Made by a program: the position numbers and the translations under genes. The notes under the pieces were generated by a model. That model worked only from the letters and a program-made list of their open reading frames with translations, was not told the DNA's origin and ran no database searches. Source: Favolaschia claudopus (Eukaryota > Basidiomycota > Agaricomycetes > Agaricales > Mycenaceae). From it: a DNA stretch of 64,000 bases. Where the stretch lies: the NCBI GenBank assembly GCA_037176885.1, contig JAWWNJ010000003.1, positions 1,054,001 through 1,118,000 of the forward strand, read 5' to 3'. Shown here piece after piece: positions 1-64,000 of this stretch (within the stretch, counting starts at the first letter, position 1; every line of letters begins with the position of its first letter).

Positions 1-2941
1 GGTGTGTTCAGAGGAAGAATGGGGGCAAGGATGGATGTACGATCGAAATGGTAAGAGAAATGGTCCGAAAAGGGAGACGTTGAGGGAAAACGGACAACGG
101 GAAGGTCATCCTCATATTTAAGAACACGACCATGGATGCCAATCTCTGCCTGCCAGATATCCACGAGAGCATTGCAGATCTGCCCCGCATTACTGCTAGC
201 CGACGCGAGACCGAAAGGACAACAGTGATCAAGATAAAATTTTTGGTCATAGTGCACAACAAGAAAAGGTTTATGGTGAGGAAGTACGGGGCATGTACGA
301 TGAAAAGATTTAATATCAAAAGCACAGGCTTGTGCGCCGGGAGGAGCTGAGGCAACCTGGGAGAGAGAGGTGTGAGGATCATGTAGAAAACATGTTTTCA
401 GAGGACGAGGAGAGAAAGATGACAAGCAAATAAGCTTGATAAGATGAAGGACGCCGTCGCGCCAAAATGAGGAGATGGACGTCATCGCGTCAAAGATGAG
501 GATAGACGCCGTCGCGCCAGAGGTGAGGAGAGGGACGTCGTCACGCCAAAGATGAGGATGGGCGCCGTCGCGCCAGAGGTGAGGAGAGGGACGTCGTCAC
601 GCCGGATTGATGACCTCCGCCGAAGCTTTGGCATAAAGGTGCGCAAAGCACACGAAGAAAATGGTGGGGGTAAAACAATACAACGAGTCACTCACCAGTT
701 CAGCCATCTTCGCTGTCATGTCGAATCTCGTCGGAAAATCCTCCTTCGCAATGAACGAGTTCACCGCGGGAGTGCCGGAGATCTTGCTACCCTTTGAGAG
801 GTTCCGGCAGACTCTCTTCTTCGGCGGCAAATCTGGGCCCTCATCGTGAGAAGCGACGATGAGGGGCGAGGCGTAAAAGGCGCCACGGCAGACCGTTTCC
901 ATCTCGGACCGCGAGAATGGACCCTCCATGCGTCCGGCTTCGAGCTCGGTGCGCAGGTACTCCAAGACTGTCTCGCGTTCCGACAAGGCTGAGGGATGAT
1001 TGGGAATGATGACCGTGGAGGAGAGGCGGGGAAGACGACCGAGAGGGAAGCCATAGCGCAGATTGCGGATGAGGTGGGGATAGGCTGAGGTGAGATCGTG
1101 CTTCTCTAACAGTGCTTGAAACGTGTCGACATCGTACGGCTGCACCACACGGTCAAGCAACGAGGAGAAGTCGTTTGCGTCGCGCGGGTGCGGACGCAGA
1201 TGCACTGTCGGGAGCAAGTCAGGATATGTGAGAGTAGTAGGTGTAGGGTTAGAGATGTGCTCAAGAAAAGAAAGCGGATGAGGCACAAAATCAGGGTATG
1301 ATGACCCCGTCTCGTACTCTTCGACACATGGGATGTCTTGCCAGGGCAGGGTGATCGCCGCCGCAGAGGGAGCAGGCATGGACTCGGTCTGCATCATGGG
1401 CAACAGTGCAGGACTTGTTGATGTTAAAGCCGATACAGAGGGACTTTGAGCCTTGGCCACGAAAAGGTTTGATGGTGCGAATGTCGCGAGTTTCGACGAG
1501 AAGTCGGGAGAAATGATCTGTCCCGTCTTGAAATGTGGCTTTCGTGGAGGAGTGATCTTGTGCCATGTGTGGCCCTGCGCAGATGAGGCAGCAGGGGGTG
1601 CGATCCCGAGCAACGGATCCCTCGCGGGTGGTTGGAGGAGCACCCCGCGGTTCGTCGCCTCGAGTACGCCGGGGCTGCTTGGTGGCAGACGGATTCTGAT
1701 CGTCATGGAGGACGCGCTTAGAGGGCGAGGACACAGGTGTAGCGGGCTGTAGCGACGAGGGGGTCATGCCGAGGGAGCGTATGTAATCGTGAGTGCTCTG
1801 TGCAATACCAACGCGCTGCTCCCAAAGACGGTGGTCAAAAATGCCGTCTCGGAACAGCTCGTAGCGAAGCTTTCGCTCAACAGGGCTCCAAATCGACATG
1901 GACTCCTCAAAACAATCCAGGTTGGCGAAGAACAGTACGTGTTTCTCGAATTCCGAGGCGTGAGTGTACTTCGGGCCGGAGGGGTCGGTAGGGTCCAGTG
2001 GCGGGCACAGGAGCTTGAACGAATTGAGGAGGTTGCGAGCGGATTGGCGCCAGAGACCAGGCGTAAGCTGAGCTGCATCTTCGTCACCTAGTTCTTTGAG
2101 CGCCTTGGCGACGTTTACGACCATTACAGATGGCGGAGCTATCAGGGAGGAGGTCTGGACGGCAGTGATAGTGGTGGTTGGGATGGAATGAGGATAGTCG
2201 AAGGCTTGTCTGAGTATCTTGTCGCTCCACCAGTGGAGAGGAAAATAAATCTTGTGGTGCAGACTTGACTTGACTTGACTTGAAGTTCTATTATATGCCG
2301 TACCTGGCCAGTAGTGAGGCTATGCGGCAGTACAAGAGGGGAGGTTAAGGTTACATGATCACTGGTAGGTTACGGGACGATTGTGGTAAACAGAAAGGAA
2401 ATGAAACGTGGAAGATGTCGGGGATGGGAGTCTCACCGGTTGCGACAGCGGAAACGATGCGCGGGTTGACCATGAGCTGCGTTCCGAATATAGGACGGGC
2501 AGCCTTGGCTTTCTCGGCCTCTCTGGCGGCACGTTCAGCCTCACGCTTAGCCTTCTCATCCATATCAGCCCGGGCAGCCTTCATGCGCTCGGTAGCGATG
2601 AAGATCGTCATATACACGGGAAGAGGTCCCGTGGATTCAACAACATCCTTCGATGCGACGAGAAGAGACTTTTCTTCGTCGGTGTAAGTGAAATGAGAAA
2701 GGAGGGGAGCGCCAACATCAAGAGTGCCGACACCAGCAGTAGAGGCAGCGGCGTCTTGGTAAGCGCGAGTCAGTGCAAGACTAGTCTCATTAGTGCGTTC
2801 GATAAGCAGATTTCGAGCGTTCTTAGGCGCGAGATTCATCCCAACTGGCGCAGAAACTTCTGGTGGTGTCGTCATATAGGCGGCGAAGTCAAAAGTGGAC
2901 GGGAGAGGAAGTGGGAGGCCGCAAAGAGATGTGGTGGTCAT
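1..2941 (-). CDS. Intron-containing gag/reverse transcriptase gene of a retroelement (3' end off window)
   Basis: Start chosen at the ATG at 2941 (MTTTSLCGLP). Exon 1 (2941-2437) is followed by a charged helix. A GTGAGA...TGATAG intron (2436-2139) joins in frame to a gag-like part ending in Cys/His knuckles (CLICAGPH near 1560, CSLCGGDH near 1370). A frame change near 1310 leads into RT fingers (PPKKRVCRNLSKG; VNSFIAKEDFPTRFD); a GTACGA...CTCCCGACAG intron (about 1311-1203) is possible but its phase is not proven. A clear GTGAGT...CTCCCAG intron (695-357) then joins, in phase, to RT motif A (ACAFDIKSFH) and the palm motif YEDD at 106-117. RNase H or recombinase would lie beyond position 1. 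It resembles the DIRS/tyrosine-recombinase-type RTs common in basidiomycetes. No in-frame stop inside the exons I joined, apart from the unresolved 1.3-kb change. Confidence 0.72.
446..600. repeat. Minisatellite inside the RT-gene intron
   Basis: About four and a half tandem units of roughly 33 bp (paired as about 66 bp) alternating GACGCCGTCGCGCC and GACGTCGTCACGCC, linked by AGAGGTGAGGAGAGG or AAAGATGAGGAT. It lies wholly within the 339-bp intron at 357-695 and explains why this intron is longer than the usual 50-60 bp here. Confidence 0.8.
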
Positions 2942-3252
2942 ACTGAACACAGAGAAGATATGAAAAGCTGAGCTGAAGGCGAGAAAGGCGCGTAGAAGAG
3001 CCTTGAGAGCAGGCGTCGATGAGCGGAGGTGATCAAGAGATCAGCGGCTATGTCGGCAGACTCGGCACGATCCGCCGTGCTCTTGTCTAGCTTGCCGTAC
3101 ACTCAGCCAGGCTCGCAAGCTCGCCTTTGGCTGAGCTCCCACTAAGTCATGAATGTCATCCGGGAGAGCAATACTATGCCTAGCCTCGTATGGAACCACT
3201 CTGAATTTCGCTATCTTTGACTGGAACACTGAACCGTCAAGTTCCGCGAAAA
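2942..3252. other. Unassigned interval
   Basis: Upstream of the RT-gene start. No coding signature, LTR or terminal repeat is recognisable. Confidence 0.4.
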
Positions 3253-3438
3253 TGTCGGAAAATCCGAAATCGACTGACATGGTCATATATGCGCACATCA
3301 GGGCTGGTCAGGCAGTCAGGCCCGAGGGGGGCTGGTAAGGTTCAGTAATCAGTCAATAACCCTTGATCAGGCTGATCAGCCTGACGAGGCTGATAAGTCC
3401 TGACCGGCACTGATCAGGAATTTCGGGCGGGCAATAAC
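3253..3438. repeat. Word-rich repeat, TGATCAG family, copy 1
   Basis: Begins TGTCGGAAAATCCGAAATC and ends near GGGCGGGCAATA. The interior is dense in CTGATCAGG/GGTCAGG and their reverse complements. Same ends as copies at 10562 and 11783. Likely a small non-autonomous DNA transposon with transposase-binding words; target duplications not resolved. Confidence 0.55.
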
Positions 3439-3611
3439 AAAACTCTTTGACCCTTCAATCGAATTGAAGAGTTGTATAAGTGAGGTATTTTCTGAGGAAT
3501 TTTATTTTATTTTATATTATAAATTATGTTTAAGGTATCGTATTACGTCTAAGATAATTGATTCTAAATTATGTGTAGATTTTATCTTATCTTATTTCCC
3601 CATCCCACTTA

Positions 3612-3995
3612 CAGTGGCGGCAAGATCACTTTGCTTGCCTTTTATGGTAATTCTTATCAAACTCGGCCAAATCATGCAAAACTGACATATTCTGAGAGGC
3701 TAAACTATGTGGGTGGTCTCTACATGTAAGAGTATCATGTTCCATGTGGAAAACTTGGCATTGGCAAGATTCGGTCTATTTTTGGCTCAATCTGTCACCA
3801 TATAAAATAAAATAGTTCCACTTGTGCGGTAGATATTAGCTGAAAATGTGCAGAACAAGTGCACAATAGACAAGAATCTGGGTTCCTGAGTATTTTCCCC
3901 TCTTCAATCATGTCTTCAACTCAATCTGTCGGCGAAAAGGTGAGGTTTGATGGGAATTTCCTAAAGAGGCAAGCAAAGTGATCTTGCCGCCACTG
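3612..3995. mobile_element. Tc1/mariner-type MITE with TA duplication
   Basis: Terminal inverted repeats CAGTGGCGGCAAGATCACTT (about 30 bp, nearly perfect) flanked by TA on both sides (3610-3611 and 3996-3997). 384 bp, no transposase. TIR start matches the mariner-type elements at 28888 and 51367. Confidence 0.88.
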
Positions 3996-4076
3996 TATGT
4001 TAATCTGAGTTTATATTCTGAGCTGCGGAGCAGGACTGCATTAAGTATACATTGGAAACGCTGGGAGGTCTTGACC

Positions 4077-4270
4077 TGTCGGAAAAATCAAAAAAGGGTT
4101 GTTGGGCCTGGGCAGGCCTTGTAAGGTCTAATAAGGCCGTTGGGGAAAAGGAGGGTTACAAGGTTTAAATACGTACCAAATACTACATATAGGGCCTTAT
4201 AACACATAATGGACCTTATAGGGCCTATTGAGGCTTGTAAGGCCTTACAAGGCATGTTCGGCGGGGTTAA
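4077..4270. repeat. Word-rich repeat, AAGGCC/TTATAGGGCC family
   Basis: Starts TGTCGGAAAAATC and ends near GGCGGGGTTAAGC; interior packed with AAGGCC, CCTTACAAGG and TTATAGGGCC. End sequences resemble the TGATCAG family although the internal word differs. Confidence 0.5.
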
Positions 4271-4458
4271 GCAAAAGTATTACATACCACTTCACCTTCT
4301 TTGTAAGGTGTCTGCTTGCACCTTGTCTTGACTTTCTAATACCACACTGTCTATTTCTATTGTACTACGATGCTGACTCTAACAATTAATTCCTGGTTGC
4401 TTGCGAGAATCGAACGCTCGACCTCTGCAGTGCGAATAAAACAATGGCAATGTATAAT

Positions 4459-4909
4459 AGAGAGTTTGCGGTGAGCCGCCAGAAGCCACCTGGTGGCTCC
4501 AACGGCATGCGGATTGGAGCGGCTACGTCATGTGGCGGCTCGTTCAGCGGCTCGTCGCGCGCGGTCCTTAGCACGATTTCGAGGTTGGGTGCCTTGTATA
4601 TTTGACTATACCTTCAGCCAATAAGAGTTCGTTGTCCAAAGGTGCATAATTGTTTTGAATTGAAGCAATTTCCAGCGTCAACCGAAGTCTTCGGCTCAAA
4701 TGTGCGATGGCGTCAGATTTTCGGGTCGGATTTTCTTCGTGTGTGTATGGCTCAAGATATAGATGACTAAGTACTAAGAATAGACTTGCAAAACCAAATT
4801 TGAACCAGTTTTACCAGCCACCAAACGAGCCGCCAGACAGCATAGCCGCTCCAATCCGCATGCCATTAGAGCCGCCAGGTGGCTTCTGGCGGCTCACCGC
4901 AAACTCTCT
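4459..4909. mobile_element. MITE family M1, copy 1 (3-bp target duplication)
   Basis: 451 bp. TIRs start AGAGAGTTTGCGGTGAGCCG, with the word GGTGGCTTCTGGCGGCTC repeated inside each end. AAT duplications at 4456-4458 and 4910-4912. An inverted copy of the same length lies at 51855-52305. A 3-bp duplication suggests a PIF/Harbinger-type transposase, although the motif here is AAT/ATT rather than the usual TWA. Confidence 0.88.
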
Positions 4910-5434
4910 AATACTGCTATGCTAAGATAGCTTTACACAGAGAGAAATTTTGTTCCATATATGGCGTAGCTCTCGGATACCTGTACAATTTCCCCATACC
5001 ACAACAACTCAAGATACTCAAGATATTGCTCGTACATTGACTGGTGATTCACTACACATGAGTATATGATCCCCTACATACTTTGAAATTCAAATCGAAA
5101 ACACGATTGCAACACTTCCTTGAAAATGTCACACTATTGTCACACCCGGTTATATCCTTTCTCTTGAGGCTTTTTTTGGTCAAAACTCTTCATAGAATGT
5201 CATCTACTGCTCTGTAACTTCCATTTCTATGAAAAACCTTGGCCCTAAGTGGCCTGTGGCTGATATCATGGTATAAATGCGTGACAGATGACACTGTGAC
5301 TGCTGACGTAAGGGTGCGGGGGTTCCCACGCTCTCCATCTTAATAGCGTTTACTTAGTGTGTCATCGCCTTAACAATCGATGACGAAATGCGCTTCTTTT
5401 GATGAGATATTGCACATCCTCACGAAGACCAAAC
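4910..5434. other. Unassigned interval
   Basis: AT-rich, no coding potential or repeat structure that I can support. Confidence 0.35.
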
Positions 5435-6100
5435 CCACGCCGCGAACTGTGACTGTCACGCCGTCACATTCGCGAACTCAATTTCCCTCTACTTACCCCG
5501 GGCCCGCCTTTTTTTGCTGGAATTGCCCTCCCACTGGCGCACTTGCATACCAGTGGTGTTTTCCCTCAATTTTTCCACTGCTTCCGGTCGGTCAACGCAA
5601 AAATTGGCATCCCCGCCGACATTTGCGGCGCACCACTGCGTGGAGCTGCCGCGCGGCGTGTATGACAATTTTCTTGTTGACCGACCGCAACCACGTCCAA
5701 AATTTCGGAGTACTTGCCGCTGTATTTTCGTGTTGAATAGACTTGTATTCTTTGTTTTGTGAGTGGTATTGTGTTGCGGGCGCCGGCCCGGACGGCTGGG
5801 GTTTTCCACCCCAGACCCCGACCGCTGGGCGGCGCTTTCCGCTCGCCGCGGAGGCCCACTGCGTGGAGCTAGCGCTCGCCGCGCGGCTCAAATTAAATAT
5901 GTACAGTTGTTTGGTGACGAAATAAAAACACAAGGGGGAGGATCGAACTTGCAACCACCAGCAAAACAGAATACCTATCCAGCTACACACGATACCCATA
6001 GAATAAAGAAGAGATACAAGTTCGTGATTTAATAACCATATCATAGGGGTACCACGCCGTCACACCGTCACTGTGACAGTTCGCGGCGTGAGTTCAAATT
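5435..6100. repeat. GC-rich hairpin-bearing repeat with inverted ends
   Basis: CACGCCGCGAACTGTGAC at about 5438-5455 recurs inverted at about 6069-6090, each inside an array of GTGACGG/CCGTCAC words. The core is unusually GC-rich, with internal palindromes and a duplicated CCACTGCGTGGAGCT motif (near 5632 and 5857). No convincing ORF. Probably a non-autonomous DNA element. Confidence 0.5.
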
Positions 6101-6207
6101 CCCATCCTCACGATAAGACAGTGCATCCCTCCCAGTGGCGGCGCCATCTGATGCCACCCCCAAAAAAATGATGGGGCCCCAATCGACTCCATCTGCATCA
6201 AAACAAG

Positions 6208-6415
6208 TGTCGCAAATTTATTTATTTTGTTGTCGGGCCCGATCGTGCCCGATCGGTTGTTATCGGGAGCTTTCGGCATCGGCCCGACACCTACCCTATA
6301 GGGAGGACTGGGGCGCAATCAGGCACGATCGCGCCCGATGGCCCGACAGCCCTATAACAACCAATCGGGCACGGTCTCAGGAGCCCACAAAATAATGAAA
6401 ATTTCAAAGAATTAT
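6208..6415. repeat. Word-rich repeat, GGGCCCGAT family, copy 1
   Basis: Starts TGTCGCAAATTTATTTATTT followed by GGGCCCGATCGTGCCCGAT. The right end is an inverted, degenerate version (ATTATTTTGTGGGC on the complement). Related to 37131-37294. No target duplication resolved. Confidence 0.55.
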
Positions 6416-7200
6416 GTATTTTTTATTAGAGACCCTTCTCCGGGACCCACCCTACCACGTGACCTCCAAATAAGGAAGTTACCATCAAATTCACCCATTT
6501 CTCGGTCAATTTCTAACCGAATGCTTTGAGACAGCTCCCCAGAGATTAGTATGATGGAGATCCCTCCATTCCAATCCTAAAATGTGCCTCAAAAAATTGT
6601 ACCTATCTTGAGTGTGCTTTTGCCAAATACAGCCAAGCTGATGGCTGATGCTTCCATATTGGGACAACTTTACAAGAATGGCTTTGTTTCGACCAAAGAA
6701 TGGTCAAAACTGATTGGAAATAGCGGAAACAACACTTTTTGCTCATTCTGAGGACTCCCAGGCTGATCCCTCTGCAAAAATTCGAAGCTCATCATTTTTT
6801 TTTATCAACCTCCTCGGCTGACCCACCCTCCCTGCCCGGTGTGCCGGCTTCTCCGGCCCGCACCCCCTTGCATCAAAAGTTCAAGAAATGGGCTGTTAAT
6901 AGGGGTGGCATCAGATCCCGCCGCCAGCGAAAATTTGTGCCAGTATGTGCCTCTCACTTTTCACAATTCTCGCTTAGCTTTGTACTTGGAAATCTGCTTC
7001 TCACCGGTTGCAAATAAGCTCTATTCGTCGTCTTGGAAATACCTCAAGATTTTCTTTCCCCCACCCAACCCTGCCCGGATTGTCCTCTGTGCTAATATTT
7101 AGAACCCGTTCAACTTCAACTGCGCCGATCATTATCCAAAGGACGAGACGACTAGGGTCGATAGTGATTTCTTAGATGACGAGGCGGTCGTAGAGTGGGG
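6416..7200. other. Unassigned interval
   Basis: Nothing recognisable: no conserved domain, no long ORF, no paired terminal repeats. Confidence 0.35.
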
Positions 7201-7210
7201 TGCTCATTGG

Positions 7211-8013
7211 GTGCCTTCGCGTCCATCCCTTCGCAGGAGCCAGCCGGTTACTATATACCCCGGCTGCTTTCTCCCCACCCACACAGAACTATGTCCGCCT
7301 CTCATAGATCTAAATGAATTCACACTCTTCTACTTCGCCGGCCTCGACTTACATACGCCCACCAACTCTGAGCTCACGAAGGGCCCGCCCTGGCCCGCCG
7401 ATACTAATAAGTATGGATCCTGTGATTCTCATTGGTCTTGGGGCTTTCCGGCTAGATGGAGAAACGTCCGCACACACGGTGCCCACACCTGCTCACACAG
7501 TCCTGAGAAAAGGTGCTAAAAGAGATCTATGTAGTCCCGCGCTGTCTCGCGTTGCCGCCGTGCCTATTCGACCGGGAGCAAACAGATGCAAATGCACTGT
7601 CATGCCAAGTTTCTGCTTGAGCTAGATGTCAAACCGCATCGGAAAGGCTGGGTGCTTTCTGCGCTGTTGTCATTATCGCTCGAATCAAGTCGGTGAGTCA
7701 TTACTCGAGTCCTTAAAACTGGCCGACTGCTGACAGCGTGCTTTCTAGGGTAACCTTGTACTACCTGGCGAGCGAGTGTACAATATATCAGAAGAGGAAG
7801 CCCCACCACCTCCGTACAAGGGTAGGGAGATTCTACCTCCCTACGTTGGTACGTGACACATGGGGTCCCCTTGAGTTGCCAAATATCCTGACAATGGTAC
7901 GCCAGAGGTGGCAGCGCCCGAAAATCAAGATATTTGTTCGTCATTGGGAACATCCACAGAGCCCGCGCAGCAACGCGGCAGGGAGGCTGGTGAAAGGTGT
8001 GAGCCCCATCTGA
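7211..8013 (+). other. Possible remnant of a spliced gene
   Basis: A TATA-like element (CTATATACCCC near 7250) precedes an ATG at 7291. Further on, GTGAGTCATT (7691) and a TTTCTAG acceptor (7749) could bound a 57-60 bp intron, after which one frame reads EEEAPPPPYKG. The upstream frames contain stops, and I recognise no family. Weak support; may be a decayed gene. Confidence 0.2.
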
Positions 8014-8480
8014 GCATTATCATTATTTATGTATCATAAGAATATCCCCTCCCATGTGTGATGTCGCTGCTCCGGCTTCTTGTGTACCGCCCACAATCAC
8101 GGTCTCGAGCTCACCCACGCACGAAACGGCTCTCCGAACCCGTATTTTATCCGTGTTTTTTGTGTTGTTGATCAAATTTCTGACCATATGAGCAGCGTTT
8201 TTCCGTAGCTTGGGCTGTAAGCTTGGGATTTGTGGGAAACGTTCGAAATGTGACTGCCCACTCGCACGAATCAGGTCCGTCAGCTTTGAGCAGCTAGAGA
8301 GTGACGACCGAAACATCGTTTGCGCACTCTGGGCTCTCACCGGCGTGCCAGGTGCATATGATGCTGGGAGAATCGTGCAGTCGATTCAAATCGAGGTTAC
8401 AAATCATTGAAGTGGAAGATTTTTTCTGCAATAAAGTGCAACTGGCTCCTAGTCTGGAATTTACCGCGTGGCAGGTCATA

Positions 8481-9170
8481 GGAGGGTCGCCTTATTATAT
8501 AATCATCGCGTTTGGCAAGTTGTTCCCACGGCGGTCCCTGCCTCTTTTAACTGCGTGGCCGCTCATTTTCCCATAGTCTCAACGGTAGGATGCATTAAGA
8601 ACAATTTCTCTACACTCCCCGGAGGTGAGAATAGCTTATTTTTTATTTTGCAGTCCCAAGACGAGTATTGTTTCTCTTCGCCGCCTTTGGCCGGCGGCGA
8701 ACACCTCAAATTGAACTCATCCAAATCTCATCCGTTTTTCGAGCTTTTTTCTGGCTTCAAGTGCCGATAATGCGTTTTAGATCATTGGAAAGCCTTTTTC
8801 GAGATTAAGGCGCGTAAATACGCGTTCTAGATGCCAGGATGGAACGTGAGAAATTTATGATCCTATACTTGAAAAGAGGGCCAGGCCATCAGTCGCGTGA
8901 CTTTTGACAGAAAATCACGGGGTTTTGTCAACATCCTACAACACAACCGGCTGTCGAGATGTTGAAACTCACACGCGGTCCCCGGCGCCGCGCGCCGGCG
9001 AGTGCAGCGAGCGGCAGTGCGGCGTCGCGGGCAAGGAATCCAGCAAAAAAAATCCAGGCGGGGTTTCCCCGACAAGCTGTGTACCCCCCGTAGGTAGGGA
9101 CGCGAGCGCAGCGAGCCGGCCCTGCCGAAGGCGGGGTGCTTAAGCTTGTTATATAATAAGGGGACCCGCC
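8481..9170. mobile_element. 690-bp element with inverted ends carrying a GC-rich unit
   Basis: Left end GGAGGGTCGCCTTATTATAT, right end (complement) GGCGGGTCCCCTTATTATAT. It carries unit A of a GC-rich repeat (8861-9150), which starts TCCTATACTTGAAAAGAGGG and contains CGAGCGCAGCGAGCCGG and GCCGAAGGCGGGGTGC. No ORF. Non-autonomous DNA transposon is the likeliest reading; target duplication not clear. Confidence 0.6.
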
Positions 9171-9778
9171 AATCACTAACCCCTTGGAAGTGACAGACTA
9201 TTATAATACACCGCAGGTACGAGGAGTTTTGTATTCTAATGTCTGTTTATAAGAGACTAACTGGCTCCAGCCTTCCATTCTCACAGCCTCGACTTTCGCC
9301 CCAAATTGTAATGTTTATCTCCAATTGAGGTGGCCAATTATAAAAATACAGGTCCCAAATCACCACTTGAGTAAAAATTTGTAGACCGGTACTTCGTCTC
9401 ATAACCGACTCCAACCGAAAAATCGGTCATTTCGTCTAGCCTCAGATTGCCGAGGGTTCCATACTGGCCGTGGCCATCGGCTTTAATCGGTCGCCGGACC
9501 GATTTGCCATCACCCATGGAATGGCGGTTCAAAACCCGGGACTACCTTAACCCTAGGCCTCTGGGTCGAACCACTGGACGAATATTCATAAGCTCTTAAA
9601 CGTCGCAAGTTAGAGCTGTCCGATGTGATGAGTTGTCAATGGCAGACACTTGATCCGTGGTATCAACCGCAATACTGGCGAGCACTTGTTTAATCTGCGT
9701 CGCATCCTCTTGGTCAAAAACCTTCTTTTCGTCCGAGATTGGCTCGGTGTAGAGGAGGGTCACGTGACACATCACTCC
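9171..9778. other. Unassigned interval
   Basis: No gene or paired repeat recognised. Confidence 0.35.
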
Positions 9779-9990
9779 GCTGTCACAACAAGCTTAAGCA
9801 CCCCGCCTTCGGCAGGGCCGACTCGCTGCGCTCGCGTCCCTACCTACGGGGGGTGCACAGCTTGTCGGGGCTCCGCCCCAAACCCCGCCTGTTTTTCTTT
9901 TGCTGGATTCCGTGCCCGCGGCGCCGCACTGCCGCTCGCTGCACTCGCCGGCGCGCGGCGCCGGGGACCGCGTGTGAAAGGTCACCTGCC
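9779..9990 (-). repeat. GC-rich unit, copy B (inverted)
   Basis: Reverse complement of the 3' half of unit A: AAGCTTAAGCACCCCGCC, CTCGCTGCGCTCGCGTCCC and GGCGCGCGGCGCCGGGGACC in matching order. The palindromic motifs would form stable hairpins. Confidence 0.7.
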
Positions 9991-10067
9991 TTTTCACGTG
10001 AATTATCACGGGACCTGCGGTCCCGTAGTGTCTTTTATTATAGAAACACAAGCTTATTAATAAGCAC

Positions 10068-10413
10068 AGGACCTGGGATTATCGATTATCCCCGTAACGG
10101 CCTGATTTTCTGGGAGCCAAAAAGTCAGGACAGATCCGGGCGGAAAAAGTCAGGATTTACACGGGCCTTGACCCCAAATTTTGCGAAAATCGTCAGGAAT
10201 TTTGCTTCAAACCAAGATTTCGGCCGAAATCGGGCAGTTTCGGAGACGTTTTCGAAAATTTTATTCCGTTGCCGCGGTTTTCGTCAGGATTCCGACTAGG
10301 CCTTCGCATCCAAAGGAGGTCAAAAGTCAGGATTTCGTACAGGCCAAATCGCCAAAATTTTCGAATTCGGTCAGGATTTGCATCAGGCCTTCACCTGTAT
10401 AATCCCAGGTCCT
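10068..10413. mobile_element. Small hAT-like element, GTCAGGATT word family
   Basis: 346 bp. Inverted ends AGGACCTGGGATTAT; flanks ATAAGCAC (10060-10067) and TTAAGCAC (10414-10421), an 8-bp duplication with one mismatch. The interior repeats AAAAGTCAGGATTT and CCGAAATCGGGC-like words. The 8-bp duplication and subterminal words fit a non-autonomous hAT. Confidence 0.7.
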
Positions 10414-10561
10414 TTAAGCACCCGGCCCTACGGAACGTCACCTTGTGTTATTCGCAAGCTCAGGAGTGCCCGCATTTTGTGACTGTGCTTCATTCATGTT
10501 CATTTAAATCTATGTGTTAGCGTAGTAGCCTCAGTCCCAGTGAAAACGGGATGGATTGCAA

Positions 10562-10737
10562 TGTCGGAAAATCCGAAATCAGGTGATAGGGCCAAATATA
10601 CCAATTTGAATATCAAGCTTGATCAGGCTGTCAAGTTCGGGGTCGGTTGATAAGGTCTAAAAAAGACTTATAAACACTGATCAAGCTTGACCGCCTGATA
10701 TTGCTTGATAGGTCTTGATCAAGGTTGGGCGGGGAAA
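10562..10737 (+). repeat. Word-rich repeat, CTTGATCA family, copy 2
   Basis: Begins TGTCGGAAAATCCGAAATC exactly like the 3253 copy, ends near GGGCGGGGAAA. Interior words are AAGCTTGATCA and TTGATAGG. Confidence 0.6.
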
Positions 10738-10792
10738 ATGGTCAAAATGTAACAACTCTGTTGCGCTTTCTGTTACATATCCTATACTTGAA

Positions 10793-11022
10793 AATCCTAT
10801 ACTTGAAAAGAGGGCCAGGCCATCAGTCGCGTGACTTTTGACAGAAAATCACGGGGTTTTGTCAACATCCTACAACACAACCGGCTGTCGAGATGTTGAA
10901 ACTCACACGCGGTCCCCGGCGCCGCGCGCCGGCGAGTGCAGCGAGCGGCAGTGCGGCGCCGCGGGCAAGGAATCCAGCAAAATGCGCTCGCGTCCCTACC
11001 TACGGGGGGTACACAGCTTGTA
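10793..11022 (+). repeat. GC-rich unit, copy C (internally deleted)
   Basis: Nearly identical to 8861-9040, then joins GCGCTCGCGTCCCTACC directly, so its centre is missing and its tail is in the opposite sense to copy A. The first 15 bases (TCCTATACTTGAAAA) are duplicated just upstream at about 10779. Confidence 0.75.
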
Positions 11023-11101
11023 GTACTTATATTTATGTACTTCGAAGTGTTTGATACTAAAGACTTCTATTTACTATTTAAGTTGGAATAAAATGACACG
11101 A

Positions 11102-11325
11102 TCCTATACTTGAAAAGAGGGCCAGGCCATCAGTCGCGTGACTTTTGACAGAGAATCACGGGGTCAATGTCGAGATGTTGAGATCGTACTAGACGTCGCG
11201 AGCGGAGCGAGCGCAGCGGGGTTTGGGGCGGCCAGCCCCAACAAGCTGTGTGACCGAACGGAGGGAGGCCGGCGAGCGCAGCGAGTCGGCCGTGCCGGAG
11301 GCAGGGAGCTAAAGCTTGTAACCAC
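11102..11325 (+). repeat. GC-rich unit, copy D (diverged)
   Basis: Shares the 5' end TCCTATACTTGAAAAGAGGG and the 3' motif GGCAGGGAGCTAAAGCTTGT with copy A; the middle is GAGCGGAGCGAGCGCAGCGG. Third head-to-tail copy within 2.5 kb. Confidence 0.7.
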
Positions 11326-11614
11326 TATGCTAAGGAACCTTCAACATTGTGAGGTGGTCTACGTCACATATGAAGGTACTACTCCACTTGCAGGCGTGAT
11401 ATCTGGACTCTGTCCAATTCACTTGTGCGTGTCTTGAATGCTACAAATGTAGTCCCATAGACTCTGAGATCTGACAATTGAATTCTATCTTCAATTGAAT
11501 TATATTATAAGTCGGTCATGAATTCACAAATTCACTTCCCATATCTTTATGATGTGAGCTTACATGGACACTGTATACTTCAAGAATGAAAGTCTAAGTA
11601 CATAGGGTGTATTG
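11326..11614. other. Unassigned interval
   Basis: AT-rich with short AATTGAAT palindromes; nothing else seen. Confidence 0.3.
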
Positions 11615-11783
11615 GAGCAGTTTTTCGGCCTCATCCTGATCCTACTTGACAGTGCTTGATATGGCTTGACCCTACTTGATCAAGCTTGACATCAGTTGAT
11701 CAACGGCACGGGGAGCCTGATCAAGCTTGATACCCCCGTCAAGCCTCGTCAAGCTTGATCAGGTAAATTCGGATTTTCCGACA
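11615..11783 (-). repeat. Word-rich repeat, CTTGATCA family, copy 3
   Basis: In reverse orientation: TGTCGGAAAATCCGAATTTA starts at 11783. Interior contains at least eight CTTGATCAAGCTTGA-type words on both strands. Confidence 0.6.
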
Positions 11784-12068
11784 AAAGAAACGAGATGAAA
11801 CGAGCAACTTTCAAACTATTTCGACGAATCACAAACAATTCCGCTAATTTGCACTAAAAAGCGTTATGGTGCGAGCTGGATTGTGATAGTTCGAGAATTT
11901 GCGCAATTCATCTCAATTCATTCCACGCGAATCGAAAGGCATCCACGGCGTCGACCAAATAATTGCAACAATGTGAAATGCATTGAGATAAACTTGTACA
12001 GTAGTATGACAACGATAGTGAAATACACTATATACTGGGAACCCGTACATGCTTACCTGTACCATCCC

Positions 12069-12468
12069 GCCAAAGATCCAGGTTGGTAACCGCACCGGCA
12101 AGGCGACCGCGCATTGGATAGCAGGAACTCCAGTATTGTCTTAGTCCGCTCATTCTCTAGCTCGCTGAAAGAGGGCGGACCAAGGAAACTGAGAAGGAAA
12201 TCATGAGACGAGTGTAGACGACTCGGAGGGAGCGCACTGGAAGATTCACTCACCATCGGCAAGCAACCGATGTCTATTGGTCTGCGATTGGCATTGGACG
12301 TCTGCAAGCATGGGGTAAGGCCGTTGTTCTTGTAGACAGAGTATAGTGCAAACATACCTTCGACCTCGACCGCGAGTTGTAAGCTTTGTCGTCTGTAGGC
12401 CGTGTTAGAGAGAAAGACATGAACGAGGGTAAATGTATGCACTTTTGTAAAGTGTAGCGCTGGTTCAT
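12069..12468 (-). CDS. Possible small spliced gene, unknown
   Basis: From ATG at 12468 (MNQRYTLQ), candidate introns with good borders are visible: GTGCAT...GCCTACAG, GTATGTTTGC...GCTTGCAG (about 12353-12302) and GTGAGTGAAT...CTTCTCAG or a nearby acceptor. Joined exons read KRQSLQLAVEVE then VQCQSQTNRHRLLAD. A later GTAAGC donor follows WYR. Several equally good splice patterns exist and I recognise no domain, so this is tentative. Confidence 0.25.
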
Positions 12469-12779
12469 TACAGAAAGCGGAGAGATTCAGGAGACGGAGC
12501 AAGCAGAAGAGAGGGAGACGAGGTGGGAGAAGACAAGCAAGAGGAAGTGACGTGGCCGAAAGTCTCTCGTCATTTTATGTTGCCTGTTGCCAAGGCGCCA
12601 AGGGCCGATGGGTGACTCGGGCAGAGGTCCGAGGGAATGCTTGTTGTACGCTGGACTCGAGTTTAAGTTATGTGTTAAAACGAGATAGTTTGCTCACCCA
12701 CGACAAACGATCTCAAATCATTTCGTTTGGTTATTGCTTGTGCCATTTCTTCTCAAAACATTTCAAACTATCCGGCTGA

Positions 12780-12951
12780 CTTTTGACTGGGCCTCAGTTA
12801 CGGAACGGAGAGCAAAAAGTAACTGAGGCTGTGCAAGTCTCGTAAACGACCAAATACGGAAGTATGTACTCTACTTTGAACGAACGTCGTGGTATGTCGG
12901 GATGAACGTATGTATGAGTATTAAAATGAGATATACCGTATAATGCTAACA
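12780..12951 (-). repeat. Copia 3' LTR remnant
   Basis: Polypurine tract GAGGGGGAG (complement of 12952-12960) is followed by TGTTAGCATTATACGG, the expected PPT/LTR junction for the minus-strand copia gene next door. The far end is not defined; a CTCAGTTAC...GTAACTGAG hairpin lies near 12790-12830. Confidence 0.6.
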
Positions 12952-15050
12952 CTCCCCCTCAGACCGGCAGACCAAGACCGTTGGATAGGCGGGCTGTACG
13001 CGTGGCTTCAAGAGCCTTGGTGAACAAATCCGCAAGATTCGCGTCGGATGGGATCCAGGAGAGGGAAATGACGCCGAGGGCAACGGAGTGGCGGATGAAG
13101 TGGTAGGGCAGGGCGATGTGCTTGGTGCGTGCATGGAATGAGTCATTCTTTGCCATCGCAATTGCTGATTGGTTGTCGACGTGAAGAACCGTAGGGATTT
13201 TGAATTCGCCAAATAGCTCCCCCATAAACTGACGAATCCACATCGCCTCCTTCGCTGCTCGCGTCATCGCAATGTACTCTGTCCGCCGTCGACAACGCCA
13301 CCACCGACTGCTTCTTAGCACTCCAGCAGATAGCGCCGCCATACAGCGCAAACGCGTACCCGGACATGGAACGCCAATGCAGGACCTCCGAACCCCAGCT
13401 GGAGTCCGAATATCCGACTAGGCCGTCGTCCGTGCCGCCGTAAGTCTGCCGCACATCGATGGTACCTTTGAGATAGCGCACGACGCGTTTAGCAGCCTCC
13501 CAGTAGACACGGCCGGGGTTGGAGAGGAATTGGGATAGAAGTCGCATTGCCGTGCATACCAACCTTTATGCGCAGCAGTAGCGAGAAGAATGTTGCGCGA
13601 GGTGGGCTTGAGTACTGGTGCGAAGGTTTCGGCGTGAAAACCAAGTGCGCCTTGGAGGTCGCCGCGGACACAGATGCGAGCCTTGTGTTGTTTAACGTTG
13701 CCGGCTTCGTCTGTCTTGTTTGCGAATACCCATTTGAGCGGAATAACCTGTTTGCGCCAAAGCCATACGAGCCACCAGATGGCTTTGGGCGTGTGCGCAG
13801 CATATGGCTCCTAATTCTTGGACGTTTAAGCATCATATCTATATTGTATGCAACATATCCGCACAGTGTGTAGTAGCTGTCATGGGCTTCCCCAAATCAC
13901 CAGAATCCACGGTTAATTTATGGCATCAACAACAGTTTCTCTGCTTGAGTGGTCTCTCCCTCACTGTCTGGGTATTGCCCGTCATGAAGGTCCGCAGTTC
14001 ATCACCGGGCTTTATCTAGATAAGCACAGATGGTTTTGATGTAGTTGTGAACAGAATGCCCAAGATCAGCAGCCATAGGAGCCATCGGCTGCGCACACGC
14101 CAAAAGCCACCAGATGGCTCGTATGGCTTTTGCGCAACCTCTCTAATGACGGGAGTGCCGTTGGCTTCCTCGCGCGGAACGACGGAAAAAGTCTGATGAT
14201 CGGTAAGTGTTTTCACCTCAGTTTTCATCGCATCATCCCATTCCGGCCAGATCTCACTGCGCTTTGCTTGCGCGAATGAGCGGGGGACCACTGCGGCTGC
14301 GTATGCAACACCTGCGCGCAGGGTCGGGGTGTCCGGGACTTGAAGCCAGGGACGAATTTTTTGCCTCAGTCCCGCTGTTCCCTCGCCGCTCTGCAAACGA
14401 CAAACATACGCCGACGGTTTACGAACGCGTCGGGAACGCTCCTCCCCCACATCACTAGCGGTCTCGGATGCTCTTGCGTCGGGATCGTCTGCTGCGATGT
14501 CCTCGGCCGTGAACGTAAGAGTTCGTGTCGGCGGAGTTGTGGGTTGAGAGGTAGGGTTTGGGGTCTCCCCCTGTGCCGTAGATGACTTGGTGGGGGCTGG
14601 TGGAGGGGTGGTGGTGGGAAGTGGGTCAGAAGGTGTGCTTCCATCTGTGCGCTGCTGCGTTGATTTATCTTCACTAACGGGAATTAAAATCTCTCCCCCA
14701 TCAGGATTATCACCAGAAAATGCAGTCTCGTCGTCGAAACGAACGTTCCGCTCGACAGTTACTGTACCCTTCTTCGGCCAATACACCTTGTGACCGTCAG
14801 GAGTTTCCATGCTCGGTCCCACCCACTTGCCCTCGACACCGACTGCGTCGATCTTTGTGCCGCCGTAGACGCGAACCCAGACCCTGCACCCGAATTTCCG
14901 CGCGCAACTCAGGTCGGGTTTCTCGCCTGTCATGACTTCGTACGGTGATTTTGGTGCGGTTTTCTTGGTGGGGGTGCGGTTGTGTAGCCAGACGACGTAG
15001 AGAACGGCGCATTTTTTTCCCCACGGTGTTTCACTTTTTTCGGGCCTGAA
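12952..15050 (-). pseudogene. Broken Ty1/copia polyprotein (integrase C-term, RT, RNase H)
   Basis: Read from the right: integrase C-terminal part (WLHNRTPTKKTAPKSPYEV), a proline/threonine-rich linker, and the start of RT (WDDAMKTEVKTL), all at 15050-14148. The gene is then split by a 400-bp MITE. It resumes with LKWVFANKTDEAGNVK and AETFAPV (13744-13560), then jumps to the late RT/RNase H block (RYLKGT, GYSDSSWG, HVDNQSAIAMAKN, DLFTKALE; 13550-12960) after a frame change. The RT palm with the YVDD box is missing, so the element is dead. The polypurine tract and 3' LTR follow at 12952. The 5' part (gag, protease, early integrase) is absent. Confidence 0.9.
13745..14144. mobile_element. MITE family M2, copy 1, inserted in copia RT
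   Basis: 400 bp with AAT duplications (13742-13744 and 14145-14147). Right TIR (complement) AGAGAGGTTGCGCAAAAGCC, left end AACCTGTTTGCGCCAAAGCC. Both ends carry GCCATACGAGCCA and GGTGGCTTTTGGCGTGTGCG. Removing it and one AAT restores continuity between the two copia fragments. Second copy at 26799. Confidence 0.9.
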
Positions 15051-15439
15051 AAAAATAAAATAGTGTTTTGGACAGGAATTTTGCATGGATTGAACTCAAT
15101 TCGAGTCCGCGGCACTTCAGAAATGAGTAAAGACTTCGTAGCCGAGGCTGCCATGCCCCAAATAGGTGATTGCACTGAGTTGGGTCGGCAAAGCCCGAGC
15201 TTCACGTGACTCTAACCCTACCTTATCATCGCTGGTTATGGCAATTAGAGGGTTTGTTTCAGTTTTTCCGGAGTGAGAAAACAAGAAGTGATCCCATTGC
15301 CCTGCAAACCACAAGGTGGATTGCTACACATCTCTAGAGACGTTTTACACTGTTTTTGAGTTTACCTGTGATGACAGCATAATGTAGTAGCGACTTCAAC
15401 TTTTGATGCCGTTCCCTACCAAATCGGGAACCGTGACGT
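15051..15439. other. Unassigned interval
   Basis: No coding or repeat signature recognised between the copia truncation and the LTR-like sequence. Confidence 0.3.
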
Positions 15440-15705
15440 GGTGACTGGCACTGTATTGTTCTCTCCATTCTATGACTGTGGAGGTACTCAGTTATGACCA
15501 TGAAGATTCTCTTCTCTCTTCTTAAGTATTGTTTTATTTCTACTTTAGGAAGTAGAGCTTAGGTATATAAAGGGCTCTGGCTCTACCCATGTACCTTAGT
15601 GTTTTTATTTTATCATCTTTACGGGTCAACTATGCTCCTGCTTCGTCTTGACTAACTAAGACACTCTTACCCTGGGAACTCTGGCCTGTCTGTGACAGGA
15701 TGCTC
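15440..15705 (+). repeat. LTR-like sequence with TATA box, copy 1
   Basis: Shares ordered blocks with 18236-18620: TTCTCTCCATTC, GACTGTGGAGGTAC, AGCTTAGGTATATAA, TGTACCTTAGTGTTTTTATT and GGCCTGTCTGTGACA. A TATA box followed 25-30 bp on by the conserved block fits an LTR promoter. Ends TGTGACA; no matching internal region. Confidence 0.55.
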
Positions 15706-15717
15706 GTTGAGGGGGAG

Positions 15718-15957
15718 TGTTGAAGTATTTATATTCCGTTTACTTACCGTACATTCCTTAATCTTCCAGCTCGCTATCGGTAGAGTTACGCGTCACACGC
15801 TATTTAAGTAGTATCGTGTCACCGTCACATTTCTCAGTCGTTTCCTCCACGACTGAGGTATATGAATCTTTACTTACAGTCCCTACAGTTTACTGATTCT
15901 CCTGGTAGTTAAAACTTACTTGTATTCAGATCCTCGTTAGAGCATACGAGCTTGTAA
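15718..15957 (+). repeat. Copia 3' LTR (solo or truncated)
   Basis: Polypurine tract GAGGGGGAG at 15709-15717 is followed directly by TGTTGAAGTATTTATATTCC, the usual start of a copia LTR. The rest is AT-rich and untranslated. The matching pol is absent, so only the 3' tip of that element remains. Confidence 0.6.
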
Positions 15958-16127
15958 TAATGTCTGTATCGATAGGAGGGAAGCATTGGAACGAATTTCG
16001 GACATTGCCGACTTACATGGTATTAGATAATACAATCATTACACGATCAGACCCCCGCGGTAAACAACAGACTCTATGTAGCGAGGGCACCGAGCTCAAG
16101 TACATAGAGCGTCTGTCTATGAGAGAC
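15958..16127 (-). repeat. Truncated SINE copy
   Basis: The complement matches 25287-25458 of the full-length SINE over about 170 bp (GACAGACGCTCTATG, GAGCTCGGTGCCCTCGCTAC, TTACCGCGGGGGTC). It lacks the Pol III head and the tail. Confidence 0.8.
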
Positions 16128-16129
16128 TA

Positions 16130-16313
16130 GGGGCGCTCAATTCTTAGCTCGTCAGCTCGTCTCGTCCGTAAAATGTCGATTTTTTGATGAGGGGATCAAA
16201 TTTGATGGGAAGTGGGGAGAAATGCGGAGTGGGATCAGCAGCTCATCAGCTCATCATGCAATTAAATAATTTCCGGGACGAGACGAGCCGACGAGCTAAG
16301 AATTGAGCGCCCC
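16130..16313. mobile_element. 184-bp MITE with 38-bp inverted repeats and TA duplication
   Basis: Ends GGGGCGCTCAATTCTTAGCT (about 38 bp inverted with one mismatch), flanked by TA at 16128-16129 and 16314-16315. The interior repeats GCTCGTC and CAGCTCATC words. Inserted at the edge of the tru­ncated SINE. Confidence 0.85.
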
Positions 16314-17367
16314 TACTAGAGCTTATAAGGCCTTAAGGTCTTGGGCCCAAGGGTATTCCGATCCGCGAAATCCGGATATCACCTCGAATTTTTTTTTTCA
16401 GCGACTTTGGCAGACCCCTCCCCTCATGGTTACCGTAATATTCCCATATGCGGCAGCTTCACGTAAGTTTTTCCCACCGGTTAATTTGTTAGCTTTATCA
16501 AGTTTATGTATTTTCGGACTTAACATCAGCATTTGAAGCAAAGAACCTGTTGTTTTGCACATTTCCATGTACCTGCACTGTGCAAAATTGATATTTCTGA
16601 ATGTCAGCAACCTGTCTTCTGGACCAAACAACAGCATATACACTGATAGCCGAGGCTGCCGAGAGTCGACAGTGGTCAAACCGATCTGACGGTGACAGTA
16701 GTGGCCAGAGTTGGACCTGAAGCACTGAAATGCCGGAATAAGACTGTAGAACAGCGTACATAGCATATATTTGCTGTATGCAACACAGATGGACGCAGCG
16801 GATAAGAAGCGACAAGTGTATTGATACACGAGTACATCAATGTCATAGCACACCGAAACAAACTACGTATTCTCACAGAGCTTGTGCGAGCGACCCAGAT
16901 CGCTCAGATCTCCACAACAACAGATACAGTTGAGTGCCGTCGACTTTGCGTGTCCGGCACTGTATATGCAATGGCGGCAGATGCCGGAGGTACGGATCGG
17001 AATACCGGAAGTTGACGATTAAGGCGGAAACAGGGGAAAACCTGAAGTCTAGCGCTAGGGTTCGCTGACAATTGCGTTCTGAGGAGAATAATTAATTGTC
17101 AGTTGTCACAGTCTGGCCGTTTGATTTCATCAAGAGCCGCTCTGGATGACTCCATTCTTGCGATCATTTGGATGACAATAGGACTATTGTTCTTATTGTT
17201 CTCTCTCCATTCCATTCTCCTATTGTCCTTATTGTCTGGATCTATTTTCAGACATGACTCATATTGTTCTCTCAGGCCCCCGGTCACTACCATATAGGTC
17301 CATAGGTTTCATAGAGCAAAACAACGGCCAATTTCAGAGGTCTATTTCGCAAACCAGCCATGGAAGC

Positions 17368-18050
17368 CAGTGTTGGCCGTAAGGGATAAGGCCTTAATTG
17401 CGTTAAGGGTTATTAAGGCCTTATCATAACCCTTAGAACAACGGCTGCCCAGCTCATAAGCCTTAAATGCCCGGACCGGCTCAGCCGGCTGCCCGGCGCC
17501 TGCAGCCATTTGATTGCCGACCTAATCTCTTTTCTTTCGATATCGACGTCCAGCCCAATGTGGACGCACTTCCTCAAGCTTCATGGAAGGCCTAAATTCA
17601 ACAGCAGCCACTGGGCTACCTACTGCAAGGGTTGCATCCAGCATGAGAAGGAATTGCTGCAGAACACCCGCACATTCGACAGCGTGGATTGGCAGCACGG
17701 TGGACAATCTTTCGTTGATGGTCTATTTGGTGGCGCGAAGAAGCCGGTGCGGAAGTTTGCAGAGAAGGAGATCAATGCAGAGGCGGAGCTGATGGAGGCA
17801 CTCGCAGATGCCGAAGAGGATGCTCGTCTCGAAGACGGGGCGGTTGAATGTGATGACGACGAAGTTTATGCACCTTAAACAACATTTTTACGCCGTAAAA
17901 TCCGCTTTCCTGAGGCAAATTGAGCGCGCGAAAATGTTTCCCAAAAAAGGAAATTAAGGTCTTAACCCCATAACCTCAGCGTAAGTCTTAAGGCTTATGA
18001 ACCCTTAAAGGTCCCTGGGGCCGGGTCTTAACCCTTAATTGCCAACACTG
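17368..18050. mobile_element. Complete non-autonomous hAT element, 683 bp
   Basis: TIRs CAGTGTTGGC. Perfect 8-bp target duplication ATGGAAGC at 17360-17367 and 18051-18058. About 110 bp at each end is an array of TAAGGCCTTA, AACCCTTA and TTAAGGG words in both orientations, as expected for hAT subterminal transposase-binding sites. The interior carries only a short transposase N-terminus. Confidence 0.93.
17558..17878 (+). pseudogene. hAT transposase N-terminal remnant (BED-finger-like)
   Basis: ATG at 17558, 106 residues. MWTHFLKLHGRPKF then YCKGC resembles the start of a BED zinc finger (aromatic residues then CxxC), the DNA-binding part of hAT transposases. The following residues lack a clear His/Cys pair, and the protein ends in an acidic tail (ECDDDEVYAP). 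No RNase H fold catalytic region or dimerisation domain is present, so it cannot transpose itself. A retained DNA-binding fragment could in principle compete for ends; that is only inference. Confidence 0.55.
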
Positions 18051-18235
18051 ATGGAAGCGAGATTTTGGATAGCTGGGCCGACGCAGCTGCTCTAAACTAA
18101 GCGTTTCCGCACCTTCCAGAAAAAAATCACCTTTTTTGACTCCTCTAGGGCGCCATCAATGCCAAAAAATAGAGTAAATCAGTCGAAAATCCGGAAATTT
18201 TGCCCTACGGACCTATATGGTAGTGACCGGGGGCC

Positions 18236-18620
18236 TGTTCTGAGTTCTCTCCATTCCATGACTGGGGGGGTGCACATTCTTCTCCATTCTATCACTGTGG
18301 AGGTACACAATCTCGACTGTGGAGGTGCGCACTGTACTTAGCTTAGGTATATAAGGAGTTCTGTCTCCACTCATGTACCTTAGTGTTTTTATTTTATCCT
18401 TCGTCTCTCCTGGTGTGCTCTCCAAGCCTTCATCTTACCAGAAGGTATGCCCGGCTCTTAGTTGAGTCTGTGGTGCTGGCGAGCAGGGAGTCCTGGCTTC
18501 TCGCTTCTCTCTTCTGGTCCGGTCTGATGTCTTCTTTTGATGGACGACGATGCCCCCACCTGTTGATTGGCGCTTACGGCATGGACAGTTGCGGGAATCC
18601 AGGCCTGTCTGTGACATAAT
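18236..18620 (+). repeat. LTR-like sequence with TATA box, copy 2
   Basis: Same ordered blocks as 15440-15705, beginning TGTTCTGAGTTCTCTCC and ending CTGTCTGTGACA. The middle is about 120 bp longer. No flanking pol or second LTR. Confidence 0.5.
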
Positions 18621-18684
18621 AAAAACACTCCCTTCATACCCTCGTACCGACAACCTCCCCTCTTCTTCTTCGTCGACTTCTTGG

Positions 18685-18975
18685 TTGGAGGAACTTTGGA
18701 CACATCTGCTCATCGACATCTTACCGTCAACCTGACATTTGTGTTCTCGTGCACTCTTCCTTCCATCTGGACGTTGCCTACCGATGTATAAGCTCGTGCT
18801 ATAATCTGTGTTGTGCAGTACGTTCAGCCTATTGTTGACACTTCTCCCTCCTCCCCGCCTACCTCTTGTGTGACACACAACCTTGGACATCTTACCGTCC
18901 CCTCGCCTTTGTGTGGGCACTCTGTCCCTCGGTGGATGTGGCCTATTGCTGTAAAAGCTCGTGCCTGTTTATTCA
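18685..18975 (+). repeat. Diverged tandem duplication
   Basis: Two blocks share GGACATCTTACCGTC, CTTTGTGTG, GCCTA and AAAAGCTCGTGC in the same order (about 18700-18798 and 18870-18967). Pyrimidine-rich, no coding assignment. Confidence 0.5.
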
Positions 18976-19389
18976 CCCCCTTCCCACCTCTTCCCGCCTG
19001 GATTGCCTGTCGGTCGGCAATTCCTTTCCCTTTCCCTAGCAGAACATCCACTAGCAAAACATCCACTCAAGTGAACAGTGCTTGAGGTTTGGGTTGTATA
19101 CCTAACCTCCAAAGCAGCTGAAGGGAGACTACCTTGTCGGGTACTCCGAGAGTGTTGGGTGGTTAAAAGAAGACCCAAACTCTTTTCACTAGCAAGAGAT
19201 TGTTCTGCTTGTCAAGACTCTCTTCCCATATCTGGAACAAGCTAGAACTGTTGTATGCTCTGCTGTCTCGCATTCTCTGGGCCTCTCAAATCCCCAATCA
19301 TCGTACCGATTGCAAGGAGGCGGAGAACCTTGATTGCAAAACTTTAGCCCATGCATTGTTGAACTAGCAGTTGGGAAGTAAATCTTGAG

Positions 19390-20040
19390 ATGGGGGTCCA
19401 AAATGACCTTAAACTAGGAGAGCATGAACTGCCAACCTCTTCTGTGTAGCTGACGAGGACGAGTTGGATAACTGTTACCCTCGTACTTCTGCACAAGTGC
19501 AGGAGCATGACTTAGCGCTCTGACAAAGGGTCCGTGATGACTTTAAACTAGAAGAAGAAGAACTGGAACCCTCAAGACTGTGTAGTTGACGAGGACGAGT
19601 TGGATAACTGTTACCCTCGTACTTCTGCACAAGTGGAGAGGACGAGTTTGACTTCTGATAAGGGGTCCGAAATGACGTTAAATGATGGAACGGGTCTGAA
19701 ATGACCTTGAACTAGAAGAACATGAACTGCAACTGTGTAGTCGACGAGGACGAGTTGGATGACTGTTACCCTCATACTCCTGCACAAGTGGAAGAGGATA
19801 ATAATAATAATAATAATAAGGCAAGGGCCCACGAGGGGTACCGCCTACTCATACAAGAGGCTCCGAAATGACGATAAACTAGGACAGAACTGTTACCCTC
19901 CTTTGTCTAACCTGCAGAAGAGGATGAGTTCAATCTATGGCCGCTCCTGGAACACAAGATGTCCGCAATGACGATAAAACTACAAGAGGCTCCGAAATGA
20001 CGATAAACTAGGACAGAACTGTTACCCTCCTTTGTCTAAC
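19390..20040 (+). repeat. Complex tandem repeat, about 130-bp unit (left part)
   Basis: Units carry GGTCCGAAATGACGTTAAACTAG-like starts (near 19396, 19527, 19663, 19690, 19860, 19963, 19989) and a block GACGAGGACGAGTTGGATAA...CTGTTACCCTCGTAC...GCACAAGTG (three good copies at about 19454, 19577, 19742). That block is open in one frame (DEDELDNCYPRTSAQV) and changes little at the residue level. An (AAT)n microsatellite lies at 19799-19819. The right-hand continuation is at 21799-22060. Could be a decayed repetitive gene. Confidence 0.7.
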
Positions 20041-20544
20041 TGTAAGGGGAGAAGGGCCCAGGAGCCAAGTCGATAACAAACCTGGGGATCAGAGATCCCC
20101 AGCGGACTACTTATATACAAGAGGTGACGTAAGATATGACATAAGTGAGCACACAGCATGATCTCTTGGAGACAGAGAACTTCTGCCCAAGTCAAAGGAC
20201 GTCCTAGCTGTGGAATCCCCTGAAATCACCCCCTCTTCAAAATTCGTCGCCTCGACGAAGACCAAAGCCCGGTAGAATGAACGATCTTTCAAAATCCTGG
20301 ATCGCCACGGAAGAGTAGGTTGCCCTGGGAGTCAATCCGCGAATCTGACGCAGACACTGCACCGCCTCGCCGTGCCGTCTGTTGTCGACGTCCCCTTTCA
20401 ATGCGATTGTAATTAGAGAACTTTGTGAGTTAGAATCAAAGTAGTAGAGTAAATAGAATGTCAGAGTATCAGCGCAAAAACAACTTGAAAACAATGTAGA
20501 GAAGGAAGGCAACAGAGAGGACTGGTCGGCCCAAGTGGCAAATT

Positions 20545-20822
20545 AGCATTTTCACCCCTTTTGACTTGATTTTCATGGACTTGACAAGTGAAATATAAGA
20601 GTATTGTACATGAATAGGAACCAAGTGAATCCTTTTTCATGAGAACTTCACATGAAATTCACTCCAAAACTAAGTGAATGAGCCCCATGAAACGTTCCAT
20701 TCACTTAGTCCAACTACGTGAATTGAACTGGGTGAAATTCACAACTTTCCAGTGAAACTCACCTGGTTATCAGGTGAATTTCCCCCGAAAATGAGGTGAA
20801 TCAACTAGGTGAAATTCACGGG
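20545..20822. repeat. Word-rich repeat, GTGAATTTCACC family
   Basis: Dense in GTGAAATTCAC, AGTGAAT and TTCACTT on both strands. Lies inside the KH element between its stop codon and 3' LTR. Probably a nested MITE; precise ends not resolved. Confidence 0.55.
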
Positions 20823-21574
20823 GTTTGCCGGCCACAGTGACTGGCCACTGGAGGGGGTGGAACCGGAGCCGGTGGCTGAGACGGATGGACGGGGTGTGCG
20901 CGCTTTTTTAGCGGGCGAGCGCCCTCGCCAGAAGCGTTCGGCAAAACCGGCACCGGGCCAGGAGGGGGAGGGGCAGGGTCCCCGGAAAGGTGTGACGGAC
21001 CTTTCTTCTTAGAACGGATACGCTTACGCATGAAACGCTTCCCAAGCGCAATTAGCGCTTCACCGATTTGCTGGTCGGTACCACGGATAGATACTCGGCG
21101 CTCCAAGGGGGAAGCCTTATCAGTATAGGCTCGAAGTTGGGCGCCGGAGATGTCGTGCGACTGATGAAGACCCTTACCACCACGGCCAACGATATGCCCG
21201 ACGACCGAGTCAGGCACCACAAGCGTACACGAGTAGCGGGACGGTGCGTCCTGTGCAGTAGGGAGGGTTTCGGCGAGTGGTATGGCGGTGTGGCCGACAG
21301 CGATGATGGCAGGGGTAGGGGCTGGGGTTGAAGGTTCAGAGCCCCAGCGAGCGCCATCCCAAGAGAAGCGCCAGGCATGCCCTCGGGGAGTAGAGGCTGC
21401 AGTGTCCCCAAACTCAAGACGATCAAGACGGTCGTGGACGCGCTGTAGTTCGCTTCGAAGGAGAGTGCAGTAGGAATAAAGGTCCTGAGGAACTGCGGGG
21501 GTTGCTATAGCAAGGGAGGTGTAAGGTCGATGGTAGGATGAGGGCAGAGTAGGAAGTAGGGTGGTCGGCTGGGG
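20816..21574 (-). CDS. KH-domain protein carried by the LTR element
   Basis: Open for about 250 codons with no ATG in frame, so the true start must come from an upstream exon or from further 5'. The C-terminal half holds a single KH RNA-binding domain: YSCTLVVPDSVVGHIVGR, GxxG loop (GRGG), then ISGAQLRAY and RRVSIRGTDQQIGEALIAL. A basic stretch (KRFMRKRIRSKKK) and a proline-rich tail follow. The N-terminal half has a leucine/arginine heptad stretch (LRDLRDHVRQLESRL) that may be a coiled coil. By position it replaces gag; binding the element RNA for packaging is a reasonable inference. The stop falls at the edge of a word-rich insertion, so the tail may be shortened. Confidence 0.75.
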   Translation of the reverse strand, partial: PQPTTLLPTLPSSYHRPYTSLAIATPAVPQDLYSYCTLLRSELQRVHDRLDRLEFGDTAASTPRGHAWRFSWDGARWGSEPSTPAPTPAIIAVGHTAIPLAETLPTAQDAPSRYSCTLVVPDSVVGHIVGRGGKGLHQSHDISGAQLRAYTDKASPLERRVSIRGTDQQIGEALIALGKRFMRKRIRSKKKGPSHLSGDPAPPPPGPVPVLPNASGEGARPLKKRAHPVHPSQPPAPVPPPPVASHCGRQTP

Positions 21575-21798
21575 CTAGGAGAGTGCCAGAGTCGAATAGA
21601 AGGTTTGTTATGCTGTAAGGGGAGAAGGGCCCAGGAGCCAAGTCGATAACAAACCTGGGGATCAGAGATCCCCAGCGGACTACTTATATACAAGAGGTGA
21701 CGTAAGATATGACATAAGTGAGCACACAGCATGATCTCTTGGAGACAGAGAACTTCTGCCCAAGTCAAAGGACGTCCTAGCTGTGGAATCCCCTGACA

Positions 21799-22060
21799 CT
21801 AACCTGCAGAAGAGGATGAGTTCAATCTCTGGCCGCTCCTGGAACACAGCAGCTTTACCTTTGTAACTGGTTCAACTCTCGGAGGAAGTGTATTTGTGCA
21901 CCATCTCTAATTGATGGAGGAAGCCTTACACACCATTGTTAGAGCCGATTTCTCAAAGACCTGTTGTCGATACCGGATTGGATATAGGCTCAGTCCAAAA
22001 TGACCATAAACTATTCCTACCCCCAATTGTCCGAAATGACATCAAACTACGCCTCTCAGC
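21799..22060 (+). repeat. Complex tandem repeat (right part)
   Basis: CTAACCTGCAGAAGAGGATG continues exactly as at 19917, showing the pre-insertion sequence. Two more TCCGAAATGAC...AAACTA units near 21993 and 22030. Confidence 0.65.
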
Positions 22061-22204
22061 AGCATTAATGCTGAGATCCTTCAACTCTTTGTGACGTGGT
22101 TGTGCGCGTCCTTAAAGAAGTAATAACTCTGGTAGACATCCTCGCCGCCTGACATTCACACACACTCCATCGACGTCATTCCTTCTCGATTGCGCTCACC
22201 TCGC

Positions 22205-23106
22205 CTAGCGCTTTTTTTTTTTTTTTTGGAATCCTCGTTATTTGCCCTTCGTCCCTTAAGACATGGTAGGCATACTCTCTCATACTCTGTACTCGAAGTT
22301 GCATAGCTGGTAATCGTGCATAAGTTGGGAATCTGCGGCAGTCTGCAAATCACGCCCACATTAGGCAGTGATGAACGTATGCACATGATGTGCGTGAACG
22401 CACCGGTGTGTATACGCAGGGGGCCACTTCGTTAGAGTAGAAGCAGTCAGTCGTGTCTGCGTTTGAGGCAACAGTGTTCAGAAGTGCATTGTTTCCGTTG
22501 AAAAAGGCACACCGAGCTTCTCCTGACGAGAGCGCTGGCTGGAATAGTTTTCCTAAGGATGTGATTAGACTCTCAACCATTTGAACCAGTGTGTTCCTTG
22601 ACAGACGGGAGTATAGACACACGGAGCGATTTCCTTGGTATAAAAGCAGTCCGTCGTATCAGCATTCGAAGCACCACTCTGCAGCGGTGCCTGGTTCTTG
22701 TTTACGCTGGGGCAACGTGCAGGCGCTGCGGAGTCTCCAATTGATATGAGGCAACTTGGATTGCGCTCGGTGGGGCTGAGGGGCCCCACCGGTTGACTTA
22801 TGAGATTTTTGTCAGTGTCCGCCAAAATGACAGAAGAAAGGGACGAACGCCGAAATAAGAGCACATAACCGATTGTATTTTGCAATCAGAAATACCACAT
22901 AAGGTTGTAGTGGTCTCATAGCTGCAAGTGTCGATCATGAAGCCATTCTCCGCGCTTACTCCGGAAGCGGTGAGTCTCATATCTAAGAGGTTGGTTGGCG
23001 GGCAGGGATTAGAGGGTGGACCCGGTGGGGCATATGCCCGTCGGGTCGCGGTGACTATAGGTGCGGCGGCAAGGAAGAAGACAGTTAGAAGTGACACACC
23101 CAACAT
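22205..23106 (-). CDS. Probable small secreted cysteine-rich protein, multi-exon
   Basis: ATG at 23106, with an AT-rich TTTAAATA box about 50 bp upstream. The first exon encodes a typical signal peptide (MLGVSLLTVFFLAAAPIV then TATRRAYAP). It continues to SYETTTTLC before a GTATTT donor at 22895. Downstream, two homologous exons encode SNADTTDCFY(T/S)(K/N)E(I/V)APCVYTP, one at about 22780-22624 and one at 22545-22408, each ending at the same residue with a GT donor. A last exon reads RLPQIPNLCTITSYATSS. Cysteines are regularly placed. Export to the cell surface is inferred. Exact internal splice sites are uncertain and decay is possible. Confidence 0.5.
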
Positions 23107-23199
23107 TGTCTGATCACAGTTGCGGTGGAGAATGAGATAGAAATCCTCGCCGTATTTAAACAGAACCGCAGTGGGGCCGATGGAGACCAATCATGCCTA

Positions 23200-23793
23200 A
23201 GGTAGGCGTCAGTCACTTACAACGAGCGGTCACATGACCAAAGTGTGACAGCCATTAAGCTCTGGCCACAAAACATTAGGGTAAAAAGTGGGACCTAGAA
23301 GTGGTGTATTTGAGCAAATGCAAGACATCCCTGGTCTCAGAATTCAAAAATATTGTCTTGGGATGGAGCAGTAGACCATTCTTCCCACCCATTTTTTTTT
23401 GAATGCAGAAATGAGTTTTTCGGCGATTGGAGCCATCTTGGTTCGGGATGATGGCGAAATTTGCCGCTTATGTAAAATTCTCACGCACCATATAGGGTAG
23501 GATCCCACCAATTACCAGCAACCCGCCAGCACAACAGCATACACACTAAACCGTGAACATTGGCTGCAGTGCGCAACATCTTGGGGCATCATACAATGGT
23601 GACTAGGGAAATCTCAGAAAACATATTCCTATCTCCAGTTATGATTACATAATGACCCAAATTTTTTCGACCTCAGAATCGTTGAAATTGAGCTAAATCC
23701 AGCAGGTTTTGTTTTCGTGTCGAAATTTTTGCCGCGTTACGCGTGACATGACACGTCATGTGACCGCTCGTTGCAAGTGACTGACGCCTACCT
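23200..23793. mobile_element. 594-bp MITE with TA duplication
   Basis: 40-bp TIRs AGGTAGGCGTCAGTCACTTR... with one mismatch; TA at 23198-23199 and 23794-23795. No transposase. Tc1/mariner-pogo type by target site. Confidence 0.9.
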
Positions 23794-23954
23794 TAATTGC
23801 CTATTAGATTGGTTGTTTTTTTTTTCATGGAAAGAAAGCATTTCAGTACACCGGGTATCAGGGCACCTGATTTTCCCTCCTATCCCACAGACAAAGAGCC
23901 GTTCCTGAACCCGTCCTTGAGCCTGACCACTACATATAACGGGCTCCATATTGC

Positions 23955-24037
23955 GGCATTGGGGCGCAAGATATGGCAAATATCAAGCTAGGTAAAAGTG
24001 GTCCTGATATTTGCATTATCTTGCGCCCCAATATGGC
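23955..24037. repeat. Inverted repeat/hairpin at the copia gag start
   Basis: ATTGGGGCGCAAGATA-TGGCAAATATCA pairs with TGATATTTGCAT-TATCTTGCGCCCCAAT around a 20-base loop. Position overlaps the first codons of the gag reading frame. Confidence 0.75.
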
Positions 24038-24952
24038 AAATATCCCGGAGCAGAAGACTGGCCGATTTTTCATGTTAATGCTACAGTGGAACTGCGCCTA
24101 CAGGGAGTCTACACTCTGCTTGAATCTGTTATCCTCGCTGCAAATGCAGCTGATGCCTCTATTGCTGCTGCTGCCGTTACTCCTCTGCCTGCCACAGCTC
24201 CTGTTGCTGGAGTAGCTTTCAAGGATACCCCTTGCGAACGTAATAGCCGTGCTTTAGGTGTCATTCAGAAGCTTCTTTTAGCAGAACTGCGCACAGAGTA
24301 TGTCAACGAATTTAATGCTGGAATTCTCTGGGCCAAACTGCGCCAGCGCTTTGAAGCAGAAAATCGTGCCGATTCTGCAATGGGTGTTCTAGCAGAACTT
24401 TTTAGCACCAAGCTCGTTATTGAAGTTATTGAAGGCGAACCAGAGCTCATGGATCGCAACAAGATTCTTTCTCATGTAGCTGCTATCAAGACCTGTTTTG
24501 ATAGGCTTGCACGCCTGGAATTTCCATTTCCCCCAGAGCTTCAGCCTCTCATTCTGCTCGGCACTCTACCAGATGATAGCTACTGGACAGGCATTAAAGG
24601 GAACATTGTGTCCTCTCTTGGTACAGGCATAACTTGGGATAAAGCTCGTGCTCGGCTGATTACTCTTGGTAAACTGCCAAAGAGTGAGAACAGCGACGAC
24701 ACTGCTCTAGCTGCTAAATCCACAAACCCTGGCAAGGGAAAGCCATCTGCCAAGGGCGATAAACATTGTCTTATACATGGACAAAACAAATCCCATACTT
24801 CCGATAACTGCTATCAGTTGAAGAATCTAGCGCAGGGATCAAAGGACTCCAAGAAGAATGACAAGCAGAAGTCTGAGAAAGCGAGACCTAGAAAGCGCCG
24901 TGACAAGGATGACTCTGAACATGGACATTTAGCTGTACCTGCTGTTTCCTAG
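24011..24952 (+). pseudogene. Copia gag
   Basis: About 310 residues of Ty1/copia nucleocapsid protein of the UBN2/retrotran_gag type: SRALGVIQKLLLAELRTEY, LWAKLRQRFEAENRAD, LMDRNKILSHVAAIKTC, then a zinc-knuckle-like CLIHGQNKSHTSDNCYQL near residue 255 and a lysine-rich end. No credible ATG at the beginning; the hairpin at 23955 overlaps the start. Downstream it is separated from the rest of pol by a SINE, and it has a stop at 24950, so the polyprotein cannot be made. No 5' LTR was found upstream. Confidence 0.85.
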
Positions 24953-25058
24953 AAATCTTATGCTGCTACAGTATGTCTGCTTAGCTTTGGAGTGATGCAA
25001 ACCCTTCATCCAAAGCTGTGGTAATTGACTCTGGGGCTTCTAAGTTACCACCATGACA

Positions 25059-25701
25059 AGGGGCGCGGTGGTAGAGTGGCATCCATCGTCTCCGGGGAGA
25101 GTCGTGTGAGTTTTGCTCACAACGGCGAGGGCCCTGGTCGGTTCGATTCCCTGCTCCGTACCCGGGAGAAAAACACTTTAGACACTCTCGGCTTCTGCCC
25201 TCTCCGACTTTTCACCCTCCGCTTCGGCAAACACGTTTGATCGTGACTTCGGTTCACGGGTTCCGAGGAGTAGCGCACAGCCCCGGTCGGCCTAGTCTCT
25301 CCTAGACAGACGCTCTATGGATTTGAGCTCGGTGCCCTCGCTACATAGAGTCTGTTCCTTACCGCGGGGGTCCGATCGTGTAGCCGGAGTATTATCTAAT
25401 ATCATGTAAGCCGGCAATTTCCGAATTTCGTTTGAACGCTTCCCTCTTCCCAATACAGGCGTACGCTGCCGCCTTGATCCTTTGACGCCCATCGCAACCT
25501 CGGCAAGCACTGGCCAAAGGCCGTCGGACCGGGACTTCATGCCCGAGGCACTGGGAGTTGATTGGTTGTATAAAAAGGGTGACGTGGGAGGAAAGAGCGG
25601 ACTGGAAACGATTAATCATGTAGTCAGTTGATGTCGGCATGTCGTGTACTATAGCCGCTTGCAGCGGCTCGAGCACGTTAATTGATTTCAACAACAACAA
25701 C
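25059..25701 (+). mobile_element. Full-length tRNA-type SINE, 643 bp
   Basis: Perfect 13-bp target duplication TACCACCATGACA at 25046-25058 and 25702-25714. The head has a Pol III A box TGGTAGAGTGGC (25069-25080) and a perfect B box GGTTCGATTCC (25140-25150), 60 bp apart. The 3' tail is (CAA)n (ACAACAACAAC). The body has no ORF and matches the fragment at 15958-16127. It is inserted between copia gag and the pre-integrase region. Confidence 0.9.
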
Positions 25702-26716
25702 TACCACCATGACACCAAATGAGGCATGGTTTGAGACAGGTTCTTATAAAGTACTCACTCCACCAAAAAGGGTGCGGCTTGGTAATGATACATGTTGTGA
25801 TGCAGTTGGACCTGGAACCATCCGTCTATCTTGCAAAACAAAGCGAGGGATGTCTGATGTCTCTCTACGTGCATTACATGTCCCATCCTTTGGTATCACA
25901 CTTGTCTCAGTGCAACAAATGGCTAAAAAGGGATACAATTGCATGTTTGAAGCAGATGTCTGCATTGTTCGAAATCCAAAAGGGCAAAGAATGATTGAAG
26001 CCAAGCATCGGAAGGGACTGTACCACATTGTCTATACTCCTTTGAGTGAAGATCCACATGCACTATTTGCTATGGATATCAATCATCTTCATCGAATATC
26101 TGGTCATACAAATTTCCAACTATTACAGAAATCTGTTGCTAAAGGCCGACTTGGTCAAATTACATCCTTGACAGGAATCCCCAAATTCTGTGAACCCTGT
26201 GTTCTTGGGAAAATGAAGAAATTACCATTTTCCAAAAGTCAAACCAAAGCTCGTGGTCCTTTAGATATTGTATCATCTGATGTTGGTGGTCCAGTAACGC
26301 CTGAAGGCCCAGGTGGAATACGCTACAAACTCAAAGAATGGCGAAAATCTACTGAGGCTCATTTTCGTGCTCAAATTGCTAATTGGGAATTCTGTGAGGG
26401 CTGGACTCGATTCTTTCGCACAGATGGGGGTGGTGAATTCACGTCTCATCAAATGGAAACCGAATTCAAACGTCTAGGCATCATCCATGAAACAACAGCA
26501 CCTTACACTCCAGAGCAAAACGGAGTAGCAGAGCGAATGAATCAAACACTTGTTTCCAGAGCTACAACTATGTTGATTGCCTCACGCCTTCCTCGTAGAT
26601 TTTGGGTCTTAGCAATGCGAGCAGCTGGTTATAAGGTAGACAACTATGTTGATTGCCTCACGCCTTCCTCGTAGATTTTGGGTCTTAGCAATGCGAGCAG
26701 CTGGTTATAAGGTAGA
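25702..26716 (+). pseudogene. Copia pol fragment: pre-integrase and integrase, internally deleted
   Basis: Reads on from gag after the SINE: protease-like GNDTCCDAVGPG, gag-pre-integrase (HRISGHTNFQLLQKS; CEPCVLGKMKKLPF), then integrase (DIVSSDVGGPV). The integrase centre is deleted: GGIRYKLKEW joins across to RTDGGGEFTS, leaving the second acidic residue and QNGVAERMNQTL. A 76-bp direct duplication (26565-26640, 26641-26716) creates a frame break, and an MITE follows at 26799. Both the deletion and the duplication make it inactive. Confidence 0.88.
26565..26716 (+). repeat. 76-bp tandem duplication in copia integrase
   Basis: CAACTATGTTGATTGCCTCA...AAGGTAGA is present twice head to tail, identical over about 75 bases. 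Confidence 0.95.
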
Positions 26717-26798
26717 CGACACACAAATACGGACAACTCTCCAAATCGGGACATGAACCGATGATGTGGTCCTTTTCCCCCCATTTTGCGCAGATATT

Positions 26799-27198
26799 AA
26801 CCTGTTTGCGCCAAAGCCATACGATCCACCAGATGGCTTTGGGCGTGTGCGCAGCATGTGGCTCCTAATTCTTGGACGTTTAAGCATCATACCTATATTG
26901 TATGCAACATATCCGCACAGTGTGTAGTAGCTGTCATGGGCTTCCCCAAATCACCAGAATCCACGGTTAATTTATGGCATCAACAACAGTTTCTCTGCTT
27001 GAGTGGTCTCTCCCTCACTGTCTGGGTATTGCCCGTCATGAAGGTCCGCAGTTCATCACCGGGCTTTATCTAGATAAGCACAGATGGTTTTGATGTAGTT
27101 GTGAACAGAATGCCCAAGATCAGCAGCCATAGGAGCCATCGGCTGCGCACACGCCAAAAGCCACCAGATGGCTCGTATGGCTTTTGCGCAACCTCTCT
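26799..27198. mobile_element. MITE family M2, copy 2
   Basis: Nearly identical to 13745-14144, same orientation and length (400 bp). ATT duplications at 26796-26798 and 27199-27201. Confidence 0.93.
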
Positions 27199-27201
27199 AT
27201 T

Positions 27202-27569
27202 GTATGCCAAATCGGCTCCCAACATTTTGTGCAGAAGTTCCTGATTGCGATGAGAACCATGTCCGAACTGTGTTGCGGGGCAGGGAAAAAAGTTAGGATT
27301 GGCCTGAGTTCTCGAGAGGGAGAGATGTGCAAGCAAGCCATTGATATATTGGGCGCAAACTCCGAAATGGAGCTCGCTGCACTCCGCCCGAAGACGAAGG
27401 AGCCGAGGCAGCCCAAAACCAACAGCTCACCCTGAAGCAGCCAAAGGTGGGCGAAAAACAGGGGGAAGCGCCACAGGCTCCACAAAAACAGGGAGGAGAC
27501 GGCAGCAATGGGGAGGGGAGGGGAGGGGTGCTAGGAACGCACAATGTCGACAGAGGGGAGAGAGACAGC
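27202..27569. other. Unassigned interval
   Basis: Starts with AAATCGGCTCCCAACAT, which also occurs at 30062, so 26716-27240 without the MITE is a diverged copy of 29955-30085. The rest is purine-rich with no assignment. Confidence 0.4.
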
Positions 27570-27866
27570 TAACAGAATCTGAAAATGCGCGGAAGGCGCA
27601 ATAACCTCAGTCTCCCGCAATGTGGGATGAAAGACTGTATATTAAATACCTGAAAATGCGCGGAAGGCGCAATAACTACACAATGAGTAAGTAAATACAA
27701 GTAGGTAGATAGATAGAGAACTCACCCTCAGTCTCCCGCAATGTGGGATGAAAGACTGAGGGTGGTGGACAGACGAGCGCGGTTTATATGTAAGAACAAG
27801 GCTGTATGATAAGTATCAGATATCTATCAAGGGCCGGAGCGGCGGGGCGGTAATTCATATTCTGAC
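27570..27866 (-). repeat. Copia 3' LTR, 297 bp
   Basis: In complement begins TGTCAGAATATGAATTACCG, preceded by polypurine GAGTGGGGG, and ends ATTCTGTTA. Contains two direct copies of CAGTCTTTCATCCCACATTG and of TTATTGCGCCTTCCGCGCAT, plus a TATA-like ATATAAACC. The same LTR in the opposite orientation is at 32623-32930. Confidence 0.9.
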
Positions 27867-30055
27867 ACCCCCACTCGACACAGGCCGTAGTCCCATAGAT
27901 AGACGGAATTTGGAGTGCTTGTCATGAGATAAAGGTTTTGTGAAAATATGGGCCACCATTTCATCTGTAGGATACCACAAGGGGGTAAATATCTCTTATC
28001 GCTTTTAAATTTGTTTTTACCTCTGCAACTGCTATTGCTGCAACAGCTGCAACTGCTGCAACAGCTGTAATTGCTGAGGAGCTAGACAATACATTCTCCG
28101 GTGCGAACCAAGTCATCACGGACAAAATGATATTTTCTTTGTATATGCTGAGTCCTAGCGCGGTATTGTGGATCCTGTGACAGAATAATGGCAGCTCGAT
28201 TATCACATCTCAACTCAGTGGGATTTCTCTGATGTTGACCTAGTTCGTCAAAAAAGGATCTTAACCATGCTAGATGTTGTCCTGCATTTGCAAGTCCAAT
28301 GTATTCACTCTCAGTAGAAGGTAGAGCGACCATGGATTGCCGACGGCTAGACCATCCGATTGCTCCAGAGTTGACAATGAACACATAACCAGAAGTAGAA
28401 CGAGATGTATCTCTGTCTCCATTCCAATTGGCATCACTGTATCCCAGAAATTGCATGTCCATGCTGATGTCAGCCCCGTTGTATACAAGTTCCCAATGAC
28501 GGGTGCCTTTGAGGTATCGAAGAAGTCGTTTTGCTGCTGCCCAATGAATTCTCTTTGGCTTTGCACTAAATCGACCAAGTACTCCTACACTGTATGCAAG
28601 ATCTGGTCGAGTACCTAGCATGGCATACATAGCAGACCCAATTACACTTTGATATGGAACAATAGATTTACCTTCGACAATAGCCATATGGGTAATGATA
28701 CTGTCGTCATCAAGGTCATTCTCTGTGAGCGGGGTTCCAGTAGACATAGGCGTGAATACAGGTTTGCAGTCTGTCATGCCATAGCGAGAAAGGACTTTGT
28801 CAATATACTGACGCTGGTTCAGTGCAATGGTGCGCTTCTTACGGTTTCGAACAATCTCGATCCCAAGGAGGTATTTGGCTGGACCTACAGTTGCGGCAAA
28901 ATCAATTTACTTACTAAATAAGGAAATTCTCGTCAATTCGCTCCTTTTGCTCGTTTTTTTCGAGCGGTAAGTTGATAAGAATACTAAGAACTGCTGGCCT
29001 GTATTCCTGATGTAGAAAAACTGGCGTCTTTGTATTGGTTTCGCCGGGATAAGCAGCAACTTTGTCTCATAAAGTGAAGCCAAAAGCAGTGAGAAACATG
29101 ACAAATCCGGTTGTTTTTTGTGCGTAGACCGGCTCAACTCCAGGAGTACAGGCCCTTTGTGCCATTTCAGCGTGCCTGTGGTGGTTTTGCTGTGCGGTAG
29201 AGCGGTTTCGATGCAAATTTCCTTATTTGGTAAGTAAATTGATTTTGCCGCAACTGTAGGTCTCGCATCTTAAAAGTAGATGAAAGCATTCTTTTGACTT
29301 AAGTCTGTTTGCCTTCTTTATAAACATAAAGGCAGGTCTCTGAATTCAAGCGATGAAATCCGAGTTTTAGAATCTCTGTGTCAAAAGTCCTGTTCCAAGT
29401 TCTCCCAGCTTGTTTAAGACCATACAATGAACACTTGAGTTGCCAGCAGTGACCTTCTGGAATTTCAACACCATCTGGAGGCATCATGTAGATTTCTTCC
29501 TGCAGTTTACCATTGAGGTAGGCTTGTGAAACATCCAGCTGATCCAGTTCTAAGTCATATTTGGCAGCAAGAGCACAAATGATGCGAACAGACTCTCCGC
29601 AGTGGAGCAAAATCCTCATATTCTTTCCTAGATGTAGCAGGTGCCTCAAGCTTTGATTCTATAGGTGAATCAAGTTCCTGGTCATCAAACCGAACATGCC
29701 TAGATGTGATGGTTTCACCATAAGAACCATCTTTGTTGATTACTGGCAAGTCATACGCTTTACTGTTTTCATGGTAGCCAACAAAGATGCAACGCTTTGC
29801 TTTATCGCCAAATTTCTGCTTGTGACGCTTTTCTTTAGGAATCAGAGGATAAGCTCTACAGCCAAAGGGATGCAGGTGTCGTATGTTTATTGGACGGTCA
29901 AAAACTTTCTCATGAGGGATCTCCAATTCCTGTGCTGAAGTAGGTGTTCTATTCACAGTAAGGTAGACAACACGCAAATACGGACAACCCTCCGAATTGG
30001 GAAGAATGGACAAGATATTCATCAAACTGGTCCTTTTCCCAGATTTAAGGAACAA
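27867..30055 (-). pseudogene. Broken Ty1/copia polyprotein, minus strand
   Basis: From the right: integrase C-terminal domain (HPFGCRAYPLIPKEKRHK; CIFVGYHENSKAYDL, 29950-29750), RT (LDQLDVSQAYLNGKLQEE; WQLKCSLYGLKQAGRTWN, 29640-29300), a mariner MITE insertion, then late RT/RNase H (YQSVIGSAMYAMLGTRPDLA; GYSDANWNGD; LRCDNRAAIILSQDP, 28777-28110). The conserved end EMVAHIFTKPLSHDK is in another frame after an inserted (GCAACTGCT)n tract at 28026-28080. The YVDD box lies in the interrupted or deleted part. Polypurine tract and 3' LTR follow at 27867. Several frame breaks: inactive. Confidence 0.9.
28888..29256. mobile_element. Mariner-type MITE inserted in copia RT
   Basis: 369 bp; TIRs CAGTTGCGGCAAAATCAATT (about 42 bp, near perfect) with TA at 28886-28887 and 29257-29258. 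No ORF. Confidence 0.92.
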
Positions 30056-30508
30056 TTTGCAAAATCGGCTCCCAACATATTGTAGAGACCCATCCTGTAT
30101 ATGGTACTACCAAACCATTTTACTTCAGCTTCAGAATTGACAAAGTTATTCACCGCTGGAAGTGACAAGTACTCGTGTGAAGCTTTACACATCAAGACTG
30201 ATCCTGACACAAGATTTGGATATAGGTGGTCTGGACAGACCAAAGGGAAGCGATCACCCATCAGTCACATGTCTCCTCATTCTTTTCGTCTCGCCCGCCT
30301 CCGCATCGCGCCTTTGGCTCGGTGACTCCGTCTCTTTGAGACCTTCTCTTCTCCAGCCCCTCCCCCTCCATGACCTCGAGTCTTCTTCCCCGCTTCTAGT
30401 CTTGTCCCCCCGTCGCCGTCATACCCCTCTTTTTTCGTGTTTTCCCTTCTTTCTGGGTGCTTCCGCTGCCATCTCATCCTCTCCCCCGCCTTCGGCTGGT
30501 CGACTTCG
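30056..30508. other. Junction between copia debris and RT element
   Basis: On the complement, SHEYLSLPAVNNFVNSEAEV (30200-30110) is open but unrecognised. On the plus strand the stretch before 30509 is pyrimidine-rich leader of the RT element. Confidence 0.35.
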
Positions 30509-32635
30509 ATGCCTCCTCTTCGACCTATCCCCAGACTCATCCGAGTTGATGGAGTTCTTCGCTTTGGTGTTCCCGACCGAGGACCATGGACACCGCCAGA
30601 TAATGGAAGAATTTTGTTGACTGCTGGGACTCCGGTGCGCTCTCAGATATGCTGGGGCCATAATCGTGTTGGAGGGTGTTGGGATGGTCGACGCAGGTGT
30701 CCCCGTCGTCATATTTGCTCCCATTGCGGTGACCGTGCCCATACTGCGGCTTTCTGCGCACGTCGTTCGTCAAAACCCCCAGATGTAGCTCGGCCTACTC
30801 CGCCTCAGGAAAATCCCCCTGTTGGTGTGTTAATGAAGCCGAGTGAGCGAGGGGGAGATGCTTCTGGCTCTCCCTGCTCAATGAGCAGGAAAGTCTCATC
30901 TCCCCTGTCATCTACCAACGTCGTCGAATCTGACCATGCTCCCATTCTTTCCGAGATACCCCCAATGCCTCCTTTTCCCCCGGCTCGCCCAAACACTGAT
31001 CTGCTCTTCCCCCTCACATCTCCTCATTCAAAGCCAATGCCGCCCACGAAGCTACATCCTGACGCTTGGGCCAGTGCGCTGATTGATTATCCAGACCGTG
31101 AGTTTGCAGACACCCTTGTATCTGCAATTCGCTATGGTGTTCTTCTTGGTGTGGATCCTGCACGTATGCCTTCCCCTTCCTCTTCGGCCCCTGCACCCCT
31201 TCCCTCTGCACTTGCGTTTCCCGAGACAGTGGACAAGGATATTGCCCATGAGGTTTCTCTTGGGCGTATCATTGATATCACGGACATGGCTGATACTGTC
31301 AAGCCCGTCCTTTCTCCGCTGGGTTCTGTACCCAAGAAATATAGCGAGAAACGTCGTCGGATTCACCATCTCTCGTATCCCCATGGATCCTCCGTCAATG
31401 ACGCGATCCCAGCTGAGTACGGCCATCTGGTCTACGAGGCTGTTATGGGGGCAATTGATCGCATACGGGAAGCTGGCCCTGGATCCTTCCTGTATAAGGC
31501 AGATCTGGAGGCTGCATTCAGGCATATTCCGATTGACCATGTGCATCTGATGGGTTTTGAGTGAAAGTTGCGCCTGTTCCTTGACGTCTTCCTGCCGTTT
31601 GGTGTTCGTACAGGCCCACGCCTGTACAACTACTTTGCGGAGGCTCATCACTGGATTTTGCTCTGCCGTGATGATGTCATGAAGCTCATTCAGCACTACC
31701 TGGATGATTGGTTCAACGTTACTCCTGCTGCGAAGGGTGTGGAATACGCTCGTCATGGTCGCGCGGTCTTCCGGACCGTTGCTGCCGAGTTGGGCTTTTC
31801 AATCTCCAGTGACAAGGAGCAGGGTCCAACTCACTGCTTCGAGTTCCTCGGCATTGAGCTGGACAGTATCGCTATGCAGGCTCGTCCTCCTCAGGACAAG
31901 CTTGCTCGCCTCCTTGTTCTCTTGGATGGGTGCCTGTCCCGTCGATCTGCGAGCCACTACGACCTCGAGCAGCTCTGCGGCCATCTCGTCTTTGCTCAGT
32001 CGGTAATTCCAGTTAGTCGATTCTTCACTCGCTGTATCCGGGACTTCATGTGCCACCTTTCCCTCCTCCCCCGCCACCACCGCCGCCGTCTTCCTTCCTC
32101 TGCCCGCCTCGACATTGCGTGGTGGAATACCTTCCTCCCATCTTTCAATGGCATCTTTGCTATTGAACGTCCACGTCCCGCTGTCGAAATCTTTACAGAT
32201 GCGAGTGGTAAGCTAGGTCTGGGTGGCCATTGGGGCAGCGGCGATCTCTTCTTCACTGAGCCTGTACCAGCGAAGTATGCACGTCATCCGATCCATTGGA
32301 AGGAAATGCGTGCTGTGTTGAGGGCTGCGGAGCTCTGGGGCCACTGTTGGGCTGGGTTGGAGGTGGTGTTTCGTATTGATAACGAGGCCATCTCGACCTG
32401 CTTGCAGTCTGGCTCTATTGACCATCCGCCTAAGCAAGCTCTCTTCCGCCAGTTCGCTCTCCTGGCCGTTCAACAGGACTTCACTTTTCGCCCAGTTTGG
32501 ATCTCAACGGACGAGAATTCTGTTGCTGATGCCCTTTCCCGCTTCCGCTGGCTCACGCTTTCAAAGTTGTATCAGCACTGGCCCCTCCCCAAGTCTGGTA
32601 CCCGTCCTACCCGCGTCGCTGTTGTCAGAATATGA
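30509..32635 (+). pseudogene. DIRS-like gag/RT/RNase H polyprotein with one in-frame stop
   Basis: ATG at 30509 (MPPLRPIPRLIRVDGV). A CCCH/CCHC-rich nucleic-acid-binding block (CWGHNRVGGCWDGRRRC; CSHCGDRAHTAAFC) is near residues 50-90. RT follows: LGSVPKKYSEKRRRIHHLSY, motif A (YKADLEAAFRHI), motif C YLDD at about 31696, then RNase H (EIFTDASGKLGLGGHWG; HWKEMRAVLRA; FRIDNEAIST). Residues on either side of a single TGA (31562-31564) are in the same frame and continuous in homology; most likely a TGG changed to TGA. The 3' end runs into a copia LTR at 32623, so any tyrosine recombinase or further domains are lost. Confidence 0.88.
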
Positions 32636-32950
32636 ATTATTCCGGGTAGCCGCCCCGCCGCTCCGGCCCTTGATAGATATCTGATACTTATCATACAGCC
32701 TTGTTCTTACATATAAACCGCGCTCGTCTGTCCACCACCCTCAGTCTTTCATCCCACATTGCGGGAGACTGAGGGTGAGTTCTCTATCTATCTACCTACT
32801 TGTATTTACTTACTCATTGTGTAGTTATTGCGCCTTCCGCGCATTTTCAGGTATTTAATATACAGTCTTTCATCCCACATTGCGGGAGACTGAGGTTATT
32901 GCGCCTTCCGCGCATTTTCAGATTCTGTTAGGTTATGGGCCACCGAGCGC
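32623..32950 (+). repeat. Copia 5' LTR with half-tRNA primer-binding site
   Basis: 308-bp LTR (32623-32930) starting TGTCAGAATATGAATTATTC, inverted relative to 27570-27866 and with an 11-bp insertion. It is followed at once by GGTTATGGGCC (32931), complementary to the initiator-Met tRNA anticodon stem-loop, as in copia and Ty5. A short gag-like start (LKTYLLEDSPARSSELE) follows, then a tandem repeat. The element is truncated, and its insertion cuts the RT pseudogene. Confidence 0.85.
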
Positions 32951-33012
32951 TAGCTCTCTGAAGACGTACCTATTGGAAGACTCACCTGCTCGCTCATCAG
33001 AGCTCGAAGCAT

Positions 33013-33312
33013 CACAAGCGGGAACTTCTCCATTCCGAGGGTGATGGCAAAACGGTCGAGATTCCCACGGTGGGTCATTGTCTTCCCTTCTCCAAGGGGA
33101 AATCCCTCGGCCGGGAAAACGCGTTTTCGGCACCCAGAAAAGCCTCGGAATGACCGATTTTTCACAAGCGGGAACTTCTCCATTCCGAGGGTGATGGCAA
33201 AACGGTCGAGATTCCCACGGTGGGTCATTGTCTTCCCTTCTCCAAGGGGAAATCCCTCGGCCGGGAAAACGCGTTTTCGGCACCCAGAAAAGCCTCGGAA
33301 TGACCGATTTTT
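33013..33312. repeat. Perfect 150-bp tandem duplication
   Basis: 33013-33162 and 33163-33312 are identical. Each unit contains CATTCCGAGG and CCTCGGAATG as a wide hairpin. 150 bp keeps reading frame; all frames stay open over much of it, but no protein is recognised. Confidence 0.95.
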
Positions 33313-33753
33313 CTGAGAAGGGGCTTGTGCCAAGATCAAGAAAAAGAGGGATGTCTTGACTGCCCTCCCCTGCCTTCAAAAGCGTGTCAATCCTCTAGAT
33401 ATTTGAGAATGTTAAACTACACATGTAACGAGATTATTCTTGCTATTCAGGACGTTTTAAATGTGCTTAGACATTCCACAAAATTGGCGGCAATCATCAG
33501 CTCGGACGGCGGGGAGCATCTCGGAAATCACTGAATATGTTGGTCGGAGCTGCAAATAAAGAGGATAAAAAGCCACCATGTTCATGTCATAGTTCTTCTA
33601 ATACATCTTCGTTGTTAAAATAAGATATTTGAACTCGGATTGAAGGTTTTCGCCGACTACCTACAGACTTCCCAATTAGGAAACCATCACATCGCGTCTC
33701 CTCTTTCGACCTGAATTACACCGTCACCGCGCCGCCTCTAATCGTGTTCCAAT

Positions 33754-34554
33754 ATGTCCGGAATCTCACCAAATACATCTCAGACACCTCTGACACCACG
33801 CCGCCGTCCATTTTCACCTGTTGCACCGCGCTCTCCTGGAACCCCTCGAAAACACATCCCTCCGCGTGCGACGCGTCTGCAGGGCATCAAGGACTGGAAA
33901 CACACATTAGAAGGGACCCGGAAACTCGTCACAGACAAACTGAAGCTCACATACACGCCAGAAGACTGGCAAATTCACTTGATTATACGCATTCTGCGGG
34001 GCTATGATTCAATATTTCTTGCCGGCACGGGCTACGGGAAAAGCTTGATTTTTGAAGGGGTCGCAGCTCTGGGGCCAAGAAACAAGCTTACCATTATCAT
34101 CTGCCCTTTGAAAGCTTTGGAAACAGATCAAGTACGTGTCATTGCCCACTGACTGTAAAATCACATACCAAATATAATCTAAACTTCACAGGTGAGACAA
34201 GCCACTGAAAAGGGAATTAGCGCTGTAGAAATCAACGAGGACAATACCAACGACCCTGCCGTCTGGAGAAAGGCCGAGAAAAGCGCCCAATTGGTTTATA
34301 TTTCGCCGGAGATGGCCCTGTCAGACAAATTTGGGAGATTGTGGATGGATCCAAAGTTCCGTGCCCGGGTTAACGCGTTAATCGTAGACGAAGCGCACTG
34401 CATCGACGAGTGGGGGGAAGAGTTCCGCCCCTTGTACCGTCAGCTCCATCGTCTGCGCAGTTTCACCGGGCAGGAGGTGCCATTTGTTGCGTGCACGGCC
34501 ACCTGCGCAACGATTGATCTTCCAAGCTGTTGTTGGTGGGAAAATACCCCATGA
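33754..34554 (+). pseudogene. RecQ-like DEAH helicase, N-terminal half only
   Basis: ATG at 33754. After a Ser/Thr/Pro-rich leader come the ATP-binding Walker A loop AGTGYGKSLIFE, motif Ia (CPLKALETDQ), an intron GTACGT...CTTCACAG (34132-34191, with a CTGAC branch site), then LVYISPEMALS, motif II DEAHCIDEWG and motif III TAT. This order matches superfamily 2 RecQ-type helicases that unwind DNA 3' to 5'. Homology stops at about 34510; the second RecA lobe and the RecQ C-terminal/zinc regions are missing. Basidiomycetes carry many such dispersed RecQ-like copies, some subtelomeric. The exons present are intact. Confidence 0.85.
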
Positions 34555-35469
34555 AATGGGAGACGGCACGAGTAACTCGAGGAATATTGGTGGTAAAGAA
34601 CCAGTGGAGGAGCTGCCGTATAGAAATGGAGAAGAAAACCATGAGGGAGAAGATAAGATGGAGTTTTGTTTCGAAACTGATGCCCTTCAGGTCTTCCGAG
34701 CTGAATTTTGACCGCCAGTAGTTGTCATCATACTGTAGAGTAGCCAGATTGAGCGAGTTACCAGTGTGTTGCGCTGAGGAGACTCGTATAGACGACGGAA
34801 TTGAAGCTGCGTCACTAATGAGACGCGTCGCGTCACATTTGTGTCACACTGCCCGATTCGGCCAGATAGCTCGCTACCCATTTTGTGAGCACCAGAGTGT
34901 GATTACCCACAAACATTTGCTGAGAGGGTTTCTCCAACAGCTGTTGTGCTTCGATCGAGGCCATAAAAATGAGGAATTTCGAACAAAGAGTGTTTTGTTA
35001 AGAGGCAATTGATGGGACGATTTGCTTGGATCAATCGCCGTCGAGGACGATGGCGACGAAACTTTAAATATATTGAGATAGCCAGAACTGTACATTATCA
35101 TCCAAGGAACAACATTTCTGTTTACACTAAGAAGGCTAGCTATGAACTGAGTGAGCAATCCGGCTCAGAAGACATCCCTTGTTTTCTTGAGTTTGGACCA
35201 AGCCTCTCTCCGAGTTAGTCCGGCTTGCCCGGACCGGAGAAGGCTTGTTCCGAACCTAGTCCAAATATGGGCAATTCCGAAAGAAAAGCGCGTCAGATAT
35301 TAACGGCGCGTGTTCGAGCTAATCGGCTCCATGAATTTGAAGGCAAAGTAGTCAGCATTAGGTAGAAACCGAGGAAATAATAATATCATGCCCCAAAATT
35401 GACTAGATGTGGATTTGGTCCCAAAAACGCGCTTTTCTACCGCCTCGACGCGTCGAGAACGGCTTCGCG
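34555..35469. other. Unassigned interval
   Basis: Nothing recognised except AAGACATCCCTTGTTTTCTT...GGACCAAGCC at 35170-35205, an inverted relative of 33318-33355, and a CCGGACCGGAGAAGGCTTGTTCC hairpin near 35230. Confidence 0.35.
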
Positions 35470-36420
35470 ATGCCTGCGAAGCCGAAACACCTTCGGGATC
35501 GCGCTGCAAACTTTCTGAAGCGTGCAGCACACAAGATTAAGCAGCTGTCTCCACGAAAAAAAAACGCAAGACGCGTAGTGACAGTCCGGACAAGGAAAAT
35601 GTGTGTCTCCACACATCTCGCGTCGACGCGACACTGACCGGCAAATACTTAGCTTAACCCTTCGGCCTCATCATTGGACGCGTCTTCCATCGTTCCGGCT
35701 TCAGATTCCATCACAGAAGATGTTTTCTTGACGACTTGCTCAGATGTAGAGAATAATCACCCATACGGCTTCTTTCGCGCTACCGGTCCTCGCGAGACAC
35801 CCACCAGTGCCCCAGCTCAATTCTATCACGAGTATTCGTTGCCTCCCCCGTCCAAATCATCACCATACCGCACCACTGTATAGGAAGTGCCGGATGAGGA
35901 TGATATCTCCCATCGGTCCTCACGCTCGACAATCACTGTCAATTCTCTTGATTCCCTCTTCTCGGAGCAGTCGGAAAACCCCCCGGAAGACCATGCTGGT
36001 TTCGCCAAAGCTGCCGCAAGTGATCCGGCTGCTCAAGAGGCATATGCCCACGTCTATGACGCCTTCATCGCACCGGCTAAACTTCGCGAGGCGCCATCCA
36101 TAGCCGCCGCCAAAGCAGATGTCGAGGATTTGAAAGCTACATTGCGGGGAGAATCGCGCGGAAAATCTGGGGGATATAAGGACCCCAAGCATGACCCTTT
36201 TGTCCGGGTGCGCCTCGAGGGTATGCGCACATTCTTGCATTTATACACCGACCCGCGTTCCAAAACCTACGGCTTTTGGAGTGCCTCCTCCTTACAAGCC
36301 AGTGTTGGACTCGGGAAGGGAACCCATTGCTTGCGCACACTGTGCAAATTGGCACGTCAATACATTCATGACCGCACCTTACTTCCGGTCAATCCTTACG
36401 GAGATTGGAAAGAGTCTTAG
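35470..36420 (+). pseudogene. N-terminal part of a basidiomycete transposase-like protein
   Basis: One frame carries a basic start (MPAKPKHLRDRAANFLKRA, 35470), a variable Ser/Pro linker and a conserved block at 35990-36418: SDPAAQEAYAHVYDAFIAPA, DVEDLKATLRGESRGKSGG, DPFVRVRLEGM, HLYTDPRSKTYGFW and DRTLLPVNPYGDWKES. I recall this block at the N-terminus of large multicopy proteins in mushroom genomes that look like DDE transposases; this is from memory. In-frame stops at 35635, 35650 and 35881 and loss of similarity after 36418 mark it as dead and truncated. Confidence 0.6.
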
Positions 36421-37130
36421 TCTGAAACCGGATCCAAATGCTGAGATAAACCTGCCGCAGCGCACCTCGAAGTCAGGATGAATACTGTGGTCACCGGCCG
36501 CGCGCGGTTCGAAGCACCTGGACCTTTAGGAAGCAGTTCCGCAAATACTAGTAGGCACCACGGCCCACAGTGCACTGTACTATGATACTAGCTTTCTTCA
36601 TTACGATGAGACAGCTGAACATAGTAAACAAGAAGTGCCAGACTGCCAGTGTGGTCAGTTGATTTAAACGCGTAAAATTGTTCAATGCAATCTACTGGCC
36701 GGCCAAAATTCCCATGCACAAATCAAGTAAGATAGTCCTCGCGAACTGTCAACTTCAATAGGTTTGAATCATACTAGTCTAGGGAGTTACAACGCTTCAA
36801 GAAATTGAAATAGCTCAACTTTGAAAATTTGCCTCGTGACCAGTTGAACAATTTAGAGGCTACAACTACTGGATTTGATAACGAACCGCTTTTGAACTTA
36901 GTTCATCAAGGACAATCTAGAGAGAAAAAATGGAGTCCGATTTGAGTTCGAACTATGGCAAGCAATTTGATTGGTAATTCGAAGACCATTTTCTAGGAGC
37001 CTTTCAAGGCGCCCTATAGCGAGTTGGGTCACAATGTAAAGGTTGAAGTGCGTCTTGCGATGAATTGTACAATTGTACATGATCCAAAATTCATTCTACA
37101 TAGTGTCTCTCAGCCAGACTTCAATAGGCA
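36421..37130. other. Unassigned interval
   Basis: AT-rich, no ORF or repeat recognised. Confidence 0.35.
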
Positions 37131-37294
37131 TGTCGCAAATTTCTTTTTTTCACGACCGGGCCCGATAGTGCCCGATTACGCCCGAGCCCCTTCGATAGTG
37201 CCCGCACTATAAGGGGGCGTAATGTGTTATCGAAGAGGCTCGGGCGCAATCGGGCACTATCGGGCCCGGTCGTGAAAAAAAGAAATTTGCGACA
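37131..37294. mobile_element. 164-bp foldback MITE, GGGCCCGAT family
   Basis: TIRs TGTCGCAAATTTCTTTTTTT continue through ACGACCGGGCCCGATAGTGC, so almost the whole element folds on itself (about 45-bp arms). The interior repeats GATAGTGCCCG and CGCCCGAGCC. Related to 6208-6415. Confidence 0.85.
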
Positions 37295-37504
37295 CAATCT
37301 CGTACCTCGATTTATTGAAAATCCAGTGTCTTGCGGCCAATCCTCAACTCACCTGATCTCGCGATCGCACCTTCGCCAAATTTGTCGATTTTGTCTTTGT
37401 GTGATCCTCGTCGTGCGGCGAAAGAGAATCGGATTCAGAATCGATGCAGAATCGACTCAGAATCGGTCACTCTGACTCCCCCTAATTGCTCGAGATAGGC
37501 AGAT

Positions 37505-37560
37505 TCCGGTCATAACCCATAGTTGTCATAACCCATAATCGGCGGGGATTTTGAGCGGTT
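37505..37560. repeat. Fragment of the ATAACCCATA word family
   Basis: GTCATAACCCATAGTTGTCATAACCCATAATC then GAGCGGTTTTTGGCATAAATC, colinear with part of 41510-41660. Confidence 0.5.
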
Positions 37561-37657
37561 TTTGGCATAAATCTGCAATATCCCTACCGAGAGCTGTATG
37601 GACAAAAAAAAACGAGTGTGAGAATGTTTGCACGTGCCATCACTATTATTGCATATA

Positions 37658-37740
37658 ATGGTCGGCGGTTCGATTCCGTCGGCCGACACGGCTTTTTGTG
37701 TTTTCAACACAAGTAAACAAAGGTTGGTCTGAGTTCGTTT
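37658..37740 (+). repeat. tRNA-like 3' half plus shared tail, copy 1
   Basis: GGTCGGCGGTTCGATTCCGT contains a perfect B box and a possible T-arm, followed by CGGCCGAC, T-rich tract and TTTTCAACACAAGTAAACAA. The same 75 bp occurs at 50448-50520. No 5' half or A box nearby. Likely SINE-derived. Confidence 0.6.
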
Positions 37741-38245
37741 AACGTCCTTAGGGCTCCCGGTGGGCGGGTGCAGCATTTTTATACATATATGACACATGTA
37801 CACTATAACACCTTGTGAGCAGCGTGTAAGTTGAGATACAGTAAAAACAGCACTCCTGAATTCAGGTAACCAATGATGAGAGCATTTTGACAGTAGAAGA
37901 TAAGTAGCAAGAAGTCTTTCAAAGCCGTCTTGGTTAGATACCGATATATCCAGGAATGACTTATGGAATTCCCCACCCCTCACAACCACGCAGTCCACTG
38001 ATTTTTCAATGAAGTTTGTGTAGAATATCGTGGTTCAATTGTGTGGATGGGTCGCTCTTATTGTATATTCTATGGTAAACTACGCCGGGCTTTTATACCC
38101 TACAGAACAATGGTGACTACAGATGATGTAGAACAATGCGTAAGTAGAACAATAGCTTTCCCGAATAGTTCAGCAATGAACACTCCTCGATCCAGGCCTG
38201 ACTGGACCACACCAAAAATAGCAATCTTCAGAGTTTGTTACTGCA
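37741..38245. other. Unassigned interval
   Basis: No feature recognised before the inverted-repeat arm. Confidence 0.3.
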
Positions 38246-39318
38246 ACAAGATACGCCTCCGCTTCGCTCCGGCACCCGCGGGGCATGGACATTGAACATA
38301 AATGGCGGACTTGTTTGAGTTCTACGTCCCGCTGCTCTCTGTATGTTAGTTTGAAGTCAATATCGATAACAACACCAGTGGAAGAATACGGACTGCACGA
38401 CCTGCACTTCGCTCCGATGGACTCGGAATGCACTACCGGAATCTGAACCGGGAAAGCGAGCTGCCAATCGATTTTTCTTTTTCAGCGACGTACCTCAGAA
38501 GCCACGACAGCTTTGATTCAGCTCAAGGATCTAGTGATGAAGAGTCAGAAGTCTCCCAGTATCTCTGTATCCAAATACCTACTGTGTTGCTTGTTGTTCT
38601 CATCAAGTAAATCTTCGGAACCATATTGAGGCGGCGGTCATTCGAGCTCCGATGAAGTGCTTTGAATTTGATCAATTGGGACGGGACGGCAGAAAATATT
38701 CAATGAGTTGATTGATTAGGCTTGCCAGCATTCTCAGACCATCCATGTTGAAAAAATGTAACAAAAAAAGATTGTTGGGGTTGAGGGCAGGCAGTGGCAT
38801 GGCTTGATTCGAGTGCAATTCGATTGCGTTGAGTATGAACAGCTGTAGAGCAATGTTGAATGACAAAGATGGGTAATATTGAAGCCACAAAGTGACCGTT
38901 TGACGAGTAATGGAAAGAAACTTGACAATGGTTCATCAGATCTGTAGCGATTTTCTTGGAGATCGCAGCGACACTGAGCGACAACCAAGCAGTGCGTAAT
39001 CGATAGAGTTGTGAGTAGAAACCAACGCAGCAGACTGCCCCCAGCGTTGAAGACTTGTTTTTGCTTGCCTGCGGCGTAGTCCATAGCTGTTGCAAAAGCT
39101 GTTGAGCTGATAAACGGAAATGAATTCCTAATTTGTCGAGCTTAGAGCACGAAAGCAGGTAAATATCCACTCCGCAGGCCGCAGTGATGGGAAATGAACG
39201 AAAGTCAACCAATGAGCGAACGCAACCAGCTACCTCAAGAGAACACGACAAAATTAAACTTACGAGAAGGAGATGCTGCACTGCCGAGAGACCATCTCGT
39301 TAAAGAACGGTTAATTCC
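38246..39318 (-). repeat. Left arm of a large inverted repeat
   Basis: About 1.07 kb, matching 45109-46305 in the opposite orientation at high identity, from ACAAGATACGCCTCC to TTAATTCC. One frame (complement 39281-38700) stays open for 190 codons but resembles no family I know. It lacks about 110 bp present in the right arm (45370-45480). Confidence 0.92.
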
Positions 39319-41504
39319 TGTAAATGATGTCGCGCGATTTCCCAAAAAGGAAATTGCTGCTCTTCGCGCTCCTTCTCGCGTTTCCTGGGCCACGAACCGG
39401 TCTGCGAGGCATTCCGAACACTACGGGATATCCCTAAGTTGTGTAAAAGCGACTCAAAAGGATTCATTTGGATAAATAAGAAGCTGTATTTACAGGAATC
39501 GCAGTAAATGAGGCGGTTAAAGCAGAGCTTCCCGCTCATTTTTCAATCTCGGAGATTTTGCTTCATTTCCGTCGCCTTTCAACTCGACGGAATGTCTGCG
39601 CGGATTTTACCATGGAGCGGGAATTGCCGGACCAATAGCAAAATTTGCTCAAACATTCCGGCAATACTTTTGAGATCAAACAGAGTGATGGCCCTCTACA
39701 GTGAATTTTACATGTTTTTTACACGGTTTTTTACATGTAAAAAACGTAAAATTTGCAATGTACTCATGCTGATGGCGTCGCGGTTTTTTCCCATTTCCGG
39801 ACGCTGGATGAACACCCTTGCCCAAATAAAAGTGCTAGGCAGTGTAGAATGACTACATACGCGCATATTCCTAGCACGATGATTTAATTGATAAATTGTG
39901 ATGCGCGATCAAATGTCCGAAAAAGGCAAAACACCCAAAATTCAGCTTGCCGTGGGATCTTTTCCATCAAAATTCGAATCGGCCGGCACTTTGAACTATG
40001 GGAAAATATCGAGATATATGAACTTCAAAGTTGGAAAAATGGGCAAAAAATAGCAAAAATGACCAAAATCACAATATTGCACGGGTTATAGCATGCATAT
40101 TTTTGCCCAATTCGAAATGCCACATCTATCTACTCATTCAGGGCTACAATCTGTGTCCAGACTGTGATGATAAACATCCTGGATCAAGGCTCAAGCTAGA
40201 TTTTGGTGGTTTTGCCTTTTTCAGCTATTTGATGGCATATCATAATTGTTCGATCAGATCATAATGCTAGAAATATGCAGATAGTTATTTTAGCCCACCC
40301 AGCACTTTGCTTCATGAAGAGCCCTTCATTCAGCGTCCAGAAATCCGAAAAAGGAGCGACACCATCACTTTCCGTGACTCCGAGTACAAAAAAAAAAAAA
40401 AAAAAAAAAAGGAGAGTGAAGCTCATTCGTTCCAAAATCGAAAACTACCCTACTTTTACTGTACAACTTTTGACACTTTTTCTCAATGTGCGGAAGGTCA
40501 AAAAAACGAAGTCCGAAACCAGTGACATCTTACCGCAAGCGCATCCACGTGAAAAGGCGGATGGTCACGAGCCTAAGGCTTTGGTTTTGTGACTGTGCTT
40601 CATTCACGTTCATTTGTATTTATTAGAGGCGGACGTAGTTCGGTGTGGGTGAGGAGAACACAGCCGGTATAGGTAACCGGCTGGGCTCCTGGTCGTGGGG
40701 CGAAGGGATGCACGCGAAGGCACCCAAGAAAGCAGACGCCAGGCGAGGGAATCACGAGAGACCACGACTAACCCAACAGAAAGCGGCTGATTCCAAGCAA
40801 GGGATGAAAGTCATTGGGAAATCAACGTCATCTCGGCAGAAACTTTTGTAACATGAAGTTGGAAGAAGATTTGAACCTAGACGCGTAGTCTTGAGGTCAT
40901 AAAGTCCAAACATCACCCGGAATTTCAAAAGTACCATCAGCGTCGTCCGCAAGGAGTTGGAGACGGAACTTCCATGCCCTGCGCAATTGAATATGCCATA
41001 GAACGTAAGCCAAAAATCAACAGATTGAAGCGAACTTGAAAGGTGGTTCTTGGGTGGTTCGCGAGATATCGGAATGGGGTCTTTGTCTCGAGTCAAAGAT
41101 GCCACGGCTGTTCCACCCCTAGGACTATGATAGAATGAAAACCGGGCTCAATTGTACTGCCTTGCATTGCAGAGGAGAACAAGTGCCAGTGGATGACCAC
41201 CACGTGAAGAAAGTGTAACAACTTGGTAACAACTTGAAGCCGGAACTAGTGCCGGGTATGGAAAGCCGATGTATTATACAACCGGTATTATACACCGTAT
41301 AATACTGTATGATACCTTCAATACGAGCGGGCCCTCAGAGGCAATGTATTAAATGTATGATTCCAAGGTGAATTTGGGTGCATTTTGGCCCTTGAGGCCG
41401 CAAAATTCCAGTGGTATGGTGCGCATCGCTTAAACACCACCAAATAGGTTCCATCATTGATGCGATCAATGATGTCTCAAATCGCGGGAGAGAATTTTTT
41501 TCAA
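39319..41504. other. Spacer of the inverted repeat, left part
   Basis: No recognisable gene. Notable items: TTTTACATG words at 39700-39760, a 22-base poly(A) at 40387-40408 and GTATTATACA words at 41266-41320. Confidence 0.4.
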
Positions 41505-41660
41505 GTCGAAGCTGTCATAACAGCTCTCATAACCCATAATCTCCCTTAACCCATACATTTCTGGGGGTTTTTGACCGGTTTTTGGCTGGGATAACCCATA
41601 AATCTATCATATCCCATACCTTTTTGGCTCCACCGAGGGCTATGGGTTACGACAGCTTCG
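41505..41660. mobile_element. Small element, ATAACCCATA word family
   Basis: Inverted ends AGTCGAAGCTGTCATAAC and (complement) AGTCGAAGCTGTCGTAAC. Interior repeats TAACCCATA in both senses. About 150 bp. Confidence 0.65.
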
Positions 41661-44068
41661 ACTGTATTGTCTTTCAGCGTTGGGTGGAGGTCAGGGCAAG
41701 CTTTATCAGCCTTCAAGTATGTAGCAGACACACTATAGGCTACTAGAAGGACATTCAAAAATATTGTTCTTGCTTGACATGACCTAAATAGGGAGTGTTT
41801 CGTAAGTACACGTGACTGATTGATTGATTGCATCACTGATGTCTCAAATCCGCCTCAAGAAAAATATATTTATTGTGAGTTTTGAGCGGATGGAATATCC
41901 CTCTATGTAAAACAAAACTTTGATGTCGGATCATGGATGTGCAACTCATCGGCTCAAGAGTCAGTCATTGGAACTGGTTTGTGCGGAACGAGTGGAGATC
42001 AAAGAGGGGAGCCGATACAAGTAATGTTAGGAAAGAACGGCGAGTACGCGTCGAAGCCCCACTGTGCAGCCATTTGGATACGAGGCAGATCGTAGATCAA
42101 GCCATAAATTCAGTGAAGCCACCACAATGCCTGGAATTGGAGTGGCCTTCGAACCCAGCTATCTGTAGAAAGCAAGGACAGAATGCCTAGATATCTGATT
42201 CGGGGGGAGCTGAGGACTCCGATATCCGTGAACTGGTTGACGAGTAGTACGCGTCTAGAATTCATACTCGCTCAACTCAGGCAACGTTGAACCAGCGGGA
42301 AGATAAATAATCGAGCGCAATATACTCTTCTGATAGACCGGAATAGCCAGCTCGTGGCTTCAAAATGCAAGAAGACCGATTTCATGCCTCGCCGCTCTGG
42401 AAGATAGCGACACACACACATGAATGTTGAACCTGAGACACCAAACAGAACCTAGATGTACCAGTTGAATTGGACCGAGGTAGGTAGGTTCTGGTAGGAA
42501 TATATCATGCGAGAGAAGTTTCGTGGAAGCTGAAATCCGAAGCGGAATGCAGTGAAATAACTTGAATTTAACCGAGATATCAAGCGGCCAGGGACACCTT
42601 GTAGTGTCCACAGTTGGAATCGTAATCATTGCCAGGTTATTTCTTTGCGGATGGTCGAGGTGTTGCACCAGTACGCAGAATATCAAATAGAGCCGGCCAG
42701 AAATGGCACAGAGATGATGAATCCGTCAGAAAAACGAGGAGCGTAATTATGGGGACATGAAATAGAAAGCATTGGCGAAGGCCGAGGTTCGTTTTCCCTC
42801 TGGAAGTGTGATTCGGGTGTTGGAAATGCGACACGAACAAGCAAAAGCGGAAGCGATGCAGGTCATTTGCCCAGCAAAGGGCGCAAACGCTCAAGAGAAA
42901 ATCTGCGGAAAACGTTGACTGAAATTGGAAACTGGAAGGTGGGAGTTCTGGCAGTTCAGCGATAAGGTAACTTGAACGCCGTTAATTTCGATATGGGTGT
43001 AAATTCGCGGCATGAGAATGAATACCAGCCTCGGAATAAGAGGTATAAAGCCAGAGTTTCGAAGCTCAAATCGAAGGGGAGCCAGACTGGCATTTCCTAA
43101 TTGAACCAGATGTAAAAAATCACCCCCCGGAAAGGGAGGAAATTAACATTGCAAGCGTAGAATCCGCCCAAATAGAATCGAATCTGTGAGTTGTCAGCTA
43201 AGAAAAAGGGAAGGACGAACCTTTCACTTGCATTTCAGCTTGACCGAGACGGAATCCAGCTGGATCAGATGATCAGGCCCCATCTTCTACTCCGGTTCGG
43301 TAATCCAGCATAAGCCAGAGCCAGAAGATTTGAACCATCGCGTCGTGTGTAGCAGCCATAAATGTAGACAAAGCAGGCATTTGTTTAGGGCCCAGCGTGA
43401 TGAATCGATTCAGAAGACGATTGTCCGCGAAAGCCATGAGAAGGTGAATTGTGCTATTCGTCAATCCCAATGTTCCGTTGAACCTGACGTGGTAGAGGAA
43501 GTGTACAATGTACTCCAGATGGGTAGATTGAACTACTGGATGATACGGCACTTGAAAATCACCCGCCACCTCACGAAGATGCGCAGGTGGCGGTCTGGCA
43601 GATACACCACCAAAGTTCAAACGATGATCAACCCAGGAGAGTCGAAAATTGGCTGCACCATATCGAGGAGTAGAAGGTGGTCATGGAGTCCAGAAGCGTT
43701 ATGCCAAGAAATTGCCCAGATACGCATAAACCGCAGATAGTCAATGCAAGTGGTCTCAAAGGAGAAATTAAAGTCCGGAATGACGGTAGATCAGAAACAC
43801 CGTATGTAGAGGGCCCATGTCGTCGGAAACGGGAGCGAATTGATGATACGGACAAAAACCTAAGTAAGATTGGTGTACGACGACAGAAAGAATCCTGAGA
43901 TGAGTTGCACAACGAATTGCGAGCTCGGAAGAGGGATGTGTCAAGCTACCGCAATGAGGAGAAGAATTCCATAAACAAATAAAGCGTCAGAGCGCTCTGA
44001 CGCCGAGAAACCTCAAAAGGCGTGTCCATGCACATACGAGGTAAGGTGAACATATATTTAAGTCAGAA
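41661..44068. other. Spacer of the inverted repeat, centre
   Basis: Several ORFs of 70-140 codons on both strands, none with a recognisable domain, signal peptide or splice pattern I can defend. Possibly a decayed gene region. Confidence 0.35.
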
Positions 44069-44089
44069 TTATCGCATCCAGGTGCCGCG

Positions 44090-44400
44090 TAAATGCAAAT
44101 GATGATTCGTAGGCGCATAGTGCTGGACATGAGCGAATGTAACACAAATAAGAATTCCTAGGCACCTATAAGCGCTGGACGGTAGCGGATGTAACGCACC
44201 GTACAGGCAAATGTATTCGTAAGCGCATGTAGGCGCTGGACAGATGCGGGTGTGACGCAAAACGTAACTCGTAGACGCACATAGGCGCTGGACGGTAGCG
44301 GATGTAGCGCATGAAACTGCCTCGTACAGGCAAAATATATTCGTAGGCGCATGTAGGCGCTGGACGGATGCGGAAAACTCGTGCTGCAGATTTATGCAAT
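44090..44400. repeat. Minisatellite with GGCGCTGGACGG units
   Basis: Alternating units of about 55-60 bp (higher order about 115-120 bp): CGTAGGCGCATGTAGGCGCT, GGACGGTAGCGGATGTA(A)CG and CGTACAGGCAAA. Five CATGTAGGCGCTGGACRG-type blocks. Looser relatives (GAGCGCAAAAATGA) continue at 44575-44690. Confidence 0.8.
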
Positions 44401-45108
44401 AAGAAGTGCGTACGATCGCAGTAGACAGCGCATAAAAGGCAGAATTCGTGCGTAGAATTTCGAGGAAACACAAAAATAGGCATGTAATCACAGAAAGAAG
44501 CACATGTGGACGCGGACGCCTTATACATTTGCCGTCTGAGGACTCGGAGCACATGAGCTCTGGCCCGTCTATAGCCATAAAACGCATGTGAGCGCTTGCG
44601 GAAGCATCGCCGTGAATAGCGCAGATGAGCGCAAAAATGAGGCGTGTAATCGCAGTCAGAAGCAGATGCAAGCGCAAAAATGACGGGAATGAGCAGTAAA
44701 TCATGAACAAAGGGCATTGGACTTGTATGCATGTCAGGAGACCAAGCATAGAGCAAGTGGGATATCATGAATCCCGGGGTGTAACGAGGTAGGCAGCATA
44801 TGCAGATGGAGAAAGGGAGAATGAAAGAAAAGAACAGAACGAGAAGACTCACCTAGCTCCTAGCTTCCAGCTTCCGGCATCCGAGTCGTCGTTCACTGGC
44901 ACATCCCAAGCCAAAGAATAGGGGTCTCCGTACAAGCGTAGATTTCGCAAATATAGAAGCCAAAACCATATTAGAGTCAACGAATGGTAGTGTATATCGT
45001 CAACGGGGAGAGTGCGGTCCTACACGCAAGGAAGATACTAGGGGCTGGCCGAGTATCAGCAGTCAGAAGTCGAAGGTTCGGGACCACTGAGGAACCGCAG
45101 CAGGTCGG
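44401..45108. other. Spacer of the inverted repeat, right part
   Basis: Beyond the minisatellite nothing is recognised. Confidence 0.3.
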
Positions 45109-46305
45109 GGAATTAACCGTTCTTTAACGAGATGGTCTCTCGGCAGTGCAGCATCTCCTTCTGGTAAGTTGAATTTTGTCGTGTTCTCTTGAGGTAGCTG
45201 GTTGGGTTCGCTCATTGGTTGACTTTCGTTCATTTCACATCACTGCGGCCTGCGGAGTGGATATTTACCTGCTTTCGTGCTCTAAGCTCGACAAATTAGG
45301 AATTCATTTCCGTTTATCAGCTCAACAGCTTTTGCAACAGCTATGGACTACTCCGCAGGCAAGCAAAACAAGATGAGGGTTTGTTTCTCAATTTGCTTCC
45401 TGCCGTCTCCCACCATCGATCTCCTTCAGCAGCCGTCAACCCGAACGCTCGTGCCTTCCTTTTCAAAGCTTCAAGTCTTCAACGCTGCTGGCAGCCTGCT
45501 GCGTTGGTTTCTGCTCACAACTCTATCGATTACACACTGCTTGGTTGTCGCTCAGTGTCGCTGCGATCTCCAAGAATATCGCTACAGGTCTGATGAACCA
45601 TTGTCAAGTTTCTTTTCATTCCTCGTCAAACGGCCACTTTGTGGCTTCAATATTACCCATCTTTGTCATTCAACATTGCTCTATAGCTGTTCATACTCAA
45701 CACAATCGAATTGCACTCGAATCAAGCCGTGCCACTGCCTGCCCTCAACCCCAACAATTTTTTTTTCTTACATTTTTTCAACATGGATGGTCTGAGAATG
45801 CTGGCAAGCCTAATCAATCAACTCATTGAATATTTTCTGCCGTCCCGTCCCAATTGATCAAATTCAAGGCACTTCATCGGAGCTCGAATGACCGCCGCCT
45901 CAATATGGTTCTGAAGATTTACAATGTTTGGGCCAACTAGCTCCTTGATGAGAATAACAAGCAACACAGTAGGTATTTGGATACAGAGATACTGGGAGAC
46001 TTCTGACTCTTCATCACTAGATCCTTGAGCTGAATCAAAGCTGTCGTGGCTTCTGAGGTACGTCGCTGAAAAAGAAAAATCGATTGGCAGCTCGCTTTTC
46101 GGGTTCAGATTTGAGTAGTGTATTCCGAGTCCATCGGAGCGAAGTGCAGCTCGTGCAGTCCGTATTCTTCCACTAGTGTTGTTGTCGATATTGACGTCAA
46201 ACTAACACACAGGGAGCAGCGGGATGTAGAACTCAAGCGAGTCCGCCATTTATGTTCATTGTCCATGCCCCGCGGGTGCCGGAGCGAAGCGGAGGCGTAT
46301 CTTGT
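45109..46305 (+). repeat. Right arm of a large inverted repeat
   Basis: 1197 bp, inverted copy of 38246-39318 with about 110 extra bases at 45370-45480. It ends exactly where the forkhead coding sequence stops matching the family. Confidence 0.92.
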
Positions 46306-46990
46306 CTTGACGAACCAGGTCCTCAGGGTTAGTAGATGGCGTACCGACTTCTATTAAGTCACAAAATGAGATATGGTGTCGTCCTGAGAAAGTAACTCAC
46401 CGGCATCGCGGCGTCGCTAGCAAAGATAGGGAACCGAAGTCGAATACTGTCGCAGATCTCCTTCAAAGCAAGCTTCCTCATCGGGCTACCGTATATAGCG
46501 AGCAAAATCATATAGACGAGCGGAAGTTGCGGCTTCTGGCCGTCGGGTGGAGTAGCCACCGACGACAGAGTGACAGGCATGGACGGATGGATGCCGGTGT
46601 GCTCGCGAATGAACTCGCCGGGGTCCGGAAAGTCAGATGGAGCCGCGATGACTTCGGGAGGCTGGATCGTTGGACGAGATGCTGTTTGTTTTTGTCCATG
46701 GGGTGGAGACGAAGGAGAAACGACAGACGCCGCGGCTGGAGGGAACGATGGAATGCTGTCGAGCTCATTGATAGCTCTGTAATACTCTTCGGATGACACA
46801 CAGAGATCCAGAACATTGTCCATCCGTGGAACGTATTCAGGAAACCCATACTACACAGTTACGTTAGGCTTGGACAGCGGCAAGTAGAGAATTGGCGACA
46901 TACCATGTCGACTACGTCAATGGAGGCCTCCTCAGTTACTGCAAGACTATGCAGATTCTCTTGGTTGGGGAAGAAGAAGTATTGTGACAT
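46306..46990 (-). pseudogene. Forkhead transcription factor gene truncated by the inverted repeat
   Basis: Exon 1 at 46990-46904 (MSQYFFFPNQENLHSLAV), intron 46903-46851 (GTATGT...TGTGTAG), exon 2 at 46850-46401, intron 46400-46351 (GTGAGT...TTAATAG), exon 3 from 46350. All phases are 0. Exon 2 ends in the first half of a winged-helix domain (QLPLVYMILLAIYGSPMRKL, then EICDSIRLRFPIF); exon 3 gives recognition helix H3 (SVRHLLTLRTWFVK), matching the SIRHNLSL signature of DNA-binding forkhead proteins. Homology stops after 45 bp at 46306, the first base of the repeat arm. The wings and everything after are missing. A nuclear DNA-binding role is inferred for the ancestor only. Confidence 0.85.
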
Positions 46991-48038
46991 GGTTATATGG
47001 GATTCCCGAAGTCGAAGTCACCAAGCCTTCAATGTTGGCAAAAGACGAAGAATATGGCGGTGACAGTGCACTCTTTGCCCCCCAGTGATGGTGCACAAGG
47101 ACCTAGGCATATGAGGTAATATGTCCGATCAAAAACCGCTACAGTGCCGGACAGCCAAAGTCGACAATGATGATTGCCGAAGAGCGCGAACTTTTGGCAT
47201 AAATCTGCTTCAAAGTCAGACCGAAAACGTGTGTTGCAAAAGTCAACCGATGAAAAAAAATTTGATGCGCAAAATATTTTTTATGACAAGTATTCAGATA
47301 AGCCCAGGACTGCAGCGATATATGCTGGGGGTCTCTGGGAGGTGTATTGTCGCTGGGATAGACCAGGTTCGTCGTGGAACATGTTCATCGGGGCGGATGG
47401 CCCCGATTTGATTGAGCGATATCGATACGCGCGCGGAAGTACCGCGTCGGCTCAGGTGGATCTTTGTCACTCGCGTCGGCGCGTCGACATCTGTAATAAT
47501 GTAATATTAATAGAGGGCGCTAGCGGTAGCACAGTAGAGTTCCTGCCTCGCGCCTTCAGCTGAAAGCCCACTCAGATGTTCTGTCAATTCCATATATATC
47601 CAAGCTCTTGGTCTGTTGTTTTGCATACTACCCAAGTACATTGTGAGAACCCAGAGTCCAACACAATATGTGAGGTTGAACGCGATCGCGCGAAGTTTTG
47701 TCCATTAAGGGTGGTCAATTACAACTCTCTGGCGACTGCCAGCTGGCAAAATCACTAGTTGATGGTAAGCGAGTGTAAGCGAAGCTAAGCGAGCGAGAGC
47801 CTGTGGGAATGAGTTGAGTATCCTCCCAATAAATGCCTCTAATCCTGGTTTTTCGAGACGGGGAACATATCAGACTCATTCCTCGACGATTTGCTTCGAA
47901 ATTGATGCAGGAAAATGGTAGATTTCAACCACAAATTCAAGCCACTGCAGCTGCCACCAAACAATGATTTCAGTGTGGGCTAGTCTCTACTATCTGTGCG
48001 GTATAATATTTTTGTTGGCTCAACAGCTGGTGTCATGT
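46991..48038. other. Unassigned interval
   Basis: Upstream of the forkhead gene. A frame at 47174-47563 is open but unrecognised. The GCTAGCGGTAGCACAGTAG motif near 47520 looks like a Pol III A box without a partner. Confidence 0.3.
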
Positions 48039-48217
48039 TGTCGCAAAAATCGAAAGTCCGATATAACCGATTATAACCGATTATAGCGAATTATAGGCTG
48101 GTTATACCTAGTTATAACCAACTATAAGTAAGGAGGACCCTTATTGCCTATTAGAACTAGCTTACAAGCTGCAACACCCAACAATAGTTTCCTCGAGTCC
48201 CGAAATCCCAATAAAAT

Positions 48218-48682
48218 TCAATTTTCCGCGCGCAGGAACCAATCTCCATCTACAACATCATTGAGATAATATGTACTGCGTTCGTTTCGACAGCCGAAAG
48301 CGTTAATCATGTGTGCTCCTCGTACAAAATACCTCGGCAAGATGAACATCGTCCGGTCATTCTCCAGCAGACGACAATTTTCCCACAGAGTATTCGGTTT
48401 CCAGCGGGAAGCTTTGAGTGATCGCACCAGAGCAATGTCCTCTTCGCGATGTGAAGGGAGAACACAGCGAAAGAGGTACAGTACCCGCGCGAAGGAAAGG
48501 GAATTTTGGTCCATGTTAACGTTAACGAAGTCAAACCGCTCCTCGTGGTTCACTTGGAAGTCCGGGTTGCATCGGAGAACGTCGCATTTGCCCGTGAAAT
48601 CCTCGAGGGATGTGAAGTCAATATACATACACTTATATGGTCGGATCTGACGAATATGTGAGCCAATTCCGGGCATGTACAA
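48218..48682 (-). pseudogene. C-terminal fragment of a transposon-associated protein
   Basis: RFDFVNVNMDQNSLSFARVL, YLFRCVLPSHREEDIALV and NDVVDGDWFLR, with RYFVRGAHMINAF before it, resemble from memory the C-terminus of large zinc-finger/transposase proteins of KDZ or Plavaka-type elements in mushrooms (pattern FARL...FRC...RGA...VD.DMFLR). Only this end is left; no catalytic domain is in the element. Confidence 0.5.
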
Positions 48683-50150
48683 GAGTGAACCAACACACCT
48701 TAATCAAATCCGAGTATATACTAGAAACGAAAACGAAAACGACTATATATAGAATAGCCGATAGATGGCCGGTGGTGCCCGTCGGCAGCAGGTTCAGAAA
48801 CGAAAATGAAGCAGTCGGCACGGAACAAGTCAAGGTCGGCTCCATGACGCCAAGGGTCACGGTCACGTACATGCTCATGTTGGTCCCGTTCCGATGCTCG
48901 GCTACTACTTAAAAATAACCGAAATTGCGTTTTTTCCCTCCGCAAATTGAGATGCTCGTGCAACTTAGCTACTGCCGGCAGCCAACATAAATTAACAGAT
49001 AAATATAAAATAATAATATTTGTTTACTTTATGTAGTCCATTCTTGTTTCCTATTTACATACCTTTAGTGTTTGTCTATATATATAAGTATCATGTTTGC
49101 CACGAATCTCATACTTGGGTATCGTAAAAATTTCTATTTTATGATTTTGAAGTGGAGTGATCTTCACTCTTCAATTAAGTGCTAAGTAAGACACGCCGTG
49201 TGCGTGACCTGGTACAGCCACTCGGACGCGTTCGGCAAGCGGCCGATGACACAATAGACCACGTACATTGATATACTGTGACTGTGACATCAATCCAATC
49301 CTCTCGGCTTCTTTGCCCGGTCATTTTCGTTTCTGAATGCTGGCAATTGATGGACTTGATGGCCTGGAAGGCCGCCTGATCATTATCAGCTAGCCGCGTT
49401 TTCGTTTTCGATTTTCGTTCATACCGATCAAATCCAGACCATCATCCCGTAAATTCTCGTCCGTAAAGGTGTTGCGAAGGAACCGGCGTAAGTTGGTGTC
49501 GAAAGCATCTCTTGTTTGAGTGTCAATCCAGTGAATGCCATTCATGGCGCACTTGGAATCAAGCAGCTTCCCCCCCGACCCGAGTCGCCAATGTGGCGCG
49601 TCACCCTCGGCTTTGGGCCATTTTGGGGACGCCCCACACAGTGACGTCACCACGGCAATATGAGGCCGCAGGCCGTGACAGCGTGACTCCGCAGCTCTTT
49701 CCTCTCGACCACCACCATCGACAGCTCAAGGACATACGACGGCGTCGGTCCCGCCCCTCCCTTGATGCCAGTGCCGGTATCTTCGACGGGTGTGCTCGGT
49801 TGCCCGCTCATTCATCACAAACCACCGACATGGGGGGATTCGGTCTATTGGTGTGTCGCTTTTGTTGCTTATTCTCCGATGAGGTTCTAATCCTGTGCCT
49901 TTGAAGCTTCAACGCAATTGACAACAGTTGGTGTGTCCTTACTTTTCTATCTCCCGCGCGCTGTCTAATCTTGGCTGTAGTTGTCTTCATCCCCCTTCCC
50001 CAGTGCCCACCGCAACATAGTTGGCTACTTCCACGATGTTGTACACGTAGTCTAGTTGGAAATAGAACAATTTTATTCAGTATTTTGCTTGATTTGAGAT
50101 GAATTCCATGAGCCAAATGTGCGCTGAAAGCTTCCCCGGGCCAACACGGT
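48683..50150. other. Interior of the 2.26-kb element
   Basis: No defensible gene; AT-rich at 49000-49180, short open frames at 49390-49900. Confidence 0.35.
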
Positions 50151-50301
50151 AATAATGAGCTATAATGTCTAAAATGACGTATAACGAGCTTTAAAAATTA
50201 TAGGACTTATGAGTCTAATCAGGCTTTATAGGCCCCCCTCCCAGGTTATAGACTTATAACAGGTTACAACCGAGTATAACTGGGTTTCGATTTTTGCGAC
50301 A

Positions 50302-50447
50302 GTCATTTGAGGAAAAATTATTCATCCTTGGTAGGAGCTTGGCCCTACATCACAGCTACCATATTATTGCAATTTTCATAATTAATGGCACTTCGCCAAA
50401 AAAAAAAAAAGATTTTTGAGTTTGGGAGACCTCCCCTTCGGCGGTGG
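50302..50447. other. Short spacer
   Basis: Contains a 13-base poly(A) at 50399; nothing else. Confidence 0.3.
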
Positions 50448-50525
50448 TCGGCGGTTCGATTCCGTCGGCCGACGCCTCTTTTTCTATTTTCAACACAAGT
50501 AAACAAAGGTTGAATTGTGCTCATT
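50448..50525 (+). repeat. tRNA-like 3' half plus shared tail, copy 2
   Basis: GGTCGGCGGTTCGATTCCGT and TTTTCAACACAAGTAAACAA as at 37658. Confidence 0.6.
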
Positions 50526-51139
50526 TAGCCTATTAAGACTGTTTATGTTAATCAGAACATTTTCCATGTATACTGAGGTGAGCAGGATGTATTCAACCAG
50601 GTATAAACCCTGTAGAACAGGCTTTATTCAATGGACAAATCACATTGATAAGGGAGATCGAGAGTATAAAGCTGTCCTGTGAGTATGCGGTATGAGAGGG
50701 AATGTTATGTAGAGGGAGTGCAGCGGTCTACGACCGCTGTGAATGACTAGTGCTGTAATATTTGGGAATGGTAAAGAATCTGTGGAATGCGAGAGGAGGG
50801 TGTGCAGGTGGAGTTGGGCCGGCAGCACGATTTGCTTTGAGGAAAGCGCCGAGGCGCAAAAGGCGGGGAGCAAATCGGGCGGGAGGATTGCGAGCGGCCC
50901 AAATCCAGTACGCACGGTTCTTGGGTCTTGGAAAGGATACGACCCGAAGCAACCAAGCGTGAGGAATAAAAAGGAGAAGGAGTGGGCGGGCGGGCGAAGA
51001 AGAATTTGAGAGCTTAAGAGGGCGAGGAAGAAGCAGGGAGGGACGCGTTGAGCGCGTCTGGAGTAAACAAGTTACAGAGGTCACATCACATGTCACGCGT
51101 CCTACTATCCAATCTCCCTTATCTTCCACTAAACCCAGC
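50526..51139. other. Unassigned interval
   Basis: Open frames on both strands at 50640-51010 but no recognised protein. Confidence 0.3.
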
Positions 51140-51567
51140 GGATAAATCTATTTGGCACCCCGGGGTGCTGATGTACCCCAGTGTACCCCGGGGTAGTACT
51201 ATTTGGCACCCCCGAGTATTATGTACATTAGTCAGCCGAGCAGGAATATACTTACTGCACACTGTACACTCTGAGGCATCGCACTGGCCGTGGAAGGGGA
51301 GGGAAAATGAGCAGAATATTATTTACTATTCAATACAAGCAATTTTTCTCCGCTTTCGGGGAGATACAGTGGTGGCAAATAGAAATTGCCGTGGCTTTTT
51401 GGTAAAAATCTCGATGTATACTTCACCGAATGACCTCAAATAAGATGTAGAGACGAGTATGTGATACTTCTGTATCTCTTAGAACACTCAGCAATATATC
51501 ATGCACTGACAATGCATCAATAATGGATGGTTTCCGTTTTTTGCCATATCCGGAAAAACACAATGTA

Positions 51568-51848
51568 CCCTCAGCAAAAAAGTGTCATAATAGGATAAAA
51601 GTACTTGAAAAACAATGCTAGTTCTCACTTTGATTGACTGGAATTGATCGTCATTTGAGCTCACAACAGCCGCTCGAAGTAGGTCATTTTAGCTATTTTC
51701 TCTGCATTTTCAGCTATTTTGTGTGAAAATAGCCAACTCTGAGCGGTTGTTGTGAGCTCAAATGAGGGTCAATTCCATTCAACAAAAGTGGAAACTAGGA
51801 CTGTTTTTCAAGTACTTTCATCCTATTGTGACACTCTTTTGCTGAGGA
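51568..51848. mobile_element. Foldback MITE nested in the mariner element
   Basis: 281 bp; about 115-bp inverted arms starting (C/T)CCTCAGCAAAARAGTGTCA; TA at 51566-51567 and 51849-51850. Confidence 0.9.
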
Positions 51849-51854
51849 TACATT

Positions 51855-52305
51855 AGAGAGTTTGCGGTGAGCCACCAGAAGCCACCTGGCGGCTCTAATG
51901 GCATGCGGATTGGAGCGGCTATGCTGTCTGGCGGCTCGTTTGGCGGCTGGTAAGACTGGTTCAAATTTGGTTTTGCGAGTCTATTCTTAGTACTTAGTTA
52001 TCTATATTTGATCTATATATTGAACCATACACACATGAAGAAAACTGGATCCGAAAATCTGACGCTATCGCACATTCGAGCCGAAGACTTCGTTTGACGC
52101 TGGAAATTGCTTCAATTTAAAACAATTATGCACGAACTCTCATTGGCTGAAGGTATAGTCAAGTATGCAAGGTACCTAATCTCAAAATTGTGCTAAGGAC
52201 TGCGCGCGACGAGCCGCTGAACGAGCCGCCACATGACGTAGCCGCTCCAATCCGCATGCCGTCGGAGCCACCAGGTGGCTTCTGGCGGCTCACCGCAAAC
52301 TCTCT
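51855..52305. mobile_element. MITE family M1, copy 2
   Basis: 451 bp, inverted relative to 4459-4909, ATT duplication at 51852-51854 and 52306-52308. It lies four bases from the previous MITE. Confidence 0.92.
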
Positions 52306-52499
52306 ATTGAGTCTTTCCAGATATGGCAATAATAAGAAACTGTCCTGTTATTGATGCATTGTCAGGGCGTAATATATAACTGAGTGTTCCAAGCAGTACA
52401 GAGGTATCATATATTTATCTCTACATTTTATTTCAGGTCATTCGGTGAAGTATACAGCAAGACTTTGGCCAAAAAGCCACGGCAATTTCTATTTGCCAC

Positions 52500-55400
52500 C
52501 ACTGTAATACCATAACTGTTAGATCGCGATCTGCTGAGCGCCGCCGTTTTTTGGGTGCACAATCCGAGGTCGGCTCGTTCTCCTTCTGCGCATCAGAGCC
52601 AACATCTACCTTGATTTTTACGACCTTTCGCTCCACGGCCACCAACACCTTTGCACTCAAGCCCTTCTTTTCCTCGCCTTTGGACTTGAGCTTCGCCGTC
52701 GCAACAGAGAGAGCATGGCGGCGGTGGTAGAATGTTTGTAATCGAGGGTCGCCCTTACAATACATGATTCTGTGCCACTGCTCAGCACCGAATAAGATAA
52801 AACAAAGAAAACCGACTTACAGATCCCCACCGCGACCCTTAATCCGGCGCGCGATTCCGCAATAATCAAGCGGCCCAACGGTGAAGTCCTGGGTGTATTT
52901 GATGATATATGTGAGGAGTGTTCGCTCCCGGACAGAAGAGTCGCAGAGGTGAATTGGCGTAGGTTTGGGAATAAGAACAGGAGCCCCCTTCGGTTTCGGC
53001 GGCGCCCGCGGCCGCGATTGCCGCTTTTGTTTTCCTGGTTTCCCTCGTTTCACCGGTGGGGGTGGTGGTGGGGGCGGGGAGACGTTCTCTGTTGGAGGCT
53101 TTGGAGGTCGAGCTCGCGGGATCGGTGCCGAGTTGTCGGGGAACGCTGGGATGACCGACCAGATATCGGATTTGGAGATCCGGTAAAGCTGAGTCAGAGG
53201 ATGGGATGCCCGGAGAGCGTTCGTGGTCTCGGGAGAATGGAACAAATATGTATATCTGCCCAGATTCAGCCAAGACGCGCTCATCGCGGGCGGAACTAAA
53301 AAAGAAAGTCATGAGTATTGATGCGCACAGTAAGGACTTGCGATACTCACGCGAAAGAGAGGCATAATACCGTGCTAACGGATTTCTGCTCGACATGCAC
53401 GCCGCAGGCAGACCTGCGCTAGCGCAAAGGTTCGCCCAGTGTTCACCGCCACAGATCAAGGAGCCGAGATTGATTTCCTCGCTCTCCAGCGCATGACGAA
53501 TAAACTCGGGCTCGAACACATCGAACGGCCCGCTGTCATCGCACTGGCGGATCCAGAGCGACTCCTTAGAGCGCGCTTCAAAAACTCCCTGTTAGCCCCA
53601 GCGCAGATTAGCGGAAATGAAGATCGATTGAAACGAGGAAACAGGACAGACCTGAAGATCTGAAAGGAGGTCCCGAAAGCGTGCCGTGACATATGAACGA
53701 TCCTTTCCATGCACATGGAGGCGCTCGCTGTAGAGCAGCCTATCCTTCTCATCGACGCAGATCACAGCGGCCTATATGCAGACAATCAGCAAAAGATAAA
53801 TAAGATCATTCAAAGACAATGGGCTTACCAGAGCGTGGTGTGCGCCTCCTTTGCGAAGTGGTAGTATGCAGCGCAGAGACGCGCCGTGCGAGACGGCGAG
53901 TCAAATACCTCAGCTTCGGTGAGATTTGGGGCTAAACCTAGAAACAAAAGCCGTTAGATAGATCGATCGCAATCGCAAATCGAAGTGGAGAGTTGCTTAC
54001 CTGCCATATGCCATAACTCGGGCATGGTATACACCCCTCCACCCGCAAATATCTCTGTGCTAGTTCGAACGAGAGTCATCGCATTTCCGGAGCGGTTGCT
54101 CTGAACCTTGCGACGGTCAGCAATCCATTTCACGACGTCTTCCAGGAAGCGGGGGAAGTCGAGATACACATCGGGCTGGCTGGCAAGGGAGGCGCGGTTA
54201 GGGGACCAATAGAACTGCACCGTCATTGTCAGTAACTTAGAAGATGCCCGGGTACAGTGGTGTTTGGGAGTCAGACGATCCTCGAAGCGCAGTAGAGTCA
54301 GAATCCAAGGTGAAGACATGGCCCAAGCTAGCTCTTGAGCCTTCTGGGTGCGATGAAGATTCCGCCAGAGTGGCATCAGCCCACAGATTTTGGACCACCA
54401 GAGACTCAGGAGGAACAGAGTTGAGAAGGAATAAGCATAGAAGAGCAGAGACCAAAGCCTCAGAGAACTCTGGCATGGTGCTGTTGGCGGAGTAAACAAG
54501 TTCGGGTTGAAGTCATTGTACCCCACACCAGCATGCATAGCGGCGAACCCAGGAACCTCGCCAATGGAAGAGCGGGTACAAGGCTGCACCCAGTCCACAT
54601 ATGTCTGCAATCGATACAATGAGTGTGAGTTTCGATGATATTTGCCTTTCGATAACGCACCGTGGATTTTGTACGAGCAATTAGATGATATAACAGAAGA
54701 TCCTGTAGACAGGAATCTCGGAACAAAGCCGAGTTGCTAGCCTGCCAGCATGGAATCCCGAGACCCATCTGCGTCTCGATGAAGTTGGTAGCAGCGATAC
54801 CACAACTTCCCATTCCAGCGTAGATACTCTGTAGATCGATCGGGCCAGCTTTGATCGATTTCTGCTGGGGAGGCGGTGCGAAATGCCCGAGTCCAGAGAA
54901 TGCCCATCGAAGAATGTCGAGGATATCTTCGGCAGGGGAACGTTGAAGAGAGTCGCCGTGCTCGAAGTCAGCGATAAAGATTTTGCAAATGGCGGAATAA
55001 TGGTCGGCAGTCCAGGAGATGAAACCAAGTGAATCGACCCCGCCACTGCGGATGCGTTCCCGCATAGCGATGATCTCTGCGCTGTATGGAGCATCCGCTT
55101 TGTTCATGAGAGTTCTGCCGTCGTTGAAGAAGCTGGTGGGGAGGAACAAGAAGGAGGGCTCAGCGTCCTGATGTTGGAAATGGACCGCTCGTCGAAAGTA
55201 GAGAAACTCGGCTCGAGCGTTGAGAACGTCTTCGAGGACCCAACGTTCGTCTAGCAGGGAGCCAAGAGTATACAGAGGAGTCTCCGTAACTTTGAACCCA
55301 GCCAAGGGCTCAGCGAAGCGGTTGAGCTTCAGCTCCGCAATGAGGTTGGGAGAAAGGAGGTTGCTGTCATGAACACGATCCAGAAGTCTCTTCGCAACGA

Positions 55401-55836
55401 GGAGGTTGTATTCGTGGTTGTTGTAATTGACGATAAGACGGAGCTAGGAGTCAGGAGTTGTGAGAACAGAGAAACAGGTTAATTTGTACTTGACTCATCG
55501 CACCTTGGAGAAATGGTATTGCACAATTTGTTGTTTTCCAATTTGAAGGCACACAGAGCTCATGCCTTCGTCGTAGAAAGCTTTTTCTAGGATCTCGAAG
55601 ATGGGACGTAGGTCATGGTAGCAGGGAATCTCCTCCCCAGCAGCAACAACAATCTCTGCAATTGCAGAGGGAACTGTACGGTCCAAATTCCACTTTGTGA
55701 CGCTATCCCGAGGCAGCACATGGGGAAGGACATCGTTTTGGAATAGACCCTCGACGTCTGCCAGAGTTATTGTGTTAAAAAACTCCGCAGAGAAGCGCGT
55801 TTGGTGGTGAGGAGTCGAGTACTCTGCATAGGACAT
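52500..55836 (-). CDS. Multi-exon protein with Ulp1/SUMO-protease-like signatures, inside a DNA element
   Basis: Exon 1 55836-55504 (MSYAEYSTPHHQTRFSAEFF), exon 2 55443-54661, exon 3 54604-54001, exon 4 53937-53829, exon 5 53771-53652, exon 6 53588-53351, exon 7 53295 to about 52822, exon 8 from about 52777. Introns are 50-65 bp with GTRNG...YAG. Exon 2 has WTADHYSAICKIF, ADFEHGDSL and MGSCGIAATNFIE, spaced like the His, Asp and Cys of C48 (Ulp1) cysteine proteases; the usual Gln before Cys is not obvious. Exon 7 has a Pro-rich linker, exon 8 a Lys-rich end cut by the mariner element at 52504. The 4/5 and 7/8 joins are off by one base as I read them, and 54480-54240 is open in two frames, so decay is possible. 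Protease activity is inference. Confidence 0.65.
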
Positions 55837-56208
55837 GATGGGCGACAAGCAAGGAGGGACAGAGCACTCAGAGGCTCAGCCCTCTGTGATTTTCCGCGTG
55901 ATTTGAATATTTGAAAAAGGTCTGAAGCGAAATGATGGCAAGATCATGTTGCGAGTCCGAAGCTGGTGAGTTGCACTTAGTTATCCTTGTGATACAGGTA
56001 TAGAGCTTGAGCGGCCCCTTGATATATCATGTCTCTATAACCACACTAGAGAAATAACAGACCTAGAAAACCTACCAAAGCATACAAGAAGCGCTCGAGA
56101 CGAATCGCGATGGCATGCTTGGGCAATGACGTAAGGGGTGCCAAATAGCAATATGTTATTTAGCCCCCGGGGTATATCAGCACCCCGGGGTGCCAAATAG
56201 ATTTATCC

Positions 56209-57469
56209 TAACATTTCACCCCCAATATCGGATCTGTATGTCGTTTCACATGAAGCTGGTCACACGAAAGTGGACGTTCATACGCTCGTGCGGCTCACTA
56301 CTGTTTTTCGTCGAATGTGTTCACCGGTCTCTTTCTTCGACACCACGAAAAAGGGGCATCATTGCCTCAGGCTTCGAGTAGGTCCGACAATTACTCGTTA
56401 TAGACAAAAGCGATGGGCGGTGGGTTGTTGGACATTTCTCGGCCATTGAGTATGCGTTTTGGATGATCTATGGTGCTGCTCACTTAGTCACCGCTAGTTT
56501 TGTACAGCGGCCAATCTGGCCGCGAAATGTTTTGGCAGACCCCCTAAATTCGCAGAAGTTTTGGCCCAGATTTAGAGTAGAGCTCTTTTGGAAGGATTTA
56601 GTGCGCGCAGCGCGGGAAAAATCATCGCTTTTGCCCTTTCCACCCCTCTTAAAGCCTCGCTTGAGGCATTTTGTTAGGGATGGGAAGGTAAAATTTCGAT
56701 CCGCCGAGGCGAGTGGTGCTCGCGAAGCTTCGGATCCCAATGATCCGAAGTTGAGTCAGCGTCAACTGGTCAAGCGTGCAATTCCAAAGTCAGCCAATTC
56801 GGGCTCTTTTCGCGAGATTTTGGTATCATTCGAAGCGCTACGTCTAGGCGAGTATTCCCTACGAATCCCAGCCTGATCTGAGCGGAAATGAACGAATTTG
56901 AGCGACTTTCTTCTCGCTCGAGAACTGTCAGCCACGATGCGACCTCTTTGTCCTTGTTTGCAGCCTAGCTTAGCCCTCAGCCGGTCACGTGTGAAGGGTA
57001 GATTTGCTCGCTTCGCTCGCATCAATTTGCCACCCACGTGATTTTTGATTTCTCTGACAAATCTCCAAATTCCGCTAAAATCGAAAGAAAATTATTGGGG
57101 GGGGCCCCGGAAATCGGGTGTGACGCGTGACAGGCGAATTGACCGAAATAGTCCAGTATATCTCGCCCAGTTTCTCGATTCCTCTTGCCAAAATGTAGCT
57201 ACCATGAAATGGAGCATTTCTGCAAGAGGATTAAAAATCAGATTTTTCCCTGATGAGGTGCTGGAGGGACTTAGGAGTACTACTTAGAGACGTATTTCCG
57301 ACCCATCACTTCCATCAAAATGAATTGATGTACTGCCAAATTAGGCAACAGTTTGAAAATGCGATTTTTCAACTCATGGGGAGATCGTTTTCGGAAAAAA
57401 TACCTGAGCTACGATTTGGGTGACCCAAAAAACTGAAAAGGGTTCCCTCCGATAAGGCTTCTTTCGACT
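56209..57469. other. Unassigned interval
   Basis: One plus-strand frame at 56463-56876 is open (137 codons) without recognised domain. Otherwise nothing. Confidence 0.3.
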
Positions 57470-57820
57470 CACAGCTCGTTTGGCACATCTATTCACATGT
57501 CAGCGCCGACTATAAAACTCACATTCGCCACGAAAAATCTGGCCTTGCTGCTTGGAAGTCCCTCAAGGACCTATTCCAGGAATCGAATGTTTCCCGTCGC
57601 CTCAATGGCAAAACCGCCTTCCAAAATGCGAACTTGATCCTCATGTTCCTATCGACGTCCTCATTAACAAAGTGAGGAATGCACGGTCGATTCTTAAAGG
57701 TTTGAAGACGGAACCTACCGATACCGAGACGATCGATGTCTTGCTGCTCAACCTCGATCCCTCCTGGGATGCTGTCCGGACTGCGATCACGTCCTTTGAA
57801 GGTGCCCTGGTATGATTTGG
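57470..57820 (+). pseudogene. Copia gag (UBN2-type) fragment with frameshift
   Basis: AAWKSLKDLFQESNVSRRLN in one frame, then VPIDVLINKVRNARSILKGL and DVLLLNLDPSWDAVRTAI in another, match the order of copia gag. No adjacent zinc knuckle, pol or LTR. Confidence 0.7.
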
Positions 57821-59284
57821 TCATCGCCCAAGCTTGAGCTGAGTCGTTGTTGTATCCTACAGACAATAGCTGATTATTTTCATTTTGTGGCAGACGCTGT
57901 CTTTATTGCGCATACGGTGTCGTTGATGGAGGTAGGTTGCGTCGTGCACCAGCTAGCAAATAAAGCTCACATCGCTTTAGATTGGCAGTTAGCCGCGGTT
58001 TTCACTTAGATGAGTGTCGCCGTCCGTGGATGACATAGGCCTTGCGTTGATTTACGGCTTCTGTTTGCAGCATTACTGGTGGGACTCTGCTGGACAGTGT
58101 TCAGTCATACGAATCAAAGTGAGTTTTGGTTCGTGTACCGAGTCGCTTGCTAACCGTGAACTTTCAAAGTTATTTGCTGTGGTCCAGGTCCGATCAAGAG
58201 CGCTTGAGCTGTACGGTATTTGACTCTCGCGAGCATAGCTAAGATATTTTGACCATCACTCTCAGAACGCGCGAAATATGTATACAACAAGGTGAGCTTA
58301 GGTTTTGCGGAGCAACACCCTTGCTAATGTCGTTTGCAGAAGCCTTCTCACACAACGTTACGACAGTCGAGTTGAGTTATGGGCGGGTCCCGTTCATTCT
58401 GACTTCAGCGTACTCATTGCTTAGTCTGAGATTGTTGGCGGGGTTCGACCCGGACCTCGGTTTTGTCACGGCTGTAACATCATGTGCATTTCCCCACGCC
58501 CCAATGGGGCATGACACGTATGCGCGTCGGTGCTGTGGTACGCAGCGACGACCCTGTGAAGGCTTCGCAAGCCTAGAGAAGTATTGAAAGACTGCCCAGC
58601 CCATAGATAGACATAATTCAGTGCTATTTTACGCTTTAGGCCCATAATCATCAAGCAATATTGTGTTCATGGAATAAGTACAGTATCTTCGGCATACGTA
58701 CTGGTTACGACCCCGCCCAAAGTCCCAGATGCTTCACAGTGGTAGATATTAGCCCCGGCAAGAGTAAACGTGGGGTTCCAAGCCCTTTATGCAGCCAACA
58801 AGCTCCATATTGGGCTCAAGTTGGACCGCCAAGTTTTCCGAACGACGTGTCATTTCCTTATCCGACCGTGTGAACTGGCACGTGTGTCACAGAATCCGAG
58901 GTCTTGGATGACAGGCGCCATCAAGTTCAGACTCTATATAATAGATTTATCGACTATCATAAATCTTGTAGAGTCTGACTTGGTGAGACTACTCATTGCT
59001 GAGTACTTAGCTTCAAGATGTTCAGAAACTTCGATGTGATCGTTGCTGGTGAGTACTGTTGCTCATTGGAGTTGAATTATCTCTGATGTGGGAATGCCTT
59101 AGGCGTGTGCAGCGCCCGTCGATGCGTTGTTTATCGGTAAGCTGTTCAATCCTGATTACATCGGTCCTGCTAAATAAAGTGTCTTGTTGCTACGTATCAA
59201 GAGTATGTACAGTACAGATCATATGTAGTACCGTAGATTTAATATTATGCAAGATTTTGTCTGCAATTATATGGACTGCAAGGA
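57821..59284. other. Unassigned interval
   Basis: No gene or repeat recognised; ORFs are short and without domains. Confidence 0.3.
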
Positions 59285-59480
59285 AAGGGTAGATTGACTG
59301 TGTACGCACAGTCAGACGGACTGCGGCAGCGCGGTGGATTTGACTGTGGACGTACTAGTCAGGTTGACCGCGAAAGTGGCCACGACGCAGTCAGAACAGC
59401 TGTGGAAGCACGGTCGTGCCGACCGTGAGGACACAGTCAAGCCGGCGTCGTGCCGCGGTCAAACCGCCAAGAGCGCGCGC
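59285..59480. repeat. Word array GACTGTG/CACGGTC, probable transposon end
   Basis: At least twelve GACTGTG, CACAGTC, GACCGTG or CACGGTC words on both strands in 190 bp. It sits 300 bp past the 3' end of the DDE transposase gene. The partner end would be beyond the right edge. Confidence 0.55.
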
Positions 59481-59780
59481 GGCTATTCCGGCTGCGACTT
59501 CTTCCTACAGTGACAGGTCACCAGAGAGGTTTATGAATGTGACAAATTAGTTCCAAAATCCTCATATAAAGGCTCAAAAAATCGATTTTTCTCCGTGCGC
59601 TGTACGGCGCACATTGTTGGCATACAGTGAGCCGCGGGACGCCGCGCCGCTCACACGATTTGACAAGTCTGACATGATCTATTTTGCTTCCGTTTCCCAC
59701 CGCATCCCACCTCTTGCTGCACCTCTTCGTCGTCACCAACAACCTCTTCAAGCCAACGCAACGGAGTACATAGAGTCTAG

Positions 59781-62326
59781 CTACACCTCGGGCTCTTCCA
59801 CATCGTTCCCCTTTGAATCAACATGTCTCCAAAAGGCCTTGTACAAAGTGTTCGCACGGCGCTTTCGCTTGCCTGTCTCCTCCATCTCTTCGGCCTCAGG
59901 CACGACGATCTCAGCATCAGCATCCTCAGCCTCTCCAGCCGTTCCAAGCCCTGCAGCACCCTGAGATTTTACCTTTCGGTTTGCCCGAGTTTTCTTCGTA
60001 ACAACGTGTTCGATAACCTCTCGTGTAGGAATCTCCGAGTCGTCATTGCCTAGCTCTTCGTCTTCGTGGGACTGGATATCCTCTGCAACCTCTTCGTCGT
60101 CGTCGGGGCAGTAGTCGCGGGTGGATTTGGTCTGTAAGTCTTCCCAAAGTTTCGGATTTTCGTTGCGCAGGTTGACGAGCCGTAAATTAGTTTCGTACGA
60201 GGTCATGCATTCGTACGAAAGGTTCAATCCGCCACGAATGGGACACATAGCCCATGCCTTTAGAATCAATATCAACAGCTCGAGATTGTGAGGTGAGTGC
60301 TTACCTTTAAGATCAGCTCCTTGTTATCTATCGCCTTGCATCCTTCCCAGATCCATCCAACGCTCGCGTTGCGTAAAACCGGTTTCGACGCATCAAGGTC
60401 CAAAGGCTCTTTCTTGCGGCGCTGTTCCAAGAGAGTGTCGACAAGCCACGAGTGGTAAGCTACCTTGCTTGAATGGCCGATTGATACCAACGTCAAGGGG
60501 CTGTCCAACACCCGTACACCCGCCCGGGACGAAATCGATGAGAATATCCTTGTGGTTGTGGCGCATGTAATCCAGGAACTCGGCTGATCGATGGACCGAC
60601 CAGACGTCGATAATGAGAAGCGCTATGCGCTTGGGATCCCAGCCATGCTCGGCCTTGATTCGGTTGAGATAGGGAATTAGTACGTCTTCGATCCACTCGC
60701 GCATTGTCTTCTGTGAGGACCAATGATTTTGAACCTTCCCAGACCACACGAATCGAAACTGTGCGTCATCGCAGTTTTTTTTATGGTTAGTCGCCGTAGC
60801 CTTGGGAAGATTTCTCTCCGACTTTCCGTCATAAACGCATTGAGTTGGGACCCGTCCGCCAGCTGCAGATATACCCAAAAGAGCCGTGAACGCACGTTTC
60901 TCATCGTGACCGACAAGAGCGACCTGCTTTGAGCCCCGAGGGGCATAAGTCATCCTAGAACCAGGTAGGTAAATAACCCCGGTTTGGTCCGCGTTTATAA
61001 TGAGCTCCGCAGGAATTTGGTGTTCCTTAATCAGGTATGCGCGACGGAGGAATGCGTTCTCGCATTGTTCCTCCGCATCAGCAGGCAGTTTCTGTGCGGC
61101 TTTCGTACCCTTTCGCATCGACCACGCTAATGTTTTGTCCAGAAACTTTCTGCAAAACGAATCAGAGACGCGAAAATATGACCCGTCTTTGAAACGATGC
61201 TCAAAAAGCTCAGGTGCGCGCTCTGTGATGATCGCGATAACGAGGCATCGCGCTACCGCCAGCGATAAGGGCGCCCCCGCGACGCGCAAGGCTGTGAGCT
61301 GCGAGATAATCTCGTCAACGATCTCTGGGTGACCGCTCTGTGCCGCATTGAGTTTAATTCTGATTCAATGACAGAAAACTCACCAAAATACCTCGTGCCC
61401 GCCTTTGTTATGACCTGGTGTGTTGCCGTGATTTGCGCGTTCGAGGACACTAGGTTTCCATCGACTGAATCCCCCGACTTTCTCGACCCACCCGCTCACC
61501 GTCTGCGGCGTCAAATACTGGAAGAAGTCGTAATTGCTCTTCTGCAGCTCCCTCACAATATCTGTATAGCCCGACCCGACCTTCCTCTGTGCCGCCATGA
61601 TAGCGGACCACGAGAATGGGCTCATCCAATTGACGTACGTCGCCCTGCGGTCCCCATGCTTCTTCTTCCGCCCGGCAGGCTTACGTGTCTTTTCTTTGAT
61701 CTTTCCAGCGACCTCGCGAGCAGGTCGGGACGCCTCAGCAACCTCGCTCTGCGATGTCGTCTCCCGATATTCAAGATTCATCATCTGTCGAGTGACATGA
61801 GCTTGTTTGCAAGCTTCAGCTGTACAGCAAATCTTACCTTCTGTTTCTTCTTCTTCTTACCCCCCGGATTCAGCGCCTCCTCCGCCTTCCGTTTCTTCGC
61901 CCGAGAACGACGCTGTCGCTCGTTCTGATCCGCCTTTCGCTTCTTGTCTTTAGCCGCCTTCTCACGACGCTCTCGCTTCGCACGGTCCTCAAATTTATCC
62001 CGCCGCTCGTCCGCCTCCACAGCGAAAACATCCTGCTTCTCAGCCTCCGTCAATACCCTGGGTTTCGACCATCCCGCTGTGCGAAAGAGCGCCGATATTT
62101 TTGAGGGTGAGCCATTTTTTAGCATTTCCATCGCGCTGCTTGTTGCCGATTTAACCTTTTCTTTCAGTCGTTTTTTAACCGGGCTCGCATGGGGCGTATC
62201 TGTCGCCCTTTCGGAGTGAGTTCGCTTCGATGGGGGAGGGGTCGTCGGACGGCCACCGTCCGCAATAGCAGGAATAAGGGAAGGTGGGAATTCTTCTTCC
62301 GAATCATTGTGGTGCTCATGAGTCAT
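59781..62326 (-). pseudogene. Pogo-like DDE_1 transposase gene with one frameshift
   Basis: ATG at 62326 (MTHEHHNDSEEEFPPSL; an upstream ATG at 62434 is possible). Exons 62326-61838, 61784-61392, 61337-60305 and 60257-59781; introns of 47-54 bp, phase 0. Exon 1 is Lys/Arg-rich, probably nuclear-localising. Exon 2 has a helix-turn-helix-like block (TYVNWMSPFSWSAIMAAQ; YFQ/FQYLTPQTVSGWVEK region). Exon 3 has the catalytic acids: IINADQTGVIYLPG, LLIIDVWSVHRS and FVPGGCTGVGQPLDVGINR, the DDE order of the Tc1/pogo superfamily. Just after (near 60462) the frame shifts before VAYHSWLVDTLLEQ. Exon 4 is acidic and ends GNDVEEPEV. The reaction would be cut-and-paste DNA strand transfer. The shift probably inactivates it. 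Confidence 0.85.
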
Positions 62327-62460
62327 CGGGCGCAGCAGAAGACGTGCTCGGAATTTGGGGTGAAATGGGATGTGAAGGCGTACGCATGGGGTATGGGGAG
62401 GGCGGGGAAGGTGGGCGACTTGAGCTGGATTCATCGGTCGAAGTCATACCCCCTTCATCG

Positions 62461-63710
62461 TCAGGCGGGGAGTACTGGAGGTGAGTTCTGTCCTTCAACT
62501 ACATCTCCTTCGAAATCGCTGTCTTCTTCGTACTGATCCAGGTTCTCAGCCTTCGTCTCGAGTCCAAACAAGTGGGTAAAGGTGAACTCGTAGTCGCGGG
62601 CATCGCTCAAGAAACTACCAATCTAAAAATGATATTAGATCATCATTCGATGTGATTTAAAGACATACCTTTCGCTCATGACGCTCTGCCATCGAAGCGG
62701 CGGTACATTTTGGAAGTTGAAATCGTTCTGCGTCGAACCAGTGCGCCAACGCAAAGTACGCGAGGATCCCACACGAATGTGGGTCGTTCTGCTTCACCAC
62801 CGGTAAGTCAACCCACTTGAACTTGACTCCGAGGTGCTCGAAGAGCCACCAGTTAAGTGATTTACGAAGGCTCGCTGGCGCCTTCGTCAAGAACCCGTTC
62901 CCTTAACCGACCACCTTCTCTTTGCAATCAATGGTGAGCGCCACCCAATGGTTATTGCCTTCATTTGCAATTGTGTGACGTACGCGATCCTTTGTCGCAA
63001 ATGCCATCCCGAGACGGCGAAGCCATTGGAATTGCCGAGAGTTTCGATACTCGGTCGGGTTTTTCGTACGCTTGAGCCAACGCAAGCACAAAGTACGTCG
63101 TCTGAATGCAGCTGGTGCTGCTGTCGCTAATTCCGAGCTCTGCAGCCAACAGCTCGAGCAAATGGTCTTCGTGGTCTGTATTGAGCCAATCCTTCGTGAA
63201 CCAGTGCGTCAGGCTTTCCACAGACCCCCCTGCCCTAAATCCTTTAACTTCCCCATCCCAAGGCAACATCTTGAGCGCGGCAAGCGATGCTTTGATGTTC
63301 TCCACCGCGGCTTCGCTAGTTGTCGACTTTTCAAGCCTTTCGTGCAACGGATCGACGGCGGCACGCCATAGGGCTTTCGCCTCGCGCACACGCTCCAAGA
63401 TGGACCAGATGGTGGCCAACCACAGCGGATAACGGTCGCCTTTGCCGCGATGCGCGGGTGAATGCACCATAACGATGGACTTCATTTCACTATCCATGAG
63501 TATGGCGCGGCCGAGGTTCTTGACGACAATTGAAGGTGGGACCACCATCTCCGTGATTTTGAACGTCTCAACGGTTGGTGGGAGCTCGGAAAGATAGTCG
63601 GCGGGGTCGGGATAGAGAGTGGATTTCCGCTGCGGTGGTAAGGTGAATGCGATAAGTTCTGACACTGGAAGATTCTTGTGAGGAAGGGAAAGCTTTTCCG
63701 GCCCATCCAA
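62461..63710 (-). pseudogene. Ulp1-type SUMO protease-like gene next to the transposase
   Basis: The 5' part (63710-63070) reads LPVSELIAFTLPPQRKST, IVVKNLGRAILMDSEMKS and THWFTKDWLNTDHEDHLLEL. A one-base shift at the T5 run 63060-63064 leads to YRNSRQFQWLRRLGMAFATK and NNHWVALTIDCKEKVV (His). A TAA at about 62903-62905 sits where the family has Tyr-Gly-Asp; here GNG follows, so Asp is Asn. Then LPVVKQNDPHSCGILAYFAL supplies Gln and Cys. An intron (GTATGT...TTTTTAG, about 62665-62612) precedes IGSFLSDARDYEFTFTHLFG and a stop at 62461. C48 proteases cleave SUMO-like modifiers. Two lesions make this copy inactive. It ends 135 bp before the transposase ATG, same strand. The N-terminus is unresolved. 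Confidence 0.78.
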
Positions 63711-64000
63711 AATCCTGAGGCTTGCTGGAAAAACCGCTCATCGTCGCGAGAGTGCTCGAGGGCAATGAGCGCAAAAAGCTTAGATAATTTGATGGATCTG
63801 CACCGCTTTCTACCCAATCTAGCTAGATTTAAATGCTGCCTTTGATTCTACATAATTCGTCGAGGGTGGATGGCGGGTATCTTACTTGTCTCACTTGTTT
63901 TTTTGGATATTTACACTGTTATTTTGGAGTGACCGAGGCTCAGAGACAATTTCCAGCGCATTTACGAATTTTTTTCTCGTGTCACACTCGGTCCAACCCA
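63711..64000. other. 5' region of the Ulp1-like gene
   Basis: On the complement SKLFALIALEHSRDDERFFQ is open and may be an upstream exon in another frame. Nothing else before the edge. Confidence 0.3.

Follow-up and report, generated by a model that had tools for sequence, protein, structure and literature searches.

The window analysed here, a stretch of 64,000 nucleotides of the Favolaschia claudopus genome, harbours an element bounded by long terminal repeats (LTRs) in which a KH-type protein stands where gag would be expected. The locus raises the question whether the KH gene belongs to the element, and how a unit of this kind could be transposed. The first-pass annotation had considered either a parasite of another element's machinery that brings its own RNA-binding or packaging factor, or the transduction of a host RNA-binding domain. 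No description of such an element appeared among the matches listed by searches of open-licence papers in PMC, most subscription journals lying outside this coverage.

The window copy and its family

The element occupies positions 20041-21798 of the window on the minus strand, and its parts are named here in element orientation. The 5′ LTR (21614..21798; TGTCAGGGG...CCCCTTACA) and the 3′ LTR (20041..20225) are both 185 bp long and differ by a single mismatch at position 2, one LTR tip of this copy being mutated. Within the 5′ LTR a TATA box (21680..21692) precedes the putative self-primer AGGTTTGTTAT (21646..21656), the presumed 5′ end of the transcript, which begins 34 nt downstream of TATATA. 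Two bases (GC) separate the end of the LTR from the primer-binding site (PBS) ATAACAAACCT (21601..21611), with an 11-nt complementarity to the primer. The remnant of the open reading frame (20816..21508) includes the KH domain with its GRGG loop (21020..21235), recognised by Pfam KH_1 and by PDB sequence matches. A palindrome TCGTCGAGGCGACGA (20244..20258), related to the chromovirus sequence GCGTCGAGGCGCCGC, precedes the polypurine tract (PPT) GAAGAGGGGGTGA (20226..20238), which adjoins the 3′ LTR. The unit thus has two LTRs with TG...CA ends, a short target duplication, a PBS and a PPT, as expected of an LTR retrotransposon. Six-frame reading of its 1,388 internal bases by eye revealed no other long frame recognisable as reverse transcriptase (RT), protease or integrase, in agreement with the first-pass annotation.

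The duplicated target CTAAC flanks the element at 20036..20040 and 21799..21803. An unoccupied duplicate of the target with a single CTAAC is present at 19852..19956 of the plus strand: 19852-19911 is identical (60/60) to the left flank of the element and the 50 nt of 19907-19956 are 98% identical to the right flank. Besides confirming the LTRs, the duplication and the purine tract on the correct side, all of them proposed earlier, the analysis thus supplied the empty target. Local duplications of approximately 60 bp, spaced by 129-155 bp, extend over 19442-20040 beside the insertion, and one of them preserves this empty target. A search with the joined flanks detected an uninterrupted target at C120:74137-74322, where 186 of 190 nt match at 99%. 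Since the target is itself repetitive, with more uninterrupted matches elsewhere in the genome, the C120 site may be a paralogue and not the other haplotype.

The window copy is a defective member of a multi-copy family with intact copies elsewhere in the genome. The start codon of its ORF has been lost, and in the 3′ half about 441 bp (20399..20839) of an unrelated TIR repeat have taken the place of 266 bp. This repeat of 855 bp has the ends CACTGTGGCCGGCAAACCCCG..., and 409 genome candidates were found for it (40 scored). A template-switch chimera had been considered for the odd 3′ half and was dropped when the terminal half of this repeat was found there. The left edge of the inserted piece is the TIR end, the deletion being on one side; because a repeat end sits at one junction, insertion followed by deletion is the simpler reading. 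The earlier proposal of a single KH gene stands for the family, in which it is the sole conserved gene, and not for the window copy with its lost start and interrupted 3′ half.

Undamaged copies are 1,585 bp long (LTR 185, internal part 1,215, LTR 185), and the canonical ones carry the KH protein of 348 amino acids in a single uninterrupted 348-codon frame. The genome yielded 558 candidates for the LTR (40 scored) and 251 for the KH protein (150 scored), and by hand count the same 370-codon open frame was present in 51 of the 150 scored KH matches. For the assembly of 265 Mb the available text of the genome report gives 86.8% of BUSCO genes as duplicated (PMC10905254), so many copies are probably present on both haplotypes. 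Identical flanks were found for a solo LTR (L018) and an element (L020), which probably represent one site in two haplotypes. All 15 copies whose two outer LTR ends were available, the window copy included, have 5-bp duplications (three of the 15 represent one shared site), so that the multiple LTR-flanked copies that the first-pass annotation had suggested looking for do exist. Solo LTRs with duplications occur too, and dispersal is multi-copy with empty sites. Copies L010, L011 and L019 occupy a single insertion site on different contigs; the frame of L019 is broken by many single-base insertions or deletions.

The LTR/leader junction gave 154 matches at up to 3 mismatches, versus 7 for the reversed pattern. 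Among the 100 junctions listed, 78 have, by coordinates, a listed KH match within 1.6 kb, and the remaining 22, read individually, all start as KH element. Eleven of these 22 stop after 29-128 bp of KH element sequence; three pairs among the 11 each have one breakpoint in common, which makes them look like haplotypes, and the remaining ones have different breakpoints. A full-length partner carrying pol behind the same LTR, as envisaged by the first-pass annotation, did not appear among the 100 listed of the 154 junctions, 78 of them assessed by whether a KH match lies close by and 22 by reading. Behind one of 21 fetched junction loci (L055, contig C38, one of the 11 that stop early) helper gag/pol was found as a rearranged fragment lacking a 3′ LTR, and the next 3.5-4 kb behind three other junctions contained no helper gag or pol. 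At this locus (C38:1257346) the KH leader is followed by half of an unrelated fold-back repeat and then by the rearranged chromovirus fragment (gag and part of pol); over the next 5 kb neither a KH nor a chromovirus 3′ LTR follows. We read the arrangement as a nested insertion, a recombinant being the alternative. Across C38:1256700-1264000 (L088, L055 and L087) the 3′ end of a KH element, its LTR and the leader run into the half fold-back repeat; the sister locus L052 has the complete fold-back repeat and no chromovirus.

Several unusual copies were encountered. A KH subfamily that has diverged (about 85% identity) is represented by L040, L041 and L042, which have one interruption close to the C-terminus in common and are accompanied by other repeats. 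They had been considered a larger form of the element with additional genes and turned out to be copies interrupted by other repeats, with no pol in the frames examined. In L051 an LTR start of chromovirus type (TGTCAGGGGAACCCCC...) lies directly within the KH ORF, a KH element having apparently been the target of an insertion. The gene model P0013 fuses a Gag-like N-terminus, which we take to be of copia type, with part of the KH LTR and with the KH ORF; the annotation probably runs across an insertion.

Self-priming layout and termini shared with a chromovirus

The PBS ATAACAAACCT of the KH element starts 3 nt after the LTR and pairs over 11 nt with AGGTTTGTTAT inside the LTR; in L078, a chromovirus of the same genome, AGAAGAAAGGCT, placed with an equal offset, pairs with AGCCTTTCTTCT over 12 nt. 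Shuffled LTRs matched these primer/PBS lengths in 9 of 20000 cases for the KH element (computed on the L014 copy) and in 5 of 20000 for L078. Cross-matches between the PBS of one element and the LTR of the other reach only 6 and 5 nt, and the primers are unrelated. The distance from TATA to primer is 34 nt in the KH element and 33 and 34 nt in the two chromovirus families. For the second of these families the junction CCCTTACAGCAGAAGACAGGA was predicted from the LTR before it was seen; it is present exactly at 14 places among the matches listed, the other 86 listed being the form of the first family, and at up to 3 mismatches 276 matches were found versus 1 for the reversed pattern. One exact place lies 10.3 kb upstream of the 3′ junction of the C8 copy. 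With its 11-nt complementarity, the covariation in three element families and the TATA spacing (the transcript start being putative), the arrangement corresponds to the Tf1/sushi type and suggests that the geometry of the primer pairs is kept while their sequence is free. Tf1 is primed by the first 11 bases of its RNA, which are cleaved by RNase H (PMC7175516, PMC4600332, in the parts available). As in Tf1, Tf2, Tj1 and Tcn1, the first bases of the KH element RNA, if it starts at the predicted position, would be complementary to a PBS just behind the LTR. Unlike the autonomous elements of the Tf1/sushi type, which encode pol, the KH element has none, and its primer/PBS pair differs from that of its presumed helper.

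The pattern of the PPT/LTR junction gave 802 matches against 306 for the control, and two exact PPT classes, GAGGGGG (the KH-element form) and GGGGGGG, were present among the 100 listed junctions of the 802. All six fetched loci with GGGGGGGTGATGTCAGGGG (GGGGGGG) proved to be one type of LTR element in two families about 77% alike. In five of the six the match to the 3′ end of the KH element extends over 43-44 columns (82-84%, best E 4e-6), and in L071, the remaining one, it comprises 18 nt without a difference. A complete copy is present in L078, with LTRs of 385 bp within an identical repeat of 387 bp, the duplication ATAGA, gag and a pol frame of 1,343 amino acids. In this frame RT, RNase H, the integrase zinc-binding domain, a Tf2-type SH3 domain and a chromodomain (E 5e-9) exceed their cut-offs, which the integrase core and most of the models for protease do not reach. 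L077, of the second family, has RT, RNase H, the integrase zinc-binding and Tf2-type SH3 domains and a chromodomain just under cut-off (E 2e-5), and L071 terminates in the same chromodomain stretch as L078. The chromovirus Gag contains a Retrotrans_gag domain as well as a CCHC stretch resembling a knuckle, which lacks one residue in L078 and is complete in relatives. Among the listed junctions, 5′ and 3′ ends of the chromovirus pair at 5,165-5,309 bp on 10 contigs; other pairs are 4.8, 5.9 and 9-29 kb apart.

This pol-bearing chromovirus shares with the KH element the pre-PPT palindrome, the PPT, the LTR start TGTCAGGGG, the LTR end CCCTTACA and the GC spacer. Beyond the termini almost nothing is common: LTR bodies, leader and primer are unrelated, and apart from the 3′ end only matches of 10-12 nt were found, so the partnership is read from the signals. 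Since the shared tips are what integrase and the plus-strand primer need, and the primer pairs differ and are equally placed, we regard the element as a satellite of these chromoviruses. The earlier idea of a parasite of another element's machinery accordingly looks right, with the qualification that terminal signals and the self-priming layout are all that the two share. A further short match was noticed: the KH LTR sequence GACTTGGGCAGAAGT (L014 LTR 33-47) is found inverted in the U3 of a family-1 chromovirus (L071 6378-6392; 15 nt, E 0.02; just 12 nt in L075) and possibly represents a shared regulatory site.

The shared 3′ end of about 43 bp could also mean that the element originated as an internal-deletion derivative of the chromovirus, since decayed, which acquired the KH ORF later. 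The motif PMx[V/I]D near the C-terminus, common to 89 of 129 KH and 57 of 85 Gag proteins (shuffled KH sequences: 0.3), would fit such a history; it may be a shared docking or processing motif and, though far above shuffles, is too short to prove descent. Given the unrelated LTR bodies, leader and primer, with their 10-12-nt matches, we consider this origin rather unlikely; being compatible with a very old beginning, it is a story of origin and not a competing mechanism.

An improbable alternative is that the same satellite is driven by another autonomous family, of Ty3 or Ty1/copia type, whose ends agree by chance. Of 1472 integrase candidates 150 were scored, the search for termini covered this one set of signals, and P0013 joins a Gag-like N-terminus, presumably copia-like, to a KH copy. 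Against this, five separate signals and the self-priming geometry agree with the chromoviruses. TGG marks a primer site of the tRNA type, and the leader after the LTR reads GCATAACAAACC instead.

The KH protein and selection on its domain

The KH domain with a GRGG loop seen by the first-pass annotation is supported by Pfam KH_1 in the window copy (E 7e-6), and the same model is above cut-off in all six full-length relatives (E 5e-10 to 5e-6), in which two further Pfam entries lie far below their cut-offs. A profile search of PDB sequences matched Nova-1, hnRNP K and PCBP2 (E 6e-8 to 4e-6), and these matches together with KH_1 assign the domain to the type I KH class (KH fold with a GxxG loop). 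With a mean pLDDT of 54.5 the AlphaFold model is modest; it places a helix at residues 10-39 and a KH-like fold at residues 92-162. The top Foldseek matches are KH domains, none of them at E ≤ 0.001. The protein consists of the predicted N-terminal helix, the KH domain, a Pro-rich linker with PMx[V/I]D and a basic QTARR tail.

The first search detected 66 relatives in Favolaschia, Mycena, Dendrothele, Tetrapyrgos and metagenomes, and a profile search 169 (120 listed), with Phlegmacium added. The statement in the first-pass annotation that such proteins abound in mushrooms is supported, as they are multi-copy in several mushroom genomes. Most of 16 aligned proteins share the N-terminal stretch, KH, the Pro-rich linker, SPMxID and QTARR, two being without the C-terminus, and metagenome relatives at 32-40% identity keep the architecture. 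Among listed KH matches from the jgi, ena and lgn sets, 41 of 63 lie on contigs of 1.4-1.85 kb and 12 on contigs above 2 kb, and the same tally for the helper Gag gave 13 and 29 of 61; the tally was copied by hand, leaves out named genomes and matches without a length, and includes three NCBI Gag entries without organism. The contig sizes of the KH matches fit a self-contained unit of about 1.6 kb. An IMG/VR contig (L049) was rejected as a chance match of 45 residues among phage-like genes, and a scan with a wider KH alignment gave no relative.

Comparison of the KH protein with the chromovirus Gag profile showed no homology (hhalign probability 1.2%), and derivation from Gag was abandoned as the comparison was not significant; a CCHC knuckle was not found in any of the 129 KH proteins. 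The C-richness of the transcript had been considered evidence that the KH domain is of the poly(C) type and was discarded, since it does not discriminate: the transcript has 35.5% C and the equally C-rich chromovirus gag 35.6%.

Selection was assessed by comparing each copy with the intact copy L014 and counting changes over the KH region. Between L014 and L040-L042 there are 11-12 synonymous changes and 1 nonsynonymous (Fisher p 3e-7), and between L014 and L035 or L036 9-10 and 2 (Fisher p 1e-4), both values being for chosen pairs and uncorrected. On these five copies the KH domain is under purifying selection between intact subfamilies. Omega is 0.19-0.25 for the N-terminal part and 0.64-0.71 for the C-terminal part, which is weakly constrained and whose tail is interrupted in L040-L042. 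The further copies, many with frames broken outside the KH region, gave the following synonymous versus nonsynonymous counts: L037 11 vs 3, L030 and L031 11 vs 7, L032 11 vs 8, L048 8 vs 6, L044 4 vs 1, L033 4 vs 4, L045 2 vs 2, L029 6 vs 10 and L034 7 vs 16; all remaining ones have at most 3 changes in this region.

These counts bear on the possibility that the element is a passive TRIM-like satellite whose KH protein is idle in transposition, the ORF being a hitchhiker kept open only by the youth of the copies. Near-identical, recently amplified copies would look intact regardless, the C-terminal part is weakly constrained, and two open single copies show no constraint on KH (L046 0 vs 6, L047 2 vs 4), a pattern expected of private changes after insertion which nevertheless counts against selection. 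The scarcity of nonsynonymous changes between intact subfamilies and an architecture kept across species, the distant metagenome relatives included, make this explanation very improbable.

KH is a host RNA-binding domain with sequence matches to Nova, hnRNP K and PCBP, and a host gene family could have been bracketed by, or repeatedly duplicated with, LTRs. The wtf genes of Schizosaccharomyces pombe occur in multiple copies as ORFs between LTRs that belong to self-priming elements, with predicted introns and, in the available text, no evidence of mobility (PMC7175516). The KH units resemble them as multi-copy ORFs between LTRs and differ by target duplications and complete cis signals. A host family can practically be dismissed in view of the LTR-PBS-ORF-PPT-LTR units with 5-bp duplications and empty sites, the 251 KH and 558 LTR candidates, the uninterrupted 348-codon frame, the solo LTRs with duplications, and the exact LTR/leader junction within 1.3 kb of 78 of the 120 KH matches on contigs covered by the junction list. 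In F. claudopus the KH gene is hence the element's own and not, as the first-pass annotation had conceded it might be, a host gene bracketed by chance. Its suggestion of host-domain transduction is unlikely for a recent event, because Mycenaceae and Dendrothele have the protein architecture in common; it is plausible that the KH fold was captured longer ago.

A proposed transposition cycle and its meaning

The KH element encodes neither RT nor integrase and so differs from autonomous Ty3/gypsy or Ty1/copia elements. It resembles TRIM, SMART and LARD elements in being nonautonomous, with LTR, PBS and PPT signals and no pol. To our knowledge those elements have no conserved protein gene and mostly a PBS of the tRNA type; the KH element, with its 348-aa ORF and a KH part under purifying selection between subfamilies, does not share the lack of coding capacity that defines TRIMs. 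LARDs of Laccaria are not described as coding in the accessible part of their report (PMC3411680). The TR-GAG elements of plants are nonautonomous LTR elements with one ORF that use pol in trans, and an Arabidopsis example transposes (PMC8704663, as far as available). The KH element likewise has one ORF and would need pol in trans; unlike TR-GAG, which encodes Gag, its protein lacks detectable Gag homology, KH_1 being the only Pfam model above cut-off, and the element is fungal with a self-priming layout.

We consider it very likely that the element is a nonautonomous, self-priming LTR retrotransposon that lives as a satellite of chromodomain-bearing Ty3/gypsy elements, its KH protein probably binding its own RNA. 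Transcription would start in the LTR at the primer sequence, and the first 11 nt of the RNA would loop back and pair with the site that lies 2 nt beyond U5. After cleavage by RNase H, as in Tf1, the folded RNA would prime minus-strand cDNA, and the plus strand would begin at the PPT. The chromovirus with the same LTR tips, PPT and spacer would supply Gag, RT/RNase H and integrase. The KH protein would most likely bind the RNA of its own element, either bringing it into the chromovirus particle or annealing the primer there; a role in RNA choice or annealing is what such a domain naturally suggests. More tentatively, and leaning slightly towards doubt, one may picture an old LTR lineage distributed across the Agaricales in which the KH protein replaces Gag or nucleocapsid, selects the satellite's RNA, anneals the self-primer and docks this RNA in the particle of the chromovirus with the common terminal signals, the relatives in other species being known from their protein sequences.

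Nonautonomous LTR elements are usually taken as passive passengers. If the more tentative picture is true, the KH protein would be a dedicated hijacking factor encoded by the element and, as far as the literature was searched, a retroelement protein of a kind not described before. With one RNA-binding protein under selection and all else borrowed, the question of how a satellite is packaged would become directly testable, and the unrelated primer/PBS pairs at equal spacing and with equal tips would separate the signals of the shared enzymes from those that may drift. Scores of mushroom gene models annotated as 'K Homology domain-containing', of which a single F. claudopus cluster stands for 60, may be transposon genes and not host genes.
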